Shown here: positions 1 to 64,000 of the stretch, piece by piece
Layout of the letters: the number at the start of each line of letters is the position of its first letter
Position numbering within the stretch: the first letter of the stretch is position 1
Source of the DNA: Methanomicrobiales archaeon
GTDB taxonomy: Archaea > Halobacteriota > Methanomicrobia > Methanomicrobiales > JACTUA01
DNA length: 64,000 bases
NCBI GenBank assembly: GCA_015660865.1
Contig: JACTUA010000005.1
Coordinates: 62,001-126,000, forward strand
Direction of reading: 5' to 3'
Notes under the pieces: generated by a model
Seen by the model: the letters and a program-made list of their open reading frames with translations, nothing else
Databases searched by the model: none
What the model was told of the DNA's origin: nothing
Made by a program: the position numbers and the translations under genes

Positions 1-311
1 TGAGCGAGAAGGGGGCTGTCATCGAGCTGGATGCCATCCCGAAGCCGGACCTGAAAGCCCATGGCATCAGCTTCGAGCAGTGGGTCAGGATGTACCCCGG
101 CATGGGCTTTGTCCTGACCGCGAACAAGAAACACGTGGACGAGATCTGCCGGAGGTTCGCATCGGTGGGGATGGCCGCACGCCCCATCGGCCACCTGAAC
201 GGGGACCGGAACCTCTGCATCGAGTACGGAGGGGAGCAGGCCTCGGTCTTTGACCTGAAGAAGGAGAGCGTGATGGGGATCGTCACGAACCCCTGCGGGC
301 TCGATCTATGA
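1..311 (+). CDS. Methanogenesis marker 2 protein, C-terminal part (cut by window edge)
   Basis: Only the last ~103 codons are present; the frame is open from base 3, so the gene begins left of the window. The residues resemble the C-terminal domain of PurM/AIR-synthase-like proteins (GMGFVLTANKKH, then a segment ending in NPCGLDL), as in the methanogenesis marker 2 family related to selenophosphate synthetase and thiamine-phosphate kinase. The biochemical role of that family is unknown to me. Its stop overlaps the mtxX start by ATGA (308-311), so the two are probably translationally coupled. Pairing with mtxX, another methanogen marker, supports the call, which rests on this fragment and its neighbour. 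Confidence 0.7.
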   Translation, partial: SEKGAVIELDAIPKPDLKAHGISFEQWVRMYPGMGFVLTANKKHVDEICRRFASVGMAARPIGHLNGDRNLCIEYGGEQASVFDLKKESVMGIVTNPCGLDL

Positions 312-1051
312 GGATCGGGATAGGAGCCGGCCCTGATATCCGAAAGGTCCTCTCTTCCGCGGCCGGAGCAGGATCGGGCATCCAGGTTTTCTGTTATACG
401 AGCAGGGAGTATTCCAAGGACATCCAGGATACCTGTCTCAGGCTGAGCGACCATCCCGGGGAATCCATGATCAGGGCACTCATGGATGGCGAGATCGATG
501 CAGCGGTGCGCGGCTCCCTCCCCACGTCCTCCACTCTCAGGGCGCTGAAGGATGCTACCGGCGTAGACCATCTGCTTCGGATCGCCATCCTCTCGACCCC
601 GAAAGGGAAAATGTTCCTCCTGGCCCCTGTAGGGGTGGACGAGGGGTGGACGGTTGCCGAGAAGGTGGAGCTCGTGGAGAGAGGAAGGGATCTCGCAGCC
701 CGGTTCGGTCTTCCCGGGGATGTGGCAGTCCTCTCCGGCGGGCGTCTCGGGGACGTAGGACGGCACCCCGCGGTCGACCGCACCCTCGCCGACGCCGAGC
801 TCGTCGCCCGCCTCTCGGGCGCCACCCATCGCGAGATCCTCATCGAGGACGCCATCCGGACGGCAGGAATGATCCTCGCCCCGGACGGGATCTCAGGGAA
901 CCTCATCTTCCGCACCCTCGTCCACCTCGGGGAAGGGAGAGCCCACGGGGCCCCGGTCGTAAATATCGACAGAATCTTTGTTGATACCTCGCGCGCTTCC
1001 CCGGATTACTCAAATGCTCTTATTACCGCTTCCCGGCTCGTAAAAATGTAA
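308..1051 (+). CDS. mtxX: MtxX, methanogenesis marker protein 4
   Basis: A 247-residue protein of the MtxX family, distantly related to phosphate acetyl/butyryltransferases. It was named as a presumed methyltransferase from its position near methyltransferase genes in other methanogens, and its reaction is not established. The sequence starts RIGIGAGPDIRKVL, has Gly-rich loops (LSGGRLGDVG), and ends ALITASRLVKM, with no membrane segment. The ATG overlaps the upstream stop, and no other start fits better. The 3' side runs into a T/A-rich stretch before the histone promoter, which ends this two-gene run. Confidence 0.8.
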   Translation: MRIGIGAGPDIRKVLSSAAGAGSGIQVFCYTSREYSKDIQDTCLRLSDHPGESMIRALMDGEIDAAVRGSLPTSSTLRALKDATGVDHLLRIAILSTPKGKMFLLAPVGVDEGWTVAEKVELVERGRDLAARFGLPGDVAVLSGGRLGDVGRHPAVDRTLADAELVARLSGATHREILIEDAIRTAGMILAPDGISGNLIFRTLVHLGEGRAHGAPVVNIDRIFVDTSRASPDYSNALITASRLVKM

Positions 1052-1192
1052 GAATCCTTTAAAATGAGTTATTTTGGGAAATGCCTGAATATATCCGTTT
1101 TTCAACCAACCCGTATTTCGTCTCCGTCCGTCGATAGAGGGGATTTGGTGGCTCCTTCGAGATAAGAAATCCTGATTTTTTGAGCAAATGGA

Positions 1193-1208
1193 AAGAAAAG
1201 TTTAAATA
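1193..1208 (+). promoter_or_regulatory. Histone promoter: BRE plus TATA box
   Basis: A purine-rich BRE-like stretch (AAGAAAAG, ending at 1200) is followed by TTTAAATA at 1201-1208. A transcript would start about 25 bases on, near 1229, leaving a leader of about 13 bases that holds GGTGA (1231-1235) ahead of the ATG at 1242. It is one of the cleanest archaeal promoters in the window, as expected for an abundant protein. Confidence 0.75.
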
Positions 1209-1241
1209 TTGACTGATATAGTAATTTGTGGGTGAAATTGA

Positions 1242-1445
1242 ATGGCTGATTTACCAATTGCAGCAGTGGTTCGGATTGCCAAGAAGAACGGGGCCGAGCG
1301 GGTCGGAAGCGATGCAGCGGCAGCTCTTGTCGGCAAGGCCGAGGCCTATATCGCGAACCTGACGAAGGAGGCAAACCGCCTCGCCCAGCACGCAGGAAGG
1401 AAGACCATCAAGGAAGAGGATGTTGATCTCGCGGCAAAGTCCTGA
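1242..1445 (+). CDS. Archaeal histone (HMf family)
   Basis: A 67-residue single histone fold that wraps DNA as dimers and longer polymers in euryarchaea. The family features are visible in order: LPIAAVVRIAKKNGAERVG (alpha1 and loop 1), the long central helix VGKAEAYIANLTKEANRLAQ, then the HAGRKTIKEEDVDLA loop and alpha3 with the usual RKTI/DV contacts. Length matches the HMf/HMfB class with no tail. It is transcribed from its own strong promoter (TTTAAATA at 1201) with a GGTGA ribosome site six bases before the ATG. A T-run follows the stop, and hisB converges from the other side. Confidence 0.95.
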   Translation: MADLPIAAVVRIAKKNGAERVGSDAAAALVGKAEAYIANLTKEANRLAQHAGRKTIKEEDVDLAAKS

Positions 1446-1453
1446 ATCAACCC

Positions 1454-1458
1454 TTTTT
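1454..1458 (+). terminator. Possible T-run terminator after histone
   Basis: A run of five T residues nine bases after the histone stop, in the convergent gap before hisB. Archaeal RNA polymerase often stops at such oligo-T runs without a hairpin. No other evidence. Confidence 0.3.
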
Positions 1459-1538
1459 CCATCCTGAATCCCGTCTTTCCTGTCTCTTCTATCAACAGAT
1501 CCTGATTTGATCCCGATCCCGATCCCGAAGGACTCCCT

Positions 1539-2120
1539 CTAGAACACGCCTTTTGTGCTCGGGACACCCCTCTCGCCCGGTACAACTGCCACGGCCTCGC
1601 CAAGGGCTCTCCCGAAGGCCTTGAAGACAGCCTCGCACCGGTGGTGATCGGACCTCCCTGAAAAGGTGATGTGGGCGGTGATGCCCCCGTTTGTGCAGAG
1701 GCTCGCGAAGAAGTGCTCGAAGAGATCGGTGGGGATGGTCCCGAGGACCGGCGACCCGAAGGATCCGGTGAAGACAAGGTACCCCCTCCCCCCGCAGTCG
1801 ATGGAGGCCTGGGCGAGGGATTCGTCCATGGGGACGGAGGCGAAGCCGAAACGGCCGATCCCCTCCCCCCCGCCGATGGCCTTCCTGATGGCCTGCCCGA
1901 GGACAATTCCCGTATCCTCCACCAGGTGGTGGGGATCCACGTCGAGATCCCCCGATGCGCTGCACGCAAGATCGAACCTCCCGTGGCGCGCGAATGCCCC
2001 GAGCATGTGGTCGAGGAAGGGGATGCCGGTCGCAACCGATGCCTTTCCCTTTCCGTCGAGCCCGATGCTTACTATAATCTTCGTCTCAGCCGTCTTCCTC
2101 TCAACCTTCCCCTTTCTCAT
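1539..2120 (-). CDS. hisB: Imidazoleglycerol-phosphate dehydratase
   Basis: About 193 residues, the single-function HisB of histidine synthesis (imidazoleglycerol phosphate to imidazoleacetol phosphate). The two metal-binding His-rich motifs of the family are present, HHLVED early and [11 protein letters not shown] near the C-terminus, together with FLDHML near residue 40. There is no N-terminal phosphatase domain. I place the start at 2120 rather than 2126: this gives an ATGA overlap with the hisA stop, and GGAGGT then sits six bases ahead of the ATG. It is the last gene of the hisG-hisA-hisB run and ends in the convergent gap with the histone gene. Confidence 0.93.
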
Positions 2121-2833
2121 CGGCATACCTCCATCGCCTTCCCAAGATCGATCCTTCCATTGTACAGGGCGGATCCGAGAACCACCCCGGAAGCACCCAG
2201 GTCTCGCAGTGTTGCGATGTCCCCGAGGCTTGTAATACCCCCTGCGACAACGACCGGAAGATCGGTGGCCGCAAGAAGGTTCTTCACGGGTTCGGTCCTG
2301 ATGCCCTGCTGCAGCCCCTCCACGTCCACGTTCGTGAAGAGGAGGGACCCGGCACCGAGACCCTCAAACCGCTTCGCCCAGCCAAGGTAATCGCCCCCGG
2401 GATCCCTCCACCCTTCCACCACCACCTGGCCTGCCCTCGCATCCACAGCAGCCATGACCCGGGCGGCCCCCGCTTCCTCCGAGAGAATGCTCACGGACTC
2501 CGGTTCCCGCACCGCGAGGGTCCCCAGGATCACCCGGTCCACTCCGGTCTCCAGCCAGCTCCGGGCATCCTTGACTGACCGGATACCCCCGCCGAGCTGC
2601 ATGAAGATACCGGTCTCGCGGAGTATTCCTTTGATAATGCCGGCATTTGTTCCCGAGTCGCCGAAGGCCCCATCCAGGTTGATAATATGCAGGGCCTCTG
2701 CCCCGGCCTCCACCCATCTCCTGGCGCAGTCCACCGGGTCCCCGAAGACGGTGGCAGTCTCCCGCTTCCCCTGGACGAGCTGGACGCACTTACCTCCCAG
2801 GATGTCGACCGCGGGGAAGACCCTCATCGCCAT
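2117..2833 (-). CDS. hisA: ProFAR isomerase (HisA)
   Basis: A 238-residue beta/alpha-barrel enzyme that opens the ring of ProFAR in step 4 of histidine synthesis. The paired catalytic aspartates are in the expected places: [15 protein letters not shown] at the first strand and [15 protein letters not shown] at the fifth. The phosphate-binding strands [10 protein letters not shown] and [12 protein letters not shown] are also visible. The start is 2833, or 2827 if the second ATG is used; neither has a strong ribosome site. It lies three bases after hisG and overlaps hisB, so expression is probably coupled. The alternative, phosphoribosylanthranilate isomerase PriA, is not needed because the context is purely his. 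Confidence 0.92.
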
Positions 2834-2836
2834 GCC

Positions 2837-3715
2837 CTAGCGCACCATCCGATCTATGGGGACAACGAGGATGTCCCTCGCCCCCGCCTTTTTTAAGAGG
2901 GGGATGAGACGGTAGATCCGCTCCTCCTCCACGACTGCGTGGACCGCCACGAGGTCCTCGGATGATGCCACCTCCATCACCGTGGGCCCGGAGAGCCCGG
3001 GAAGCACCCTCTTCACCTCCCCGAGCGCCGGCCTCCGGACGTTCATCATCAGGTAGCACTGCCCCCGGGCGCGGACGACGCTCTCCAGGGCCACCCGGAT
3101 CTCCTCCACCTTCTCCCCTTTCTCCCCGATCGATGCCTCGTTCCCGATGAGCCTCGTGGAGGTGGTGAGCACCTCGTCGAGCTCTCTCAGGTGGTGAGTC
3201 CGGAGGGTGTCCCCGGACGAGGTGAGATCGACGATGGCATCCGCGATGCCGAGGTGCGGGGTCACCTCGCAGGCACCCCCGACCTGCACGATTGAGATGG
3301 TTACGTCCCGTTCGCCGAAGAAGGCCCGGGTGAGCCTGGGGAACTCGGTGGCAATCCGGGCTCCAGCGAGATCGGCGATCTTTTTTACCTCCGACTCTTC
3401 GGGGACCGCCACCACGAGACGGGCCTTCCCGACCTGGAGGTCCAGGAGGTCGGCCACCCTCGACCCCCGTTCTTCCACCATGTCATGACCGGTGATCCCG
3501 AGATCCGCAACCCCCGTGGCCACGTACTCGGGGATGTCGGCCGGCCTCGCGTACAGGATCTCGACCTGCGGGTCCCGGGTCTGGGCGATGAGCCGCCGCT
3601 CGTTGCCCTCCGATACATGGAGCCCGCTCTTCTCGAGGATCTCCCTGACAGGCCCCGCGATCCTCCCCTTGTTCGGGACTGCCAGGCGGACGCGGTCAGA
3701 AGGTCTTGAGCTCAC
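2837..3715 (-). CDS. hisG: ATP phosphoribosyltransferase, long form
   Basis: A 292-residue HisG catalysing the first, feedback-controlled step of histidine synthesis. RLAVPNKGRIAGP opens the catalytic part, DLGITGHDMVEE and the PRPP-loop region DLTSSGDTLR follow, and about 75 C-terminal residues after QCYLMMNV form the ACT-like regulatory domain. It is therefore the long, hexameric type that works without HisZ. The start is GTG at 3713-3715 with GGAGAAGGT upstream, inside the last 20 bases of the S-adenosylmethionine synthetase gene. This overlap ties histidine synthesis to that gene's transcript. Confidence 0.92.
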   Translation of the reverse strand: MSSRPSDRVRLAVPNKGRIAGPVREILEKSGLHVSEGNERRLIAQTRDPQVEILYARPADIPEYVATGVADLGITGHDMVEERGSRVADLLDLQVGKARLVVAVPEESEVKKIADLAGARIATEFPRLTRAFFGERDVTISIVQVGGACEVTPHLGIADAIVDLTSSGDTLRTHHLRELDEVLTTSTRLIGNEASIGEKGEKVEEIRVALESVVRARGQCYLMMNVRRPALGEVKRVLPGLSGPTVMEVASSEDLVAVHAVVEEERIYRLIPLLKKAGARDILVVPIDRMVR

Positions 3716-4898
3716 CGTTGATTACCTTCTCCGTGACGCAGGTGACATTCTCGAAGGAGGTGTCCAGGATGGACTCGACCTCGTACGAGATGGTCTTGAA
3801 GCTCGCCCCGGGCTTTGGGAGGATCTGTGCGCTTGCAACGAGAGGCTGGTCGATGGGGTTCCCGATCTGGGAGAGGATCCGGATGTAGATCTCCTCGATC
3901 CCCTCCACCTTCTCCACGCACTCCCGGGCGACCTGCGTGGAGAGGAGGTTGTAGATCTTCCCGATATGGTTGATGGGGTTCTTCCCGCTCGTCGCCTCCA
4001 TGGACATGGGCCGGTTGGGCGTGATGAGGCCGTTGCACCGGTTCCCCCGGCCGACTGACCCGTCGTCCCCCATCTCGGCCGAGGTCCCGATAACCGTGAG
4101 AAAGACCGACCCGGTATCCGGGTTGTCGGCGGTGTTCACCTCGACCATCACCTCGCGGTTCGTATGCCGGCGGGCCACCTTCTCCAGCCCCGCCTGCATC
4201 ATCTCCTTGATTTCCAGGTACTCGTGGATGCCGGAGCAGTAGCGCCCCACCATGGCGCATGCCAGGGTGATCTTGATGATCTCCCCGTCCCGGAGGGCCA
4301 TGATCTTCACGTCCTGGCCGATGGCAGGGCACTTCTTCCTGAGGGGACCATCGATGTGTTCAGAGAGGGCGAGAACGATGGTCTCGGCCTCAGAGAAAGG
4401 GGCATGGCCCACGCCGAATGAGGTGTCGTTGGCCCGGGGCTTGTTGTCCTGGCAGGGCCTGAAGACATCGCGGAGGTCGGTGGATCCCACCCCGAGGCGG
4501 CAGTCGACGATGACGTCCCGGTCGAGGTCCGCGTTCGTGAGGGTGGAGCGGAGGTAATCCCGTGCCGCCTTCACGGCGACCGCATCGGTGGGTATGTGGA
4601 TCCCGTTGAACTGCTTCGTGGCCCGGCCGACGAGGAGGACGTAGATGGGCTTGATGACCTTTCCCCCGCCGAAGGCGGGGATGGTCTCCCCCCCCACCAC
4701 CTCGCCCTGGTCGGTGTTGTGGTGGAGAACGGCACCGCACTCCTCGATGTAGGCCCTGCTAAGGGCACGGCTCACCGATTCGGCGATCCCGTCCATGAGG
4801 CTGTCGGGGTGGCCGATCCCCTTCCGTTCCACGAGCTCGATCCGCTGCTGTTCGATGGGCGTCTGATCGAGGGCTTCCACGCGAATATTCCTGCTCAT
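3696..4898 (-). CDS. mat: Archaeal S-adenosylmethionine synthetase
   Basis: A 400-residue archaeal-type methionine adenosyltransferase, which makes S-adenosylmethionine from methionine and ATP. The archaeal family differs strongly from bacterial MetK. Seen here are [17 protein letters not shown] near the N-terminus, [14 protein letters not shown], and the C-terminal [15 protein letters not shown] block, at full family length. S-adenosylmethionine would also feed the radical-SAM proteins in this window (AhbC, AhbD, Mmp10). The 52-base gap from dacZ holds a weak TTAAAT element (rev. strand, ~4950), so mat-hisGAB may have its own promoter. Confidence 0.95.
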
Positions 4899-4950
4899 CG
4901 CTCGCCTCGCTTTCTTGTAGCGCGATAATAGGAAAGGGTCAGGTCATCAT

Positions 4951-5763
4951 TTAACCGTTTCCAACCGGGTATCTCCGCTCGTAGGGGCGGAGCGAGATGC
5001 GGATCTGTCCCTCCCGGAAGACACGGATGGTGCCGCCGCTCTCGGAGATCGTCACCCCCACCACCGGGTGCTCGCGGGTGATGGCGGCGGTCGCCCGGTG
5101 CCTCCCCCCGAGACCTCCCGGGAGGACCACATCCCGCGCCGAGGCATCCAGGTACCGCCCCGAGGCGAGGATGAAGCCATCGGTGTTCACCACGAAGACT
5201 CCGTCGAGCTGGGCGAGCTCCTTGATGGACTCCCAGTTCTCCCGGTTCTTCACATCGCAGACCGCCTGGTGCTGCCCCTCGTAGGGGTTGAGGATGGCCT
5301 GGTGGGAGTGCCGGATGATGGTCTCCCCGTCGCCGATGATGAACGCGGTCCCGATGGCCCTCCCCTCGCGGCCCTCTACCGCGATCTGCATGGCAAGGGA
5401 GAGGACCGAGAACATCACCTCCCTGGGTACGATGTCCTCGAACTCCCGGACCCGGATGAAGTTCTTCCCCTCCTCGATGTCGTAGAGGAGGATGGCATAG
5501 GGGAAGACCCCGACGACCATCCCCTTCTCGAGCCTCCGCTCCAGGTAGAGCTGGATGGCGGTGTCGAGCATGTGCCGCTCGCTGATCTCGAGGATATCCG
5601 GCATGGTGAGGTCCTGGACGACGTCGATCTGGAGCTCCCGCACCCAGATGACCGGGATCTCGCTCTCGCAGTCGCACCGCTTCGTGTAGGAGACGATCGC
5701 CTTCGCACCGATGGCTGTCGCGATCTTCGCCGCGGCCTCCATCATGAGATCCTCGTTCGCCAC
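4951..5763 (-). CDS. dacZ: Diadenylate cyclase DacZ (c-di-AMP synthase)
   Basis: A 270-residue archaeal protein of the DisA_N/DAC type, predicted to condense two ATP to cyclic di-AMP. The DAC domain fills the C-terminal half: LDGVFVVNTDG at 186-196, with DGV where most family members have DGA, and GGRHRATAAITRE at 219-231, which carries the RHR nucleotide-binding motif. The N-terminal ~150 residues match the archaeal DacZ layout rather than bacterial DisA, CdaA or CdaS, and there is no membrane segment. The start is GTG (5761-5763), directly abutting the sucD stop. It is the last gene in step with the fum-kor-suc run, so second-messenger synthesis may be co-transcribed with central carbon enzymes. 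The A-to-V change could affect activity. Confidence 0.85.
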   Translation of the reverse strand: MANEDLMMEAAAKIATAIGAKAIVSYTKRCDCESEIPVIWVRELQIDVVQDLTMPDILEISERHMLDTAIQLYLERRLEKGMVVGVFPYAILLYDIEEGKNFIRVREFEDIVPREVMFSVLSLAMQIAVEGREGRAIGTAFIIGDGETIIRHSHQAILNPYEGQHQAVCDVKNRENWESIKELAQLDGVFVVNTDGFILASGRYLDASARDVVLPGGLGGRHRATAAITREHPVVGVTISESGGTIRVFREGQIRISLRPYERRYPVGNG

Positions 5764-6630
5764 TTAGAGGAACCCCCTGATGAGGTCCGGGATCTCCCCG
5801 GGGCGATCTGCAACCGTGATCCCCAACCCTTCGAGCCTCCGGATCTTGGACCGGGCATCCCCCTCCCCGCCTTCGATGATGGCTCCGGCATGGCCCATCC
5901 GCTTCTCCGGGGGTGCAGTTACTCCAGCTATGTAGGCAACGAGGGAGAGATCTGTTGAGGCAGCCCCCTCCTCCTCGAGGCTCCCCCCGACCTCCCCGAT
6001 GAGGACCACGGCCTTTGTCTCCCGGTCCTCCCCGAACCGTTCAAGGACGTCGGAGAAGGTCTGCCCGATGACCGGGTCCCCACCAATCCCGACGACCGTG
6101 GACTGGCCGATGCCCGCCCTCGTGAGCTCGTGGATCACCTCGTAGGTGAGGGTCCCGCTCCGTGACACCACCCCAACGTTCCCCCGTGTAGCGAGATGGG
6201 AGGGGATGATCCCGAGCTTGCACTCGCCGGGTGAGATGAGCCCCGGGCAGTTGGGCCCGATGACGGTCGCCCCCTGGAGCCGGGCATACTCGATGGCCTT
6301 CATGGTGTCGTGGACCGGGATCTGCTCGGTGATGGCAACGATGAGCTCGAGGCCGGCATAGGCGGCCTCCATGACAGAGTCCATGGCCGCCCCGGCCGGC
6401 ACGAAGACGACGCTCGCCCGGGCGTCGTGCTCCCGGAGGGCTTCCCTTATGCTGTTGTACACGGGAACCCCGTGGATCGACTGGCCGCCCTTCCCGGGCG
6501 TGACGCCGGCCACGACTCCCTTCCCGCCCACCTCCCTTGCATAGGTGTTCATGAGCGGGATGTGGAAAGCCCCCTGGTTGCCTGTCGCGCCTGCGACGAG
6601 GACACCGGTGGACCGGTCGGCGAAGATCAT
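5764..6630 (-). CDS. sucD: Succinyl-CoA synthetase alpha subunit
   Basis: A 288-residue ADP/GDP-forming succinate-CoA ligase subunit. It has the N-terminal CoA-binding Rossmann segment ([12 protein letters not shown]), the [17 protein letters not shown] segment, and the active-site histidine in [12 protein letters not shown] near the C-terminus. With SucC it converts succinate to succinyl-CoA, which here would feed the adjacent 2-oxoglutarate synthase. Its ATG overlaps the sucC stop by ATGA (6627-6630), and dacZ starts on the base after its stop. Full family length, nothing odd. Confidence 0.94.
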
Positions 6631-7712
6631 CGGATCGCCTCCACGGCAGCCTTTACAGCCTCGTCCATAGTCTCGAACATCGTGTAGCTCCGGCTCGCGA
6701 GGAACCTCCTCCCCTCCTCTTCGTTCGTCCCCGCGAGTCGGACCATCACCTTCTGCCGGACGTCAGCCTCCAGGATCCCCCTGGCCACCTCATCGCATCG
6801 CGTGATTCCCCCGAGGAGGTTAACCAGGATCACCTGCACCGAAGGTACGGATGCCACCAGCTTCACTGCATGTTTCACCCGTTCGCGGTCCGCTCCTCCG
6901 CCCACATCCAGGAAGTTCGCTGCCCTGCCGCCGTAGAGCGCGATCAGGTCGATGGTCGCCATAGTGAGGCCCGCACCGTTCCCGATGACCCCGATCTCCC
7001 CATCAAGGTCGACGTAGGAGAACCCGTGGGTCTCCGCCTCCTGCTCCCTCTCTGTCTGGGCACGACCCCTGCGCATCCCCTGGCGGGTGAGGGCGCTGTC
7101 GTCGACGATGATCTTTGCGTCTGCGGCAAAGATCCCCTTCTTCGTGGTGACGAGGGGGTTGATCTCGGCGAGGACAGCGTCCTTCTCCCTGAAGACGCGG
7201 TACAATTTGTTCACGACGGGTGCGAAATCCTTTACCATCCCGCCGAGGAGGTCCCGAAGGGCGAACGGCGGGATATCGGTGAGGAGGGGAGAGACCGTCA
7301 TCCTCCGTACCGCTTCGGGATGCTCCCTCGCTACCGCTTCGATCTCGACCCCTCCGGACTCTGCAAAGAGGAGGAGGGGCATCCGGGAGGACCGATCGAC
7401 GGCGATGGAAAGGAAGAACTCCTTCTCAATATCCAGACACTCTTCAGCGAGGATCTCCCTGACGGGCACACCCCGGATCTCCTTTGCAAAGAGGATCCCT
7501 GCCTGTTCGATGGCCCGGGCCGTTTCGGTGACAACGATCCCCCCGGCCTTGCCTCTCCCACCCACAGCCACCTGTGCCTTCAGGACGAGGTGGTCCCCGA
7601 AGGTCCCGAGATGGGGTTCAAGCTCGCCAGGGCTCCTGAACGCCACCCCCATGGGAACGGGTATCCCGTAAGCCCTGAAGATCTCCTTTGCCTCGTGCTC
7701 CGAGAGTCTCAT
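6627..7712 (-). CDS. sucC: Succinyl-CoA synthetase beta subunit
   Basis: A 361-residue ATP-grasp subunit that binds the nucleotide and pairs with SucD. MRLSEHEAKEIFRAYGIPVP is the typical opening, followed by KAQVAVGGRGKAGGI (ATP-grasp) and GIFAADAKIIVDD (metal binding). The C-terminal domain has NLLGGITRCDEVARGI. It is slightly shorter than bacterial SucC (about 385) but complete at both ends. Its start overlaps the stop of a 20-codon mini-ORF that separates it from korC. Confidence 0.93.
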   Translation of the reverse strand: MRLSEHEAKEIFRAYGIPVPMGVAFRSPGELEPHLGTFGDHLVLKAQVAVGGRGKAGGIVVTETARAIEQAGILFAKEIRGVPVREILAEECLDIEKEFFLSIAVDRSSRMPLLLFAESGGVEIEAVAREHPEAVRRMTVSPLLTDIPPFALRDLLGGMVKDFAPVVNKLYRVFREKDAVLAEINPLVTTKKGIFAADAKIIVDDSALTRQGMRRGRAQTEREQEAETHGFSYVDLDGEIGVIGNGAGLTMATIDLIALYGGRAANFLDVGGGADRERVKHAVKLVASVPSVQVILVNLLGGITRCDEVARGILEADVRQKVMVRLAGTNEEEGRRFLASRSYTMFETMDEAVKAAVEAIR

Positions 7713-7771
7713 GGTTTCTCTCCCCTCACGAGCTCCATTCCCTTCTTCAGTGCGCTCACGTATCGCCTCAT
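7709..7771 (-). CDS. 20-codon mini-ORF copying the KorC C-terminal helix
   Basis: Between korC and sucC lies an uninterrupted 20-codon frame. Its ATG overlaps the korC stop (ATGA, 7768-7771) and its TGA overlaps the sucC ATG (7709-7712). The peptide contains YVSALKKGMELVRGEKP, which closely repeats the KorC ending MSALRRGMELVREKKG. At the DNA level 7725-7760 and 7784-7819 match at 31 of 36 positions. It therefore looks like a tandem duplication of the korC 3' end that kept both a start and a stop in coupling position. It may be translated as a peptide, or serve only to carry ribosomes from korC to sucC. No family is known to me, and translation is inferred from the overlaps alone. Confidence 0.45.
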   Translation of the reverse strand: MRRYVSALKKGMELVRGEKP

Positions 7772-8304
7772 CCCTTCTTCTCCCTCACGAGCTCCATGCC
7801 CCTCCTCAGCGCGCTCATGTTCAGCTTCTCGGTGCCCTTCGGGACGCTGTCGAGGACTGCCTTCTCGATGGCGTCCTCAGAGACGATGCCCGTCGCCGCG
7901 ACCAGGGCCCCGAGCATGACGATGTTTGCCACGATGACCTTCCCCAGGGTGTTCCTCGCCTCCGAGGTCGCCGGGATCTCGTGGAAGGTGCACTCCGGCC
8001 GGCCCTCGACCATGTCCGGGTCGATGAGCATCACCGCTTCCTTCGGGGCCTTCGCCCCGTAGCGCTCGAACCCCTCCCGGGACATGATCACATAGGTATC
8101 AGGGACGCTCACCTCGGGGTAGAGGATGGGCTCGTCATCGATGACCACCGAGGACATGGAGGCGCCGCCCCGCGCCTCCGGCCCGTACACCTGGGTCTGC
8201 ACCGCGTACTTTCCGTTGTAGAGCGCAGCAGCCCGTCCGAGGATGACGGCGGCGAGGATGATCCCCTGCCCTCCGAAGCCCGAGAACCGGATCTCGTGCC
8301 TCAT
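7768..8304 (-). CDS. korC: 2-oxoglutarate:ferredoxin oxidoreductase gamma subunit
   Basis: A 178-residue gamma subunit of a four-subunit 2-oxoacid:ferredoxin oxidoreductase. RHEIRFSGFGGQGIILAA is the usual opening, followed by YGPEARGGASMSSVVI, the conserved gamma-domain motif. I set the start at 8304, where ATG overlaps the korB stop; a longer frame reaching 8493 is only the opposite phase of korB and lacks family similarity. The likely reaction is reductive carboxylation of succinyl-CoA to 2-oxoglutarate with reduced ferredoxin, since sucCD follow directly. Substrate is inferred from context. Confidence 0.9.
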   Translation of the reverse strand: MRHEIRFSGFGGQGIILAAVILGRAAALYNGKYAVQTQVYGPEARGGASMSSVVIDDEPILYPEVSVPDTYVIMSREGFERYGAKAPKEAVMLIDPDMVEGRPECTFHEIPATSEARNTLGKVIVANIVMLGALVAATGIVSEDAIEKAVLDSVPKGTEKLNMSALRRGMELVREKKG

Positions 8305-9089
8305 GGCGGCACCCCCATGGCCGGCCGGTTCCTCCGTATAAACTCTCCCACGGTGAACATATCCTCGGGGACCGGTTTCCCTTCCTGGACGAGCCGGTTG
8401 TACTTCTGGAGGAGGATGGCATGGTCCTTCAGGTACTCGACCGTCTCCGCGACATCCCGGAGTTTGTTCCTTCTCCCGTACGCGGTGGGGCACTGGGTGA
8501 GGACCTCGATGAGAGAGAAACCTGGTGTCTCGAGGCCTGTCTGGATGGCCCGCGTCAGCTCCTTCACGTGGTAGGAGGTCCAGCGGGCGACGTGGTTCGC
8601 TCCTGCCACCACGGCGAGGGCCGAGAGGTCAAAGACGCCCTCTCCCGAGCCATAGGGCGTGGTGGTGGTGATCGCCCCCCGGGGGGTGGTAGGGGACCCC
8701 TGCCCGCCGGTCATCCCGTAGATCCAGTTGTTCATGCAGATAACGGTCATGTCCACGTTTCTCCGGCATGAGTGGATGAAGTGGTTCCCCCCGATGGCCG
8801 CGAGGTCTCCGTCGCCGGTGAAGACCACGACGTGAAGGTCAGGGCGTGCGAGCTTGATCCCCGTGGCAAAGGCAAGCGCCCTCCCGTGGGTGGTGTGGAG
8901 GGAGTCGGTCTTTATGTAGCCCGGCGCCCGCGATGAGCACCCGATCCCCGAGACAAAGACCGTCTCCTCCCATTTCCAGCCCAGGGTGTCCACGGCGTGG
9001 AGCGTGCAGTTGATGACCGTCCCGTTCCCGCACCCGACGCAGTAGATGGTCGGGAGCCGGTCGATCCGGTACCAGTCCCTGAAGCTCAT
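8301..9089 (-). CDS. korB: 2-oxoglutarate:ferredoxin oxidoreductase beta subunit
   Basis: A 262-residue thiamine-diphosphate-binding subunit. It shows CVGCGNGTVINC near the N-terminus and the TPP/Mg motif GDGDLAAIGGNHFIHSCRRN, ending in NNWIYGMTGGQ. These features define the beta subunit of the KOR/OFOR class, without a long C-terminal extension. It overlaps korA by four bases upstream and korC by four downstream. The second beta subunit in the window (47718-48572) is clearly a paralogue with different flanks. Confidence 0.92.
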   Translation of the reverse strand: MSFRDWYRIDRLPTIYCVGCGNGTVINCTLHAVDTLGWKWEETVFVSGIGCSSRAPGYIKTDSLHTTHGRALAFATGIKLARPDLHVVVFTGDGDLAAIGGNHFIHSCRRNVDMTVICMNNWIYGMTGGQGSPTTPRGAITTTTPYGSGEGVFDLSALAVVAGANHVARWTSYHVKELTRAIQTGLETPGFSLIEVLTQCPTAYGRRNKLRDVAETVEYLKDHAILLQKYNRLVQEGKPVPEDMFTVGEFIRRNRPAMGVPP

Positions 9090-10186
9090 CGGGAGCCCTC
9101 CAATGCCCTCACCAGTTCATCCGGTGTGTGGAGCTCCCCGCCGAGCTTGGGGATGGGGATGACCGGCACATCGGTGTGCCGCTCCATCTCCCGGGCCATC
9201 TGCCCGAGGTTCATCTCGGGGACGAGGAATGACTTCGCCTCCGGGAACTCCGAGAGGGCGAACTCGGGAAAGGGCCAGACGACGCGGAGCTGGAGGTGCC
9301 CGATCTCCTCTTTCGGCCGGTCGTGGAGCACCTGGTGCACCGTGCGGGTCGGCGCCCCGTAGGAGACAAAGACCTGCTCCGCGTCCGGGCTCGTGACCCG
9401 GTAATCCGCTATCTCCTTCCGTGCCGATTCCACCTTCCGGACGAGGCGCATCACGAGCTTCTCATGGGCCTTCGGGTTCGTGGTCGCAGGGTAGCCGCGC
9501 TCGTCGTGGGTGAGGCCGGTCACGTGGACCCCGTATCCTTCCCCAAAGACCGGGAAGCCCGGAATATCATCCCCGCCCGCTTTGAAAGGCATGGTGCCTG
9601 GATCGAGCTTCTTCCTCCCGATCACCTCCACCGAATCGGGGATGGTCAGCCTCTCCCGCATGTGGCCGATGATCTCATCGCCCATGAGGAAGGTGGGGAC
9701 CCGGTAGCGCTCGGAGAGGTTGAACGCCTTCACCGTGAGCTCGAACATCTCCTGGACCGAGGCAGGGGAGAGCGCGATGATGCTGTAGTCCCCGTGGGAC
9801 CCGAACCGGCACTGGAGCATGTCCCCCTGGGCCCCGAGGGTGGGCTGGCCCGTCGAGGGGCCGCCCCGCTGGATGTTCACGATGACACAGGGGGTCTCGG
9901 TCATGGCCGCGTATCCGATGTTCTCCATCATCAGGGAGAAGCCGGGCCCGCTCGTGGCCGTCATGGCGCGGGCACCCGTCCAGGAGGCACCGATCACCGC
10001 CGCGATGGAGGCGATCTCGTCCTCCATCTGGATGAAGACCCCCTTCGTCTTCGGGAGCTTCACCGCCATGTGCTCCGCAACCTCGGTTGAAGGGGTGATG
10101 GGGTAGCCTGCAAAGAACCGGCAGCCGGCTGCGAGCGCCCCTTCGGCGCAGGCGGTGTTCCCCTGCATGAACTCGAGCCGGCTCAA
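9086..10186 (-). CDS. korA: 2-oxoglutarate:ferredoxin oxidoreductase alpha subunit
   Basis: A 366-residue alpha subunit of the separate-subunit type. FMQGNTACAEGALAAGCRFFAGYPITPSTE is the standard opening, then ATSGPGFSLMMENIGYAAMTETPCVI and RGGPSTGQPT, which shape the active site with the beta subunit. The C-terminal domain ends in AREMERHTDV. It begins four bases inside the korD stop and overlaps korB, so korDABC behaves as one translational unit. 2-oxoglutarate specificity rests on the neighbouring sucCD and fumarase genes. Confidence 0.92.
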   Translation of the reverse strand: MSRLEFMQGNTACAEGALAAGCRFFAGYPITPSTEVAEHMAVKLPKTKGVFIQMEDEIASIAAVIGASWTGARAMTATSGPGFSLMMENIGYAAMTETPCVIVNIQRGGPSTGQPTLGAQGDMLQCRFGSHGDYSIIALSPASVQEMFELTVKAFNLSERYRVPTFLMGDEIIGHMRERLTIPDSVEVIGRKKLDPGTMPFKAGGDDIPGFPVFGEGYGVHVTGLTHDERGYPATTNPKAHEKLVMRLVRKVESARKEIADYRVTSPDAEQVFVSYGAPTRTVHQVLHDRPKEEIGHLQLRVVWPFPEFALSEFPEAKSFLVPEMNLGQMAREMERHTDVPVIPIPKLGGELHTPDELVRALEGSR

Positions 10187-10455
10187 AACTCGATCACCAC
10201 CTTCTGGGGTTCGTTCTCCTTCTCGTCATCCCACCGGATGGCCTGGTCCGGGCAGATCATCTGGCAGAGGCCGCAGACGGTCCGGCCATAGAGGCGCTGG
10301 AGCCGGCAGTTGGGGCAGCGCTCGGGCCGGTCGAGCTCGGGGATGATGATCCCCCGCTCGTTCTGGTCCTTCCCCTCCTTGAAGATCCGGTAAGGGCAGA
10401 CGAGCATGCAGAGGTTGCACCCCTTGCACCGGTCGCTGTCGATGACGAGCTTCAT
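10183..10455 (-). CDS. korD: 2-oxoglutarate:ferredoxin oxidoreductase delta (ferredoxin) subunit
   Basis: A 90-residue ferredoxin-like subunit carrying electrons for KorABC. A first 4Fe-4S motif CKGCNLCMLVCP lies near the N-terminus. The second is spread out: RCPNC, a ten-residue gap, then CGLCQMICP, so five cysteines are available where four are usual. I take ATG 10455 as the start, because the extra N-terminal residues reaching 10578 read through the fumarase beta end and do not fit the family. It sits ten bases after the fumarase beta stop, in the same transcript. Confidence 0.88.
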   Translation of the reverse strand: MKLVIDSDRCKGCNLCMLVCPYRIFKEGKDQNERGIIIPELDRPERCPNCRLQRLYGRTVCGLCQMICPDQAIRWDDEKENEPQKVVIEF

Positions 10456-10465
10456 GGTATGGTTC

Positions 10466-11011
10466 CTAGAGAGTATGGAACCGTGCCTGACATTGTGCTT
10501 TCGCTTCCTCCCGGACCCTGCCAAAGAGGTCGTTCCCGTAGGCGTCGATCCCCACCACGAGAGGCAGGTGATCGACATCGATCACCCAGACCGCCTCGGC
10601 CATGCCGAGTTCGGGGAAGTGGACTCCCTTGAGACACATTCGCGAAGCGGCAAGGGCTGCGCACCCGCCCGTGAAGGCAAGGTACACCGCCTTTCCCTGG
10701 AGGAGATTGACGACTCCTCCCCCCATGCCTCCTTTCCCGATGATCCCCCTGACACCTGCATCGATCAGGAACTTGGTCAGGGAATCCATCCTCGCCGAGG
10801 TCGTGGGACCGGCGGCAATGATCCTTTCCCCGGCGACTACGGGCCCGCAATGGTAGACAACGGCACCCCGGGGATCGAAGGGGATGCCCTCCTCCTGCAT
10901 CCGCAGGTGGGCCTCGTCCCTCGCCGTGTACACGATCCCCGACAGGGTGATCCTGTCACCGGCCCGGAGGGAGAGGATCTCATCGCCCAGGGGGGTGGTG
11001 AGATCGATCAC
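10466..11011 (-). CDS. Class I fumarase beta (C-terminal) subunit
   Basis: A 181-residue beta subunit of the two-part iron-sulfur fumarate hydratase. From the GTG start it reads VIDLTTPLGDEILSLRAGDRITLSG. Family motifs GPVVAGERIIAAGPTTSARMD and GKGGMGGGVV follow, and the end is VDHLPLVVGIDAYGNDL. The start is GTG 11011 (GTGA overlap with the alpha subunit stop) with GGAGGT six bases ahead. A tartrate dehydratase beta subunit would look similar, but the 2-oxoglutarate operon context favours fumarase. Confidence 0.9.
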   Translation of the reverse strand: MIDLTTPLGDEILSLRAGDRITLSGIVYTARDEAHLRMQEEGIPFDPRGAVVYHCGPVVAGERIIAAGPTTSARMDSLTKFLIDAGVRGIIGKGGMGGGVVNLLQGKAVYLAFTGGCAALAASRMCLKGVHFPELGMAEAVWVIDVDHLPLVVGIDAYGNDLFGRVREEAKAQCQARFHTL

Positions 11012-11850
11012 TTCCTTACCTCCACGACCCTCGTTGCCCGTCGGCAGGCCCAGCACTGGACGTTCACCGCAACGGGGAGGGATGCGGTATGGCAGGCGCC
11101 TTTCTTCACCTTCACGGCAAGGGCCGTTATGTCCCCGCCGAGCCCCATGGGCCCTATGCCGAGGGCGTTCACCGCGTCGCAGAGCTCCTGTTCGAAGGGG
11201 TCCATGGTATCGATGGGGAGGAGGAGGGCCTCTTTGGAGAGAGCCGCAACTCCGTCAAAGGTGGAACCTATTCCCACCCCGAGGATCACGGGCGGGCAGG
11301 GCTTTCCTCCCGCAAGGGCAACCGTCTCGACGACGAACTGCTTCACCTCACTCGTCCGCGTGGGGAGGAGCATCCCGATCCGAGAGACATTCTCGGAACC
11401 GGCCCCCTTGGGAAGGACCGTGACGGTGAGCCTCTCTCCGGGCCTGACACGGATAGCCGGGATCCCCGGGCCCGTGTTGTCACCGGTATTCTTTCGGGTG
11501 CAGGGGTCCACGGTATTCGGGCGCAGGGGTATCTTCTCTGTTGCGATCCGTACCCCGCGGGCGAGCGCCTCTTCGAGAGCCCGGGTATAGGGAACATTGG
11601 GGGGCAGGGTGAGGTAGACGACCGGGATGCCGGTATCCTGGCAGATCAGGGATCTGCCCTTCCTTGCGAGCTCGATGTTCGCGAGGATGTTCTCAAACTC
11701 CCCGCGGGCTACCGGGTTCCTCTCACGCCCGTATGCCGACCGTATCGCCCGTTCAATGTCATCGGGGAGCCGGACCTCGGCCTCGGCGAGAGCATCAGCC
11801 GTAGCATCCGCGACAGCCGTGAGGAGGGCCGGGTCATCGGGATGATGCAT
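11008..11850 (-). CDS. Class I fumarase alpha (N-terminal) subunit
   Basis: A 280-residue alpha subunit binding the 4Fe-4S cluster of fumarase, which interconverts malate and fumarate. ICQDTGIPVVYLTL supplies the first cluster cysteine, and later PVILGVGIGSTFDGVAALSKEALL and PMGLGGDITALAVKV match the family. The ATG at 11850 is chosen because a TATA box lies 25-32 bases upstream, which makes the message nearly leaderless; longer versions run back into the L10e gene region. It is the first gene of the run fumarase-korDABC-sucCD-dacZ. Confidence 0.92.
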   Translation of the reverse strand: MHHPDDPALLTAVADATADALAEAEVRLPDDIERAIRSAYGRERNPVARGEFENILANIELARKGRSLICQDTGIPVVYLTLPPNVPYTRALEEALARGVRIATEKIPLRPNTVDPCTRKNTGDNTGPGIPAIRVRPGERLTVTVLPKGAGSENVSRIGMLLPTRTSEVKQFVVETVALAGGKPCPPVILGVGIGSTFDGVAALSKEALLLPIDTMDPFEQELCDAVNALGIGPMGLGGDITALAVKVKKGACHTASLPVAVNVQCWACRRATRVVEVRK

Positions 11851-11874
11851 TATAGAGAAATGGAGAACTGTGGC

Positions 11875-11882
11875 GATATAAA
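11875..11882 (-). promoter_or_regulatory. TATA box of the fumarase-kor-suc run
   Basis: On the minus strand TTTATATC is centred about 29 bases before the fumarase alpha ATG (11850). With the usual 25-base spacing, transcription would start near 11854, giving a leader of only a few bases. No ribosome-binding site is then expected, and none is seen. Confidence 0.6.
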
Positions 11883-11941
11883 TGTGGATGAATGTATTCC
11901 AGTACCAGATGAAAAAAAGATGATGATGGGGGTTGGAGAAG

Positions 11942-12709
11942 TCAGGTCTTCGATTTTTCAGGGTGCTTCTCGTGGCGCTTCTCGCCAGGCTTCTCGCCGC
12001 CCTTCTCGGCTCCCTTTTCAGGTGCCTTCTCGGCATGCTTCTCGCCGGGCTTCCCTGCTCCCTTCTCGGCATGCTTCTCGCCCGGTTTCTCGGCTCCCTT
12101 CTCCCCGGCCGCTTCAGGGGCCTCCTCGGCAGCCGCCGCGGGGGCGACCGGCGGGGCGACGACCTTCTCCTCGGCGATCTTCACATGGGTCGCCCGGATG
12201 CCCGAGACCTTGTGCTCGGTAATCTCGATCCGTGAGGGACTGGGGAGCTTGTGACTGCCGTGGCGCAGGGCGTCCTTCACCTTCTCCATGTTCTGGGTCA
12301 GGGTGTAGACCGAGAGGATCTTCTGGCCCGGGTAGACCCGTGCCGCGGAGCCCACGGCCTTCCCGAAGGAGAGGCGCATGCCCTCGGAGACACGGTCTGC
12401 GCCGGCGCCCGTCGCCTGCTTGTTCTCCCGGAGGATGTGGTGGGGGTAGACCCGGATCTTCAGCCTGAAGTTCGCCCGGCCCAGCTCCTGGAGCCGGCGG
12501 TTGATGACGATGCGGGCCGCCTCGAGGGCCGTATGCCGGATCTGGCACCCCTCCAGGACGATGAGGGAGAGTTCCAGGGGGAACTCCTCGGTGAGGTTTC
12601 CCATGTCGAACTGGACCAGCTTGGACCCGGGTACGCCACCCATGTATTCACGCCGCGTGTATGCCATCTTGGCGAGGTTCCTGTACATCCTTCCCGGTTT
12701 CCTGACCAT
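11942..12709 (-). CDS. rpl10e: Ribosomal protein L10e (uL16) with long charged tail
   Basis: Residues 1-177 are a normal archaeal L10e, the uL16 protein of the large subunit near the peptidyl-transferase and 5S RNA region: [49 protein letters not shown], and a core around [16 protein letters not shown]. Family members usually stop at about 170-175 residues. This one adds about 78 residues of Ala, Glu, Lys, Pro, Gly and His in imperfect repeats such as [10 protein letters not shown]. The tail is built from repeated GAG-AAG codons, has no predicted fold and is probably disordered. Upstream are a strong TATA box and three 16-base repeats that may be a control site. The frame is intact, so a frameshift artefact is unlikely. 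Confidence 0.93.
11945..12178 (-). repeat. Low-complexity codon repeat encoding the L10e tail
   Basis: The plus strand repeats CTTCTCG every 9-15 bases, corresponding to Glu-Lys pairs. Units such as [10 protein letters not shown] recur at residues 209-218 and again, with changes, at 221-230 and 241-250. It looks like slippage or unequal-crossover growth of an in-frame repeat. Confidence 0.7.
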
Positions 12710-12723
12710 TGGAGAACACCCTC

Positions 12724-12780
12724 ACGGGACTTCGTGCTCACGAAACTTCGTCCTTACGAACCTTCGTGCTTTATAAAAAG
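12724..12780 (-). promoter_or_regulatory. L10e promoter with three 16-base near-palindromic repeats
   Basis: On the minus strand, TTTTTATAAAGC (12769-12780) is a TATA box. It is followed by three copies of a 12-base near-palindrome with 4-base spacers: ACGAAGGTTCGT (12767-12756), ACGAAGTTTCGT (12751-12740) and ACGAAGTCCCGT (12735-12724). The same bases can be read as TTCGT-N4-ACGAA palindromes. The first copy lies between the TATA box and the expected start site (~12747); the others fall at or after it, within the leader. This fits either a repressor operator or small hairpins in the message. Confidence 0.6.
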
Positions 12781-12803
12781 GAGGTCTGGTTTCATAAACC
12801 TTG

Positions 12804-13562
12804 CTAATCCGAGGATCCACCGGAGATCAGATCGAGGACATGGCGCCGGATCTCGACGAAGTCCGCGCAGGTCCGGTCCCTCGGGTGCGGACATTTCTGC
12901 ACGGGGACGATCTCGCGGATCCTCCCGGGCCTCTCGGTGAGGACCACGATCCGGTCGGCGAGGAAGACCGCCTCGTCGACACTGTGGGTGACGAAGAGGA
13001 TGGTCTTCCGGGTCTTTCTCCAGATCTCCTGGAGCTCCGTCTGCATCAGGTTCCTCGTCTGGGCGTCGAGGGCCCCGAAGGGCTCGTCCATGAGGAGGGC
13101 CGCGGGCTCGGTCGCGAGCGCCCGGGCGACCGCAACCCGCTGCCGCATCCCGCCCGAGAGCTCGTACGGGAGGTTCCTCTCGAATGAGGCGAGGCCGACC
13201 AGGTCCAGGTACTTCCTTGCAACGGCAAACCGTTCCTCCCGGTCCCTCCCCTGCACCTCCAGCCCGAAGGAGACGTTATCGAGGACCGTCCGCCACGGGA
13301 AGAGGGAGTACTCCTGGAAGATCATGGCGATCCGACGCGAAGGGCCTGAGAGGGCCTCGCCGTCCACCTGGATCGATCCCGTGGTGGGGGTGTCGAGGCC
13401 GGCGATGATCCGGAGGAGGGTCGTCTTCCCGCACCCCGACGGCCCGAGGATGCAGAGGAACTCCTCGTCATCGACTGTCAGGTTGATCCCATCGAGAGCC
13501 GGGACCTGCTCGCCGGTCCCGGTGACAAAGACCTTGGAGAGGTCGCGGATAGCGAGCTTCAC
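12804..13562 (-). CDS. ABC importer ATP-binding protein (nitrate/sulfonate/taurine type)
   Basis: A 252-residue ATPase of the SsuB/TauB/NrtD class. The Walker A GPSGCGKTTLLRI, Q-loop IFQEYSLFPW, signature LSGGMRQRVAVARAL, Walker B ALLMDEPFGALD and H-loop FVTHSVDEAVFL are all intact. It drives uptake by the permease encoded upstream, whose stop it overlaps by four bases (13559-13562). The substrate cannot be read from the ATPase: sulfonates, nitrate, taurine, bicarbonate or a thiamine precursor are all possible for this class. Confidence 0.93.
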   Translation of the reverse strand: MKLAIRDLSKVFVTGTGEQVPALDGINLTVDDEEFLCILGPSGCGKTTLLRIIAGLDTPTTGSIQVDGEALSGPSRRIAMIFQEYSLFPWRTVLDNVSFGLEVQGRDREERFAVARKYLDLVGLASFERNLPYELSGGMRQRVAVARALATEPAALLMDEPFGALDAQTRNLMQTELQEIWRKTRKTILFVTHSVDEAVFLADRIVVLTERPGRIREIVPVQKCPHPRDRTCADFVEIRRHVLDLISGGSSD

Positions 13563-14320
13563 CGCTCGAGCCCCCTCCAGCAGAACCAGCGATCCTCGAC
13601 CGAGCGGAAGAGGAGGTCAAAGGCGATCCCGATGATCCCGATGGTGATCATCCCGGCGATGATGTAGTGCATCTGCCCGAAGTTGTATGCATAGAGGGTC
13701 AGGTAGCCGAGGCCAGAGGTGGTCCCGGGGAGCCACTCTGCAGCGATGACGCACATCCAGGCGATCCCGAACCCGACCCGGAGGCCGGTCCAGATGGTGG
13801 GAGCCGCCCCGGGCAGGACCACCTTTGCAAGGACCTGCCGCTCGGATGCCCCGAGGGTCTGGGCCACCTCGACCCAGGTCTTCTTGATCGCCCTCACGCC
13901 GTCGATGGTATTGAGGAGGATGGGGAAGAAGGCGCCAAGGAAAATAATGAAGATCATGGAGTTGATTCCCACCGAGAACCAGGCGATGGCGAGGGGGCCC
14001 CACGCGAGGGGAGGGATCGGCCGGAGGAGCTGGATGGTGGTGTCCGCGAGGGCGTCAAGGCGCCGGGACCACCCCATCCCGACCCCGAGGGGTATCGCGA
14101 TGGCAAGGGCCACCAGGAAACCGGCCCCCACCCTCTCGAGGGATACCATGGCATTGTGCAGCAGGCTCCCGGTCCCCAGGATATCGATCGTGGGGGAGAG
14201 GAGCACCGGGAGCACGGTCTCCAGCCTCGGGAGGATGAACTGGTTGTTGATGAACCGCGCCGCGATCTCCCAGACAATAAGGATGAGGATGGGGAGGAGG
14301 ATGCCGAGAGGTCTTCTCAT
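13559..14320 (-). CDS. ABC importer permease (nitrate/sulfonate/taurine type)
   Basis: A 253-residue inner-membrane permease of the SsuC/TauC class with about six membrane segments. It starts RRPLGILLPILILIVWEIAARF. The cytoplasmic EAA-type loop is ADTLGASERQVLAKVVLPGAAPTI-like (seen as AQTLGASERQVLAKVVLPGA), the contact site for the ATPase. It lies five bases after the binding-protein gene and overlaps the ATPase gene, so the three form one unit. The ATG at 14320 fits the usual permease N-terminus. Confidence 0.92.
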   Translation of the reverse strand: MRRPLGILLPILILIVWEIAARFINNQFILPRLETVLPVLLSPTIDILGTGSLLHNAMVSLERVGAGFLVALAIAIPLGVGMGWSRRLDALADTTIQLLRPIPPLAWGPLAIAWFSVGINSMIFIIFLGAFFPILLNTIDGVRAIKKTWVEVAQTLGASERQVLAKVVLPGAAPTIWTGLRVGFGIAWMCVIAAEWLPGTTSGLGYLTLYAYNFGQMHYIIAGMITIGIIGIAFDLLFRSVEDRWFCWRGLER

Positions 14321-14325
14321 GCCCT

Positions 14326-15531
14326 CTAAGCCTGTACCTCCTTCACGGATAAACCGCTCTCCTCAAGGGCGTACCGGAGCATGACGTCCTGGATGGACCC
14401 CTTGCCGGGCGCCGCCATCACGATGGGCTTTCCTGCGGCCGACCGCTCCTTCGCCCACTGGACGAAGGAGTCCCAGTCCGTTGCAGGTGAGGATGTGACA
14501 ACGACAACCCCCGAGCCCTCGTTGTTCAGGGCCATGAGGATCTTGAGCGGGGTTCCCTGGTCAATGGCCGAGATGGCGGGTGGATTCCCGACGTAGGCCA
14601 TCTGGATGGTCTTCGTTGCCGCGAGCTGCATCAGCTGGGGCCCGGCATCGGCCGGGATGAGCTTCAGGGTGGCCACCTTCTGGCCTTTCACCAGGAGGTC
14701 CACGAGATCCGGCCTCGTGGCCGTCGGGTCCTCCGGCTTCAGCGCGATCCCATAGGTATCGTTGAAGTACTGCCATTTCTTCACCGCCACGAAGAGAGAT
14801 GCGTGGTGGTCAGAGAGGAGATACCCGACCCCGACGGGGTTTGCCTCAGCGGGGGGGACGGCAATGCTCGACGCGTTGATCATGGCCATGGCACGGTCGT
14901 ACGGGCCGGTGTCGAAGAGGAGGGCCTTCGTCTGGTCATCGGTGGTGTTCTTCAGGGTCCCGGTGATGGTGCCCAGCTCGCGGAGGGCATACACGAACTC
15001 CAGCTGGCCGCCCATCCATTGCTCGGAGGGCTCGTTCACGAACTTGACCGTGGGAAATGACCGTTCCAGGATCTCAACCGAGGATACCGTGATATTCCCG
15101 TAGGTGAAGTTCCCCTTCCCGGCGAGCCATTCTGCGGTGATATCCGCCGCCTCCGACTGGTGGTCGTTGATATACCGGGTGGCGAGGATGGTCGCCGCCC
15201 CCATGGCGTCCACGAAGGCCGGGTTGCTGTTCATAAAGTCGGTGCGGCTCGTGAGCACGCAGCACGGGTGGTTCTTCCACCGGTCATCGGGCGGGAGGTT
15301 GCCCGAGTACGTGATGACCCTCCCGATGCCGGCCACCGGTGCCACCTCCACGAAGGGCTGCCACGCGATGTACCCGTCGATCTGCTTCGTCGCAAGGAGG
15401 GTGGGCATGGGGCCGGTACCCTTGGTGTAGAGGATCCCTACGTCGCCGGTTGCCTGCTGTGTGGTGGTGCATCCGGCGGCGATGAGGAGGACCGCCAGGC
15501 ACCCGAGGAGGAGAAGTCGCATCCCTTTCAT
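14326..15531 (-). CDS. ABC importer substrate-binding lipoprotein, apparently circularly permuted
   Basis: A 401-residue extracytoplasmic binding protein with a lipoprotein signal, MRLLLLGCLAVLLIAAGC, cleaved before Cys21. The usual SsuA/TauA/NMT1 order is reversed. Residues 27-215, immediately after the signal, resemble the second half of such proteins (MPTLLATKQIDGYIAWQPF, then the C-terminal helices). Residues 232-401 resemble the first half (VGVGYLLSDHHASLFVAV, MAYVGNPPAISAIDQG, LNNEGSGVVVV, GKGSIQDVMLRYALEESGL). The protein then stops where the first half should continue into the second. Both halves look complete, so the fold could still close as one permuted two-lobe protein. It is divergent from the regulator at 15818. 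Confidence 0.85.
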   Translation of the reverse strand: MKGMRLLLLGCLAVLLIAAGCTTTQQATGDVGILYTKGTGPMPTLLATKQIDGYIAWQPFVEVAPVAGIGRVITYSGNLPPDDRWKNHPCCVLTSRTDFMNSNPAFVDAMGAATILATRYINDHQSEAADITAEWLAGKGNFTYGNITVSSVEILERSFPTVKFVNEPSEQWMGGQLEFVYALRELGTITGTLKNTTDDQTKALLFDTGPYDRAMAMINASSIAVPPAEANPVGVGYLLSDHHASLFVAVKKWQYFNDTYGIALKPEDPTATRPDLVDLLVKGQKVATLKLIPADAGPQLMQLAATKTIQMAYVGNPPAISAIDQGTPLKILMALNNEGSGVVVVTSSPATDWDSFVQWAKERSAAGKPIVMAAPGKGSIQDVMLRYALEESGLSVKEVQA

Positions 15532-15556
15532 ACAAGGTAATTAAACCCGGTAAGCT

Positions 15557-15564
15557 CATAAAAT
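15557..15564 (-). promoter_or_regulatory. TATA box for the ABC importer genes
   Basis: ATTTTATG on the minus strand, 26-33 bases before the lipoprotein ATG at 15531, predicts a nearly leaderless message. It is about 80 bases from the nearest TGTCCA palindrome at 15647. Confidence 0.45.
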
Positions 15565-15646
15565 GTTCCATTTTATCTCAAAAACGTCTACAATAAGATA
15601 TTATTATGATTATGTTGATACAGAACGCATCCTTTTTCTTCTTTTA

Positions 15647-15741
15647 TGTCCAGTTTATACAAATGGACATCCCCGTGTCCAGTTTGTAGAAATGGACATC
15701 CCCATGTCCAGTTCGATAGAAATGGACATCTTTATGTCCAG
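15647..15741. promoter_or_regulatory. Array of TGTCCA/TGGACA palindromes between importer and regulator
   Basis: Three successive units begin at 15647, 15676 and 15705 (spacing 29 bases), with a half unit at 15735. Each has TGTCCA, an 11-12 base A/T-rich middle (GTTTATACAAA in the first) and TGGACA, joined by TCCCC. A repeated palindrome in a divergent gap is what a dimeric regulator's binding array looks like. The nearest candidate is the XRE-type protein encoded at 15818. The middle of the first unit also resembles a TATA box. Confidence 0.7.
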
Positions 15742-15817
15742 TCTGAGTCAGGAGAAGCATTCCTGTTGGACAAGAAGGTTTTTCGTCCGGGAGAAGTATC
15801 CTTTCTGTGTCAGTTCC

Positions 15818-16354
15818 ATGGTCCGCCTTGACCCCATCGACCGCCTCCTCCGGGCATCCATGCTCTCGGACGAGGACTTCGTGGCAACGCTGAACGGGAT
15901 CCTGAAGACCGACATGAGGATGACCGTCCGCGAGCTCTCGGAGCGGAGCGGGATCGCCGCCTCCTCCCTGTACAAGATCCTCCACGGGGAGCGGTCCCCC
16001 AACCTCTCCACCCTCCGCGCCATCGTGGGCGCCCTGCGGCTTGTCTCGAACCCGGGGGGGGAAGAGGAGTTCATCGGGGTTATCGCGGCACGCCAGACGC
16101 TGGACGGGATCGAGGAGCGGGTGGCCGAGGTGGACGGGAAGAGGGTCAGGGTGCGGGAGTACGCGGTCCATACCATCGAGGACGCAATCGTTGCCGCGGT
16201 CAGGGCGGAGCGGGAGGGCGCCCGGGGCATCGTCTGCGCCCCCATCGTCTCCTCGACCATCGAGGAGCTCGTCTCGATCCCCGTGGCGACCATCGTCCCG
16301 CGGGAGAGCGTCCAGCAGGCCATCGAGCTCGCGGCCCGGAAGGCATGGCATTAA
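15818..16354 (+). CDS. XRE-type HTH regulator with C-terminal domain of unknown function
   Basis: A 178-residue DNA-binding protein. Residues ~35-75 form a Cro/XRE helix-turn-helix (MTVRELSERSGIAASSLYKILHGERSPNLSTLRAIV). The C-terminal ~100 residues (RVRVREYAVHTIEDAIVAAVRAEREGARGIVCAPIVSSTIEELVSIPVATIVP) form an alpha/beta ligand-domain-like region that I do not recognise. I start at ATG 15818; the frame continues upstream to 15563 but that part crosses the palindrome array and reads as non-protein. There is no good ribosome site. It is divergent from the ABC importer, which it may control together with itself. argH follows 31 bases after the stop. Confidence 0.75.
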   Translation: MVRLDPIDRLLRASMLSDEDFVATLNGILKTDMRMTVRELSERSGIAASSLYKILHGERSPNLSTLRAIVGALRLVSNPGGEEEFIGVIAARQTLDGIEERVAEVDGKRVRVREYAVHTIEDAIVAAVRAEREGARGIVCAPIVSSTIEELVSIPVATIVPRESVQQAIELAARKAWH

Positions 16355-16385
16355 GGGGCGCGTGCCGGAACATGTAGGTGAGAGG

Positions 16386-17864
16386 ATGCACGAGGACCAG
16401 ATACGGAGGGGGCGGCTCGGGGGGGAGAGGGGATGCGATGTCTCCCGCTTCCTCTCCTCCATGGAGGCCGACCGGAAGATCGCCGAGGCAGACATACAGG
16501 TGGACATGGCCCACCTCCTCATGCTCCGGCGCCAGGATCTCATCGGGGAGGAGCATGCCCGGGCCATCATGGGAGTCCTCATCGGGTTCTCAGAGAAGGG
16601 CCTTCCTGAGGATGTCTTCGACGACCGTTTTGAGGATATCCATGCAGGGATAGAGGCGTACCTGATCGATCATCTCGGGGAGGAGACGGGAGGGAGGATC
16701 CACACAGGCCGTTCCCGGAACGATGAGGTGGCGGCCTGCATCCGGATCCGTGCCCGGGGGGAGGTCCTCCGTCTCCTGGAGGCCACAAACCGGATCCGCG
16801 AGGTGCTCATCACCCTCGCAGCGGAGCACACGGGAACCGTGATGCCCGGGTTCACCCACCTCCAGCATGCCCAGCCCACCACCCTGGCCCACCACCTCCT
16901 TGCCTACGAGGGGGCATTCTCGAGGGACTTCGGCCGGCTCCACTCGGCCTTCGCGAGGGTGAACGAATCCCCCCTCGGCGCCGCTGCGTTCGCCTCCACC
17001 GGCTTCCCCATCGATCGCGAATATACGGCAGAGATCCTCGGTTTCGACGGCCTCGTGGAGAACTCCATGGACGCGGTCTCGGCAAGGGACTTTCTCCTGG
17101 AGATCCTCTCGGCCTGCGCCATCCTCTCCGCCACGGCAAGCCGCCTCTCGGCCGACCTGATCCTCTGGTCGAGCCCCATGGCGGGCTTCGTCACCCTCGA
17201 CGATGCTTACTGCTCGTCCTCCTCCATCATGCCCCAGAAGAAGAACCCCGATACCCTGGAGATCCTCCGTGCAAAGTCGGGAACGGTGCTTGGATCCCTT
17301 ACCGCGGCCCTCGCCATCGTGAGGGGCCTCCCCATGAGCTACAACCGCGACCTCCAGGAGGTCACCCCCCACCTCTGGCAGGGGATCTCTGCTGTCCAGG
17401 AAGGGATCCCCCTCCTCGCCGAGGCCCTCGCGACCGCGTCCTTCCACCCTGACCGGATGGAGAAGGAAGCAGGAAGGGGGTTCTCCACCGCAACGGAGCT
17501 CGCCGACCGGCTCGTCCGGGACCTCGGGATCCCCTTCCGCACCGCCCATACCATCGTCGGGAAAGGGGTGCGGGCGGGGAGCCTTGACACGAAGACCCTG
17601 GAGAAGGCGGCAAAGGAGGCGTTCGGTATCTCCCTCAAGGGACTGGGCCTGACCCGGCAGATGGTGGAGGAGGCCCTTGACGTCCGTTCTATGGTCAGTG
17701 CCCGGAAAGTGAATGGGGGACCGGCGCCAGCGGCCGTGAAAAAGGCACTCAAAGAGCGGAAGGAGCAGCTCCGGAAAGATGTGGCGGCAACCACCTCCCT
17801 CGACAGGAAGGTCAGGGACGCACGGGAGCGCCTCCTCTCCGAGGCACGGGGGCTTCTTGCGTGA
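16386..17864 (+). CDS. argH: Argininosuccinate lyase
   Basis: A 492-residue member of the fumarase/aspartase superfamily that splits argininosuccinate into arginine and fumarate. The superfamily signature SSSIMPQKKNPD is present, with HTGRSRNDEV and TVMPGFTHLQHAQPTT, both ArgH-specific. The start at ATG 16386 has GGTGAGAGG just upstream; a longer frame from 16041 only overlaps the regulator in another phase. The fumarate it releases could join the pathway served by fumarase and SdhAB. Its stop overlaps the GTG of gatD, so the genes are coupled. Confidence 0.94.
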   Translation: MHEDQIRRGRLGGERGCDVSRFLSSMEADRKIAEADIQVDMAHLLMLRRQDLIGEEHARAIMGVLIGFSEKGLPEDVFDDRFEDIHAGIEAYLIDHLGEETGGRIHTGRSRNDEVAACIRIRARGEVLRLLEATNRIREVLITLAAEHTGTVMPGFTHLQHAQPTTLAHHLLAYEGAFSRDFGRLHSAFARVNESPLGAAAFASTGFPIDREYTAEILGFDGLVENSMDAVSARDFLLEILSACAILSATASRLSADLILWSSPMAGFVTLDDAYCSSSSIMPQKKNPDTLEILRAKSGTVLGSLTAALAIVRGLPMSYNRDLQEVTPHLWQGISAVQEGIPLLAEALATASFHPDRMEKEAGRGFSTATELADRLVRDLGIPFRTAHTIVGKGVRAGSLDTKTLEKAAKEAFGISLKGLGLTRQMVEEALDVRSMVSARKVNGGPAPAAVKKALKERKEQLRKDVAATTSLDRKVRDARERLLSEARGLLA

Positions 17865-19096
17865 CCGAGTACCGAAGTGGCGACCTGGTCCGGTGCACCG
17901 GCGGAGGCCGGGAGTACGCTGCTACCTACATCACCGAGCGCGACGGGAAAGCGGTGGTGAAGCTCGACAGCGGCTACAACATCGGTGTCCCCTTTGAGAC
18001 CCTCTCATGGGAAGGAAGGCCGGAGATCGAACCCCCTGGCCTCGCACGCCCTTTCCAGCGGGAGGATCTCCCGGAGCTTGCCATCATCTCCACGGGAGGC
18101 ACCATCGCAAGCCGGGTGGACTACCGTACAGGTGCGGTGACAAGCCAGTTCTCGGCCGAGGATATCCTCCGCGCAATCCCTGACCTTGCATCCATCGGGC
18201 GGTTCCGGACAGAGCAGATCTCCTCCATCCTCTCTGAGAACATGACCCGGCGAATCTGGCAGGACCTTGCCCGGGCGATCTTCCATGACCTGAAATCGGG
18301 TGTCGCAGGGGTGATCGTCACCCACGGGACCGACACCATGGCCTACAGCGCGGCCGCCATCTCCTTCATGGTGGAGACACCTGTGCCGGTCATCTTCGTC
18401 GGCTCACAGAGATCGGCAGATCGCCCGAGCAGCGACAATGCGATGAACGCCCTCTGCGCGGCCTCTGCAGCCGTCTCCCCCCTCGGGGAGGTGGCGGTGG
18501 TGATGCACGCGACCACGAGCGACGACCGCTGCGCCATCCACCGGGGGACACGGGTCCGGAAGATGCACACCTCCCGGAGGGACGCCTTCCAATCCATGGG
18601 TATGCCTCCAATCGGCCGTGTCGATTACCCGGATCTCTCTGTCACCCTCTCAGGCGAGGCAGTCGCCCGTGGCGAACGGGAGCCCGTCCTCCGGGAGAAG
18701 ATGGAGGAGCGGTGCGGCCTTGTCTCCTTCCACCCGGGGATGGATCCCTTAGTGCTCGAGGCCTACCGCGGCTACCGCGGCCTGGTCCTCGCCGGCACCG
18801 GCCTCGGCCATGTCTCCACCCCCTGGGTGAAGGGCCTTGCAGAACTTGCCCGTGACGGGGTGAGCGTGGTCATGACATCCCAGTGCCTCCATGGGAGGGT
18901 CTGCGACCGGGTCTATGACACGGGCCGCGATCTCCTGGCGGCCGGTGTGATGGAGGGGGAGGACATGCTCCCCGAAGTGGCACTCGTGAAACTCATGTGG
19001 GTCCTTGGGCAGGCAGACGACGATCGCGAGGTGCGGGCCCTCATGGGAGAGAACCTGCGGGGCGAGACCAGGGGGCGGTCGACCCATGGACTCTGA
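17861..19096 (+). CDS. gatD: Glu-tRNA(Gln) amidotransferase subunit D
   Basis: A 411-residue archaeal amidotransferase subunit. GatD releases ammonia from glutamine or asparagine for GatE to convert Glu-tRNA(Gln) to Gln-tRNA(Gln). After an N-terminal domain of ~70 residues, the L-asparaginase-like domain shows both catalytic threonine motifs: AIISTGGTIASRVDYRTGAV and VIVTHGTDTMAYSAAAISF. The later GLVLAGTGLGHVSTPW segment fits the same fold. The start is GTG 17861 inside the argH stop. gatE begins within its last 11 bases. Confidence 0.95.
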   Translation: MTEYRSGDLVRCTGGGREYAATYITERDGKAVVKLDSGYNIGVPFETLSWEGRPEIEPPGLARPFQREDLPELAIISTGGTIASRVDYRTGAVTSQFSAEDILRAIPDLASIGRFRTEQISSILSENMTRRIWQDLARAIFHDLKSGVAGVIVTHGTDTMAYSAAAISFMVETPVPVIFVGSQRSADRPSSDNAMNALCAASAAVSPLGEVAVVMHATTSDDRCAIHRGTRVRKMHTSRRDAFQSMGMPPIGRVDYPDLSVTLSGEAVARGEREPVLREKMEERCGLVSFHPGMDPLVLEAYRGYRGLVLAGTGLGHVSTPWVKGLAELARDGVSVVMTSQCLHGRVCDRVYDTGRDLLAAGVMEGEDMLPEVALVKLMWVLGQADDDREVRALMGENLRGETRGRSTHGL

Positions 19097-20915
19097 AGCC
19101 CCCCCGCTCATGGCCGGCCTCGAGATCCACCAGCAGCTCGATACCTGCGAGAAGCTCTTCTGCCACTGCCCCACCCGGCTCAGAGAAGTAAAGGAGCGGA
19201 ACGGAGAGTTTACCCGCTTCCTCAGGGCTACCGAGAGCGAGATGGGCGAGATCGACCGTGCGGCCCTTGAGGAGATGCGGACCATCCGCCGTTTCACCTA
19301 CTACACCTACGATACCACATGCCTTGTGGAGGACGATGAGGAACCTCCCGCCCCCCTGAACCAGGAAGCGGTCGCCATCTGCCTCACCATCGCGAGGTGC
19401 TTCGGCATGCACCCCGTTGAACAGGTCCATACAATGCGAAAGATCGTCATCGACGGCTCCAACACCTGCGGGTTCCAGCGCACCGCCCTCGTCGCGATGG
19501 GCGGTTCTCTTCCCGGCGGGGCCCGGATCGAGACCATCTGCCTCGAGGAGGATGCAGCGCAGCGGGTGACCGACCAGGTCTTCTCTCTCGACAGGCTCGG
19601 CATCCCCCTCGTAGAGATCACTACGGGGCCCGATCTCCGAACCCCGGAGGAGGTCCAGGAGGTAGCCGAGTATATCGGCATGGTGCTCCGTTCAACGGGG
19701 AAGGTGAAGCGGGGCAAGGGGACCATCAGGCAGGATATCAACATCTCCATCCCCGGAGGAGCCCGGGTCGAGATCAAGGGGGTGCAGGAGCTCGAACTCA
19801 TCGCCGAAGTTGTCCGGCGTGAGATGGAGCGGCAGGAGAACCTCATCGCCATCCGGGACGAGCTGAAAGGCCGCGGGGCCTGCGTGGATGAGGACCAGAT
19901 CGATGTCACCTCCATCTTCAAAGGGACAAAGTCCTCTATCCTGGAGAAGGCAAAGATGGTCCTCGCTGTCCGCCTGAAAGGCTTCTCCGGCTTTGTGGGT
20001 AAGGAGATCCAGCCCGGGAGAAGGCTCGGGAGCGAGCTCGCGGATTATGCGAAGCGGTGCGGGGTGGGAGGGATCTTTCACACCGATGAGCTCCCGGCCT
20101 ACGGAATAGCCGCAGAAGAGGTTCAGTCCGTGCGGGAAAAGGCCATGGCCGGCGATGACGATGCCGTGGTCCTCGTGGCCGGGAGCGCGGAGAAGGCGAG
20201 GTGCGCAGCCAAACAGGTGATCCGCCGGGCAGGGATGGCACTTGCAGGAGTACCCGAAGAGACAAGAAGGATGCTCGAGGATGGTTCCACGGCATACATG
20301 AGGCCTCTCCCGGGAGCAGCCCGGATGTATCCGGAGACCGATATCTTCCCCGTCAGCGTGGAGAAGGCCTTCTGGGAGGGCATCCCGGTCCCGGAACTCC
20401 TAATCGGGAAGGCGAAGCGCTTCGAGCAGGAGTTCGGCCTGGACCCTCCCGCAGCATACCAGGCAGCGACATCCGAGAACCTCCCCGCTTTCGAGGAGGC
20501 CATCCGCGAGGGGGTGAAGCCAACTCTCGCTTTCCGGGTGATCATCACCGCCCCCGTGGAACTTGCCCGGAAGGGGGTAGATGTCGGGAAGGTCAGCCAG
20601 GCCGACTACCTTGCTATTCTTTCGGCGATCGAGCGCGGCCGGGTTGCAAAGGAGGCCGTACCGGATCTCATCACCGCCATTGCCGGTGGGACGCCCCCGG
20701 ATCAGGCGGTCGCATCCCTCGTCACCCCTGTCTCCAATGACGAGCTCACCCGCATCATCAGGAAGATCATCGGCGAGCGGAAGGAGTTCGTCGCCCAGAA
20801 AGGGATGGGGGCCCTCGGTCCCCTCATGGGCCTCGTGATGCAGGAGGTGCGGGGGAAGGTGGACGGGAAGCTCGTGAGCGAGGCCCTCCGGCGGGAACTG
20901 GAGCGGTCCGCCTAG
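19086..20915 (+). CDS. gatE: Glu-tRNA(Gln) amidotransferase subunit E
   Basis: A 609-residue archaeal subunit that binds Glu-tRNA(Gln) and transfers ammonia to its glutamate. The kinase-like GatB/E core appears as AGLEIHQQLDTCEKLFCHCPTRL, the GatE-specific AspRS-like insertion lies in the middle, and the C-terminal YqeY-like tail ends ALGPLMGLVMQEVRGKVDGKLV. ATG 19086 is chosen, preceded by GGGGGCGG. It overlaps gatD by 11 bases. This indirect route to Gln-tRNA is universal in archaea. Confidence 0.95.
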   Translation: MDSEAPPLMAGLEIHQQLDTCEKLFCHCPTRLREVKERNGEFTRFLRATESEMGEIDRAALEEMRTIRRFTYYTYDTTCLVEDDEEPPAPLNQEAVAICLTIARCFGMHPVEQVHTMRKIVIDGSNTCGFQRTALVAMGGSLPGGARIETICLEEDAAQRVTDQVFSLDRLGIPLVEITTGPDLRTPEEVQEVAEYIGMVLRSTGKVKRGKGTIRQDINISIPGGARVEIKGVQELELIAEVVRREMERQENLIAIRDELKGRGACVDEDQIDVTSIFKGTKSSILEKAKMVLAVRLKGFSGFVGKEIQPGRRLGSELADYAKRCGVGGIFHTDELPAYGIAAEEVQSVREKAMAGDDDAVVLVAGSAEKARCAAKQVIRRAGMALAGVPEETRRMLEDGSTAYMRPLPGAARMYPETDIFPVSVEKAFWEGIPVPELLIGKAKRFEQEFGLDPPAAYQAATSENLPAFEEAIREGVKPTLAFRVIITAPVELARKGVDVGKVSQADYLAILSAIERGRVAKEAVPDLITAIAGGTPPDQAVASLVTPVSNDELTRIIRKIIGERKEFVAQKGMGALGPLMGLVMQEVRGKVDGKLVSEALRRELERSA

Positions 20916-20964
20916 GGAATATCTTTATCAGTCTCATCGTTCACATTAAAAGGGAGCCTTATCC

Positions 20965-21255
20965 ATGGGAAAGACAGGCAGCGTCAACTGGATGCAGGTG
21001 AAGGGGGTGAAGGGGCAGATCCGGCTCGTCCCCCAGAAGGACGCCGAGGTCAAGAAGCCCGGCCCCAACCAGCGGTTCAAGCCGAATGCGGGGACCCGGT
21101 TCTCCAAGTCCCCTGAGGAAGAGGCCCGGAGCCGGCAAGGGACCCGCCGGGGAGGCCGGGGACGGGGCGGAAGGGAGAAGGATCCGAGGCTCCGCAGGCG
21201 GATCCGGCGCTCCAAGTCCTCGATCATGGGTGCCAAGGCCAAGGCCAAGAAATAA
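20965..21255 (+). CDS. Small very basic protein, DUF5350-like
   Basis: A 96-residue protein, strongly basic, with about a third of the second half Arg or Lys. It opens MGKTGSVNWMQVKGVKGQIRLVP, which I associate with the methanogen family DUF5350. It contains KKPGPNQRFKPN and then an Arg/Gly-rich tail like nucleic-acid-binding extensions. GGGAG lies nine bases before the ATG. Function is unknown; RNA or ribosome binding is a guess from charge. A T-run after the stop overlaps the next promoter. Confidence 0.75.
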   Translation: MGKTGSVNWMQVKGVKGQIRLVPQKDAEVKKPGPNQRFKPNAGTRFSKSPEEEARSRQGTRRGGRGRGGREKDPRLRRRIRRSKSSIMGAKAKAKK

Positions 21256-21280
21256 TCCTTTGCATCAGGACCAGCCCCTT

Positions 21281-21288
21281 TTTTATAG
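21281..21288 (+). promoter_or_regulatory. TATA box before the small helical protein gene
   Basis: TTTTATAG ends 23 bases before the ATG at 21312, which predicts a leaderless message and argues against the upstream GTG at 21303. The preceding T-run may also end transcription of the DUF5350-like gene. Confidence 0.5.
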
Positions 21289-21311
21289 AGCGGATTCCCT
21301 GAGTGATACGT

Positions 21312-21668
21312 ATGGACGATAAGACGGCGGTGAAGGAGTACCAGTTCGGTGAACGGGCCAAATCGGAGCTGATCCTCGTCTCCCAGCTCCTGATGGTCCT
21401 CGCCGAGCTGAAGGAGAAGGAGCTCGCCGGGGGGAAGCGGATCCTCCTCGCCTTCATGGAGGGGATCCGTATGGAGCTGGAGTTCGCCCACCATGGCACC
21501 GGGTCCGGGGAGTTCCGGAAGGCCATCAACCACCTGAACGAGGCCATCAGCCTCGTGGAGAGCGACCAGCCCGGCCCCGCCACCCTCAGGGTCGCCGATG
21601 CCATCTCCGACGCGACCACCGCGGCCCAGCAGGCCTGGCAGGTACTCTCCGCCCATGGACTCCTCTAG
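21312..21668 (+). CDS. Conserved helical protein of unknown function
   Basis: A 118-residue, all-helical, soluble protein. It has heptad-like segments (VSQLLMVLAELKEKELAGGKRILLAFMEGIRMELEF and FRKAINHLNEAISLVESD) and no Cys or obvious active site. I do not recognise a named family; it reads like a four-helix bundle. The ATG at 21312 fits a leaderless start from the TATA box at 21281. Its last 14 bases overlap the nitroreductase gene, so the two are co-translated. Confidence 0.7.
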   Translation: MDDKTAVKEYQFGERAKSELILVSQLLMVLAELKEKELAGGKRILLAFMEGIRMELEFAHHGTGSGEFRKAINHLNEAISLVESDQPGPATLRVADAISDATTAAQQAWQVLSAHGLL

Positions 21669-22182
21669 GTTCCTCGGCTTTCTCTCGTCGAGGGCCTCGG
21701 TTCGGGACTTCACCCCCACTCCCCTTGAGGAGCCGGAGATCGACGGCATCCTCGAGTCTGCCCGGACCGCGCCGTCTGCAGGGAATCGCGAGGCATGGGA
21801 CGTCGTGGTGGTAACCGACTGGGAGATCCGGGAGGCCCTCGCAGAGGCAGCCCTCTCCCAGCCCCACGTAAAAGAGGCCCCCTGCATCCTCGTCGTCTGC
21901 GCAAACTACATCCGGTCGATGTCGCGCTACGGCGAGCGTGGCATCCTCTATGCGATCCAGGACGCAACGATCGCCTGCACCTTCATGATGCTCGCCGCCC
22001 ATGCTGCAGGACTAAAGAGCTGCTGGACGGGGGCATTCAACGAGGAAGAGGTGAAGGAGATCCTGGACCTCCCCGGCCATCTCCGCCCCGTTGTCATGCT
22101 TGCCGTGGGGAGGGGGAAGATCCCTGCAGAGCGGACAGGGCGGATGGACCTCTCTGAGCATGTCCACCGGGACAGCTGGTGA
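21655..22182 (+). CDS. Nitroreductase-family FMN protein
   Basis: A 175-residue flavin reductase-like protein. [36 protein letters not shown] is the typical opening that binds FMN phosphate with the Arg-Ser-Arg pattern. [25 protein letters not shown] is the dimer-interface helix, and [17 protein letters not shown] closes the fold. The natural substrate is unknown; NAD(P)H-dependent reduction of quinones or nitro compounds is typical of the family. The ATG at 21655 lies inside the upstream gene. Confidence 0.9.
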
Positions 22183-22196
22183 CAGGAGAAGGGAGA

Positions 22197-22535
22197 ATGC
22201 CGGACTACGTCGTGACCCTGGAATCGGCATGGATCGTGAAGGACGCGAAGTCCCTTGACGATGCGCTGGGGATCGCGATAGCCGAGGCGGGGAAGCGCCT
22301 CAACCCCACGGCGAAGTTCGTCGAGATCGAGGCGGGCATCCTCCCTTGCCCCTTCTGCAGGAAGGACCTCTCGTCCACCCTCGTCGTCGCGGGTACCGCC
22401 CTCGTGGGCCTCCTCCTCCAGATGAAGGTCTTCCGGGCCGAGTCCGAGGAGCATGCTGCGCGGATCGCGAAGTCGGTCATCGGGAAGGCCTTGAGGGACA
22501 TCCCCCTCTCGGTCCTGGAGGTGAAGCAGCTGTGA
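22197..22535 (+). CDS. UPF0212 (DUF555) family protein
   Basis: A 112-residue conserved archaeal protein. [28 protein letters not shown] and the Cys pair [24 protein letters not shown] are diagnostic of UPF0212. The CPFC pair may bind zinc or a cluster. ATG 22197 is preceded by GGAGAAGGGAGA, so I prefer it to 22179. Its TGA overlaps the GTG of the following sugar-kinase-type gene. The function is not known. Confidence 0.9.
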
Positions 22536-23431
22536 TCCACGTCGTCGGCCATACGGCCATCGATCATATCCTCCGGGTCCCGCATTTCCCTGATCGGAAC
22601 GGCTCCACCTTTGTGAGCAGCCACCAGGTCTTCTTCGGCGGAGGGGCTGCGAACACCGCCGCAGGGATCGCCCGGCTGGGCGTGCCTGTGACCCTCGTGT
22701 CCGCCGTTGGCGGCGAGTTCGCGGGCAGTGACTACGAACGGTGGCTGAAGGGATTGGGCGTTGCGACCCGGTTCTTTGTGGTGCCGGAGAAGCGGACCCC
22801 CACCGCCTTTGTCTTCACCGATGATCCCGGGGACCAGATCACCTACTTTGAATGGGGCGCCTCCGAGACCTTTGCGTCGAGGGAGGCCCCCGCCCTCGAC
22901 TTCGTCCACCTGGCAACCGCCGATCCCGACTTCAACGTCAGGGTGGCCGAGAAGGGCAGGCTGGCCTCCTTCGACCCGGGGCAGGATATCATCTGGTACA
23001 CGGCAGACCAGCTCAGGCGCATCCTCGCCCGGATCCGGATACTCTTTGCGAACCGGCACGAGATGGAACACCTGTCACGGATCCTGGACCAGACAAAGGA
23101 GGCGATCATCGGACAGGTCCCCGTCGTGGTGGTGACCATGGACACTGAAGGCAGCGTGCTTCACGTGGAGGGGAGGGAGCACCGGATCCCGATCGTCCCC
23201 GTGGAAGCGGTGGACCCAACGGGGGCAGGGGACGCGTACCGGGCCGGGTTCCTCGCGGCGTACCATCGGGGCCACTCACCCCTCACCGCCTGCAGGGTGG
23301 GGGCCACCACAGCCTCATTTGCCGTCGAGAAGGCCGGCTGCCAGACAAACCTGCCCGACTGGAACGGGATGGTGGCACGCTACTGGACCCACTTCGGCGA
23401 TCTCCCGCAGCCACGGGGGAGACAGGAATGA
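22532..23431 (+). CDS. PfkB-family carbohydrate or nucleoside kinase
   Basis: A 299-residue ribokinase-fold kinase. [23 protein letters not shown] and [17 protein letters not shown] form the substrate side, and [20 protein letters not shown] is the PfkB signature with the catalytic Asp in GAGD. Archaeal relatives of this size phosphorylate nucleosides or sugars; the sequence does not decide which. The start is GTG 22532 overlapping the UPF0212 stop, since [10 protein letters not shown] is where the family begins. Confidence 0.9.
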
Positions 23432-23488
23432 ATCCGCTTCCCTCCCCACCGGTCAGGTCATCCCGCGATCCTGTGACAGGGGTGACCC

Positions 23489-25225
23489 ATGGCCCCTAGC
23501 CCGGATGCCCGGATGGAGCACCTCACCAGGTTTCTCTTCACGGCACCCCCGTGGTACGTCTCGGGAGGGCTCGTCGTGCTTGCAGGGGTCGCCATGGACC
23601 TTGTCCGGGAGAGGGTGCCTGGCCCCTTCTCCGTCGGGATCCTGGCCTTCACCGTCCCCGCGATCCTCGCCCTCCTCTTCACGAAACCCCTCGTCAGCCT
23701 CGCCGGCTCCTTCACCACCTGGAACCGCTCCGCCTCCCTCGCCCTCGCCTCCCTCGTCTTTTCTGTCTGCACTACTCTTCCGGGCATCCTCCTCCCCATC
23801 CCGAACCTCTTCGCCTTCCTCTTTGCCTTCTCCCTGGGGCTCGTCTTCGGGGTCCGCATCCTCGTCCTCGTCGCCACGGCCGATTTCCGCCCTGCTAGGA
23901 TGCTCCCCGCGGCGCTCTCCCAGAGCATCTGGGGAATGATCGCCGGATGGTTCCTCCTCCCCGGCCCGTTCCTTGCCGCTGCCCTGGTGGCCCATATCGC
24001 GGTCGGTGCAGCTGCCGTCCTCCTGATCTACCTCATCGAGCGCCCTCTCTACCGGAGCTTCCGGATCCATCTCTTCCAGTTCCTGAATACCTTCCTCGCC
24101 CACCTCACCGATGGCTCCCGGGGCATGGAGGGGTTCTTCTCGGCCATGGGTGAAGGGATCTCCCTCCCCGAGGTATCCTTCCTCTTCAGGAGGGCAGGGA
24201 AGAAGGATATCCTCCTCACGATCCCGAATGTCCATCCCGGCCCTATGGGGGACATCGGGGGCGGGAGGCTCCCCCATATCCTCCATGCCTCCCTGGGAGG
24301 GGAGGTCCTGACAGCGCACGGGTGTTCGACCCATGACTACAACCTCACGAGGGAGGAGGAGGTCGGGAAGATCGTGACGGCGGTCCGGGAATCCCTCGGC
24401 CACCTCACCCTCGCCCCCGCGGCGAGCCGTTCCGTCAGGATCCGGGAAGGGAGCGTGGATCTCCTCTGCCAGCGGTTCTCGGACTCCCTCCTCCTCGTCG
24501 GGACACGGGCACCGGAGAGGACCGAGGATCTCGATCCAGCCATCGGGTGGATCCTCATGGCCGAGGGGCACCGCCTCTACGGGCACGTGGCACTCGTGGA
24601 CGCCCACAACAGCATGACCGAGGTGAGCGGTGCGACCTACCTCGGGAGCCCTGTCGCCACCGAGTATCTCACCGGGGGGATCCGGGCCATGGAAGCAGCG
24701 GCTGAACTGGAACGGTACCCGTTCCGGGCCGGGGTCGCCCACCTCTCCCTTCCCTTTACCCGGGAGCAGGGCCTCGGCGACCTGGGGGTCCAGGCCCTTG
24801 TCATCGAGACCGGGGGGCAGAAGACGGCCTATGTCCTCCTGGATGGGAACAACATCGTGAAGGGCGGCCGGGAGGTGCTCCTCAGCGGGATCCGGGACCT
24901 CGTGGACGAATCCGAGGTCATGACCACCGACACCCACCTGGTGAATACGATCACCGGAAAGAATCCCATCGGCCTGAAAATCCCGTCCGAGGAGATAGCA
25001 CCGTACATCCGGCAGGCCGTAGAGGTTGCCATCGCAGACCTTGCTCCGGCCGAAGCGGGGGCAACGACAGGGTGGTGCAGGGACGTCCAGATCTTTGGAC
25101 CCCAGCGGATCTCGCAGATCTCGTCCATCACCACCACCACGGTCACCTTCATCGGCCCCCTTGGGGTCTCGCTTCTCCTCAGCGCCTACCTCCTCACCCT
25201 CGTCACGTTCATGGCGCTCGCGTAG
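23489..25225 (+). CDS. DUF2070 archaeal membrane protein
   Basis: A 578-residue protein with six or seven membrane segments in residues ~25-190 and a large soluble domain at ~200-550. A final hydrophobic segment (GVSLLLSAYLLTLVTFMALA) closes it. The soluble part has TIPNVHPGPMGDIGGGRLPHIL, HGCSTHDYNL and GHVALVDAHNS, whose His and Asp residues look like a metal site and are typical of DUF2070. The family is archaeal and uncharacterised. ATG 23489 has GGGGTGA just upstream; ATG 23513 is a possible alternative. A 724-codon frame on the other strand is a shadow. Confidence 0.9.
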   Translation: MAPSPDARMEHLTRFLFTAPPWYVSGGLVVLAGVAMDLVRERVPGPFSVGILAFTVPAILALLFTKPLVSLAGSFTTWNRSASLALASLVFSVCTTLPGILLPIPNLFAFLFAFSLGLVFGVRILVLVATADFRPARMLPAALSQSIWGMIAGWFLLPGPFLAAALVAHIAVGAAAVLLIYLIERPLYRSFRIHLFQFLNTFLAHLTDGSRGMEGFFSAMGEGISLPEVSFLFRRAGKKDILLTIPNVHPGPMGDIGGGRLPHILHASLGGEVLTAHGCSTHDYNLTREEEVGKIVTAVRESLGHLTLAPAASRSVRIREGSVDLLCQRFSDSLLLVGTRAPERTEDLDPAIGWILMAEGHRLYGHVALVDAHNSMTEVSGATYLGSPVATEYLTGGIRAMEAAAELERYPFRAGVAHLSLPFTREQGLGDLGVQALVIETGGQKTAYVLLDGNNIVKGGREVLLSGIRDLVDESEVMTTDTHLVNTITGKNPIGLKIPSEEIAPYIRQAVEVAIADLAPAEAGATTGWCRDVQIFGPQRISQISSITTTTVTFIGPLGVSLLLSAYLLTLVTFMALA

Positions 25226-25312
25226 GGGCCGCTTCCCGATCCGGCTCCAGCCGGGAAGCCCGCCCGGAGGCCGGCGTTCATAGCAGCAAGGAAGCGGCGG
25301 GCGGGATGGGAA

Positions 25313-25374
25313 GGGCCCGGTTCTAAGGGGGCGGGGCCCGGTTTTAAGGGGGAGGGTCCGGTTCTCAGGGGGCC
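25313..25374 (+). repeat. Three GC-rich 20-21 base tandem repeats
   Basis: Units starting at 25313, 25334 and 25354 share GGG(C/T)CCGGTT-T-AGGGGG. They lie between the DUF2070 stop and tRNA-Leu. No coding potential is evident. Confidence 0.5.
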
Positions 25375-25394
25375 GGGCGAACCCTTTTTCGGGT

Positions 25395-25411
25395 GGAGAG
25401 ACAAACTCTCC
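25395..25411 (+). other. Perfect hairpin directly before tRNA-Leu
   Basis: GGAGAG (25395-25400), loop ACAAA and CTCTCC (25406-25411) form a six-pair hairpin ending three bases before the tRNA 5' end. There is no clear TATA box in the 150 bases upstream, so the hairpin may shape the precursor for 5' processing. Confidence 0.4.
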
Positions 25412-25414
25412 CGT

Positions 25415-25499
25415 GCGAGGGTAACCAAGCCAGGCCAACGGTGATGGACTTAAGATCCATTCTCGCAGGAGTTCGTGGGTTCGAATCCCCCCCCTCGCA
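25415..25499 (+). tRNA. tRNA-Leu (anticodon UAA)
   Basis: An 85-base class II tRNA with acceptor GCGAGGG/CCCTCGC, anticodon stem ATGGA/TCCAT around loop CTTAAGA (anticodon TAA, reading UUA), a long variable arm, and T loop TTCGAAT. The discriminator is A, and CCA is not encoded. The T stem is GTGGG against CCCCC, which leaves a T-C mismatch at the second pair, where CCCAC would be expected. All other helices pair well, so the gene is probably functional unless the C-run is a sequencing error. Confidence 0.9.
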
Positions 25500-25797
25500 T
25501 GACCCCTTTGGGTTATAGATATCTTACGAGGTGCAACCTTTTTGAGGGGATGGCATGCCGGGTCAGCAGCGCATCCCGCCATCCGGTGGAGGGGGACAAG
25601 GCTTCTTATGGGACGATAGGCCCTCAAGGGGCCTTTGAGCTGAAACGAGACCGGGCCAAGTTCAGGAATTGGCCGAACCCCTGGAGAATGAGATTGAGAT
25701 CCAGCGATGAAGCATGCAGGTGATGAGGAGCCGGATGTCCTTCTTCGGAGGTTTCCAGATCATTAAGTTTATATTCATGAAATGAGACGGAGAAAGC
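25500..25797. other. Intergenic stretch with no convincing gene
   Basis: About 300 bases between tRNA-Leu and the small membrane protein gene. A perfect hairpin AGGCCC-TCAAG-GGGCCT lies at 25618-25634. An open frame crosses it (to 25723) but shows no family features and no ribosome site. At the right end, GTTTATATT (25769 region) is the next gene's TATA box. Confidence 0.4.
25767..25775 (+). promoter_or_regulatory. TATA box before small membrane protein gene
   Basis: GTTTATATT ends 22 bases before the ATG at 25798, consistent with a leaderless or near-leaderless start. Confidence 0.5.
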
Positions 25798-26130
25798 ATG
25801 GCATCGATTGTTCAGGTCTCACTCCTCTTCGTGATCGCGTTGGTCATCTCGGCCTTGATCATTTACCTGATTACCAGAATGTTTGGCGAAAAGGAAGGCA
25901 TATTAACCGCACTTCTCGCTGCCCTCATCGGCACCGTGATCTACAGTGTAGCCTATTATCTGCTGGGCTCGGGGTTGGTGGCTGCAATCATCGGGGGAAT
26001 CGCTTGGCTCCTCGCCCTGCAGTACCTGTACAAGATTGGCTGGCTCAAATCCCTGGTCATCGCGGTGGTCGTGTGGATAGTTGCAATCATTGTCGGAATA
26101 TTCCTGCCCACTCTTGCCGGTCCGCTGTAG
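25798..26130 (+). CDS. Small four-helix membrane protein, unknown
   Basis: A 110-residue, almost wholly hydrophobic protein with four predicted membrane segments (about 7-27, 36-58, 61-81 and 85-105) and very short loops. Charged residues (RMFGEKEG after helix 1, YKIGWLK after helix 3) suggest that both ends face out or in together. I recognise no family. Its own TATA box lies upstream, and it is lower in GC than the enzymes nearby, as hydrophobic Ile/Val/Leu-rich genes tend to be. It stands alone. Confidence 0.75.
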   Translation: MASIVQVSLLFVIALVISALIIYLITRMFGEKEGILTALLAALIGTVIYSVAYYLLGSGLVAAIIGGIAWLLALQYLYKIGWLKSLVIAVVVWIVAIIVGIFLPTLAGPL

Positions 26131-26339
26131 AGGGATGAGGGGCGAATCCGGCGAGGATACCACTCAATGTCCTCTTGAAAAGGGACCGGATTCGTCCTAT
26201 CTCCCTCCCTTTTCATAATTTACGTATCGGGAACTCCTGATATCTTTCCCCACATACCCGTGAACCCAGTTTACGCCGGTCCAGTGCCGACCCCGCAGGC
26301 AGGCCAGGGATCAGTTGGAGGTGCCCCTGTCTTCCACCC

Positions 26340-27806
26340 TCACCCGACCCACTCAAAATCGATGAACGCCTTGTACGGGTCTGTCCTCAGCAGCCGGACC
26401 CGGACCTCCTGGCCGACATAGAGGCCGTCTTCCCCGCGGACGACCTTGCCCTCCGCGGGCGGCGTGAGCAGGCGGACATAGGTCCCGTGCTCCGTTGCGC
26501 CGGTCACGATGGCATCGAAGGATTCCCCGATATTGTCCATGAGGAGCACGGCAGCCCCGGCCTTGCGCATGAAGCGCTCGACCTTGTTGGCCTCGTGCTC
26601 CCGTTCGGTGAGCCAGGAGGAGAGTTCAGCCAGTTCGTCTGATGTGTAGGGGCTCGGCTCCCCGTTGAGCACCGATTTCAGGAGCCGCTGGATGATGAGG
26701 TCGACGTAGCGCCGGTTCGGGGCGGTGGAATGGGTGTAATGGGTGACGGCGAGGCCGAAGTGGCCGTAGGGCGCCTGCCCGGGCTCGAGGGTCAGGTACT
26801 CCCCCCGGCCCAGGAGTTTCACGATGGTCAGGGAGAGGTCCGGGAAGCGCTCGGGATCGGCCTTCTTCCGCCGGATGAGGAACTCCGAGAGGGCCTTTGC
26901 GTCCGGCTCGGAGGGCAGGGTCTCGTGGTACATCGCTGCGGTCTCCACGATCCCGTCCCAGTGCTTCGGTACGCGGACCACCCGCTGGACCATGGGAATA
27001 CCGGCCTTCTCCAGCCGGGCGACCATGGTCCCGTTCGCCGCGATCATGAAGTCCTCGATCAGGTGCCCGGCCGGGTTCTTCTTCGGGGCGACCAGCCGGC
27101 AGATCCGGCCCTCCTCGACGACCACCCTGGGTTCCAGGGTGTCCAGTTCAAGCGCCCCCTGCTCCATGCGGTACCTCTTCAGGCGCAGAGATGCCTCGAG
27201 CTGCAGGCTGAGCTGGGCCTCCAGGCCCGCGACGTCACTGACGATCTGGGGGACAGGCGTGGCTCCCTCGAACCAGTCCCCGATCTCCTCGTATACGAGT
27301 TTCGCCTTGTTGTTCACGAGGGCACGGTACACATCGCCCGGGCGGAAATCACCATCGGGGAGAATGGCGTACTCAATGATGACCGCCATCCGGTCCTCTC
27401 CGGGAAGGAGGGAGGTGATTCCCTTGGAGAGCCTGTCCGGGAAGAGGGGGAATGTCACTATGCCCGTGTAGACCGAGGTCCCGTTGTGGGCTGCATGCCG
27501 GTCTGTCGGCGATTGTCGCTTCACATAGAGGTCGACGTCCGCGATGGCGACCCTGACATGGATCTCTCCGTTCTCTCGGCGCTCGCAGTATTCCAGCTGG
27601 TCGAGATCCAGCGAGTCCTCGTTGTCTATGGACGACCACAGGAGGCTGCGCAGGTCGCGGATCTCCCCCTGGACATTCGGAAACTTCATACCGGAGAGGG
27701 CCCTGACTTCGCTCTCCACGAGTTTGGGGAACCCGGGTTCGAAGCCATACTTCTCCATGGCATGCCAAGCAATGGCCGAGAGATCGATGCCTGCGCTGTT
27801 CCTCAT
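26340..27806 (-). CDS. RNase II/R family exoribonuclease (RNB domain)
   Basis: About 488 residues. The RNB catalytic domain shows the metal-binding aspartates in SSIDNEDSLDLDQLEYCE and VAIADVDLYV, FPLFPDRLSKGITSLLPGEDRMA, and TAPNRRYVDLIIQRLL, the counterpart of the bacterial TSPxRRYxDL motif. An S1-like OB domain (DAIVTGATEHGTYVRLL) ends it; the N-terminal cold-shock domains of bacterial RNase R are absent. It degrades RNA 3' to 5'. An ATG at 27842 lies upstream, but TGATATATG centred near 27853 would start transcription at about 27828, so I take ATG 27806. RNB enzymes occur in some euryarchaea in addition to or in place of the exosome. Confidence 0.9.
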   Translation of the reverse strand: MRNSAGIDLSAIAWHAMEKYGFEPGFPKLVESEVRALSGMKFPNVQGEIRDLRSLLWSSIDNEDSLDLDQLEYCERRENGEIHVRVAIADVDLYVKRQSPTDRHAAHNGTSVYTGIVTFPLFPDRLSKGITSLLPGEDRMAVIIEYAILPDGDFRPGDVYRALVNNKAKLVYEEIGDWFEGATPVPQIVSDVAGLEAQLSLQLEASLRLKRYRMEQGALELDTLEPRVVVEEGRICRLVAPKKNPAGHLIEDFMIAANGTMVARLEKAGIPMVQRVVRVPKHWDGIVETAAMYHETLPSEPDAKALSEFLIRRKKADPERFPDLSLTIVKLLGRGEYLTLEPGQAPYGHFGLAVTHYTHSTAPNRRYVDLIIQRLLKSVLNGEPSPYTSDELAELSSWLTEREHEANKVERFMRKAGAAVLLMDNIGESFDAIVTGATEHGTYVRLLTPPAEGKVVRGEDGLYVGQEVRVRLLRTDPYKAFIDFEWVG

Positions 27807-27848
27807 GGCCCTTCTGGTGATATTCCTTTCAGGAATTACCATGCCGTT

Positions 27849-27858
27849 GCATATATCA
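27849..27858 (-). promoter_or_regulatory. TATA box for the RNase gene
   Basis: TGATATATGC on the minus strand predicts a start near 27828, downstream of the first possible ATG (27842) and upstream of the ATG at 27806. Confidence 0.45.
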
Positions 27859-27979
27859 CTTCAGGTTCCTCTCCCCTGGCCCCTTCCCGCCCGGGAAATC
27901 CATGTATCCCTGCCTGCTTCGGGGCCTTCCTGCACATCGACGCCTTTTTCATGCATCCTGTCGATGATCCGGGATAATC

Positions 27980-28600
27980 ATGGACGAGACCGAAAACCGT
28001 GCCTTCAGGATCGAGTTCGGCAAGAGCCGGATCGAGTCCCTCACCGACGGGATATTTGCCTTTGGCATGACCCTCCTCGTGCTGGGGGTCGGGTACCCCA
28101 TCTCGGTCCAGACCTTCTCGAGCACGCCCCTTGTTCAGATCCTCCGTTCCTCTTTCCCCGACTTCATCCTGTACATGGTCTCCTTCCTCATCCTTGCCGC
28201 CTTCTGGGTGAGCCACCATGTCCAGTTCCACTACATCAGGTTCATCGACCGGACCTTCCTCTGGCTGAACATCCTTGCCCTCATGTTCGTCGCCTTCGTC
28301 CCCTTCACGTCCTCCCTCGCAGGGTTCTTCTACACCTCCCGGCTCGCGGCCGCTGTCTTCGAGGTGCACCTCCTCATCATCGGGCTCATGTTCCACCTCC
28401 AGTGGCGCTATGCAAGCCATGGCCGTCGCCTCGTTGACCCTGGCCTCGATGACGCCTCCGTGAGAAGGGTTTGGGGTGCAAGCCTCGTGATACCCATATT
28501 CTCCGTGGCAGGGATCCTCCTCACGCTCCTCGGGATCCACGAGAGCCTCTTCATCTACTTCCTTGTCCCCGTCGTTCTCTGGATACGGATCCACAGGTGA
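27980..28600 (+). CDS. TMEM175-like (DUF1211) membrane protein
   Basis: A 206-residue protein with about six membrane segments. RIESLTDGIFAFGMTLLVLGV is the DUF1211/TMEM175 signature helix, with LTDG in place of the usual FSDG, and FWVSHHVQFHYIRFIDRTFLWLN is the second conserved stretch. Prokaryotic members form tetrameric potassium-leak channels. The length is that of one repeat unit, as in bacteria. The gene lies alone between the divergent RNase gene and the MFS transporter. Confidence 0.88.
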   Translation: MDETENRAFRIEFGKSRIESLTDGIFAFGMTLLVLGVGYPISVQTFSSTPLVQILRSSFPDFILYMVSFLILAAFWVSHHVQFHYIRFIDRTFLWLNILALMFVAFVPFTSSLAGFFYTSRLAAAVFEVHLLIIGLMFHLQWRYASHGRRLVDPGLDDASVRRVWGASLVIPIFSVAGILLTLLGIHESLFIYFLVPVVLWIRIHR

Positions 28601-28729
28601 TGCAGGGAACGTGGAATTCCTTCAGAAGCGGAGACGGGGTGTGGAACGCCCGTCGATGCCTGCAGAGGGGGTTGAGCCCCCCTCCCCGCCTGGAACGAGT
28701 CTTGCCCGCATTTGGGCAGCTTCAAGAAT

Positions 28730-30184
28730 ATGCAACGGGAACAATTGAAGAGGCAGATGGAGAGCAAGCAGAAAGTGGTCATGGCCGTGCTCATGCTCGG
28801 CACCCTCATGGGCTCCCTTGACTCGACCATCGTCATCCTCGCCTTCCCGACCATCGCAGACACCCTCCACTCCGACCTCATCACGACGCTCTGGGTCATC
28901 CTGATCTACCTCCTCGTCGTCGCGGTGACCACCACCCAGCTCGGGAGGATCGGAGACATCTACGGGAGGAGCCGGATGTTCAACACCGGCTTCGGCGTCT
29001 TCACCCTGGGATCCCTCTTCTGCGGCCTCTCGCCCTCCATCTGGTGGCTCATCGCGTCCCGGGCCGTCCAAGCCCTCGGCGGGTCTCTCATGCAGGCCAA
29101 CAGCGGCGCCATCGTTGCCGATACCTTTCCTCCCAACCAGAGGGGGGCCGCCTTCGGGTACATCTCCCTCGGCTGGACGAGCGGGGCGATGCTCGGGATC
29201 GTCCTCGGCGGCATCATCACGACCTTCGTCGGCTGGGAGTACATCTTCTTCATCAACCTCCCCATCGGGATCGTGGCCACGGTGCTCGGGCTCCGGTACG
29301 TGAGGGACGAGGCCCGGGTCCGGGAGGATCTGGACATCCCTGGCATGATACTCCTCTGTGCAGCCCTCTCCCTCCTCTCCTTTGGCGCGATCGACTTCGC
29401 AGCACGGGACCTGGCTCTCTCCAACATCGGCTCGCTCCTCGCAGGGGTCGTCGCCCTTGTCCTCTTCTTTGCCTACGAGCTGAGGATATCCCGGCCCATC
29501 ATGGACTTCTCGGCGCTGGAGAGCAGGATCCTCCGGTACTCCATCCTGGCCACGTTCTTCCTCTCCCTCGGGTACCTGGCCGTGGTCTTCCTGATCACGA
29601 TGTACCTCCAGGGCGTCCGCGCACTTTCACCCCTCTATGCTGCCCTCCTCCTCATCCCGGGCTACGTCGCCGGGTCGTTCCTCTCCCCCGTGATGGGCAG
29701 GCTCTCTGACCGCTACGGCGCCCGATATATAGCAACCGCCGGAGCAGGGGCGATCATCCTCGCAACCCTGCTCTACCTGAGCCTGAGGATCGATACACCT
29801 CTTGAGTTCGTGCTCGTGGCCTCGGGTGTCTCGGGGATCGGGACCTCGATGTTCTTCCCTGCGAACAACAGCGCCGTCATGGCCCATGCCCCTCACGGGA
29901 CCTACGGGGGTATCTCCGGCCTCCTCCGTACCATGCAGAACATCGGCATCCTGGGCAGCTTTGTCATCACCATCACGGTCGCTGCGGCATCGATACCCCG
30001 GGAGGTCGCTTTCGAGGTCTTCATCGGGACCACCAACCTCGTGGGGGGCGTCTCCCAGGCATTCGTCCAGGGGATCGATGCGGCCCTCTGGATATCACTC
30101 GTCTTCATCGCCATCGCAGGTGTTCTCTCCTGGCTCCGCGGGGAGGAGACCCGCGGTGCGAGCCCGCTGATCACGGGGAGATGA
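28730..30184 (+). CDS. MFS drug-efflux transporter (DHA2, 14-helix type)
   Basis: A ~484-residue major facilitator of the EmrB/QacA class. GSLDSTIVILAFPTIADTLH matches the conserved first-helix motif LDxTIVNVALP, GRIGDIYGRSRMF is motif A, and about 14 membrane segments follow. The later QGVRALSPLYAALLLIPGYVAGSF and LSDRYGARYI also fit. Substrates are probably hydrophobic cations or drugs expelled with proton entry. ATG 28730 is taken as start; a TTG at 28712 is less likely. No regulator is adjacent. Confidence 0.9.
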   Translation: MQREQLKRQMESKQKVVMAVLMLGTLMGSLDSTIVILAFPTIADTLHSDLITTLWVILIYLLVVAVTTTQLGRIGDIYGRSRMFNTGFGVFTLGSLFCGLSPSIWWLIASRAVQALGGSLMQANSGAIVADTFPPNQRGAAFGYISLGWTSGAMLGIVLGGIITTFVGWEYIFFINLPIGIVATVLGLRYVRDEARVREDLDIPGMILLCAALSLLSFGAIDFAARDLALSNIGSLLAGVVALVLFFAYELRISRPIMDFSALESRILRYSILATFFLSLGYLAVVFLITMYLQGVRALSPLYAALLLIPGYVAGSFLSPVMGRLSDRYGARYIATAGAGAIILATLLYLSLRIDTPLEFVLVASGVSGIGTSMFFPANNSAVMAHAPHGTYGGISGLLRTMQNIGILGSFVITITVAAASIPREVAFEVFIGTTNLVGGVSQAFVQGIDAALWISLVFIAIAGVLSWLRGEETRGASPLITGR

Positions 30185-30191
30185 ACAGAAC

Positions 30192-30644
30192 TCAGAATAC
30201 CAGAGTTGCGAGAGCTCCCAGCCAGCAGATGAATAGGATAACCGGGGCTCCGAGAATATAGTATACCGACGGGACAGCTCCCATCACCTTCATGATGAGG
30301 GGGGCCTTCCCCCTCTCCCCTGCTGTCTCAAGAACCTGGAACCTGGCGTCCTCCGGGTAACGGGCAGCAATCTCCCGGATCTTCAGCCGCCATCCTTCCT
30401 GAAAGAGAACAGTCCTGCCGAGGGAGAAGGCCCAGACAAGCGAGAAGGCGGCCCCCGCAAGGCAGAGCGGCCAGTTCTTCGGGACCAGGCCGCCGGCAAA
30501 ACTCACCGTCGCGATGAACAGGGCGTTCGTGGCCAGGAGGACAAGGAGCTTGGCGGTCTTGATGGGGTTCTCCCTGGCCCAGAGATCGACGAGGAGCCGG
30601 TACGAGACATGGTCCTGTTCCACCCTATCGGCATCCGATCCCAT
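30192..30644 (-). CDS. Conserved membrane protein of unknown function
   Basis: A 150-residue protein with a charged N-terminus (DRVEQDHVSYRLLVDLWARENPIKTAK), two membrane segments at about 32-75, a cytoplasmic-looking basic stretch (GWRLKIREIAARYPEDARF), and a last hydrophobic region at ~125-148. The opening YRLLVDLWARENPIKTAKL suggests a conserved family that I cannot name. It converges with the MFS gene, eight bases from its stop. No functional clue comes from its neighbours. Confidence 0.65.
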   Translation of the reverse strand: MGSDADRVEQDHVSYRLLVDLWARENPIKTAKLLVLLATNALFIATVSFAGGLVPKNWPLCLAGAAFSLVWAFSLGRTVLFQEGWRLKIREIAARYPEDARFQVLETAGERGKAPLIMKVMGAVPSVYYILGAPVILFICWLGALATLVF

Positions 30645-30756
30645 GATGATGAGTCTCTGGACCCTCCCTGGATATATCCTGTTCCCTGAAAGTCGAGACG
30701 GTGTGGTTCAGACGGTGCTTAACCTCGCGGTTGAAGAAGTCAGCTGGGAAAAGGCC

Positions 30757-31611
30757 TCAATCCTTCAGGAGGAAGTAGTCAGCCAGGATGGCGACGATGA
30801 TGATGACAGCCGCGTAACCGATGATCCCCGGTGACAAGCCTTCGGGGCCCGGCGTCGCCGGAGGCGTACGGGGGAGGGAAGGGGTCTGGACCGGAGGGCT
30901 CGGCGTGGCCGGGATGGTTGTACGCGGGACCGTCGCGGTGACGGGTGGCGGTGTTGGCGGCTCAGGCCCCTGGGTGATCTGAGGGGTGGTCGCGGGTATC
31001 GTGGTGCGATTACCCACCCGGACCACCTGGCTGGCCTCCAGGGTGCCGTTCACGAGAACCTTCAGAGTCATGTTCCCTCCGTCAGCCCCGTAGATGAAGG
31101 GGGTTGAGACCGAATCATCAGTTCCCACCTTCCTCCCCTGCTGGATGAGGGTGATCGTAACAGGGGCACTGGCATTATGAACCTCATACAGGACGAGGTA
31201 ATCGTAATACACTCCTGTGAGGATGTCCATGGGGAGCGATACGGTAATATTCCCCGTGCCGGGTTTCGGGGGGACACCATTTATCATACTCCCGGCCCGG
31301 ACGATGAGCGTAATTCGGTTCACATTCTCCCCGGCCACCGTGATATTGCCCTTCTGGAGGCTGAAATCATACCTCCAATTGGTGACGTTGAACCAGGAGG
31401 TGGAAGAGGCTGCAGGGAACGTGGAGACTAAGGTCGTATTGAGGGCATAACCGTCTGTGACATTGGAGAGGGTGATGGAGATCTGGCTTCCATCCATGAT
31501 GGTATCGGGCTGGATCTGGACCCCGATGCCAAGGACTGCGGAGAAGATGAGGGGGAGGACAAGCAGGAGAGCAAGAGGCCGTCTATCAGGGGATCTGGCT
31601 ATTCCTCTCAT
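30757..31611 (-). CDS. Secreted surface protein with Pro/Thr stalk and C-terminal anchor
   Basis: A 284-residue protein with an N-terminal signal segment (PLALLLVLPLIFSAVLGIG), then about 170 residues of beta-rich sequence with many N-glycosylation sites (NVT, NTT, NIT, NAS). A Pro/Thr-rich stalk follows (residues ~205-255, e.g. TPPPVTATVPRTTIPATPS), and a C-terminal membrane helix IIGYAAVIIIVAILADYFLL ends in a charged KD. This layout is usual for archaeal cell-surface proteins tied to the membrane. The ligand is unknown. Confidence 0.75.
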   Translation of the reverse strand: MRGIARSPDRRPLALLLVLPLIFSAVLGIGVQIQPDTIMDGSQISITLSNVTDGYALNTTLVSTFPAASSTSWFNVTNWRYDFSLQKGNITVAGENVNRITLIVRAGSMINGVPPKPGTGNITVSLPMDILTGVYYDYLVLYEVHNASAPVTITLIQQGRKVGTDDSVSTPFIYGADGGNMTLKVLVNGTLEASQVVRVGNRTTIPATTPQITQGPEPPTPPPVTATVPRTTIPATPSPPVQTPSLPRTPPATPGPEGLSPGIIGYAAVIIIVAILADYFLLKD

Positions 31612-31726
31612 GAGAAACGGTTTTCTTTTTTACCCGTGAGGGGATGAACTTAACGATTGACGTTCCAGGACGTATTCCTGGGCAACTATTATGGAACACA
31701 AATCCAAAAGAGGTGAGAGGGAAGGC

Positions 31727-32224
31727 ATGAAACGGTTCCGGTTGGTCTCTCTCCTCCTCGTTCTCGTGATCCTCGCCTCCACGCCGGCAGCCGCCCTCCA
31801 TGCACGGTACCTGGATATCGTCGTTGACAGGGGAGGGGATGCCACGGTCACCTTCGAGTACACCCTCTCCTTTATCGAGCAGGCCCTCGCCTTCTTCGGG
31901 GCCGTGAACCCCGATCGGGACCTCGAACGCATCTTTGCCGCAGCTACGGGCGGCGGGAGGGTCGAGACCCTCATGGCGAGCGATCAGGCCACGACCTTCG
32001 CCGTGAAGGGTTTTGCCGTCGTCACGCTTGATTCCCGGGGCATCACCTATGACACATACCCCCTCAACCTGAGCTGGGGCCAGGCCGGCTATGAATCCTC
32101 GATCCTGGCGCCCCTCCTCTCGCCGGATTTCTCCCCTGACGTGACTGTTATCAGGTTCCCGGATGCCTATTCGGTCACTTTTCATGACCTGCTCCTGATA
32201 CCCAACGTCACCCACTCATTCTGA
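31727..32224 (+). CDS. Small secreted protein, unknown
   Basis: A 165-residue protein with signal peptide KRFRLVSLLLVLVILASTPAAALHA. The mature part is beta-rich (ARYLDIVVDRGGDATVTFEYTLSFIEQALAFFG) and has no Cys and no anchor. GAGGTGAGAGGGAAGG ahead of ATG 31727 decides the start over the ATG at 31691. It is divergent from the surface protein at 30757, so both may serve the envelope. I do not recognise a family. Confidence 0.65.
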   Translation: MKRFRLVSLLLVLVILASTPAAALHARYLDIVVDRGGDATVTFEYTLSFIEQALAFFGAVNPDRDLERIFAAATGGGRVETLMASDQATTFAVKGFAVVTLDSRGITYDTYPLNLSWGQAGYESSILAPLLSPDFSPDVTVIRFPDAYSVTFHDLLLIPNVTHSF

Positions 32225-32354
32225 CATGGGTCTCCTTCCGAGAAGGGCATGGCCATTGAGGAATCCGCTCCGTGCAGATCGCTTCCTGCGGGATGGGGTT
32301 CCGGGGAGTGTAAAGGCCAATGGCCCCGGGATCTGATCAGCAAGGTCAGGATGC

Positions 32355-33233
32355 TCAACGCTTGAAGGCGTCGCGTACGAGCCCGCCGATCTTCCCCTGG
32401 ATCCCGGGAAGGGTCCGGACATCCCTGACGTTGTCCATCCCGTCAAGGAGGACCTCGCCGGTGTACCGGATGCCCAGGTTCCTCATGAAGGAGATGACGA
32501 CCCCCTTCACGCAGGTGAAGTTGGCGGTGCCCTTCCTCCCTGCGACCGAGAGGAGGAGCCCCTTCTTCTCCCCTCCGCCAGTGAACAGGTTCTTCTCGGC
32601 ATGGTATGCCTGGCAGCGGTCGATGAAGATCTTGAGACCTCCCGGAACCGTATTCGTATAGACAGGGGTACAGATGACAAGGAGAGAAGCGGACCGGAGG
32701 GCCCTGATGAGATCAGTCATATCGTCATCAAAGGTGCAGGTGCCGGTGTTGTAACACTGGTAGCAGCCGATGCAGGGATGGATGGAGAGGTCATCGAGGT
32801 ACACCACCCGGGCCTTCTTCCTGATATTGGCCGCCTCATCTGCAGCCCAGCCCGCGAAGATGCCGCAGTTCCCATCGGCCCGTGGGCTCCCCTGGATGAT
32901 GAGGGCTTCCACGTCTCCAACGGGAGATACCCCTTCACGAGGCATCTCGACGGAGGCGAGGAACCCACCAGGATCCTTCATGAGGGCCCTCTCCCATTCC
33001 GCGGCTTTTCCCCGGATTACCTTCTCTGCATTCAGGGGGACGGTGGGAGAGTACTCGTAGGAGTTGGTCCGGAAGAGGGCAAGGGTGATGCCTCCGGAGT
33101 CCAGGCGGAGGGTGTAGCGGATCATGCCGGGATAGAGCCGGGAGAGGTCCTCCTCCCCTATGGAGAGGTGGTAGATCTTCCCTCCTGCTGCTTTGATCTC
33201 CTTCGACAGGAGGGGGTTTCCCTTCCCTTCCAT
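32355..33233 (-). CDS. Iron-sulfur flavoprotein (Isf-like) with extra N-terminal domain
   Basis: A 292-residue protein. Residues ~105-290 are an NADPH-dependent FMN reductase/flavodoxin fold (ALIIQGSPRADGNCGI, VICTPVYTNTVPGGLKIFIDRC). The compact cysteine motif CIGCYQCYNTGTC, CX2CX2CX5C, binds the 4Fe-4S cluster of methanogen Isf, which handles electrons from ferredoxin and reduces peroxide or oxygen. The first ~105 residues (KIYHLSIGEEDLSRLYPGMIRYTLRL...) are additional to the usual ~190-residue Isf and belong to no family I know. The gene stands alone. Confidence 0.85.
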   Translation of the reverse strand: MEGKGNPLLSKEIKAAGGKIYHLSIGEEDLSRLYPGMIRYTLRLDSGGITLALFRTNSYEYSPTVPLNAEKVIRGKAAEWERALMKDPGGFLASVEMPREGVSPVGDVEALIIQGSPRADGNCGIFAGWAADEAANIRKKARVVYLDDLSIHPCIGCYQCYNTGTCTFDDDMTDLIRALRSASLLVICTPVYTNTVPGGLKIFIDRCQAYHAEKNLFTGGGEKKGLLLSVAGRKGTANFTCVKGVVISFMRNLGIRYTGEVLLDGMDNVRDVRTLPGIQGKIGGLVRDAFKR

Positions 33234-33524
33234 GAAAGGTTATTTTCACCTCCCCCTCCCAATAACCCTACCCATCCCGCTGGGAACGCCGCCACGGCGG
33301 TGTCCGCAGTTCTCTTTCAGGGGGATCCGACTTTGGGAACCGTGAGGTGTCCGTGATTTTCTCGGGTTCGCCTCCTGTCGGTTCCGGATCTTCCCCCTGC
33401 CGGATGACAATATGCCCTTCGGCCCCCCGATCCGAACCCATTAAGAACTCCAAGGGAGGTCTCTCTTCTATGATATCGCTGATCCCCCACCCCATCGATA
33501 CCATGGATTCCCTTCCCTGCCGGG

Positions 33525-34298
33525 GTGACGCTTATCCCCCTTGACAGCACGCTCCGGCCGATCGCCCTCATCTATACCCTTGCTCTGGTGGGGATCCTCG
33601 CCTTTCTCTGGTACAGGGGGAGGATCACCCGGACCCTCGCCGCCGCCGTCCTCGTCGCCTCGGCCGTGTTCGGCTTCCTCTTTGCCTCGGTAGCCCCCTG
33701 GCAGTTCCAGCTCCTTCTTATCGGGGACGTGAAGGATCTCGGGGGCCCCCTTATCTTTGGAGTCCTTATCCTCGGTGTGCTCCTCATCCTCACCCTCGTT
33801 CTCGGGAGGCTCTTCTGCAGCTCCCTCTGCCCCCTCGGGGCGCTCCAGGAGCTCGCCTACCTCGCGCCCGTCCCCAAGGTGAAGCCCCGGGTGAAGGCGA
33901 TCCTGTATACCCTGAGGTTCATCGCCCTTGCCATCATCGTGGTCGCGGCTCTCTTTCTCTCGGTGAGCACCCTTGCCTACCTGGGAGTGGCAGACCTCTT
34001 CTTCCTCTCCTTTTCGATGGGCTCTCTCGTCATGCTGACCCTCCTTGTCATATCCCTCTTCTTCTACCGGCCATTCTGCCGCGTCCTCTGCCCCTTCGGG
34101 GCGCTCCTTGCCCTGGCAGGGGCGGGATCCTTCTTCAAACTCCGCCGGAACCCTTCCTGCATCGAGTGCGGGAAGTGCGAGTTCACCTGCCCCGTGGATG
34201 AGGCAAAGCGGGAGGACCTGAAGGGGGAATGCTACCTCTGCGGCAGGTGCACCGAGGTCTGCCCGGTGAAGGGGGCCATCACGTACCGGAGAGGGTGA
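33525..34298 (+). CDS. NapH-like membrane polyferredoxin
   Basis: A 257-residue membrane protein with five or six segments and two cytoplasmic-face motifs, CSSLCPLGALQE and CRVLCPFGALLA, as in NapH/NosR/RdxA proteins. The C-terminus has two 4Fe-4S motifs, CIECGKCEFTCPVDEAK and CYLCGRCTEVCPVKGA. It probably passes electrons between a membrane donor and a soluble or secreted reductase, but no partner reductase is adjacent. The start is GTG 33525 (CGGG just upstream). Confidence 0.85.
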   Translation: MTLIPLDSTLRPIALIYTLALVGILAFLWYRGRITRTLAAAVLVASAVFGFLFASVAPWQFQLLLIGDVKDLGGPLIFGVLILGVLLILTLVLGRLFCSSLCPLGALQELAYLAPVPKVKPRVKAILYTLRFIALAIIVVAALFLSVSTLAYLGVADLFFLSFSMGSLVMLTLLVISLFFYRPFCRVLCPFGALLALAGAGSFFKLRRNPSCIECGKCEFTCPVDEAKREDLKGECYLCGRCTEVCPVKGAITYRRG

Positions 34299-34402
34299 CC
34301 GGGGATGTGCATCCTTAACGGGAAAAAGGAAGCAGAAAGTGCGGCCGTCCGGGTCAGAATGACTTTGAACCGGGAGAACAACAGAGTCGGGAGGTGCTTT
34401 CG

Positions 34403-34771
34403 ATGAGTGGTGAGAAGAAGGAGCATTCGGGGCGCGAGGAGCTCTTGGGAAAGGTATTCAGCCTGAAAGACCTCGTGGCCTACCAGGACGGGACCGTGGC
34501 GAGCCGGATGATCGTCTTCAGGGATGCAGGGAACATCACCCTCTTCTCCTTCGACGAGGGCGAGGGGCTCTCGGAGCACACCGCCCCCTTCGACGCGGTC
34601 GTCACCATTCTGGACGGGGAGTGCGAGGTCTGGGTGGCGGGGGAGACCCACAGGCTGAAGGAGGGGGAGACCATCATCTTCCCTGCCAACAAGCCCCATG
34701 CCCTCTCGGCCGTCACGAGGTTCAAGATGATGCTCACCATGATCCGGGAGTGCAAGGAGCATGGCGGATAA
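34403..34771 (+). CDS. Small cupin-domain protein
   Basis: A 122-residue single cupin barrel. LFSFDEGEGLSEHTAPFDAVVTILDGECEVWVAGETHRLKEGETIIFPANKPHAL shows the two cupin motifs, although the first has a single His and Glu pattern (SEHTAP..D) rather than the full metal set. GGAGGT seven bases before ATG 34403 fixes the start. Its last 11 bases overlap the next gene. Such cupins bind small ligands or metals; the substrate is not evident. Confidence 0.85.
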   Translation: MSGEKKEHSGREELLGKVFSLKDLVAYQDGTVASRMIVFRDAGNITLFSFDEGEGLSEHTAPFDAVVTILDGECEVWVAGETHRLKEGETIIFPANKPHALSAVTRFKMMLTMIRECKEHGG

Positions 34772-35042
34772 GGAGGGTACCTACTGCACCATCTGTGGCG
34801 GCATGGTCCCCGATGCGGTGAAGATCAGGAGGATATCGGTAGACGGGAAGGAGGTGGGAATCGACCGGCTCGAGGAGATCCTCGACGGGGTCATACTCCT
34901 GGGACTACCTGAAGAGGCCCGGGTGAAGGTTGAGCTCCTTTCACGGGTACGCGCTTATAACTACGTCTCCTCGGCCAAAGAGGAAGCCTGCGGGGAAGCG
35001 CTCCTCGGGGAGTACCGAACCAGGCTGAAGATGAGGGGGTGA
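34761..35042 (+). CDS. Small CxxC protein of unknown function
   Basis: A 93-residue protein opening GTYCTICGGMVPDAVKIRRISVDGKEVGIDRLEEIL. One CxxC pair and another Cys later (KEEACGEALL) could form half of a zinc site or a redox pair. The middle is predicted helical (LLGLPEEARVKVELLSRVRAYNYV), and the end is basic. I do not recognise a family. It is coupled to the cupin gene before it and the zinc-ribbon gene after it. Confidence 0.7.
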   Translation: MADKEGTYCTICGGMVPDAVKIRRISVDGKEVGIDRLEEILDGVILLGLPEEARVKVELLSRVRAYNYVSSAKEEACGEALLGEYRTRLKMRG

Positions 35043-35047
35043 TGGGA

Positions 35048-35332
35048 ATGCCCGAGACATTCCGGCTCATCGACAGGTGCCCGGGATCGGCGAGTATCCG
35101 GACCCCCACCCTCCAGATGAAGAAGTGCCCGAGGTGCGGCGAGGAGATCGAGATCTTCTCAAACGAGGTCTCGGCCGCCTGCGGGAGATGCGGCCTCATC
35201 ATCTACAACGACCAGGCCTCCTGCATCAGGTGGTGCCGCTACGCCGAGGAGTGCGTGGGCCCGGAGATTGTGAGGAAGTTCCGGGAAGCAGAAAAGAAGG
35301 AAGGAGACGAGATCAGCGAGAGGAGATCCTGA
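35048..35332 (+). CDS. Small zinc-ribbon protein with second Cys cluster
   Basis: About 94 residues. KKCPRCGEEIEIFSNEVSAACGRCGLIIYN is a four-Cys zinc ribbon, and SCIRWCRYAEECVGPEIV is a second conserved Cys segment found in small proteins of this kind in anaerobic bacteria and methanogens. They often sit beside cupin genes, as here. No enzymatic domain is present. ATG 35048 is preferred (GGGGGTGA spacing); GTG 35039 and ATG 35042 are alternatives. Confidence 0.75.
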   Translation: MPETFRLIDRCPGSASIRTPTLQMKKCPRCGEEIEIFSNEVSAACGRCGLIIYNDQASCIRWCRYAEECVGPEIVRKFREAEKKEGDEISERRS

Positions 35333-35475
35333 CCCCGCCACTCTTTGTTCCCGCCCGATGAGTTATATATTCCTCTCCCAAGATGGCCTTCAAACCCCAT
35401 CCAGGCTGATGCCCGGCTGAGGAAAGGCCCTTACCGGATCTATATGAAGAGGTGCGTCCCACCTCATGCTGAACT

Positions 35476-35817
35476 ATGGACCTCTTCCCGAACGTCGCGA
35501 AGTTCCTTGTGGGCGGGTGTGTCATTGTCGGGGTCACGTACCTCGCCCGCTCCGTGGACCCGAAGTATGGGGGGATCCTCGCCGCAGCCCCTGTCATGAC
35601 CACCCTCGCCTTCATCTTCACCCGGGCCGAGACATCCCCGGCGACAACTCAGGCCCTCGTTCTCTCCTCCCTGTACTTTGCCATCCCCTCTCTCATCTTC
35701 CTCCTCGCCCTCTTCCTGCTCCTGGACCGGTTCCCGTTTCTCCCCAGCCTGGGCGGTGCATACGCCATCTGGATCGGGTGCGTCCTCGCCCTCAACCGGA
35801 TCCTGTACCCTGCCTGA
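35476..35817 (+). CDS. Small membrane protein, DUF3147-like
   Basis: A 113-residue protein with four membrane segments: NVAKFLVGGCVIVGVTYLAR, GILAAAPVMTTLAFIFTR, LVLSSLYFAIPSLIFLLALFLLL and GGAYAIWIGCVLALNRIL. The GGILAAAPVMT turn resembles DUF3147 and GlpM-type proteins. A TATA-like TTATATATT lies about 110 bases upstream. Function unknown; standalone. Confidence 0.7.
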   Translation: MDLFPNVAKFLVGGCVIVGVTYLARSVDPKYGGILAAAPVMTTLAFIFTRAETSPATTQALVLSSLYFAIPSLIFLLALFLLLDRFPFLPSLGGAYAIWIGCVLALNRILYPA

Positions 35818-35921
35818 ATGATTGCCGGGCAGGGAAGGAGACTTCGAAAATTTTCGTAATTTATAGAAGATTTATGTAAAACCGGGCCTTATATGAGATA
35901 TTCAAAAAAGGAGATCCGATC

Positions 35922-36956
35922 ATGTCCATGAGAACATTCCCCGCATCCATCCTCGCTGCCGCGTGCATCGCGGCTGTCTTGCTGGCGGGCTGTACGGGAC
36001 CCGGGACCCAACCACCCCTACCCACTCCTGCGCCTACACCTTCGCCGGCACAGGCGCCGGTACCTGCCGAGTATCATTCCTTTGACCAGACGAATAACGG
36101 GGAGACCTACAACGTCTCCCCTGACGCCGAGCTCCAGCTCCGGCTCCCGGAGAACCCGACGACCGGATTCACCTGGAATCTCTCGGTCACACCAGGCATC
36201 TCTATCCTGAACGATACCTACATCCCTGACGACACATCGGGGAAGCTGGTAGGGGCTGGCGGGACCCATGTCTGGAACCTGAAAGCGATCGGGCCGGGTG
36301 ACCAGGGTATCTCAGGCGTCTACCGTCGGCCGTGGGAACCAGCAACCGCAACTGCGACCAGGTTCAGCCTCTCCCTTATCGTCGGGGAGAGCTCATGCGT
36401 CGCGAATGTCTGCACGCTCCCGGCCGTACCATCCACTGTGCCGGCGCGGTTCCATGTGTATACAGAAGCAGACAATGGGAAGACCGTGCAGGAGCCCGTC
36501 GGTGAGACCTTCAGTGTCCGGCTCCAGGAGAACCCGACGACAGGGTATTCATGGAACCTGAGTGTCCCGAATGGGCTCAGGATCTCCAGGGACGAGTACA
36601 TTCCCTCGTCAACCGGCGGGCAGATGGTTGGAACAGGCGGTATCCGCTCCTTCACCCTTGTCACGTTGACCCCGGGCATCCAGACGCTCATAGCTGAATA
36701 CCGGCGGCCCTGGGTCGCATCAGGCACGGTCACATACCAGAACCTCGAGGGCGGGTTCTACGGGATCATCGGGGATGACGGGAAGAAGTACGAGCCCCTG
36801 AACCTGGATGCGAAATACCAGAAGGACGGGCTCCGTGTCGCCTTCGATGCGACCGTCGTCAGGGACGCCGTCAGCACCAGGATGTGGGGAACCCCCGTGA
36901 ACCTGGCGCAGGTCGAGGTGATCCCGGAATTCACGCTGACCGTGATGGTGGAGTGA
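35922..36956 (+). CDS. Secreted lipoprotein with two chagasin (I42) inhibitor domains
   Basis: A 344-residue lipoprotein with signal AACIAAVLLAGC (lipid on Cys) and a Pro/Thr linker. Two chagasin-type cysteine-protease inhibitor domains follow. Each has the NPTTG(F/Y)xW loop (ENPTTGFTWNLS, ENPTTGYSWNLS), the G(A/T)GG loop, and the RPW loop (YRRPWEPA, YRRPWVAS). A C-terminal segment (GGFYGIIGDDGKKYEPLNLDAK...RMWGTPVNL) is separate. These three loops plug papain-like proteases. AAAGGAGAT before the ATG is a good ribosome site. The natural target is unknown. Confidence 0.88.
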   Translation: MSMRTFPASILAAACIAAVLLAGCTGPGTQPPLPTPAPTPSPAQAPVPAEYHSFDQTNNGETYNVSPDAELQLRLPENPTTGFTWNLSVTPGISILNDTYIPDDTSGKLVGAGGTHVWNLKAIGPGDQGISGVYRRPWEPATATATRFSLSLIVGESSCVANVCTLPAVPSTVPARFHVYTEADNGKTVQEPVGETFSVRLQENPTTGYSWNLSVPNGLRISRDEYIPSSTGGQMVGTGGIRSFTLVTLTPGIQTLIAEYRRPWVASGTVTYQNLEGGFYGIIGDDGKKYEPLNLDAKYQKDGLRVAFDATVVRDAVSTRMWGTPVNLAQVEVIPEFTLTVMVE

Positions 36957-37141
36957 AGGGAGAGAAAACCCCTATCTATTTTAAAAATCCTTACCGGAGA
37001 TTCTTCATCTCATCTCAATCTGCCCCCTTCCTTTTCCATTCCCCAACTCAAAGGCAGCCACACTACAGCAGGCCTGATGGGTCAATGGCCGGGGAACCCT
37101 CTCCAGAAAGATTAATGGGACGATGGTGCAATCATGCCACC

Positions 37142-38722
37142 ATGACGGGAAAACCGTTGGTTCCTGCGATTTTTCTTCTTCTCGTATTTTATACAGTCCT
37201 CGCAGCCTGCACGGTCGGACCCGGGGGGGTGCAACCGGCACCCACGCCGGCTCCAGGGCCGGTAATTCCGGCCGGGACGACTGCTGCGCCGTCAGGGTAC
37301 GGGGCAGTGACATCGCCTCCTGGAGGACTGGATCTCACCAACCAGAACTCGCCCCTCGCCGCCACCTTCACCGGGTCTTCCTCGGGAACGCCCCTGAAGA
37401 CACCGGGGCCGAGGATCGGGCTGAAACTCGTGGCAGGCGGGCTCAGCTCACCGATGATGCTGACCGGTGCCCCGGATACCAGCGGCCGCCTCTTTATCGT
37501 GGACCAGGTCGGGGTGGTCAGGATCGTCACGCGTGACGGGAACCTCCTCGCGAAGCCTTTCCTGGATATCCGGGACAGGATGGTCGCACTCGTGCCTGCG
37601 TACGATGAACGCGGCCTGATCAGTATTGCATTCCACCCGAACTTCGAGAAGAACGGGCGCTTCTTTGTCTTTTACAGCGCTCCGCTCAGGTCCAGTGGTC
37701 CGGCGGGCTGGAGCTGCACCAACCGGCTCTCCGAGTTCCGGGTTTCTGCGGCGGATCCCGATGTTGCCGACCCGGCGAGCGAACGGATCCTCCTCGAGGT
37801 CGACAAGCCCTCCCAGAATCACAATGGGGGGCAGATCCGGTTTGGCCCCGATGGCTACCTCTATATCCCGCTGGGCGACGGAGGGGGGGCTGATGATACC
37901 GGCCTCGGGCACACGCCGGGGACAGGGAATGCCCAGGATCTGACCACGATCCTGGGAAAAGTATTGAGGATCGACGTGGACTCCAGGAGCCCCGGGAAGG
38001 AGTACGGAATACCCCCGGACAATCCCTTTCTGAATGACAAAGGCATCCCCGCGGAGATCTATGCAATCGGGTTCAGGAACCCCGCCTATGCTTCCTTCGA
38101 TTTCTCCGAGAGCCACCGGTATATCGTCGCATCCGCAGGGCAGCGCCTCTTCGAGTCGATCTTCATCGTGCTTCCGGGCGGCAACTACGGGTGGAACATC
38201 CGGGAGGGGACGCACTGCTTTGATCCGGCCCACGACGCCGGGCCGAAACCGGGTCCCTGCCCCATCACGGGATCGCGGGGTGAACCGATGATCGGCCCCA
38301 TCTTCGAGGGAGGGCATGATCTCGGGAATACCATCGTCGGCGGGCACATCTACCGGGGAAAGGACAATCCCGGTCTCATCGGGAAGTATATCTTTGGATA
38401 CTGGAGCGACAGCTTCTCCGCAGGAAACGGGTCCCTCCTGCTCGCCACCCCGCCAGAGGGATGGGACATCGGCAGGTACCCGGACTCGGTCTCCACGCTC
38501 ACCCCCTACGACAACAGGATGTGGACCGCATCCGAATTCACCATCGCCAATACGCAAAACGGCAGGATCGATGCCTTTGTCCGGGGGTTCGGTGAGGATA
38601 ACCAGCACGAGATCTACGTCATGATCAACGAGAAGGGAGGACCCGATCCCAGCTCCACAACCGGACAGGTTCTGAAGATGGTTCCGGTATCGACACTCCC
38701 CATGGGGAGAGTGGGCTTTTAA
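37142..38722 (+). CDS. Secreted PQQ-dehydrogenase-like beta-propeller lipoprotein
   Basis: A 526-residue protein with lipoprotein signal LLLVFYTVLAAC and a Pro/Thr linker, then a six-bladed propeller of the soluble glucose/sorbosone dehydrogenase family. LTGAPDTSGRLFIVDQVGVVRIV, ERGLISIAFHPNFEKNGRFFVFYS, NHNGGQIRFGPDGYLYIPLGDGGGADD and GNYGWNIREG are characteristic, including the His that acts as base in PQQ enzymes (NHNGG). Methanogens are not known to make PQQ, so the role could be sugar binding or use of scavenged cofactor. The start ATG 37142 is chosen at the signal peptide; the frame is open further upstream. Confidence 0.87.
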   Translation: MTGKPLVPAIFLLLVFYTVLAACTVGPGGVQPAPTPAPGPVIPAGTTAAPSGYGAVTSPPGGLDLTNQNSPLAATFTGSSSGTPLKTPGPRIGLKLVAGGLSSPMMLTGAPDTSGRLFIVDQVGVVRIVTRDGNLLAKPFLDIRDRMVALVPAYDERGLISIAFHPNFEKNGRFFVFYSAPLRSSGPAGWSCTNRLSEFRVSAADPDVADPASERILLEVDKPSQNHNGGQIRFGPDGYLYIPLGDGGGADDTGLGHTPGTGNAQDLTTILGKVLRIDVDSRSPGKEYGIPPDNPFLNDKGIPAEIYAIGFRNPAYASFDFSESHRYIVASAGQRLFESIFIVLPGGNYGWNIREGTHCFDPAHDAGPKPGPCPITGSRGEPMIGPIFEGGHDLGNTIVGGHIYRGKDNPGLIGKYIFGYWSDSFSAGNGSLLLATPPEGWDIGRYPDSVSTLTPYDNRMWTASEFTIANTQNGRIDAFVRGFGEDNQHEIYVMINEKGGPDPSSTTGQVLKMVPVSTLPMGRVGF

Positions 38723-38842
38723 AGAGACCGTGAGGAATGCCACCTATACTTACATTCTTTCCAGCATTCTGCCAGAGGATTGGGGGCTTAAAAATTGAGA
38801 TGAAGAGATATGTTTATCGTGACCGATTGTGATTCTGTCCTT

Positions 38843-39243
38843 ATGCCCAGAATGCCCCGTTATCTGGTGATACCACTCCTTATAGCACTTTGTACAATCT
38901 TCGCAGGCTGCACATATCCCCCCACTCAGACCGCGGCCCCAGGCCCTTCGCCAGCATCGGGAGCAAAGCCGCGGTCCAGGTCTCCAACTTCAGGCTTGTG
39001 CCGGAGTACGGGGAATATATCCCTGGAGAAGGCCACCTCCATTACTACATGGACCTTCCCGCGAACGCCGTTGCCTCACAGCCAGGATTCTTTGTCCCGA
39101 CCACTGATACGAGTTATACCTGGCCGAATGTCCCTCCGGGCACTCACACCTTCACGGTCGAACTGGCCAGCACTGATCACACCCCCCTGCCCCAGCCCGT
39201 GAGCAGGACAGTCACAGTGAAAGTGGTCAGCAAAGCGCCCTGA
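38843..39243 (+). pseudogene. Frameshifted lipoprotein gene, first of a pair
   Basis: The first 43 codons (lipoprotein signal with AGCTYPPTQTAAPGPSP) are identical in DNA to those of the next gene. After 38971 the frame is broken: the downstream domain (VQVSNFRLVPEYG, GEGHLHYYMDLP, YTWPNVPPGTHTFTVELAS, ending VSKAP at 39243) continues in another phase. Compared with copy two, about 40 bases are missing at the joint. The domain itself is intact in its own frame, so the damage is recent or the result of recombination between copies. A sequencing error could mimic the shift but not the missing segment. Confidence 0.75.
38850..38971 (+). repeat. Perfect 122-base direct repeat, copy 1
   Basis: Identical to 39266-39387 at every position (offset 416 bases). 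It covers the signal peptide, lipobox and linker, and ends exactly where the frame of this copy breaks. Confidence 0.9.
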
Positions 39244-39258
39244 TGTAATGTTGCCATT

Positions 39259-39948
39259 ATGCCTGGAATGCCCCGTTATCTGGTGATACCACTCCTTATA
39301 GCACTTTGTACAATCTTCGCAGGCTGCACATATCCCCCCACTCAGACCGCGGCCCCAGGCCCTTCGCCAGCATCGGGAGCAAAGCCGAGCCCAGCGAATG
39401 GTGCCGTACTTCCGGCAGGCGATATTACGGTCTCGGTTAGCGTGAGCAACTTCAAACTGGTTCCCAAATACGGACAGCCATTTGTAGCCGGGGAGGGGCA
39501 TCTCCACTACTACCTGGGAGTGGGGGGACCTGCCACACCAGGGTCATCCGGGGTGATCGCACCGGTGAACTATATCTCCACCACCGAGACCAGCTATACC
39601 TGGGCGGATGTCCCTCCCGGGATCCACACGTTCTCGGTTGAGCTCGCCTATAACGACCATTCCCCGTTCATCCCGCCAGTGTTCAAGACCGTCACCGTGA
39701 CGGTGCTGCCAACCACGGCAACGACCTTCGGAGCTGCCCCGGATATCCGGAGCTGCACCACAGATACTGATTGCGTCGCCGATCAGTGCTGCCACCCGAC
39801 GGACTGCATCAACCGGGCCTATAAACAGGTGTGCACGGTGCTCTGCACGAACGTCTGCCAGGGCCCCATCGACTGCGGTGCCGGACACTGTGGTTGCGTG
39901 AACGGGCAATGCAGCGCCGTCCCTGGCCCGGCATCCTCGAGTCCATGA
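39259..39948 (+). CDS. Secreted lipoprotein with Cys-rich C-terminal domain
   Basis: A 229-residue lipoprotein with signal YLVIPLLIALCTIFAGC. A beta-rich domain (VSNFKLVPKYG, GEGHLHYYLGVG, TSYTWADVPPGIHTFSVELAYNDHSP) is the same domain as in the broken first copy. The last ~65 residues hold about a dozen cysteines (SCTTDTDCVADQCCHPTDC, CGAGHCGCVNGQC), like small eight-cysteine-cluster domains, probably disulfide-linked outside the cell. The role is unknown. The His pair in GHLHYY may bind metal. Confidence 0.8.
   Translation: MPGMPRYLVIPLLIALCTIFAGCTYPPTQTAAPGPSPASGAKPSPANGAVLPAGDITVSVSVSNFKLVPKYGQPFVAGEGHLHYYLGVGGPATPGSSGVIAPVNYISTTETSYTWADVPPGIHTFSVELAYNDHSPFIPPVFKTVTVTVLPTTATTFGAAPDIRSCTTDTDCVADQCCHPTDCINRAYKQVCTVLCTNVCQGPIDCGAGHCGCVNGQCSAVPGPASSSP
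39266..39387 (+). repeat. Perfect 122-base direct repeat, copy 2
   Basis: Second copy of the repeat at 38850-38971. The flanking bases (TTATGCCTG versus TTATGCCCA before the repeat) differ slightly, so the identical block has sharp edges. Confidence 0.9.
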
Positions 39949-39968
39949 AATGATGATCAGGTGAATGC

Positions 39969-40274
39969 ATGACGTTCACAAAGGTCGGGTCCGCAATAGA
40001 TCTTTTATATGACAGAATGGTGGGGGTCCAGGCCTCCGGGAAGGAGGTCCTGGTGGCGAAGCTGAAGGACCGGTACTATGCCCTCGGCAACGTGTGCACG
40101 CACAACGGCTGCAGGCTCTCGGGTGGTAAGCTCAGGGACGGGAAAATCCGGTGCCCGTGCCATGGATCTGTCTTCGATCCAGCGAACGGTAAGGTCCTTC
40201 AGGGCCCTGCAGAGAAACCGGTACCCGTCTATCATATCAAGGTCGAGAATGGTTCGATCTGGGTTGATCTCTGA
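39969..40274 (+). CDS. Rieske [2Fe-2S] ferredoxin
   Basis: A 101-residue soluble Rieske protein. The cluster ligands are in CTHNGC (Cys43, His45) and CPCHGS (Cys62, His65), with the fold ending PVYHIKVENGSIWVDL. There is no signal or membrane segment, so it resembles electron carriers for oxygenases or nitrite-reductase small subunits rather than bc1. Its partner is not encoded nearby. GGTGA six bases before the ATG supports the start. Confidence 0.92.
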   Translation: MTFTKVGSAIDLLYDRMVGVQASGKEVLVAKLKDRYYALGNVCTHNGCRLSGGKLRDGKIRCPCHGSVFDPANGKVLQGPAEKPVPVYHIKVENGSIWVDL

Positions 40275-40375
40275 AAAGATGGGCAGGAGATCGCTTTCCC
40301 CGCCCATATTATGGGTGATTCCGGGATCCCGAGGGGGGATGAGAGGAACCCGGATTCCCCGGGGATGGTAAAATA

Positions 40376-40516
40376 TTATGCCTGATCCGCCGGGCTCCTC
40401 TTCAGGAATACCGTGACAAGAAGTGCGCAGAGCGAGATCCCGAGGAATATCCAGGAAATGTACCGTTCATAGTAACCTTTTCGGTCCAGTCCAGGGGGAC
40501 TGAACCCGGTCCTCAT
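40376..40516 (-). CDS. Possible small single-helix membrane protein
   Basis: A 46-codon frame read from the gap between the Rieske and aldehyde dehydrogenase genes. After a Gly/Pro-rich start it has GYYERYISWIFLGISLCALL (one membrane helix), then VTVFLKRSPADQA, with charges placed as in short membrane proteins (positive at the C-terminal side). No ribosome site is evident, and the nearest TATA-like element is too close to the ATG, so expression is uncertain. Confidence 0.4.
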   Translation of the reverse strand: MRTGFSPPGLDRKGYYERYISWIFLGISLCALLVTVFLKRSPADQA

Positions 40517-40526
40517 TTCTTAAATA
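40516..40526 (+). promoter_or_regulatory. TATA box for aldehyde dehydrogenase gene
   Basis: TTCTTAAATAC ends 23 bases before ATG 40549 and predicts a leaderless message. Confidence 0.5.
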
Positions 40527-40548
40527 CCCGCCCGCCAACCACTCCTCC

Positions 40549-41979
40549 ATGCTGATGCGTATTGGGGGCGAGGAGGCAGGTTCCAGTTCCGGGGCCTGGA
40601 TCGACGTGATCAACCCCTCCACAGGAGAGGTACTGGACCGGGTTCCTGCCGGCGGGGCTGAAGATGTGGAAGCCGCCGTGGGGGCAGCGGAGGAGGCTTT
40701 CAAGGGATGGTCTGCTCGATCTCCGAGGGAACGCGGGAAGGTCCTCTTCCATGCGGCAGAGGCCGTGCGGGCCGTCCACGGGGATCTCGCCCGGACGCTC
40801 ACCCGTGAGCAGGGAAAGCCCATGAAGGAGGCCGCGGACGAGGTGCGGGGGTTTGCAAACACCCTTGAGTTCTATGCCTCGATCTCCGGCTGCCTCTCAG
40901 GGGACTTCATCCGCCTCGGTCCCTCCGGGGATGGCGTGGTTATCCGCGAGCCCATCGGGGTCTGCGGCGCGATCATCCCCTGGAACATGCCCGTCATCCT
41001 CATGAGCTGGAAGGCCGGTCCTGCCCTCCTCGCAGGGAACACGCTCGTCCTGAAACCCTCCTCCACGACCCCCCTCACGAGCCTCGCCCTTGCCGGGATC
41101 CTTGAGAAGTCGGGCCTCCCGCCTGGGGTGCTGAACGTTGTCACCGGGACCGGTGACTCTGCAGGCATGGCTATCGTGACTCATCCAGGGATCCGGAAAG
41201 TATCCTTCACCGGGAACACCGCGACCGGCATTGCCGTCCGCCAGGCTGCTGCCCCCCTCCTGAAGGAGGTCACCCTTGAACTCGGCGGGTCGGACCCGAT
41301 GATCGTCTGGAAGGATGCCTCCCTCCCGGCGGCCGTGGAAGGGGCTGTCCGCGGGCGGTTCTACAACGCGGGCCAGGTCTGCAATGCGGTGAAGCGGGTC
41401 TATGTCCACGAGGAGATCGCGCCCAGGTTCCTGGAGGAGCTCCTCACCCGGGTCCGGTCCCTCAGGGTCGGGGACGGGCTTGCACCTTCCGTTGATATGG
41501 GGCCCCTCCAGAACCCGGCCCAGCTGGAGCGGATTGCAGGCCAGGTGGACCTCCTCAGGGACCAGGATGAGGGACGGCTGCTGACCGGCGGTTCACGTAT
41601 CACGGGAGCTGCCCATGACCGGGGGTTCTTCTATGCCCCCACCCTGATCACCGATGTGAGTCCGGATTCGGCAGTTCTCAGGGAGGAGGTCTTCGGCCCC
41701 GTGCTTCCGGTTATGATCATTCCTGACCTCGACACCGCCATAAAGGAAGCAAACCGGTCCCGCTATGGCCTCGGGGCCTCGGTCTGGACAGGGGACCTGG
41801 GGGTGGCAAGGGCGGTCTTTGAAAGGGTCCAGGCGGGCGTCATCTGGGTGAACCGGCACCTGACGGTCCCGCCCGAGATTCCCTTCGGGGGCGTCAAGGA
41901 GAGCGGCACCGGGCGCGAGAACGGGGTCCAGGCCATCTCGCAGTGGACTCACCCAAAGAGCCTCTATCTGGGATGGTAG
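40549..41979 (+). CDS. NAD(P)-dependent aldehyde dehydrogenase
   Basis: A 476-residue ALDH-superfamily enzyme. PIGVCGAIIPWNMPVI, the nucleotide site VSFTGNTATG, the active-site Glu in LELGGSDP and the catalytic Cys in NAGQVCNAVKR are all present. FGGVKESGTGRENG near the C-terminus resembles succinate-semialdehyde or lactaldehyde dehydrogenases. The substrate is uncertain; if succinate semialdehyde, the product succinate would enter the pathway of SdhAB and SucCD. A TATA box precedes it, and aspA converges 57 bases downstream. Confidence 0.9.
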   Translation: MLMRIGGEEAGSSSGAWIDVINPSTGEVLDRVPAGGAEDVEAAVGAAEEAFKGWSARSPRERGKVLFHAAEAVRAVHGDLARTLTREQGKPMKEAADEVRGFANTLEFYASISGCLSGDFIRLGPSGDGVVIREPIGVCGAIIPWNMPVILMSWKAGPALLAGNTLVLKPSSTTPLTSLALAGILEKSGLPPGVLNVVTGTGDSAGMAIVTHPGIRKVSFTGNTATGIAVRQAAAPLLKEVTLELGGSDPMIVWKDASLPAAVEGAVRGRFYNAGQVCNAVKRVYVHEEIAPRFLEELLTRVRSLRVGDGLAPSVDMGPLQNPAQLERIAGQVDLLRDQDEGRLLTGGSRITGAAHDRGFFYAPTLITDVSPDSAVLREEVFGPVLPVMIIPDLDTAIKEANRSRYGLGASVWTGDLGVARAVFERVQAGVIWVNRHLTVPPEIPFGGVKESGTGRENGVQAISQWTHPKSLYLGW

Positions 41980-42035
41980 AGGGGCTGGGAGGTAGGAGAG
42001 GGCCGGAATCCCCGTCGCCCCTGTTCATCCGCCGC

Positions 42036-43427
42036 TCAATCCTTCCTGTAACGGTTTCTCGAGATCTCTTCCAGGTCAAAGAGGGCGTCGGCCTCCTCTT
42101 CCGAGAGGATCCCCTTCTCGATCGCGAGATCCCTGACAGGACGCCTCTTCTCCATTGACTCCTCGGCGATCCTCGCGGCCCGCAGGTATCCTATCCTTGA
42201 GGTGAGGAGGGTGGCAAGCGCAGGGTTCATCCCGACGTATGACATGAGGCGGAGGTCGTTTGCCTGGATGCCGTCGATGCAGCGGGCCGTGAAGGCAGGG
42301 AGGTACCGGTTGAGCATCCCCAGGGAGTCGAGGATGGTGTGCGTCATGAGCGGGGTCATCACGTTCAGTTCCAGCTGCCCCGCCTGTACTGCGAGGGAGA
42401 GGGCGGCATCGTTCCCGATGATCTGAAAGGCGACCATGTCCAGGCACTCGGCCATCACCGGGTTGACCTTTCCCGGCATGATGGAGGATCCGGGCTGCAC
42501 GGCAGGGAGGAGAATCTCGTCGAGACCCGATGTCGGCCCGGACCCCATGAGCCTGAGATCGTTTGCGATCCGGATCAGCTCCAGAGCGAGTTCCCTGAGC
42601 GCCCCCGAGAATGCCGCCATCTGGGACCTGCTCTGCAATGCCTCGAGGCTGTCCAGGGCGGAGAAGAGAGGGAGGCCCGTGAGACGGGAGAGGTAGTGTA
42701 TCACGGCATCCCGGTATCCTCGCGGCGAATTGGCGCCCGTCCCCGTGGCGGTCCCCCCTATCGGGAGCTCGAGGAGACCATTCCTTCGTTCGCGGATCCT
42801 CATGGTGGCCCTCGCAATGGCGGCGCCATAGGCATCGAATTCATCGCCGAGGGTCACGGGGAGGGCGTCCATCAGGTGGGTCCGGCCTGTCTTCGGGAGG
42901 GACCGGAAATCATTCCCTTTCCTCTCCAGGGCGAAAACGAGCTCGCGGAGGCGCACGAGCAGGCTGTCAGCCTCCCCGATGACGGCCAGGTGGGAGGCTG
43001 TCGGGAAGGTATCGTTGGAGGACTGGGAGAGGTTCACGTGGTCGTTCGGGCCCAGGAACTCGTACTCCCCCCTCCGTCTTCCCAGGATCTCGAGGGCACG
43101 GTTGGCGATGACCTCGTTCATGTTCATGTTGAACGAGGTGCCCGCACCGGCCTGGAAGATGTCTACAGGGAACTGGTCGGCGAGTTTTCCGGAGGCGACC
43201 TCGGCTGCCGCGGCAACTATCGCTTCTCCCCTGGGCCTGTCCAGGACCCCAAGCTCCATGTTGGCAAGGGCGGCTGCCTCCTTGACGAGGGCGTAGGCCC
43301 TGACGAGCTCGGGGGGCTCGCGCCTTCCGGTGACGGGAAAGTTCTCCACCGCCCTCAGGGTCTGGATCCCGTAATAGACCTCGTCCGGCACGTCCCGCAT
43401 CCCGAGCGAATCTCTCTCCTGCCTCAT
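42036..43427 (-). CDS. aspA: Aspartate ammonia-lyase (or class II fumarase)
   Basis: A 463-residue member of the fumarase/aspartase superfamily with signature GSSIMPGKVNPVMAE and GTGANSPRGY. The N-terminal YYGIQTLRAVENFPVTGR matches aspartase (QTLRAxENFPITG) better than fumarase C (QTQRSLQNF), so it most likely releases ammonia from aspartate to give fumarate. A class I fumarase is already encoded at 10466-11850, which also favours aspartase. Its ATG overlaps the sdhB stop, so fumarate would be formed beside the enzyme that reduces it. Class II fumarase is the alternative. Confidence 0.8.
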   Translation of the reverse strand: MRQERDSLGMRDVPDEVYYGIQTLRAVENFPVTGRREPPELVRAYALVKEAAALANMELGVLDRPRGEAIVAAAAEVASGKLADQFPVDIFQAGAGTSFNMNMNEVIANRALEILGRRRGEYEFLGPNDHVNLSQSSNDTFPTASHLAVIGEADSLLVRLRELVFALERKGNDFRSLPKTGRTHLMDALPVTLGDEFDAYGAAIARATMRIRERRNGLLELPIGGTATGTGANSPRGYRDAVIHYLSRLTGLPLFSALDSLEALQSRSQMAAFSGALRELALELIRIANDLRLMGSGPTSGLDEILLPAVQPGSSIMPGKVNPVMAECLDMVAFQIIGNDAALSLAVQAGQLELNVMTPLMTHTILDSLGMLNRYLPAFTARCIDGIQANDLRLMSYVGMNPALATLLTSRIGYLRAARIAEESMEKRRPVRDLAIEKGILSEEEADALFDLEEISRNRYRKD

Positions 43428-44206
43428 CTGCCTCCCCCCATCTCCCCCGCGGACCGGCCCGTGGCCTTGAGCTCCTTACGGGCACGGCCGATAGCGATAT
43501 TGGGCGGTACCCCCTTCGGGCAGACGCGCCGGCAGTTGGTGTGGAACTCGCATCCCCACCACCCGTCCGGCGTGTCTGCCCGGCGGAGGCGGGAGGTGCC
43601 TCCTGCCTCGCGGGGGTCGATGCAGAACCGGTAGAGGGCTGCAAGGGCTGCCGGCCCGAGGTAATGGGGATTCCGGGCATTCACGGGGCAGGCCCCGAAA
43701 CAGGCTCCGCAGAGGATGCAGTTCGTGTAGGGGACCAGTTCCTTCACCGCCGCAGGGCTCATGAGCCGCTCCCTCTCCGGCCCGGGGCCGGCAGGAGAGA
43801 AGACCGGTTCTATCAGACGGTAGTACTCGAAGAACAGGGACATATCCACGATGAGATCCCTGATCACCGGGAGGTGCGGAAGCGGTTCGATGAGCACTTC
43901 CTTCCCGGCATCCCAGGGCACAGTTACCTCGAGGGCCGGGTAGGGCGAAAGCTGGACAGGGGCCTTTCCTTCCAGGAGGGCCTGGAGCTGCGTCCTGCAG
44001 GCGAGCCTCGGCACCTTGTTGATGAGCATGGCACAGGTGCCGCAGACGGCGCCCCGGCATGAGTACCGGAATGCCAGCGTGTCGTCTTTCTCCTGCGCCT
44101 TGAAGAGGCCGGCAAGTACAGTCATCCCTGGCACAGGATCGATCTCGAAGCTATCGTATCTCGAGCCCGGCATCCCGGGCCTTGACCTGAACACCTTCAG
44201 CTCCAT
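43424..44206 (-). CDS. sdhB: Succinate dehydrogenase/fumarate reductase iron-sulfur subunit
   Basis: A 260-residue subunit. The plant-type 2Fe-2S domain shows CRGAVCGTCAMLINKVPRLAC, and the C-terminal part has CILCGACFGACP and CRRVCPKGVPP for the 4Fe-4S and 3Fe-4S clusters. It lacks the long Cys-rich CCG domains of thiol:fumarate reductase TfrB, so electrons probably do not come directly from coenzyme M and B thiols. No membrane anchor genes follow; aspA does. The stop of sdhA overlaps its start by one base. Confidence 0.9.
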   Translation of the reverse strand: MELKVFRSRPGMPGSRYDSFEIDPVPGMTVLAGLFKAQEKDDTLAFRYSCRGAVCGTCAMLINKVPRLACRTQLQALLEGKAPVQLSPYPALEVTVPWDAGKEVLIEPLPHLPVIRDLIVDMSLFFEYYRLIEPVFSPAGPGPERERLMSPAAVKELVPYTNCILCGACFGACPVNARNPHYLGPAALAALYRFCIDPREAGGTSRLRRADTPDGWWGCEFHTNCRRVCPKGVPPNIAIGRARKELKATGRSAGEMGGGR

Positions 44207-45927
44207 CAGTAACCACGCTCCTCCACCTTGAACATTCCGAGGGTGACTGGCTTGTACGCAATTGCAACCTCCCCCTCCTCTATCGTTGCCATGGTATGCG
44301 CAAGGAACCTTCTATCATCCCGGTGGGGATGATCTCTCCTGGTATGGGACCCCCTGCTCTCCTCGCGGGCGAGGGCCCCGAGCGCCACCACCTCCGCTAG
44401 CTGGAGCATGCCCTCGAGCTCAAGATACCGGACGAGGGCCTGGTTCACGGCTGAATCCCTGTTCGTCATAGAGACCTGCAGGGAACGTTCCCTCAGGCGC
44501 CTGATCTTTCGGAGCCCCTCCTGCATCATCTGGCCCTCCCGGAAGATCCCGAAATGCAGGAACATGGTCTCCTCCAGCTCCCTGATGAGAGCGAAGGGGG
44601 ACTCTCCGCCGGATCTGCCAAGGATCTCCCGGATCTCCGTTTCCGTCTCTTTCATCGCCGATTCGACCGTATCCATGGCGGACTCATGGATCTTCGGAAG
44701 ATCCCCGACAATGGAATCTGCCACGAGACGCCCGAATACGACGGTCTCGAGGAGAGAATTCCCCCCGAGGCGGTTTGCACCATGAACGCTGATACAGGCG
44801 CACTCCCCTGCGGCGTAAAGGTCCGAAAGGCCGCTCATGCCCCCTATATTCACATCGATCCCGCCCATGGAGTAATGCTGGCCCGGCTGCACGGGGATCG
44901 GCTCCTCGACGGGATCCACGCCCGCGAAGTCCATCGCGATCTGCCGTATTCCGGGCAGGCGCTCCATGATGCGCCCTGGACCGAGGTGCCGAAGGTCCAG
45001 GTGGACGTAGCCCCCGTCGAACCCGTTCCCCCGTGCGATCTCCTCCTCGATGGCCCGCGCGACCACGTCCCTCGGGGCGAGTTCGAGGGCATGGGAGGCG
45101 TACCTTTCCATGAACCGCTCGCCTGTCCGGTTGACCAGGATCCCGCCCTCACCCCGTGCCGCTTCGGAGATCAGGATATTGGTGCCATAGAGGGTCGTGG
45201 GATGGAACTGGACGAACTCCATGTCCTTGAGGGGGGCACCTGCGCGGAGAGCGAGCGCCACCCCGTCGCCGGTGTTGATGAGGGCGTTCGTGGACCGGGA
45301 GAAGATCCTCCCGAACCCCCCTGTCGCAAGGAGGGTTGCCCGGGAGGCAAACCCGTGAACGGCCCCCGTCATGATCTCGAGGGCCGTACACCCCATGCAG
45401 CGCCCGCCTGACCTGACGAGAGATGTAACAAAGAACTCCTCGAAGACGGGTATCTTCCGGCCGAGAACCTGCTGGTACAGGGTATGGAGCACGTTGTGAC
45501 CGGTCCGGTCCTCTGCATAACAGGTCCTCGGGAACCCGGCACCCCCAAAGGGCCGCTGGGCGATCTTCCCATCCTCGAGCCTCGACCAGACCGTCCCCAT
45601 ATGCTCCAGCTCGAGGACCGTTGCCGGTGCTTCCCTGCACATGAGTGCGACCGCATCCTGGTCTGCGAGGTAATCCGATCCCTTCACGGTGTCATAAGCA
45701 TGGCTCTCCCAGCTGTCCACGGCTCCCCCCTCGCCTCTTACGTTGCCGAGGGCCGCGTTCATCCCCCCCTGGGCGGCGACCGAATGGGACCGGAGCGGAT
45801 GGACCTTTGAGATCACCGCCACCGATAGGCCGGCCCGGGAGACCTGCAGGGCGGCCCGGAGGCCGGTCAGGCCCCCTCCGATGATGACTGCGTCCCATGC
45901 GGTGATCGTCCCGCCCATGATACTCAT
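44206..45927 (-). CDS. sdhA: Succinate dehydrogenase/fumarate reductase flavoprotein subunit
   Basis: A 573-residue FAD subunit that interconverts fumarate and succinate. [17 protein letters not shown] is the FAD dinucleotide fold, and [17 protein letters not shown] holds the histidine that links FAD covalently. [23 protein letters not shown] and [10 protein letters not shown] are substrate-site motifs. Direction is probably fumarate reduction, given an anaerobe and the kor/suc genes. The adjacent SdhB lacks anchors, so the complex may be soluble or use an unlinked partner. It is divergent from the second 2-oxoacid oxidoreductase. Confidence 0.93.
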
Positions 45928-46059
45928 TCCCCCTTCTGGACTGGTATATCCTGCCTCCCTCTTAAAGTACCTCCGGGTGGGGGGGGATCCTGCCGGTAAT
46001 GCAATACCCTTTTATCCAAATACGGCAGGAACCTTTCCAGATCACGCGGAGGAATACAG

Positions 46060-47721
46060 GTGGCAGAGGGTGAAGTATCGGTCCTCGTCGGCGGAAAAGC
46101 GGGCGAGGGGATCAGCAGTGCAGGCCAGATCATCGCCCATCTCCTCGGGCAGCTCGGGTACCGTATCCACATGTACTTCGATTACCCCTCCCTGATCAAG
46201 GGTGGGCACAACTTCGCCATCATCCGCGGTGCACGGGGGAAGATTGGATCGGTGCGGAGCCGCGTGGACCTCATCCTCGCCCTCGACCAGGAGACCCTGC
46301 GGGTCCACGAAGGGAGGCTCAACGACCACGGGGTCGTGGTCTACAATGCCGATACCGCGAGATACCCTCCGGGGATCGGGATCGCCATAAAATCCATCCT
46401 CGCCGCAGAAGAGGCCCCTCCCGTGATGGGGAATTCTGCGATCCTGGGCGCGTTCGTGAAGGCGGCAGGGATAGAATGGGCCTTTGCAGAGGGGGTGCTC
46501 ACAAAATCCTTCAGGAAGGGGACCGGCCAGAACCTCCGCGTCGCCCGGAGGGCCTATGAGGCCTCGGAGGAAAGGCTCCGCATCCCCGCCACCGGGATGA
46601 CGGGCCTCCCGGGGTTTACCGGGAACGAGGCCATGGGCATCGGCCTCGTCGAGGCCGGCCTCGGGGTGTACCTCTCGTACCCGATGTCGCCGACTTCAAA
46701 TCTTCTCCACTTCCTGGCCGGTTATTCCGACGAGGTGCGGATCCGCGTGATCCAGCCCGAGAGCGAGATCGCGGTCATCCTCGCGGCCCTCGGGTGCGCC
46801 TATGCAGGGACCCGGGCTGCCGTCGGGACATCGGGCGGCGGGTTCTCGCTGATGGTCGAGGCCCTGGGCCTCGCCGGAATGGCGGAGCTACCAGTCGTGA
46901 TTGTCGTCGGGCAGCGGGCCGGCCCGAGCACCGGCCTTGCGACCTACACCGCGCAGGCGGACCTGGAGTTCGCGATCCATGCCGGCCACGGGGAGTTCCC
47001 GAGGCTGGTGATTGCTCCGGGGGATGCCGAAGAGAGCCGGACCTGGATCCGGGCCGCCATGGATCTCGCGTGGAAGTACCAGATTCCGGCCCTCTTTCTC
47101 CCGGACAGGATCATCTGTGAAGGGATGTATAGCCTGGATCCGTCGGTGACGATGAAATCTAGAGCAGATCCGGTCATGGCCGGACCTGATATCCATCCGT
47201 ATCTCAGGTACGCCCCGACCGATTCCGGCATATCGCCCCTCCGGTTCCCACCGGTGAAGGGGGAGGTGATCCGGGTGAACAGCCATGCCCATGACACCGA
47301 CGGGATCACCACCGAGGATCCCGGGATCACCCGGACTATGGCCGAAAAGCGGCAGAAAAAGATGCTCGGGCTCGCTGCGGAGATTGAAGGGATGCACCCG
47401 GTGAATATCGCCGGAGACACAGACGCGACAACTGGCGTTCTCTGCTGGGGATCGAACAAGGGGATCTGCGCCGAGCTCGGGGAGACCCTGAGCCTCCGGG
47501 TCATCCAGCCGGTCGCCCTCTGGCCGTTCCCTGAGAAGAGCTTTGCGGAGGCGATGGACGGGGTCGAGCGGTTCTTCGGGGTGGAGACGAACGAGACTGG
47601 CCAGCTGGTCCGGCTCGTCCGCCAGTTCGGGTACAGGGCGGACGGCATGGTGCTCAAGTACGACGGCCGGCCCTTCATGCTCGAAGATCTGGAGCAGGAG
47701 CTCAGAAGGGTGATGGCATGA
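46060..47721 (+). CDS. 2-oxoacid:ferredoxin oxidoreductase, fused gamma-alpha subunit
   Basis: A 553-residue fusion. Residues ~1-190 are the gamma domain (VLVGGKAGEGISSAGQIIAHLL, YPSLIKGGHNF) and ~195-553 the alpha domain (GFTGNEAMGIGLVEAGLGVYLSYPMSPTSN, GTSGGGFSLMVEALGLAGMAELPVV, GPSTGLATYTAQADL). This is the two-subunit architecture, unlike the four-gene korDABC at 7768-10455, so it is a separate enzyme. The substrate (2-oxoglutarate, pyruvate or another oxoacid) is open. The start is GTG 46060 after GGAGGAATACAG. Its stop overlaps the beta subunit gene. Confidence 0.9.
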   Translation: MAEGEVSVLVGGKAGEGISSAGQIIAHLLGQLGYRIHMYFDYPSLIKGGHNFAIIRGARGKIGSVRSRVDLILALDQETLRVHEGRLNDHGVVVYNADTARYPPGIGIAIKSILAAEEAPPVMGNSAILGAFVKAAGIEWAFAEGVLTKSFRKGTGQNLRVARRAYEASEERLRIPATGMTGLPGFTGNEAMGIGLVEAGLGVYLSYPMSPTSNLLHFLAGYSDEVRIRVIQPESEIAVILAALGCAYAGTRAAVGTSGGGFSLMVEALGLAGMAELPVVIVVGQRAGPSTGLATYTAQADLEFAIHAGHGEFPRLVIAPGDAEESRTWIRAAMDLAWKYQIPALFLPDRIICEGMYSLDPSVTMKSRADPVMAGPDIHPYLRYAPTDSGISPLRFPPVKGEVIRVNSHAHDTDGITTEDPGITRTMAEKRQKKMLGLAAEIEGMHPVNIAGDTDATTGVLCWGSNKGICAELGETLSLRVIQPVALWPFPEKSFAEAMDGVERFFGVETNETGQLVRLVRQFGYRADGMVLKYDGRPFMLEDLEQELRRVMA

Positions 47722-48572
47722 AGGGGATCGATCTCATCAGCCACGCGAAGAACACGTGGTGCCCGGGGTGCGGGAATTTCGCGGTCCAGCATATCTTAAA
47801 AGACCTCCTCGCACAGATGGACGGGGGAGGTCTCCCCCTCGAGAATGTCGTCCTCGTGGCCGGCATCGGCCAGCACGGGAAGCTCTTCGACTTCATGAAC
47901 CTGAACGGCTTCTACTCCCTCCATGGCCGGACGATCCCTGTCGCAACCGGGATAAAGCTCGCGAACCCTTCCCTCAGGGTGATCTGCGTAACCGGAGATG
48001 GCGACTCCTATGCAGAAGGGCTCGACCACCTCATCTTCGCGGCAAAGAGAAACCTCGACATCACCGTACTCGTGCATGACAACCGGGTGTACGGGCTGAC
48101 GACCGGGCAGTTCACTCCCACATCCCCGTACGGGTACCGGGGGCATTCCACCCCCAGGGGCGAGAGGGAGATGCCCCTGAATCCCATGGACCTGATGCTT
48201 GCGGCGGGCGCGACCTTCATCGGCAGGGGATATACCGGCCGGCGTGACGAGCTCAAACGGCTGATCCGGGAGGCCATCCTGCACCGGGGCTTCTCCTTCG
48301 TTGATATCCTCCAGATCTGTTCAACGTACAACGACCTGACCGCATATTACAACGAACGGGTCTATGCCTGGTCAGAGGAGGACGCGGGCGATCGCCAGGC
48401 CGCCGAAAGAAAGGCGGGGGAATGGAATTACTCCGACGATGCAAAGATAGGGCTCGGGGTGATGTTCCGGCATACCGCCCCCACCTTCGAGGATGCTTAT
48501 CCGGTACCCGGGAAGATGAGTCCGGATGAAAGGGCCGGATGGGTAGCACGTATTCTGAGCGAGCGGTCCTGA
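47718..48572 (+). CDS. 2-oxoacid:ferredoxin oxidoreductase beta subunit (two-subunit type)
   Basis: A 284-residue thiamine-diphosphate subunit partnering the fused gamma-alpha protein. WCPGCGNFAVQHILKD and GDGDSYAEGLDHLIFAAKRNLDITVLVHDN are the conserved cluster and TPP motifs, and RVYGLTTGQFTPTSPYG follows. No separate ferredoxin subunit is encoded here, in contrast to korDABC. Overlap ATGA with the upstream gene. Divergence from sdhAB-aspA suggests joint control and use in the same carbon pathway. Confidence 0.92.
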   Translation: MKGIDLISHAKNTWCPGCGNFAVQHILKDLLAQMDGGGLPLENVVLVAGIGQHGKLFDFMNLNGFYSLHGRTIPVATGIKLANPSLRVICVTGDGDSYAEGLDHLIFAAKRNLDITVLVHDNRVYGLTTGQFTPTSPYGYRGHSTPRGEREMPLNPMDLMLAAGATFIGRGYTGRRDELKRLIREAILHRGFSFVDILQICSTYNDLTAYYNERVYAWSEEDAGDRQAAERKAGEWNYSDDAKIGLGVMFRHTAPTFEDAYPVPGKMSPDERAGWVARILSERS

Positions 48573-48642
48573 AAGAATCAGGTACGGACTCCTGCGTTTT
48601 CGCCGATCAAAGATACGGGCTGCGCAGACCCTTCCCCCTCCT

Positions 48643-48969
48643 TCATTTTTTCCCGTCCCGGTAGTCACGCGCTTCCCGGGAGAGGAAATACCCGAGCACG
48701 ACCCGGATGAGGACGACTGCCCCGAGAGTGAGGATCTCCTGCTGGCCCGGGGCGATGAGCGTGTTGATGATGTCCGCCGCGATAAAGAACTCAAGGCCGA
48801 AGATGATCTTCCCCGTGAACTGGACCCTGATATCGTCATAGCTCTTCTGCTGCGAGAGGAGCTCGCGCCCCAGGATCTCGGCGATGGCCCGGATCCCGCC
48901 ATAGATGATGAGGAGTGCCCCGGCTCCGCCGAAGAAGAAGGCGATACCGTGGACAATCTCCTGAAACAT
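48643..48969 (-). CDS. DUF1622 membrane protein
   Basis: A 108-residue protein with three membrane segments: IVHGIAFFFGGAGALLIIYGGIRAI, FTGKIIFGLEFFIAADIINTLI and ILTLGAVVLIRVVLGYFLSREARDY. GLEFFIAADI and RVVLGYFLSRE are typical of DUF1622, a widespread family of unknown role. Standalone, between the oxidoreductase and efflux genes. Confidence 0.87.
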   Translation of the reverse strand: MFQEIVHGIAFFFGGAGALLIIYGGIRAIAEILGRELLSQQKSYDDIRVQFTGKIIFGLEFFIAADIINTLIAPGQQEILTLGAVVLIRVVLGYFLSREARDYRDGKK

Positions 48970-49120
48970 CCTGATCTGAGAGGGGATACCACTCGCAGAT
49001 GTTGAATGTTTCTATTTTTGCAGATTGCCGCAATGTTTCAGAGTGGCCTTCTCTCTCGCGGGACGATGCCTCCGTGAATGCCTCCCAGGAGATGATCGCC
49101 TTCTTCCGGCTGACCCTCAT

Positions 49121-50062
49121 TTAGTCCTTTCCCATCGATTTCGGATTGCGATCCTCGCTCACCGGTGTGCAGGGTTCCACCGTGCACCTCTCCTTCAGCT
49201 CGCACGCCTCTCCTGTCAGCTCAACCTCGATAGTAGCATGAGAGATCCCCAGCGAGAGGGCAGCGTCCCTCACCCTGCACTTGATCGCCATCGCCACCGC
49301 TCCTGAACTCCCTTCAGGGATTACCACATGAACGGTGAGGATATGGTGCTCGCCATCGAGGGACCAGAGGTGGAGATCATGGACGCCCGTGACCCCGGGG
49401 AGCGTGAGGAGGTGGTCCACAACTCCCTGGAGGGAGAGCGAGGGTGGGACGCCCTGGAGGAAGATGACAACCGTCCGCCTCAGGTTCCTCACCACGTTCA
49501 CGAGCACGACGATGGTGATGAGGATGGAGGCCGCGGGGTCGAGGACCGGGACATCCCAGACCATGAGGACGAGGCTCACGAAGAGGATGGCAGCCCATCC
49601 CAGCAGATCCTCAACGAGGTGCCATGCGACAGTCTGCTCGTTTAAGGTATGCCCTCTCTTCAGCCTGATTGCGGCGGCGCCGTTCACGAGGATACCCACC
49701 ACGGCAAAGACGAGCATGCCTGGTGCGTCCGGCCGCATCGGGGAGAGGAGCCGGGGCACCGCGTACCAGAGGATGAGGGATGCCCCGATGAGGAGGACTA
49801 CCCCGTTCGTGAAGGCCGCGACCAGGGAGAAGCGTCGGTAGCCGTACGAGAAGAGGGTTGTGGGCTTCCTGCCGGAGAGGCGTTCAAAGAACCAGGCGAG
49901 CCCGAGGGAGAAGGAGTCTCCCAGGTCATGGAGGGAATCTGCCGTGATAGCGAGGCTGTTCAGGTAGATCCCGCCCGCATACTCGGCGATGGTGAAGAGG
50001 AGGTTCAGGAAGAAAGCGATCCTGATGTTCTTCTCGCTCGTATCATCGGGGTGAGGGGGCAT
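49121..50062 (-). CDS. Cation diffusion facilitator (zinc/cadmium efflux)
   Basis: A 313-residue CDF-family exporter, similar to ZitB/CzcD. The zinc-site helices carry DSLHDLGDSF (helix 2) and WHLVEDLLGW (helix 5), giving the His-Asp/His-Asp ligand set. Six membrane segments are followed by a cytoplasmic domain (GVTGVHDLHLWSLDGEHHILTVHVVIPE) that dimerises on metal binding. It exchanges Zn2+ or Cd2+ for protons. The C-terminus ends in Cys- and charge-rich residues. Standalone. Confidence 0.92.
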   Translation of the reverse strand: MPPHPDDTSEKNIRIAFFLNLLFTIAEYAGGIYLNSLAITADSLHDLGDSFSLGLAWFFERLSGRKPTTLFSYGYRRFSLVAAFTNGVVLLIGASLILWYAVPRLLSPMRPDAPGMLVFAVVGILVNGAAAIRLKRGHTLNEQTVAWHLVEDLLGWAAILFVSLVLMVWDVPVLDPAASILITIVVLVNVVRNLRRTVVIFLQGVPPSLSLQGVVDHLLTLPGVTGVHDLHLWSLDGEHHILTVHVVIPEGSSGAVAMAIKCRVRDAALSLGISHATIEVELTGEACELKERCTVEPCTPVSEDRNPKSMGKD

Positions 50063-50154
50063 ACCGCTTCTCCAGGAGGAGCGCTCCTCAGTCGTTCATT
50101 CCCCTCCGGGATAATCAAACCGCCGGTGGATCTTCCGGATCCGGGCGGTTTTTC

Positions 50155-51018
50155 TCACCGGCTGGTTTCGGCGATCTGCCCGTCTATCGTTATAGTCACC
50201 TCTCTCACGGGGATCTGCTTCCCCGATTGCTCCAGCGCCCGATCCACCACATATTCCACCCCGCCGCAGCACGGAACTTCCATATGGGCGACGGTGATCG
50301 AATGGGTTGCGTGATGAGAGAAAATATCGGCCAGTTTGGCGATGTACCCGTCGATATCGGTGTCCAGTTTCGGGCAGAAGATGATCAAGATCTTATCCCG
50401 CAGCAACTCCTGGTGGAACCCTGCGTAAGCGAAGGGGACGCAGTCGGCCGAGATGAGGAGATCTGCGTTCTCAAAATACGGTGCAGCGGGATTCAGGAGC
50501 TTGAGCTGGATCGGCCACTGGCGGAGTTCTGAACCCCTCTCCACGGGCGCTCTCTGATCGCCAGTAGGACGATCCCTTGCGATGCTCCTGGCTAAGGAAC
50601 CCGGGCACCTCGCGAAGGGATGCTGACCGCTCCGTGCGGAAGCAGGGAAACATCCCTTGATGCTGTGCCGTGGAATATCGATATGGTTCTCATCCAGGTA
50701 CTCAATCGCCAGGTTGTACAGATCCTTCTCGCCGTGTGAAATCAGGTGCTCGAGGTGTGCCCTGATCACCGGTTCCCCCTGGCGTGCGATGTTCTCCATC
50801 ACGGTCTTCTCGTTGTATGGCTCCGCTTCCCGCTCGATGACCGAGATCGCTCCTTCAGGGCATGTCCCGAGGCACGCGCCGAGGCCGTCGCAGAAGAGGT
50901 CGCTCACGAGACGTGCCTTCCCGTCGATGAGCTGGAGCGCCCCTTCGGGGCAGTCGGGGATGCACTGCCCGCACCCCGTGCACTTTTCTTCGTCGATTCT
51001 GATGATCTTCCGCTTCAT
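50155..51018 (-). CDS. 4Fe-4S ferredoxin-domain protein
   Basis: A 287-residue protein. Residues ~12-65 hold two cluster motifs, CTGCGQCIPDCPEGAL and CDGLGACLGTCPEGAI (the second with wider spacing). A third region has CPGSLAR, and QWPIQLKLLNPAAPYFENADLLISADCVPFAY is a conserved stretch of this anaerobe family. CPKLDTDIDGYI and MEVPCCGGVEYVV follow. The family accompanies hydroxylamine-reductase-like or other redox genes elsewhere; its function is not established. Standalone. Confidence 0.85.
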   Translation of the reverse strand: MKRKIIRIDEEKCTGCGQCIPDCPEGALQLIDGKARLVSDLFCDGLGACLGTCPEGAISVIEREAEPYNEKTVMENIARQGEPVIRAHLEHLISHGEKDLYNLAIEYLDENHIDIPRHSIKGCFPASARSGQHPFARCPGSLARSIARDRPTGDQRAPVERGSELRQWPIQLKLLNPAAPYFENADLLISADCVPFAYAGFHQELLRDKILIIFCPKLDTDIDGYIAKLADIFSHHATHSITVAHMEVPCCGGVEYVVDRALEQSGKQIPVREVTITIDGQIAETSR

Positions 51019-51235
51019 ACCACTGTCACCGCGATGGCTTCATGTTATCACGGCAACAATATTCCGGCTGTTTCACTATATAGACTGCCCGGGAGATCGT
51101 TGATACCGTTCGGCAGTCTGGTCCCGCACTCACAGGCATGTGGCATGTCGGCAGATTGGTGCAGCCAGAAACCATGCTGGTGGTCACTCTGCGGGATGAT
51201 TTCAGAAGAGGGGCGCGGCCGGTGACTGATCCCAC

Positions 51236-51886
51236 ATGAAGGACGGGAATACCGTGACTGATATCACCGCAGAGTGCGCCCGGCTCGGCGCTGCACGAAC
51301 GCGGGGGGAACTCGGGGCCATGATAGCACCCCTGGTCCTCTCCTGCCCGCCACGGGACCTCCACAGGATGATCGGGAACTTCTCCCTCCAGATTGCCGAC
51401 GTCGAGCCCGGGTACCGTTCCCGGGTTATGGAAAAGATCTCGGAGCATCTCTTTGGCACGTACCAGAGGATCCGGCTCATGTCTCAGCAGGGCACCTTCT
51501 CCCACATGCAGGAGCCCGTCGACGCCTCTGTATCTCAGTTCTGGGAGATGGTTGCCAGGGAATGCCGCTCAGCTTCCCGTGAGCAGGACCTCCGGCTCCG
51601 GTTCCTCAAGTACCTGCTCGCTGCCTTCCCGATGTTCGTGCTCCGGGAGCCGGCTCATGCCGTGGGAACGCCGTTCCCTGGCGGCGATACCGTGGAATAT
51701 ATCCAGGGGGTATATTATTGCCCCGTCAGGGAGAAGGCAAACGACGTCGGCGGCGCCCTCTGCCCGTTCTGCCCGGCGGTCCAGACCCCGGCCATCGGGT
51801 ACCTCAAGCCCCCGGTAAACCCGAGCGAGCACCGGAAACAGGAGTTTATCAGGAATTGTTACGATCACCACAACTTCAATGGGTGA
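51236..51886 (+). CDS. DUF2115 family protein
   Basis: A 216-residue archaeal protein of the UPF0305/DUF2115 family. The conserved C-terminal block is YYCPVREKANDVGGALCPFCPAVQTP, with three Cys that could bind metal, after GTPFPGGDTVEYIQG. The first ~130 residues are helical. The function is unknown; the family is widespread in methanogens. The start ATG 51236 lies in a lower-GC stretch upstream of the haem gene cluster. Confidence 0.85.
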   Translation: MKDGNTVTDITAECARLGAARTRGELGAMIAPLVLSCPPRDLHRMIGNFSLQIADVEPGYRSRVMEKISEHLFGTYQRIRLMSQQGTFSHMQEPVDASVSQFWEMVARECRSASREQDLRLRFLKYLLAAFPMFVLREPAHAVGTPFPGGDTVEYIQGVYYCPVREKANDVGGALCPFCPAVQTPAIGYLKPPVNPSEHRKQEFIRNCYDHHNFNG

Positions 51887-51921
51887 AAACCAAATCACTA
51901 ATTCACTGAAATCCGCAGAAA

Positions 51922-52119
51922 ATGCTCTCGGGCACAGGAAGGATCCTCGTGAAACAGGTTTGTGATGTCTGCGGGAAGGAGGCCATCGGCATGCAGATCA
52001 TGGGATGCTGCACTGCAACGGTCTGCGAAGAGCACGCGGAACCCATGTTACGCGGGTTGAAACCGGGGGAGCTGAAAGAATGGGGCATCTGTTGCTTCCT
52101 CCGGTTCGGTGAGACGTAA
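51922..52119 (+). CDS. Small Cys-rich protein
   Basis: A 65-residue protein with seven cysteines: KQVCDVCGKEAIGMQIMGCCTATVCEEHAE and GICCFLRFGET. The CxxC followed by a CC and a CxxH arrangement suggests a zinc-binding mini-domain like treble-clef fingers. Family unknown. GTG 51949 is an alternative start. It lies next to DUF2115. Confidence 0.65.
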   Translation: MLSGTGRILVKQVCDVCGKEAIGMQIMGCCTATVCEEHAEPMLRGLKPGELKEWGICCFLRFGET

Positions 52120-52453
52120 CCTGAAGGCTGAGTTATCCCGGGGATTCTCTGTGCCGGGCCGTGGTTTCACCGATGGAATGGCGGGGGTGGAGAACAGGAC
52201 AATATATCGAAGCCCCAGCCGTGAGCCCCGTATTGTGGTCTGATTCCATCTTCCTCCAACCACTTGACATAAAATCGAACTTTCTTCTGGTTCCAGAGAG
52301 CATTGGTCGTTCGGGGATACATATGTTCTGGAAACAGCTTGAATTCTGCTATTTATGAGGTTCCATAGTTCAGCACTATCCCCCTATCCCGAACTCAATC
52401 TCGGCATAAAGTGACCCCTTCCCCTGTATTCATCGCCCTTTCTCTTCCGGAAA
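52120..52453. other. AT-richer gap with possible gene remnant
   Basis: About 330 bases between the small Cys-rich gene and ahbC. The base composition is lower in GC than nearby coding DNA. On the minus strand a frame 52322-52167 encodes a protein-like segment beginning MYPRTTNALWNQKKVRFYV, followed by KWLEEDGIRPQYG, then a poor tail ending in SPPPPFHR. It has no ribosome site and looks like a leftover of an unidentified gene. No other feature is seen. Confidence 0.35.
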
Positions 52454-53656
52454 CTATTGGGTTCTGACATTTCCCTTCCGGGTGACGAAACAGAAAGGGT
52501 CCTCCGCCAGAAAATCTCCAGATGCTGCATGCCCACGGATTCGGCAACCTCCCCCGCAGAGATCCCGGTAGCCGCAATCCCCGCACTTGCCGCCGAACTG
52601 CGCTTTTTTATTCCGAAACAGGGCAAGCACAGGGTTGGACGAATCTGCCCATAATATGCTGAAGGGCCGTTCCCGAATATTCCCCACGAGGAAATCCGGG
52701 GTCCGGGCAAACTGGCAGGGATACACATTCCCGCAGGGATCGATATTCGCCACCCGGTTGCCCGCGCTGCATCCCCCCCGAAGGGATCTCAGGAGATCCT
52801 GTGCATCTGCAAGGTCCGGGGATCCATCCCGCTCCATGGATTCGAGCAGGTGGATGCAGTCCTGGGGTGCGTCTACCGTGAGAAATTCAATGGATGCTGG
52901 GTCTGTCTCCTTCGCTTTCCGGTAGAGCAATCCGAGAGCTTCGGTTACCTCGGAGCTGGTGAGCTGTAGCTGATCATAGACCTCTCTCCCGCGGCCGCTG
53001 GGTACAAGCCAGTAAACACAGAAACGGCTTGCACCGATTTTAATCGCGAGGTCGATAAGATCTCCTAATTCATCCTTGTTCTCCCGTGTCAGAGTGACCC
53101 GTACCCCACATCGGATACCCGCTTCCTGACAATGGGTAAAGGCTGCAATGGAACGTTCAAAGGCCCCCGGCGAATTCCTGAACCTGTCATGGGTCGCAGC
53201 CATTGCCCCGTCTAGGGAGATTCCGACGTATTCGATACCGCTCTCCCTGATCCTCTGGGCTGTATCGGGAGTAATCAGGGTACCGTTGGTGCTGAGAGCG
53301 ACCTTGATCCCTCGCTTTATTGCGTAATCTGCAAGGTCCATGACGTCAGGGCGCAGCAGGGGCTCTCCTCCAGAGAACAGGATGAGTGGCACCCCCATAC
53401 CTGAAAGATCATCTATGAGGGAGACGGCCTCATGGGTGGAGAGCTCCCCGAGGATGTCTCGTCCCGGATCCGAACGGCTGTAACAATGCTCGCAGGCAAG
53501 ATTACAGCGATCTGTGAGATTCCAGAAGACCACGGGTCTACTCATCCCGGAGAAGGCAAGGTACCTGCTCGGCATGGCATTCCCGGTAGCTCGGCGATGG
53601 TGCATGATCGCGCTGACTGTTCCCCGGCCATGGAGGCACTGGGTAATCCTGTTCAT
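52454..53656 (-). CDS. ahbC: 12,18-didecarboxysirohaem deacetylase (radical SAM, AhbC)
   Basis: A 400-residue radical SAM/SPASM enzyme of the sirohaem-dependent haem pathway, which removes the acetate side chains of didecarboxysirohaem to give Fe-coproporphyrin. PVVFWNLTDRCNLACEHCYSRSDP holds the CX3CX2C cluster site, LILFSGGEPLLRPD the SAM-contact motif, and GNIRERPFSILW with CGDCGYRDLCGGGCR the auxiliary cluster region. The order of these motifs and the LTVDAPQD segment match AhbC better than AhbD. Its ATG overlaps the ahbB stop. It is last in the run ahbD-ahbA-ahbB-ahbC. Confidence 0.88.
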   Translation of the reverse strand: MNRITQCLHGRGTVSAIMHHRRATGNAMPSRYLAFSGMSRPVVFWNLTDRCNLACEHCYSRSDPGRDILGELSTHEAVSLIDDLSGMGVPLILFSGGEPLLRPDVMDLADYAIKRGIKVALSTNGTLITPDTAQRIRESGIEYVGISLDGAMAATHDRFRNSPGAFERSIAAFTHCQEAGIRCGVRVTLTRENKDELGDLIDLAIKIGASRFCVYWLVPSGRGREVYDQLQLTSSEVTEALGLLYRKAKETDPASIEFLTVDAPQDCIHLLESMERDGSPDLADAQDLLRSLRGGCSAGNRVANIDPCGNVYPCQFARTPDFLVGNIRERPFSILWADSSNPVLALFRNKKAQFGGKCGDCGYRDLCGGGCRIRGHAASGDFLAEDPFCFVTRKGNVRTQ

Positions 53657-54141
53657 GGCGTGCCCCTCCCGTTTTCACCAATCCGAACATTCGGTACACG
53701 TTTAAACTCCTTTATACTGAAAAGAACGATGTAATCACGGATCCCGGTCTTCTCTGAGATCCCCCTCACCTCATCGAGAACCTCCTCTCTCGTGTACCCG
53801 TGATGAACCGTATAAAGGGAATATTCCCATTTGCCCGGGACACGTGTCCTTTCATAGCAATGGGTGACACCGGGATATGATGCGAGGAGCGAACCGGCAT
53901 CACCATCTCCTGTATCCGGTACTTTCCAAGCCACCAGGGCATTTGCCGATATGCCAATGAGCCGCTGGTTGATCCGAGCCTTGAACTTTCGTATGACCCC
54001 TTCAGTCAAGAGCCGCCGCAGTCTTTCGATTACCTCTTCACCGGATATGCCGAGCCGGTTCCCGATATCGTCGAAGGGCTCGGGCACGAAGGGGAGGCCT
54101 CCTTCGAGCTCACCAAGGAGGCGCCTGTCAAGGGGATCCAT
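53653..54141 (-). CDS. ahbB: Sirohaem decarboxylase AhbB
   Basis: A 162-residue protein of the Lrp/AsnC-like AhbA/B family. With AhbA it decarboxylates the two acetates on C12 and C18 of sirohaem. The N-terminal wHTH (LGISGEEVIERLRRLLTEGVIRKF) is retained, and YPGVTHCYERTRVPGKWEYSLYTVHHGYT is the AhbB-specific active-site block, ending LFSIKEFKRV. Its start overlaps ahbA by 14 bases and its end overlaps ahbC, which makes a tightly coupled set. Confidence 0.9.
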   Translation of the reverse strand: MDPLDRRLLGELEGGLPFVPEPFDDIGNRLGISGEEVIERLRRLLTEGVIRKFKARINQRLIGISANALVAWKVPDTGDGDAGSLLASYPGVTHCYERTRVPGKWEYSLYTVHHGYTREEVLDEVRGISEKTGIRDYIVLFSIKEFKRVPNVRIGENGRGTP

Positions 54142-54640
54142 AACCCTCCTCCAGTCTCCCGTTCAGGATATGGGAGAAACGGACATCGATTTTAAATTGC
54201 CTGACCGTGGACAAATTGAGAATATCCCGTTCGGGTATTCCGGTCCTCTTCAGAATCTTGGAGAGAACCTCGCCCAGTCTCTCTTCGTTCTCTGCAGTGA
54301 GGGTGAACCATATGGCAAAGGTATTATCCCGCTGGAAATTGTGGGAGACCTCCGGGTAGCCGCTGATTATGGCAGCTACATCGCTGATCCTTTCGATCGG
54401 GACCGGAAGGGCAATGAGGGTTGTAGCCGTAAGTCCCAGATGATGGGAATCAAGGATCGGTGATATTGCCCGCACGATTCCCAGATTACGCATTCGCCCT
54501 AGTCTTTCCAGAACTTCCTGTTCGGGGACCCCCAGCCGGGTACCAAGAGCAGCCCAGGGCCGTGGAACCAGGGGAATGTCATCCTGAAGTGTATCAAGCA
54601 GCATCAGATCAATCCGATCTAAGCGGGCATCTCCGTTCAT
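54128..54640 (-). CDS. ahbA: Sirohaem decarboxylase AhbA
   Basis: A 170-residue partner of AhbB in the same decarboxylation step. It has an Lrp-like N-terminal wHTH (LGVPEQEVLERLGRMRNLGIVRAISPIL) and the AhbA block GYPEVSHNFQRDNTFAIWFTLTAENEERL, with NLSTVRQFKIDVRF closing. AhbA and AhbB form a heterodimer in characterised sulfate reducers and methanogens. The ATG overlaps the ahbD stop (ATGA). Confidence 0.9.
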   Translation of the reverse strand: MNGDARLDRIDLMLLDTLQDDIPLVPRPWAALGTRLGVPEQEVLERLGRMRNLGIVRAISPILDSHHLGLTATTLIALPVPIERISDVAAIISGYPEVSHNFQRDNTFAIWFTLTAENEERLGEVLSKILKRTGIPERDILNLSTVRQFKIDVRFSHILNGRLEEGYGSP

Positions 54641-55716
54641 TGCGCCACGACCCCCGGTTCGTAAGGACAGAAGGGATCCTCGGAGCAGAGATCCCCTTTC
54701 AGCAGATCCGGTTCAGCGAGACCATCGCACCATCCGGGAGAGACTGAACCTGCGTGGTTGTACGCCCGTGCCCGGCATCCCCCGCAATCTCTCCTGAAGC
54801 TGCACCGCCCACATTTGCCGGTGAGCTTATCGTTATCACGGAGGGCAGCAAAAACCGGGGATCTCTCCCAGAGCTCAGAGAAGGGCGTGTTCCGGATATT
54901 GCCAACCCTCACTGGCAGGTAGGGGCATGGCGTGACATCGCCATTTGCATAAATCCGGCAGTAGCTGATACCGGCGATGCAACCTCGACCCCAGTCGCTA
55001 TTCGAAATCCCGAGGTCGCTTGCTATGCGGCGGAATTGCGGGGCACAGGTTGGGCGGATATTGAGATCATTGTCCCTGAACCTGATGAGGACCTGCCGGA
55101 TCAGATCCTCGTATTCCTGGGGTCTGATAGGACCCATCTCCCGGGCCCTCCCAGTCGGAACCGGGAAGAAGAGCTGGTAATCGCGGACACCAAGGGATGT
55201 GCCCAAACGGATCACCCTCTCGATCTCCTTTATAGCAGGCTGCATGATCGACATGTTGATCTGGACGCCAATCCCTTCGTCCTGGCAGTGCCGGAGAGCT
55301 TGGACTGCCCGCTCCCACACGCCGCCCACCCCGCGAAATGCGTCATGAACCTGCGGGTCTGCCGAGTCGAGGCTGATGGCTACCGCCCGGATCCCAGCCT
55401 CGCGAAGCCGTGATGCGGCTTCCCGATCGATCAGGAATCCACTGGTGCCCATGACCATCCTGAGCCCGCGGCTGGTCCCGTACGCCGCGATGTCATAGAC
55501 ATCCTCCCGCAGGAGTGGTTCTCCCCCGCTCAGGACGACAACCGGCTTTCCGGCAGCCCTGATCTGGTCAATGACATCAAAGGCTTCCTCCGTGGAGAGA
55601 GCCTGCTCCGCCTCACGATCCCCGGCGTCCACGTAGCAGTGGGCACATTTCAGCGGACACCGCAGGGTAATATTCCACGAGATAATCCGTGGCGCCCCGC
55701 TGGATATACCCTTCAC
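54637..55716 (-). CDS. ahbD: Haem b synthase AhbD (radical SAM)
   Basis: A 359-residue radical SAM enzyme that oxidatively decarboxylates the two propionates of Fe-coproporphyrin to the vinyl groups of haem b. ISWNITLRCPLKCAHCYVDAGD holds the CX3CX2C site and VVLSGGEPLLREDVYD the SAM motif. CAPQFRRI, RGCIAGISYCRIYANGDVTPCPYL and CGRCSFRRDCGGCRARAY, then EDPFCPY, are the auxiliary-cluster segments diagnostic of AhbD. The start is GTG 55716, because the family begins near RIISWNIT. It lies 86 bases after katG, and a palindrome occupies that gap. Confidence 0.9.
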   Translation of the reverse strand: MKGISSGAPRIISWNITLRCPLKCAHCYVDAGDREAEQALSTEEAFDVIDQIRAAGKPVVVLSGGEPLLREDVYDIAAYGTSRGLRMVMGTSGFLIDREAASRLREAGIRAVAISLDSADPQVHDAFRGVGGVWERAVQALRHCQDEGIGVQINMSIMQPAIKEIERVIRLGTSLGVRDYQLFFPVPTGRAREMGPIRPQEYEDLIRQVLIRFRDNDLNIRPTCAPQFRRIASDLGISNSDWGRGCIAGISYCRIYANGDVTPCPYLPVRVGNIRNTPFSELWERSPVFAALRDNDKLTGKCGRCSFRRDCGGCRARAYNHAGSVSPGWCDGLAEPDLLKGDLCSEDPFCPYEPGVVAQ

Positions 55717-55760
55717 AACTTTAGCCCTTTTACCACACTCTGCCCGAGTTCCTTATCCGC

Positions 55761-55787
55761 CTTCGTGAGGTTCTCCACTATACGAAG
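55761..55787 (-). promoter_or_regulatory. Palindrome CTTCGT-N15-ACGAAG between katG and ahbD
   Basis: Six-base arms at 55761-55766 and 55782-55787 flank 15 bases. A weak TATA-like GCATAAAC lies just upstream on the minus strand (~55791-55799), so a start near 55770 would fall in the palindrome. The arms repeat the TTCGT/ACGAA core of the repeats before rpl10e. Confidence 0.4.
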
Positions 55788-55802
55788 ACGTTTATGCTAC
55801 GA

Positions 55803-58260
<2,458 letters not shown>

Positions 58261-58332
58261 AGCCCCAGCCGAGATTTGAACTCGGGGCCTGCTGATTACA
58301 AGTCAGCCGCTCTACCACTAAGCCACTGGGGC
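58261..58332 (-). tRNA. tRNA-Thr (anticodon UGU)
   Basis: A 72-base tRNA on the minus strand: acceptor GCCCCAG/CTGGGGC, D arm with GTGGTAGAGC, anticodon stem GCTGA/TCAGC around CTTGTAA (anticodon TGT, reading ACA), and T loop TTCAAAT with stem CCGAG/CTCGG. The discriminator is U, as in archaeal tRNA-Thr. CCA is not encoded. Its 3' end faces the katG gene, a typical integration side, but I saw no direct repeat of the 3' end. Confidence 0.93.
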
Positions 58333-58388
58333 ATGACTTATTGTACGGCCCGGTTCCTGAAAAAGGTGGCGAATGGCAGGGCTCCCCC

Positions 58389-58640
58389 CTAGATGGAGAC
58401 CCGCTTCCACTCGACCCTCCCGTTGTACTCGATCTCGATGATCCTGTGGTACGGGATGACCACTGTCTCTTCGCCGGTTCCCATCTCGAAGTAGGTGTTG
58501 GCAAGCTTCGTGATCCGGCCCCCTTCTACCGTCGCGCGACTCATGGGAGCCCCCCGGTTCTCGTAGACGATCCGCACGAGGCCGAAGTCGAACTTCGGGT
58601 CATATTTATACCGGCGGAGGAGGGCGACACTCTCTCTCAT
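58389..58640 (-). CDS. DUF504 (UPF0248) family protein
   Basis: An 83-residue archaeal protein of the DUF504 family. KYDPKFDFGLVRIVYENRGAPMSRATVEGGRI and VIPYHRIIEIEYNGRVEWKR are family motifs. Members are found beside RNA-repair or tRNA-processing genes in some archaea. The start at ATG 58640 is chosen because GTTTATCAG (minus strand, ~58670) predicts a leaderless message; the frame continues upstream without family similarity. It is divergent from mmp10. Confidence 0.85.
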   Translation of the reverse strand: MRESVALLRRYKYDPKFDFGLVRIVYENRGAPMSRATVEGGRITKLANTYFEMGTGEETVVIPYHRIIEIEYNGRVEWKRVSI

Positions 58641-58792
58641 GAATAGGCCCGTGGCCGCTTCGGCTGATAAACATATCGCCAGGGGGGAATACCGTCGGAT
58701 TCTCGATCTAAGGCCCCGAAACCTGCAGCCCGGAGAGAAGGGGGTCCTCTTCATCACAAGGTCATTATGGTTGGAGCACGGACTTAGCATGG

Positions 58793-60022
58793 ATGCCCCA
58801 GCTCACGGTGGACATCGGGGGCAGGCCGGGCCTCGACTGCCGGGGCTTCTGCGACTACTGCTACTTCAGGCATGCAAAGGACGTCCCCCCGTTCGGGTGC
58901 AGGCACTGCCCGCCCTTCAGGAAGGGCTGCGACTACTGCTCGCGATCGGTGAAGGAGCGGTACTCGGGCTTTCGGGACCTGCCCGCCATCGCGGATGACA
59001 TCCTCGCGAGCCTCCAGATGATGGAAGGGGACCTCTCCAGGATCACCATCAGCGGCGGCGGCGACCCGAGCTGCTACCCCCGATTCCGGGACCTCGTGGA
59101 CCTCATCGCCGGGATGGAGGCGCCCCTTCACATCGGGTACACGAGCGGGAAGGGCTTCGACGATCCCGACCTCTCCAGGTTCCTCCTCGAACGCGGTCTC
59201 GCCGAAATCTCCTTCACCATCTTCGCCTCATCCCCGGAACTCCGGCGGAAACACATGCATGACCCGACCCCCGAGGTCTCCCTCTCCATCCTTGAGGATC
59301 TCTGCGGAGGGTGCGATGTCTACGGGGCTGCTGTGGTGATCCCCGGGGTGAACGACGGCGAGGTCCTCCTCGAGACCTGCAGCTGGCTCGAGGAGCGGGG
59401 GGCGAAGGGGCTCATCCTCATGCGGTTTGCGAATACGCCTGAATCGGGGCTCATCCTGGGGAACGCCCCTATCCTTCCCGGTCAGACGATGCAGACCGTG
59501 GAAGAATTCCGGGACATGGTCACCTCCCTTTCCAGGGAGTTCAGGATGAAGATCACCGGGACGCCGCTCTGGGACCCGGAGATCGGATCCCCCTTCGCCA
59601 TCCTCTCCGAGGACGGGCTGCTCGACAAACTCCCCCGGGTGACGGGGCGGGCCAGCGTCGTCAGCGGCCGGGTGGCAGCCCCCTTCATCCAGGAGATCCT
59701 GGACCGGCGGGGATACCGCTGCAGGGTCGTGCCCGCCGACAAGGAGATCGCCTGCCTCATCACTATCGACGACCTGGAGCGCCTCAATCCCGGCGATCTC
59801 GAGGGTGTGGTGATCTTCCCCGGCCGGGCCTTTGTCCATGACGAGGAGGCACGGGAGGTCCTCTCGGCCGACGGATGCGACCGGGTCGTGGTGAGGGGGC
59901 CCGAGACCCTCACCGCCGATGGTGAGACCTCCATGGGGATGACAAGGAACCAGGTCCTCGAGATGGAGCTCGAGGGCATCGGGAACCTCATCCGGCTCAT
60001 CAACCAGTACGGGACCGAGTAA
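58793..60022 (+). CDS. mmp10: Mmp10, McrA arginine C-methyltransferase (radical SAM)
   Basis: A 409-residue methanogenesis marker 10 protein. It is a cobalamin-using radical SAM enzyme that methylates a specific arginine carbon in the active site of methyl-coenzyme M reductase. The cluster site is CRGFCDYCYF (Cys16, Cys20, Cys23), followed by CRHCPPFRKGCDYC, which adds further cysteines typical of Mmp10. ITISGGGDPSCYPRF is the SAM motif, and GYTSGKGF follows. It is the strongest single sign that the organism is a methanogen. It lies divergent from DUF504 and before the peptidase gene. Confidence 0.93.
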   Translation: MPQLTVDIGGRPGLDCRGFCDYCYFRHAKDVPPFGCRHCPPFRKGCDYCSRSVKERYSGFRDLPAIADDILASLQMMEGDLSRITISGGGDPSCYPRFRDLVDLIAGMEAPLHIGYTSGKGFDDPDLSRFLLERGLAEISFTIFASSPELRRKHMHDPTPEVSLSILEDLCGGCDVYGAAVVIPGVNDGEVLLETCSWLEERGAKGLILMRFANTPESGLILGNAPILPGQTMQTVEEFRDMVTSLSREFRMKITGTPLWDPEIGSPFAILSEDGLLDKLPRVTGRASVVSGRVAAPFIQEILDRRGYRCRVVPADKEIACLITIDDLERLNPGDLEGVVIFPGRAFVHDEEAREVLSADGCDRVVVRGPETLTADGETSMGMTRNQVLEMELEGIGNLIRLINQYGTE

Positions 60023-60068
60023 TCCACCGGGAAGCGCTCTTCCTCTGCCCTGGCGGCGATAAGCAAAC

Positions 60069-60078
60069 GCTATATCTC
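60069..60078 (+). promoter_or_regulatory. TATA-like element before the aminopeptidase gene
   Basis: GCTATATCTC ends about 32 bases before ATG 60110. Confidence 0.4.
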
Positions 60079-60109
60079 CCGGAGGGGTATTCATCCTCCG
60101 GAGTCTCCC

Positions 60110-62974
60110 ATGGACCGGATCTTCAGGTATTACCCCCAGGACTTCGGCGAGATCCCGGTGAAGGTCGTCCACATGGACCTCACCTTCGATGTCTATGACG
60201 ACCATACCCGGGTCACCTCCCTGCTTACAGTGAAGACCCTCGATTCCTCCCTCCAGATCCTGGCCCTGAACGCAAAGGACCTCGAGATCATCTCCATCAC
60301 CTCTGAGGGCCGCCGGGTCACCGCCGATAACCGGAGGGCGGAGGCAAAGATTCTCCTCACGTTCCAGCCCCGCATACCGCCCGGGACCGAGTTCACTGTC
60401 CGCACGGAGACCATCTGTCACCCGACGCGTAACATCCTGGAAGGGCTCTACTACGATGAGACCCCCCCCGGTGCCCCGCCCACCCAGATCACCCAGTGCC
60501 AGCAGTGGGGGTTCCAGCGCCTCGTACCCTGCATCGACGACATGACAGCCAAGTGCACTTACCTGACCACGATCATTGCCAGCTCCCGGTACACCCACCT
60601 CATCTCCAACGGGGATGTCGCGGAAGAACGGCATCCGGTGGGAGGAGACCGGGACCGGATCCGGTACGCGAACATGGTCACCCCCATGGCGCCCTATCTC
60701 TTCTTCCTTGGTGTGGGAACCTACACGTCTTTCAGGAGGGGGTGCGAGTACCCCGACGGGAAGACCTTCACGCTGGAGCTCCTGGTGCCCCCTTCCTCAG
60801 ATCCCGCCCTCGGGAGGGAGGCTCTCGGGATCCTCCACGATGCGGTCATCTGGGTCTACCTCTTCACCGGCCCCGAACAGTTCAGGGGCCTGGAGACGAG
60901 GGAGGAGATGTTCCGGCTCATCCAGGAGCGCGAGAACCTCAAAGGGGGGGGCGGAGATCCCGTGCGCCTCAAGACGGTGCGGGAGAATCTCTCTGATCTC
61001 ACCTCCCGCATCACCCCGGGCTACCAGTATACCGGGACCGTCTATCGCGAGATCGGGATGCAGAACTCAGACTTCGGGGGGATGGAGAACGTGGGGAACA
61101 CCACCATCACCACGAACCGGATCATGCCCTTCCCCGAGATGACCGACCCGGCCTTCGATTACCTCTTTCGCGTGAAGGTCCACGAGTACTACCACAACCT
61201 GAACGGCTCCGAGGTGACAGGGAGATCTCCCTTCGAGCTCTGGCTCAACGAGGCGGTCACGGTCTTCATCGAGAATAAAAACCATGCCTTCCTCTTCGGG
61301 CCCGATTATAACCGCCTCCTTACCGTCCTCACCCTCCTCTCCCCCGATGGCGGGACCCTGGCCCTGGACGCAGGGGCCATGGCCATGCCGATCGAGCCCG
61401 ACGGGTTCAATGACCCGAACGACCTGATCACGGCCGTCACCTACGTGAAAGCCCCCGAGTTCGTGCGCATGGTGGAGACCCTTATGGGGAGGGAGGCCTT
61501 TGCCCAGGCCCTGAACGCCTACCACTCGGGATTCCGACACGCCAACGCCTCACGTGCCGACTGGATCGCCAGCATGGAGGCGGCGGGCCGCCAGGAATTT
61601 GCAGGGTTCGCGGAGGCCTGGCTGAAGGAGACCGGTTATCCCGTGGTCACCGCACGGACCGCGTACGACGAGGCCAGGCGGACCTTCTCACTCGACCTTC
61701 AGACCCCCCTCTCAAAGACCGGGAAGACCTGGGAGTTTCCCTTCTCGTATGCCCTCATCAGCGATGGGGGCAAGGTCCTTGCTGAAGGGATGAAGCGGAT
61801 CAGGAGCGGGAGCGATGTGATCACTATCACCGGGGTGGACCGCCCCGCCTATGCCTCGCTGAACCGTGGCTATTCCTTCTACGGGAAGGTCAGGTTTGAT
61901 CCCGGCGAAGAGGCCCTTCAGCTCCAGGCAAGGACCGATCCGGATGCGGTAAACCGGTACCTGGCATTTTTCACCCTTGCAGACAGGGAGAAGGCCCGGC
62001 TCGTCACAGAACCGGGCGGAGCCCCCTCCGGGATGTTCACCACCCTCTTCATGGAACTCCTCGGGGACCAGGATCTCCTTGACCGGGTGGGCGGGCAGGG
62101 CCTCACCATCTTCGAATCCGTAGAGGACGAGGGGCTTGCCCACCGGTACCAGTCTTTGTACGAGGCCAGGCAGAAGCTGCTCTCTGCCATAGCCGTGCGC
62201 CACCAGGAAGCCCTTCTATCCCTCTCCAGCTCTTTTGCCGCCGACCCTGCCCCTGCCACCCTTCCTGATCGTATCCGGGCCATCAAGAGGCGGCAGGTGA
62301 AGAACCTCTGCCTCGAGATCCTCGCCACCCTGGATAGTCCCGGGGTCCATCACATCCTCATCCGGCAGTTCCATGACTCCCCTGCAGCAAGTGACCGGCT
62401 CAATGCTTTCCGGCTCCTCCTTGCATCCTCATCCCATGACCGTCTCGCCATCTTCGAGAGATTCATGGATGAGTCCTCGAAGAACCTGGTGGCATGGGAG
62501 GCCTTCCTCTCCACAGTGGCAGGATCGAACGCGCCCGATCTCGTGGACCTCGTGCAGCGTGCCGAGAAGTCACCGGCGTTCCGGATCGAGCAGGCCAACG
62601 ACCAGCGGGCCCTCTACGGGCGGTTTGCCATGAACCGGAAGGTCTCCCTCCAGACCTCCGGGGGACGGACCTACTTCCTGAAGATCCTGGAAGGGCTCGG
62701 CAGGGTGAACGAGACCTCCACGGTGCGGGCCCTCCAGGCCTTCGGGCACCTAGACCGGATGGAGGAGGAGTACCACCTCCCCCTCGCCGGGCTTCTCATC
62801 GACCTTATGGGCGTCCTCGACCCGGCTGGAAACCCGGTGGCTTACAACACCATCAGGCGCCTCCTTCTCGGCGCCCCCTTGGCTCTGGCAGCGTACGAAG
62901 GGAAGTTCGGACCGGTGAAAGCCCTGCACCCGGAGGAGACCAGGGAAGAACCGGAGAGTGGTTCTTCGGGCTGA
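60110..62974 (+). CDS. M1-family metallo-aminopeptidase
   Basis: A 954-residue zinc aminopeptidase like PepN/alanyl aminopeptidase. The exopeptidase motif DFGGMENVGN is followed by the zinc site HEYYH (358-362) and the third ligand Glu381 in LWLNE, at the exact M1 spacing of 18 residues. N-terminal beta domain, catalytic domain and a long C-terminal helical domain are all present. It has no signal peptide and is probably cytoplasmic, trimming peptides. It is preceded by mmp10 on the same strand. Confidence 0.93.
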   Translation: MDRIFRYYPQDFGEIPVKVVHMDLTFDVYDDHTRVTSLLTVKTLDSSLQILALNAKDLEIISITSEGRRVTADNRRAEAKILLTFQPRIPPGTEFTVRTETICHPTRNILEGLYYDETPPGAPPTQITQCQQWGFQRLVPCIDDMTAKCTYLTTIIASSRYTHLISNGDVAEERHPVGGDRDRIRYANMVTPMAPYLFFLGVGTYTSFRRGCEYPDGKTFTLELLVPPSSDPALGREALGILHDAVIWVYLFTGPEQFRGLETREEMFRLIQERENLKGGGGDPVRLKTVRENLSDLTSRITPGYQYTGTVYREIGMQNSDFGGMENVGNTTITTNRIMPFPEMTDPAFDYLFRVKVHEYYHNLNGSEVTGRSPFELWLNEAVTVFIENKNHAFLFGPDYNRLLTVLTLLSPDGGTLALDAGAMAMPIEPDGFNDPNDLITAVTYVKAPEFVRMVETLMGREAFAQALNAYHSGFRHANASRADWIASMEAAGRQEFAGFAEAWLKETGYPVVTARTAYDEARRTFSLDLQTPLSKTGKTWEFPFSYALISDGGKVLAEGMKRIRSGSDVITITGVDRPAYASLNRGYSFYGKVRFDPGEEALQLQARTDPDAVNRYLAFFTLADREKARLVTEPGGAPSGMFTTLFMELLGDQDLLDRVGGQGLTIFESVEDEGLAHRYQSLYEARQKLLSAIAVRHQEALLSLSSSFAADPAPATLPDRIRAIKRRQVKNLCLEILATLDSPGVHHILIRQFHDSPAASDRLNAFRLLLASSSHDRLAIFERFMDESSKNLVAWEAFLSTVAGSNAPDLVDLVQRAEKSPAFRIEQANDQRALYGRFAMNRKVSLQTSGGRTYFLKILEGLGRVNETSTVRALQAFGHLDRMEEEYHLPLAGLLIDLMGVLDPAGNPVAYNTIRRLLLGAPLALAAYEGKFGPVKALHPEETREEPESGSSG

Positions 62975-63058
62975 AGGTGAAGGAATGGGAAACTTCAGAT
63001 CACGGACCTCCCGCTCCCCCATCCCAACCCTGAATATCCTCGCAGATCCATCCTGATC

Positions 63059-63724
63059 ATGCATCTCTCGAAAGGCAGGGCCATCATCGCAGGCATTCTC
63101 ATCCTCACCTTTGCCATCGCCATCGTCGCTTATCCCTACCTGCCGGACCGCCTGGCCTCCCACTGGGGCGTCTCCGGGGAGGTGAATGGGTACCTGCCGA
63201 AGATATGGGGCCTCTTCATCGTTCCCGTGATCTCGGCCGCCCTCACCCTCCTCTTCCTGCTTATCCCCAGGATCGATCCCCTCGGGAAGAACATCGCAAA
63301 GTTCATGGACGCCTACGAGCAGTTCGTCGTCATCATCCTCGCCTTTCTCTTCTATGTCTCTCTCCTCACGATCCTCTGGAATACCGGGATGCGGTTTTCC
63401 ATCGGCCAGGTTCTCTCCCCGGCCTTTGCCGTCCTTTTCTATGCATGCGGTATCCTCATCGGTAAGGCAAAGAGAAACTGGTTCATCGGGATCCGCACGC
63501 CCTGGACCCTCTCGAGCGACCGCGCCTGGGATAAAACCCATGCGATCGGCGGGAAGCTCTTCAGGATCGCGGGCGTTCTCGCCCTCGGGGGGATCCTCCT
63601 GCCAGGGATTGCATGGCTCTTCCTCCTCGGCCCAATCCTCCTCATCTCGGGTTACCTTGTCGTGTACTCCTATCTGGAATACCGGAGAGAGGAGGAGGAA
63701 AGAAAGCCATCCGATGGGACCTGA
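63059..63724 (+). CDS. SdpI-family membrane protein
   Basis: A 221-residue protein with about six membrane segments. YLPDRLASHWGVSGEVNGYLPK is the DUF1648 motif and IGIRTPWTLSSDRAWDKTHAIGGKLF the SdpI signature. Bacillus SdpI gives immunity to a killing peptide and signals its presence; for archaeal members the role is unknown. Weakly charged N-terminus, basic C-terminus (YRREEEERKPSDG). Standalone. Confidence 0.9.
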   Translation: MHLSKGRAIIAGILILTFAIAIVAYPYLPDRLASHWGVSGEVNGYLPKIWGLFIVPVISAALTLLFLLIPRIDPLGKNIAKFMDAYEQFVVIILAFLFYVSLLTILWNTGMRFSIGQVLSPAFAVLFYACGILIGKAKRNWFIGIRTPWTLSSDRAWDKTHAIGGKLFRIAGVLALGGILLPGIAWLFLLGPILLISGYLVVYSYLEYRREEEERKPSDGT

Positions 63725-63770
63725 CCATTTGTAAAGGTCCCGATGGAAAGGCCCGGTCACCTGACTGAAC

Positions 63771-64000
63771 TCAAACCCTCCCTTTCTCATCCGGGGACCG
63801 TATGCTGCACACCGACTGGCACTCGTTGCATTCCTCTTCGCAGGGCTCCACGTGGATGGTCACGTTCGCCCTCGGGAACTCGGTCCGGATATCCTTCTCA
63901 AGGTGATCGGTAAGATCATGAGCTGCCTCCACCGAGAGGTCCTTTCGCACGACCATATGGAGATCGATGAACTGCTCGGGGCCAGACCTTCTCGTGCGCA
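63771..64000 (-). CDS. Cation diffusion facilitator, C-terminal part (cut by window edge)
   Basis: The last ~76 codons of a CDF transporter whose 5' end lies beyond the window. RSGPEQFIDLHMVVRKDLSVEAAHDLTDHLEKDI and FPRANVTIHVEPCEEEC match the cytoplasmic ZT-dimer domain, with His and Asp residues for metal sensing. It ends in a Cys-rich tail (ECNECQSVC) that may bind zinc. The frame is open to the window edge. Confidence 0.88.
   Translation of the reverse strand, partial: RTRRSGPEQFIDLHMVVRKDLSVEAAHDLTDHLEKDIRTEFPRANVTIHVEPCEEECNECQSVCSIRSPDEKGRV

Follow-up and report, generated by a model that had tools for sequence, protein, structure and literature searches.

Probable circular permutation of an SsuA/TauA/NrtA-kind binding lipoprotein from Methanomicrobiales and its apparent recurrence in one archaeal transporter family

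Natural circular permutations are usually regarded as rare, single and old. Among the substrate-binding proteins of ABC importers some permuted chains are already known. The glycine betaine-binding lipoprotein OpuAC of B. subtilis (PDB 2b4l/2b4m/3chg) has been reported as a circular permutant relative to ProX (PMC2395249). It is also permuted with respect to OpuAC from L. lactis; residues 1-146 of the B. subtilis query align with 109-255 of 3l6g. TpMglB-2 (Tp0684) from Treponema pallidum, classified as 'Type Ic / Cluster Bc', is a naturally permuted, anchored ABC binding protein, and its authors proposed a link between the permutation and membrane tethering (PMC4990184). This protein has a type I (cluster B) sugar-binding fold, in which about three strands are permuted and a fourth hinge crossing is required. 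The initial annotation of the locus described here had stated that no such permutant was known in the SsuA/TauA family. No earlier circular permutation of an SsuA/TauA/NrtA protein was found in the open-licence papers searched. What appears to be new here is the permutation in the SsuA/TauA/NrtA family and its likely recurrence.

The window, i.e. the whole stretch of 64,000 nucleotides that was analysed, encodes a substrate-binding lipoprotein of an ABC importer which, like OpuAC, has a type-II fold and is cut in lobe II: the old termini are joined, the new ones lie in lobe II and rotation restores the match to the family profile. It differs from OpuAC in its Pfam family (PF13379 instead of PF04069) and, judging from the sequences, in the site of the cut: the window protein is cut before b7, whereas the cut of OpuAC appears to precede the GIDPGSG strand, the equivalent of b6, and so to lie earlier by one unit of strand and helix. 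As an NMT1_2 protein of type II it does not fall into the Type Ic of TpMglB-2. With the canonical SsuA/TauA/NrtA-like proteins (2x26, 3uif, 6ssy, 2g29, and the binding proteins L059-L068 and L070 from the same locus) it shares Pfam family, motifs and operon type; these proteins have the normal segment order, unlike the window protein. The features are listed in Table 1. The open reading frame, its start, the lipobox and the motifs quoted in the initial annotation were all present.

Table 1. Features of the window and of related loci. Coordinates without a locus label refer to the window.
Feature	Coordinates	Strand	Basis or remark
Substrate-binding lipoprotein gene, SsuA/TauA (NMT1_2, PF13379) type	14326-15531	-	401 residues
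Signal peptide + lipobox LIAAGC (C21), residues 1-21, new N-terminus	15469..15531	-	sequence; type-1 conservation
Normally C-terminal half, residues 29-208: lobe II strand b7, hinge, lobe I C-terminal part	14908..15447	-	PF13379 positions 151-252, canonical alignment, AF2
Linker from old C-terminus to old N-terminus, residues 209-231	14839..14907	-	AF2 secondary structure
Normally N-terminal half, residues 232-401	14329..14838	-	rotated Pfam/TIGR/PDB profile matches, alignment
ABC permease (BPD_transp_1; SaoP and TauC as best-scoring NCBIfam models, both below cut-off)	13559..14320	-	profile search
ABC ATPase (TauB/SaoA-like, below equivalog cut-offs)	12804..13562	-	profile search, synteny
rpl16 (ribosomal protein L16/uL16)	11942-12709	-	
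Divergent HTH_3 regulator	15818..16354	+	reading frame open from 15563, start position deduced from ~180-aa homologues
TGTCCA-N11/12-TGGACA palindromes, three nearly identical copies at a spacing of 29 bases, between regulator and binding-protein gene	15647-15728	.	motif search
Alternative-cut permutant	L197:2936-4123	-	cut ~133-137 of profile, close to that of OpuAC
Alternative-cut permutant	L198:2865-3953	+	cut ~133-137 of profile, close to that of OpuAC
Type-3 loci	L158-L170, L172-L196, L199		eight other archaeal families

We conclude that this is very probably a substrate-binding lipoprotein of the SsuA/TauA/NrtA (NitT/TauT) kind of ABC importer with a circularly permuted chain, as the initial annotation had proposed. 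The PF13379 model (252 positions) matches the natural protein with an E-value of 1e-31 as two stretches in inverted order, and not in the canonical succession lobe I - lobe II - lobe I; the better of the two aligns residues 28-137 with profile positions 151-252 (111.1 bits). When residues 226-401 were placed ahead of residues 30-225 in silico, a single continuous match was obtained (3-284 on profile positions 3-252; 124.6 bits). Both scores exceed the gathering cut-off of 24.7, and the NMT1_2 homology spans both halves. The TIGR01728 (SsuA_fam) match behaves in the same way, with two stretches in the natural protein (best 39-136) and one, over profile positions 37-231, after rotation. OpuAC from B. 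subtilis (2b4l), used as a control, likewise changed from two stretches (226.7 bits) to one (233.8 bits).

The break points match, as had been noticed from the sequence: the C-terminus ..GLSVKEVQA and the mature N-terminus DVGILYTKGTGPMP.. are neighbours in the alignment of canonical homologues. According to this alignment the new termini fall within lobe II, after helix aE (..ALEESGLSVKEVQA) and before strand b7 (DVGILYTKGTGPMP..), at about position 170 of the canonical profile; a new signal peptide and lipobox stand ahead of b7. The normally C-terminal half finishes at its old C-terminal motif LLFD..Y, from which a linker of ~23 residues leads to the old first strand VGVGYLLSDHHA. In the AlphaFold2 (AF2) model this linker is a helix (209-219) followed by a Pro-rich coil, and it has no counterpart in the aligned canonical homologues. 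The remaining half contains strand b1 (GVGYLLSDHHA), the ..GNPPA.. motif, the hinge and the first half of lobe II with ..GKGSIQDV... From its N-terminus the chain thus passes through the second half of lobe II and the end of lobe I, then through the linker, and finally through the start of lobe I and the first half of lobe II. The two lobes had originally been described as standing in reverse order. The inverted order of segments is correct, but a plain exchange of lobes does not describe it, since the cut lies inside lobe II and the old ends meet in lobe I.

In type-II binding proteins the two lobes resemble each other by structural pseudo-symmetry, so that weak or chance alignment of their repetitive elements could in principle simulate an inverted order in a protein of normal topology. 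We give this explanation practically no weight. The matches are specific to the correct halves and include the motifs SDHxA, GxPP, EGSG, GSIQD, W[QE]P and HPCC, which come from both lobes and which the window protein shares with its nearest canonical homologues; chance alignment is also at odds with the E-value of the two inverted stretches. Furthermore, when 393 genomes of the phylum were scanned with a profile of rotated sequences, the matches broke at ~172-176 in the permuted genes and continued through the junction in canonical ones. In the PDB, a profile of this kind also passes straight through the junction of SsuA and of nitrate- and sulfonate-binding proteins with solved structures (2x26 62-224, 3uif 56-273, 3e4r 63-220). 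Inverted stretches, rotation, phylum-wide breaks and the crossing in PDB proteins jointly exclude a normal topology. Canonical archaeal homologues are 26-34% identical to the rotated window protein; relative to them the window family carries, besides the linker between the old ends, extra insertions of ~26 and ~11 residues.

Structure prediction also speaks against a normal topology. The AF2 model of the window protein, computed with 32 related sequences, reached a pLDDT of 94.2 and a pTM of 0.88; the top sequential matches found by Foldseek in the PDB, binding proteins and ligand-binding receptors, had TM values <0.3, and none was below an E-value of 0.001. A model of a second permuted subfamily (L090, type 2, see below; pLDDT 89.1, pTM 0.84) had OpuAC as its top match (probability 0.99, TM by target 0.42), which is itself a permutant. 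A confident model with a poor sequential fit to the PDB backs the permuted topology in a supportive, not a decisive, way.

Reversed halves could also result from a misjoined tandem pair of normal binding-protein genes, or from fused fragments of them, and the initial annotation had named such an assembly error as a possible source. The occurrence of the same order among relatives makes this explanation negligible for the window protein. Of the 232 genomes of the class, 120 (among them 72 of the 135 good ones) contain permuted-order homologues, which are nearly all of full length and in several cases lie intact on single-contig chromosomes. The same order and the same cut recur at 41-71% identity to the window protein in dozens of genomes, and the permease gene comes next in every window-type locus that extends far enough. 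Within the class these homologues are confined to five families of one order; records that contain one include CP121470.1, the complete genome of Methanoregula SKADARSKE-2 and Methanocorpusculum parvum. Outside this usual order, a type-1-like (see below) permuted gene occurs in a Methanothrix draft genome (G369; L118:6007-7194, + strand) 3' of a radical SAM gene, which by eye is NifB-like; horizontal transfer or a binning error is possible. Two genomes of genus g18 carry a tandem pair of permuted binding-protein genes (G121:C65:618-3194 and G126:C61:6079-8642).

Proteins with the b7 cut fall into three groups; a tree support of 89 separates these types, which may nevertheless share one origin. 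Type 1, to which the window protein belongs, comprises lipoproteins encoded mostly at a gatE-gatD-argH/rpl16-fumarase-korAB locus, and the lipobox is kept among them. Type 2 has the same order at other loci, with an N-terminal membrane helix and mostly without a lipobox; one type-2 gene (L094:6025-7184) is broken across two reading frames by a frameshift or a sequencing error. The proteins of type 3 are mostly 338-380 residues long, are devoid of the large insertion and, while distant from the window protein, have the same b7 cut. They were found in 29 of the 393 sampled genomes, in families f9 (probably Archaeoglobaceae), f15, f16, f26, f28, f30, f31 and f36; a permease gene and usually an ATPase gene lie alongside in most of the type-3 loci checked. 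An initial conclusion that the permutation is restricted to Methanomicrobiales was overturned by this same-cut type in eight further families.

A permease and an ATPase gene are likewise located downstream of the permuted homologues of the class, usually with a divergent HTH regulator, and the window protein has its cognate BPD permease and ABC ATPase encoded alongside. In most type-1 loci the whole block gatE-gatD-argH-regulator / binding protein-permease-ATPase-rpl16-fumarase-korAB is kept. The same slot is occupied by a canonical binding protein in one sister family and in parts of others (L059-L068, L070; sister genera), and the HTH_3 regulator adjoins both versions of the operon. In another family of the phylum the canonical systems L138, L149 and L151 have the same divergent regulator (53-54% identity); this common regulator makes it probable that the permuted operon and a canonical one are truly related. 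The permeases that partner types 1 and 2 in Methanomicrobiales form one clade (support 100/99), whereas those of the same-locus canonical binding proteins stand apart from it and group with canonical systems elsewhere. Sequence identities had hinted at a mosaic operon, in which the ATPase was kept while binding protein and permease were replaced. This idea was dropped: with outgroups, the ATPases of the normal-order loci join canonical ones from elsewhere (99). Our claim is hence limited to the permease clade, and no retention of the ATPase is claimed.

The palindromes upstream of the binding-protein gene are likely to represent an operator array of the HTH regulator. Three copies occur in the window, where 0.03 are expected, and the genome contains one other copy; in many type-1 loci a lone TGGACA is found ~120 bases upstream of the binding-protein gene. 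On the other side of the transporter genes, the rpl16 product continues past the normal 170 residues with a Lys/Glu-rich tail of ~85 residues containing GEKHAEK-like repeats, and the matches of some relatives similarly run beyond the normal length.

The TIGR01728 score is 62.3 bits for the natural and 69.4 bits for the rotated protein, below the curated cut-off of 163.5, so that sulfonate specificity should not be assumed and the name 'sulfonate-binding' should be avoided; in the profile search the protein also stayed under the cut-offs of the sulfonate and taurine models. As a clue to the ligand, the neighbours of type 2 offered nothing conserved beyond the transporter genes. With somewhat less than even confidence, we would guess at a small organic anion, perhaps a sulfonate. 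The inverted order itself results in poor scores with the family models (PF13379 in two stretches, TIGR01728 below cut-off), and permuted proteins may for this reason carry only generic annotation.

Within the PF13379 family a cut like that of OpuAC was found only in L197 and L198. Both proteins have the signal peptide left in place, L197 also retains a PGF-type C-terminal tail, and each operon includes a permease and a regulator. In the tree L198 pairs with the canonical L149 of the same genus (support 100), and L197 is nested in a canonical clade. Both are singletons from one draft genome each, for which a misjoin is still conceivable, and family-wide searches revealed no second example of either. 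If they are real, it is likely that at least three permutation events occurred in the family. Relatives on bacterial plasmids (L201, L202) have the canonical order in those examined.

A bolder reading, that this archaeal family is a natural hot spot of permutation, in which two cut sites were used in three or more independent events and the switch of topology was selected and not neutral, seems to us rather doubtful. In that case one event would be old and its product fixed in many lineages, and two would be young, standing beside normal-order sisters; the junctions to anchor or tail would have shifted between the lobes, and the permease would have been co-inherited or co-adapted.

The window protein presumably folds as the usual two-lobed clamp, whose lobes would shut around a ligand and hand it to the adjacent permease/ATPase as in the canonical relatives. 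From the fold, the permutation should leave lobe I continuous and lobe II with both chain ends, so that the lipid anchor would pull on lobe II and not on lobe I. The permuted gene may have originated by tandem or intragenic duplication in a permutation-prone family, with the first N-half and the last C-half lost afterwards. A duplication scar, i.e. redundancy at the two ends of the protein, was not detectable. In type 2 a second b7 copy at the C-terminus looked plausible by eye (TVxxYGT vs VxLLYAS), and shuffled-tail alignment gave it no support.

Halves from different binding-protein genes, brought together by fission and fusion, could mimic a permutation; an acquisition of this sort was considered by the authors of the TpMglB-2 study (PMC4990184). 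We consider this improbable for the present family, since the two halves of the window protein jointly make up one complete single-copy domain whose score rises on rotation, and since the rotated, joined halves of the permuted proteins group as one clade. In L197 and L198 each half is nearest to the same canonical relatives, and the signal peptide, in L197 also the C-terminal tail, has stayed in place. Circular permutation remains our preferred explanation. One transporter family offers an ancient conserved permutation, a genomic slot occupied by either topology, and two permutants that are apparently young and have close normal-order sisters. It could show how a permutation arises, by duplication or by fission and fusion, and if the choice of the lipid-anchored lobe matters for a clamp protein.

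A tandem-fused intermediate was not found; the long open reading frames L140 (819 aa; L140:3142-5598, + strand) and L222 (1170 aa; L222:2818-6327, - strand) hold one canonical binding-protein domain each, embedded in a much longer chain. In L140 the binding domain is followed by a Thr-Pro-rich linker and extra domains of extracellular appearance.

Follow-up and report, generated by a model that had tools for sequence, protein, structure and literature searches.

A shared 122-base front end and a frameshift in two tandem lipoprotein genes of a Methanomicrobiales archaeon: probable recent gene conversion

Why would two adjacent lipoprotein genes be identical over their signal regions and diverge sharply beyond them, with one of the two losing its reading frame at the very point where the identity ends? 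The question is raised by a 64-kb stretch of DNA (the window), bases 62001-126000 of contig C7 (254,351 bases), in the draft genome of a Methanomicrobiales archaeon (1.94 Mb, 9 contigs, 98.98% complete). The genes there run from a chagasin-like I42 protein (35922-36956) through a glucose/sorbosone dehydrogenase-like protein (36884-38722 as listed), which directly neighbors copy 1, to copy 1 itself, copy 2 and, at 39969-40274, a Rieske protein. Copy 2 (39259-39948, forward strand) is intact and encodes a 229-aa lipoprotein with a DUF4399-like domain and a cysteine-rich tail. Copy 1, read from its signal peptide on the same strand (38843-39202), gives 119 aa that run out of frame after the shared block and have no Pfam match. 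A preliminary description saw here either recent gene conversion between the signal regions or a reversible on/off switch by recombination. The finding is real and more than chance, but it is ordinary in kind: routine genome decay, not a switching device.

The shared block is exact, with positions 38850-38971 of copy 1 matching 39266-39387 of copy 2 at 122/122 bases, both on the forward strand, in direct orientation and at an offset of 416 bases. It starts inside codon 3 and covers the signal peptide and the lipobox (FAGC), ending in the linker past the lipobox. This block is the longest exact direct repeat of the contig, ahead of repeats of 64 bases (a 59-base tandem array) and 47 bases, and it supplies the only directly repeated 25-mers in the window. 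A looser block of 144 bases (95% identity) starts 22 bases earlier, and all 7 of its mismatches fall within those 22 bases. The latter span the sequence just 5' of copy 1 together with its first codons (38828-38849, forward strand), which match 39244-39265 at 15/22 bases and lie outside the putative converted tract. No further copy of the 122-base block was found elsewhere in the genome, where it occurs twice in total; together with the lack of any other direct 25-mer repeat in the window, this led us to discard a signal cassette common to many genes. An ancestral two-domain gene split by insertion of a 5' segment was also considered on the ground that two relatives (L049 and L050) carry two domains in one frame. 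This idea fails on the distribution of the mismatches, with 7 in the first 22 bases and 0 in the next 122.

Beyond the block, the domains of the two copies agree at only 165 of 239 DNA bases (69%) and 47 of 84 residues, which bears out the initial observation of identity over signal peptide, lipobox, and linker followed by sharp divergence. Third codon positions differ at 0/41 sites in the block vs 50/84 in the domain, from which we infer that the block was homogenized recently between two old paralogues, as the first of the two early readings had proposed. At domain-level divergence, the chance of 122 straight matches would be about 2e-20, and among relatives the signal and linker sequences appear, by eye, more variable than the domain. 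As in ectopic conversion, local identity exceeds that of the homologous flanks on both sides, namely the domain downstream and the 22 bases upstream. The absence of differences over the 122 bases bounds the divergence since the event at about 2.4% (95% bound), so that the lack of stop codons accumulated since then says little.

The paralogues are older than the tract, according to both the third positions of the domain and, with moderate support, a domain tree of 47 rows, from which domains shorter than 75 residues, identical domains, and the entries L022_123 and L042_434 were left out. In this tree, copy 1, copy 2, and the gene of a sister species form a clade (99/92), within which copy 2 pairs with the sister-species gene to the exclusion of copy 1 (95/77); a topology uniting only the two copies was not rejected (p-AU 0.294). 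Thus, as far as the sequences can tell, the domain duplication looks older than the split from the sister species. The counterpart of copy 2 is the single gene of the sister metagenome-assembled genome (L007:2310-3050; 71% complete), which lies between an I42 gene and a Rieske gene and has a tail of the copy 2 type; this only same-genus relative compared has one copy. Among named genomes, those with the closest relatives of copy 2 are Methanomicrobiales.

The identity stops at the junction 38971/38972 (forward strand), where 40 bases found in copy 2 at 39388-39427 (forward strand) are missing from copy 1; in copy 2 they encode residues 44-57, at the start of the domain. Past this gap, copy 1 rejoins copy 2 for 5 bases (CGGTC) before normal divergence resumes, and it shows an additional in-frame shortening relative to copy 2 further on. 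From the present sequence of copy 1, no clear microhomology could be made out at the junction. The protein read from 38843 ends at 39200-39202, and the DUF4399-like domain (38968-39243, forward strand) lies in a different frame, open from a TTG at 38890 to 39243. The early statement that identity ends exactly at a loss of about 40 bases, with the frame lost, is thus confirmed, and the reading frame of copy 1 is disrupted relative to intact relatives, as in a pseudogene. The accompanying statement that the rest of the domain is intact needs to be qualified: its frame is open and free of internal stops, but the segment corresponding to residues 44-57, the conserved first domain segment in relatives covering that region, is gone. 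Copy 2 retains this segment (SPANGAVLPAGDI), and the sister gene has SPADGAVLPAGDI as its counterpart, whereas copy 1 is without it. In copy 2 the region is predicted to be ordered (pLDDT block means of 85 and 94), with strands at 50-52 and 54-59. Since the 40 missing bases encode the first domain segment, restoring the frame would still leave copy 1 with a shortened domain.

The remaining part of copy 1 bears the mark of former constraint. Differences between the copies are distributed over the three codon positions as 24, 23, and 50 (p 1.6e-4), those private to copy 1 as 11, 11, and 21 (p 0.025), and copy 1 keeps 22 of the 26 residues that are invariant in six other domains. The third-position bias and the retained residues fit a copy 1 that was, to judge from its codons, constrained as a working gene until recently. 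Copy 1 could conceivably be working still, with recoding or a different start yielding the domain and no signal peptide in frame, and the open, apparently constrained frame from the TTG at 38890 is what such a reading would call upon. However, that start yields neither signal peptide nor lipobox, the domain is without its first segment, and the constraint speaks of the past rather than proving present use; we regard continued function as very improbable. Programmed frameshifting in particular was rejected, as no XXXYYYZ slippery heptamer occurs in 38930-39010.

Taken together, we consider it likely that the locus records a recent, partial ectopic gene conversion between old tandem paralogues, with copy 2 most simply the donor and copy 1 most likely a very young pseudogene. 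In two long-diverged tandem genes for DUF4399-like lipoproteins, a 122-base stretch from signal peptide to linker would have been converted, and the repaired end of copy 1 would have been joined again some 40 bases downstream of its proper place. Such misplaced 3' rejoining has the merit that one event would give both the identity and the frameshift; under this single-event order, copy 2 would be the donor and the damage would date to the same event. By parsimony, then, the transfer probably ran from copy 2 to copy 1. Copy 1 would still encode a lipid-anchored stub that is secreted and ends in nonsense sequence, while the function stays with copy 2. The block is bordered by background-level homology on the 5' side (15/22) and by the 40-base gap on the 3' side. 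Equally allowed is the alternative order, in which the gap came first and the conversion tract halted at it for want of further homology.

The main rival to conversion is an error of assembly or polishing, in which copy 1 was wrongly given the repeat, or a join at the end of the repeat lost bases, and the cell has two intact, different genes. A break placed exactly at the repeat boundary is what such an error would leave, and the genome is a draft whose contig holds no exact direct repeat above this length, as when assemblies break at longer repeats. Nevertheless, the sequence 5' of the block is distinct in each copy, and the defect is a clean 40-base gap and not a homopolymer slip, in a contig free of N, so that we judge an artifact unlikely.

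Much less plausible still is the switch proposed in the second early reading, with copy 1 as a gene turned on and off by recombination between the repeats or by a slippage change of frame. Tandem genes that share a perfect direct repeat can recombine at it, and the block does contain a run of six C. Yet the geometry, direct repeats 416 bases apart, implies that recombination would delete the domain of copy 1 rather than toggle it. Recombinational phase variation would call for inverted or cassette repeats that permit reversible exchange; here there is a single direct-repeat pair, with no alternative cassette at the locus and no third copy in the genome. The C run is a short one that lies within the intact frame of copy 2, and 38930-39010 holds no slippery heptamer. 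This half of the preliminary description is not supported. It is just as doubtful that exchange of front ends continues in the population, bringing copy 1 in and out of frame through varying tract lengths; if it did, a surface lipoprotein of the methanogen would be governed by a slow contingency locus.

Whether 5' conversion recurs was looked at in relatives. Among 59 loci scanned, one other contig, G004:C279 (L058), has two separate genes of this kind side by side, and their signal regions are unlike each other. The count of recurrence is therefore 0/1, the comparison covering the L058 pair only. In L022 and its twin L026, roughly 2 kb separates two such genes, of which the second matches weakly. 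Separately, a large protein (L031) carries DUF4399-like domains at 3991-4318 and 4477-4804 that are identical at 325/328 aligned bases, the product of recent tandem duplication or homogenization, and the domain repeats within another gene (L048) agree at 256/312 aligned bases. Such near-identical repeats within single genes are ordinary tandem duplication or homogenization.

Other observations concern the surroundings of these genes. In a genome of the same family, one open frame (L049:1453-3288, G002:C45) fuses two DUF4399-like domains with a glucose/sorbosone dehydrogenase-like domain; this fusion and the dehydrogenase gene adjoining copy 1 suggest an extracellular role common to the two kinds of protein. 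In Methanoculleus (L008:4001-4762, L022:1391-2287), a cupredoxin-like domain follows the DUF4399-like domain in the same protein. Elsewhere on contig C7, outside the window, a 284-base 3' piece of queC (156408-156692; first copy in L067) recurs 1188 bases downstream at 157596-157879 (263/284 identical). A HepT-like gene (157206-157577) separates the two pieces, and the duplication may mark a module inserted at queC.

At most, the locus is a clean snapshot of partial gene conversion breaking one of two tandem methanogen genes, and annotators should mark copy 1 as frameshifted or verify it with reads. As for the protein family, both copies match the Pfam profile PF14347 (DUF4399) across the domain, but with 27.6 bits (E 3.7e-6) for copy 1 and 19.6 bits for copy 2 both remain under the gathering score of 28, hence the name "DUF4399-like". 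Neither the domain of copy 1 nor copy 2 matched NCBIfam. A fold search with the copy 2 model (mean pLDDT 65) gave nothing at E 0.001 or better, the weaker entries including Ig-like, PKD, and CopC. Copy 2 differs from PF14347 proteins by its added cysteine-rich tail, otherwise present only in the sister gene among 18 aligned rows.

Gene conversion between methanogen paralogues is already known, as described for mtrA-1 and mtrA-2 in Methanomicrobiales and Methanococcales, where it has been long-lasting and covers the MtrA domain (PMC4632066). Both cases involve tandem paralogues of methanogens in which one part is homogenized and others are still different. As far as that account goes, what differs here is the converted part, signal peptide and linker rather than the MtrA domain, and the broken outcome, with copy 1 out of frame (PMC4632066).
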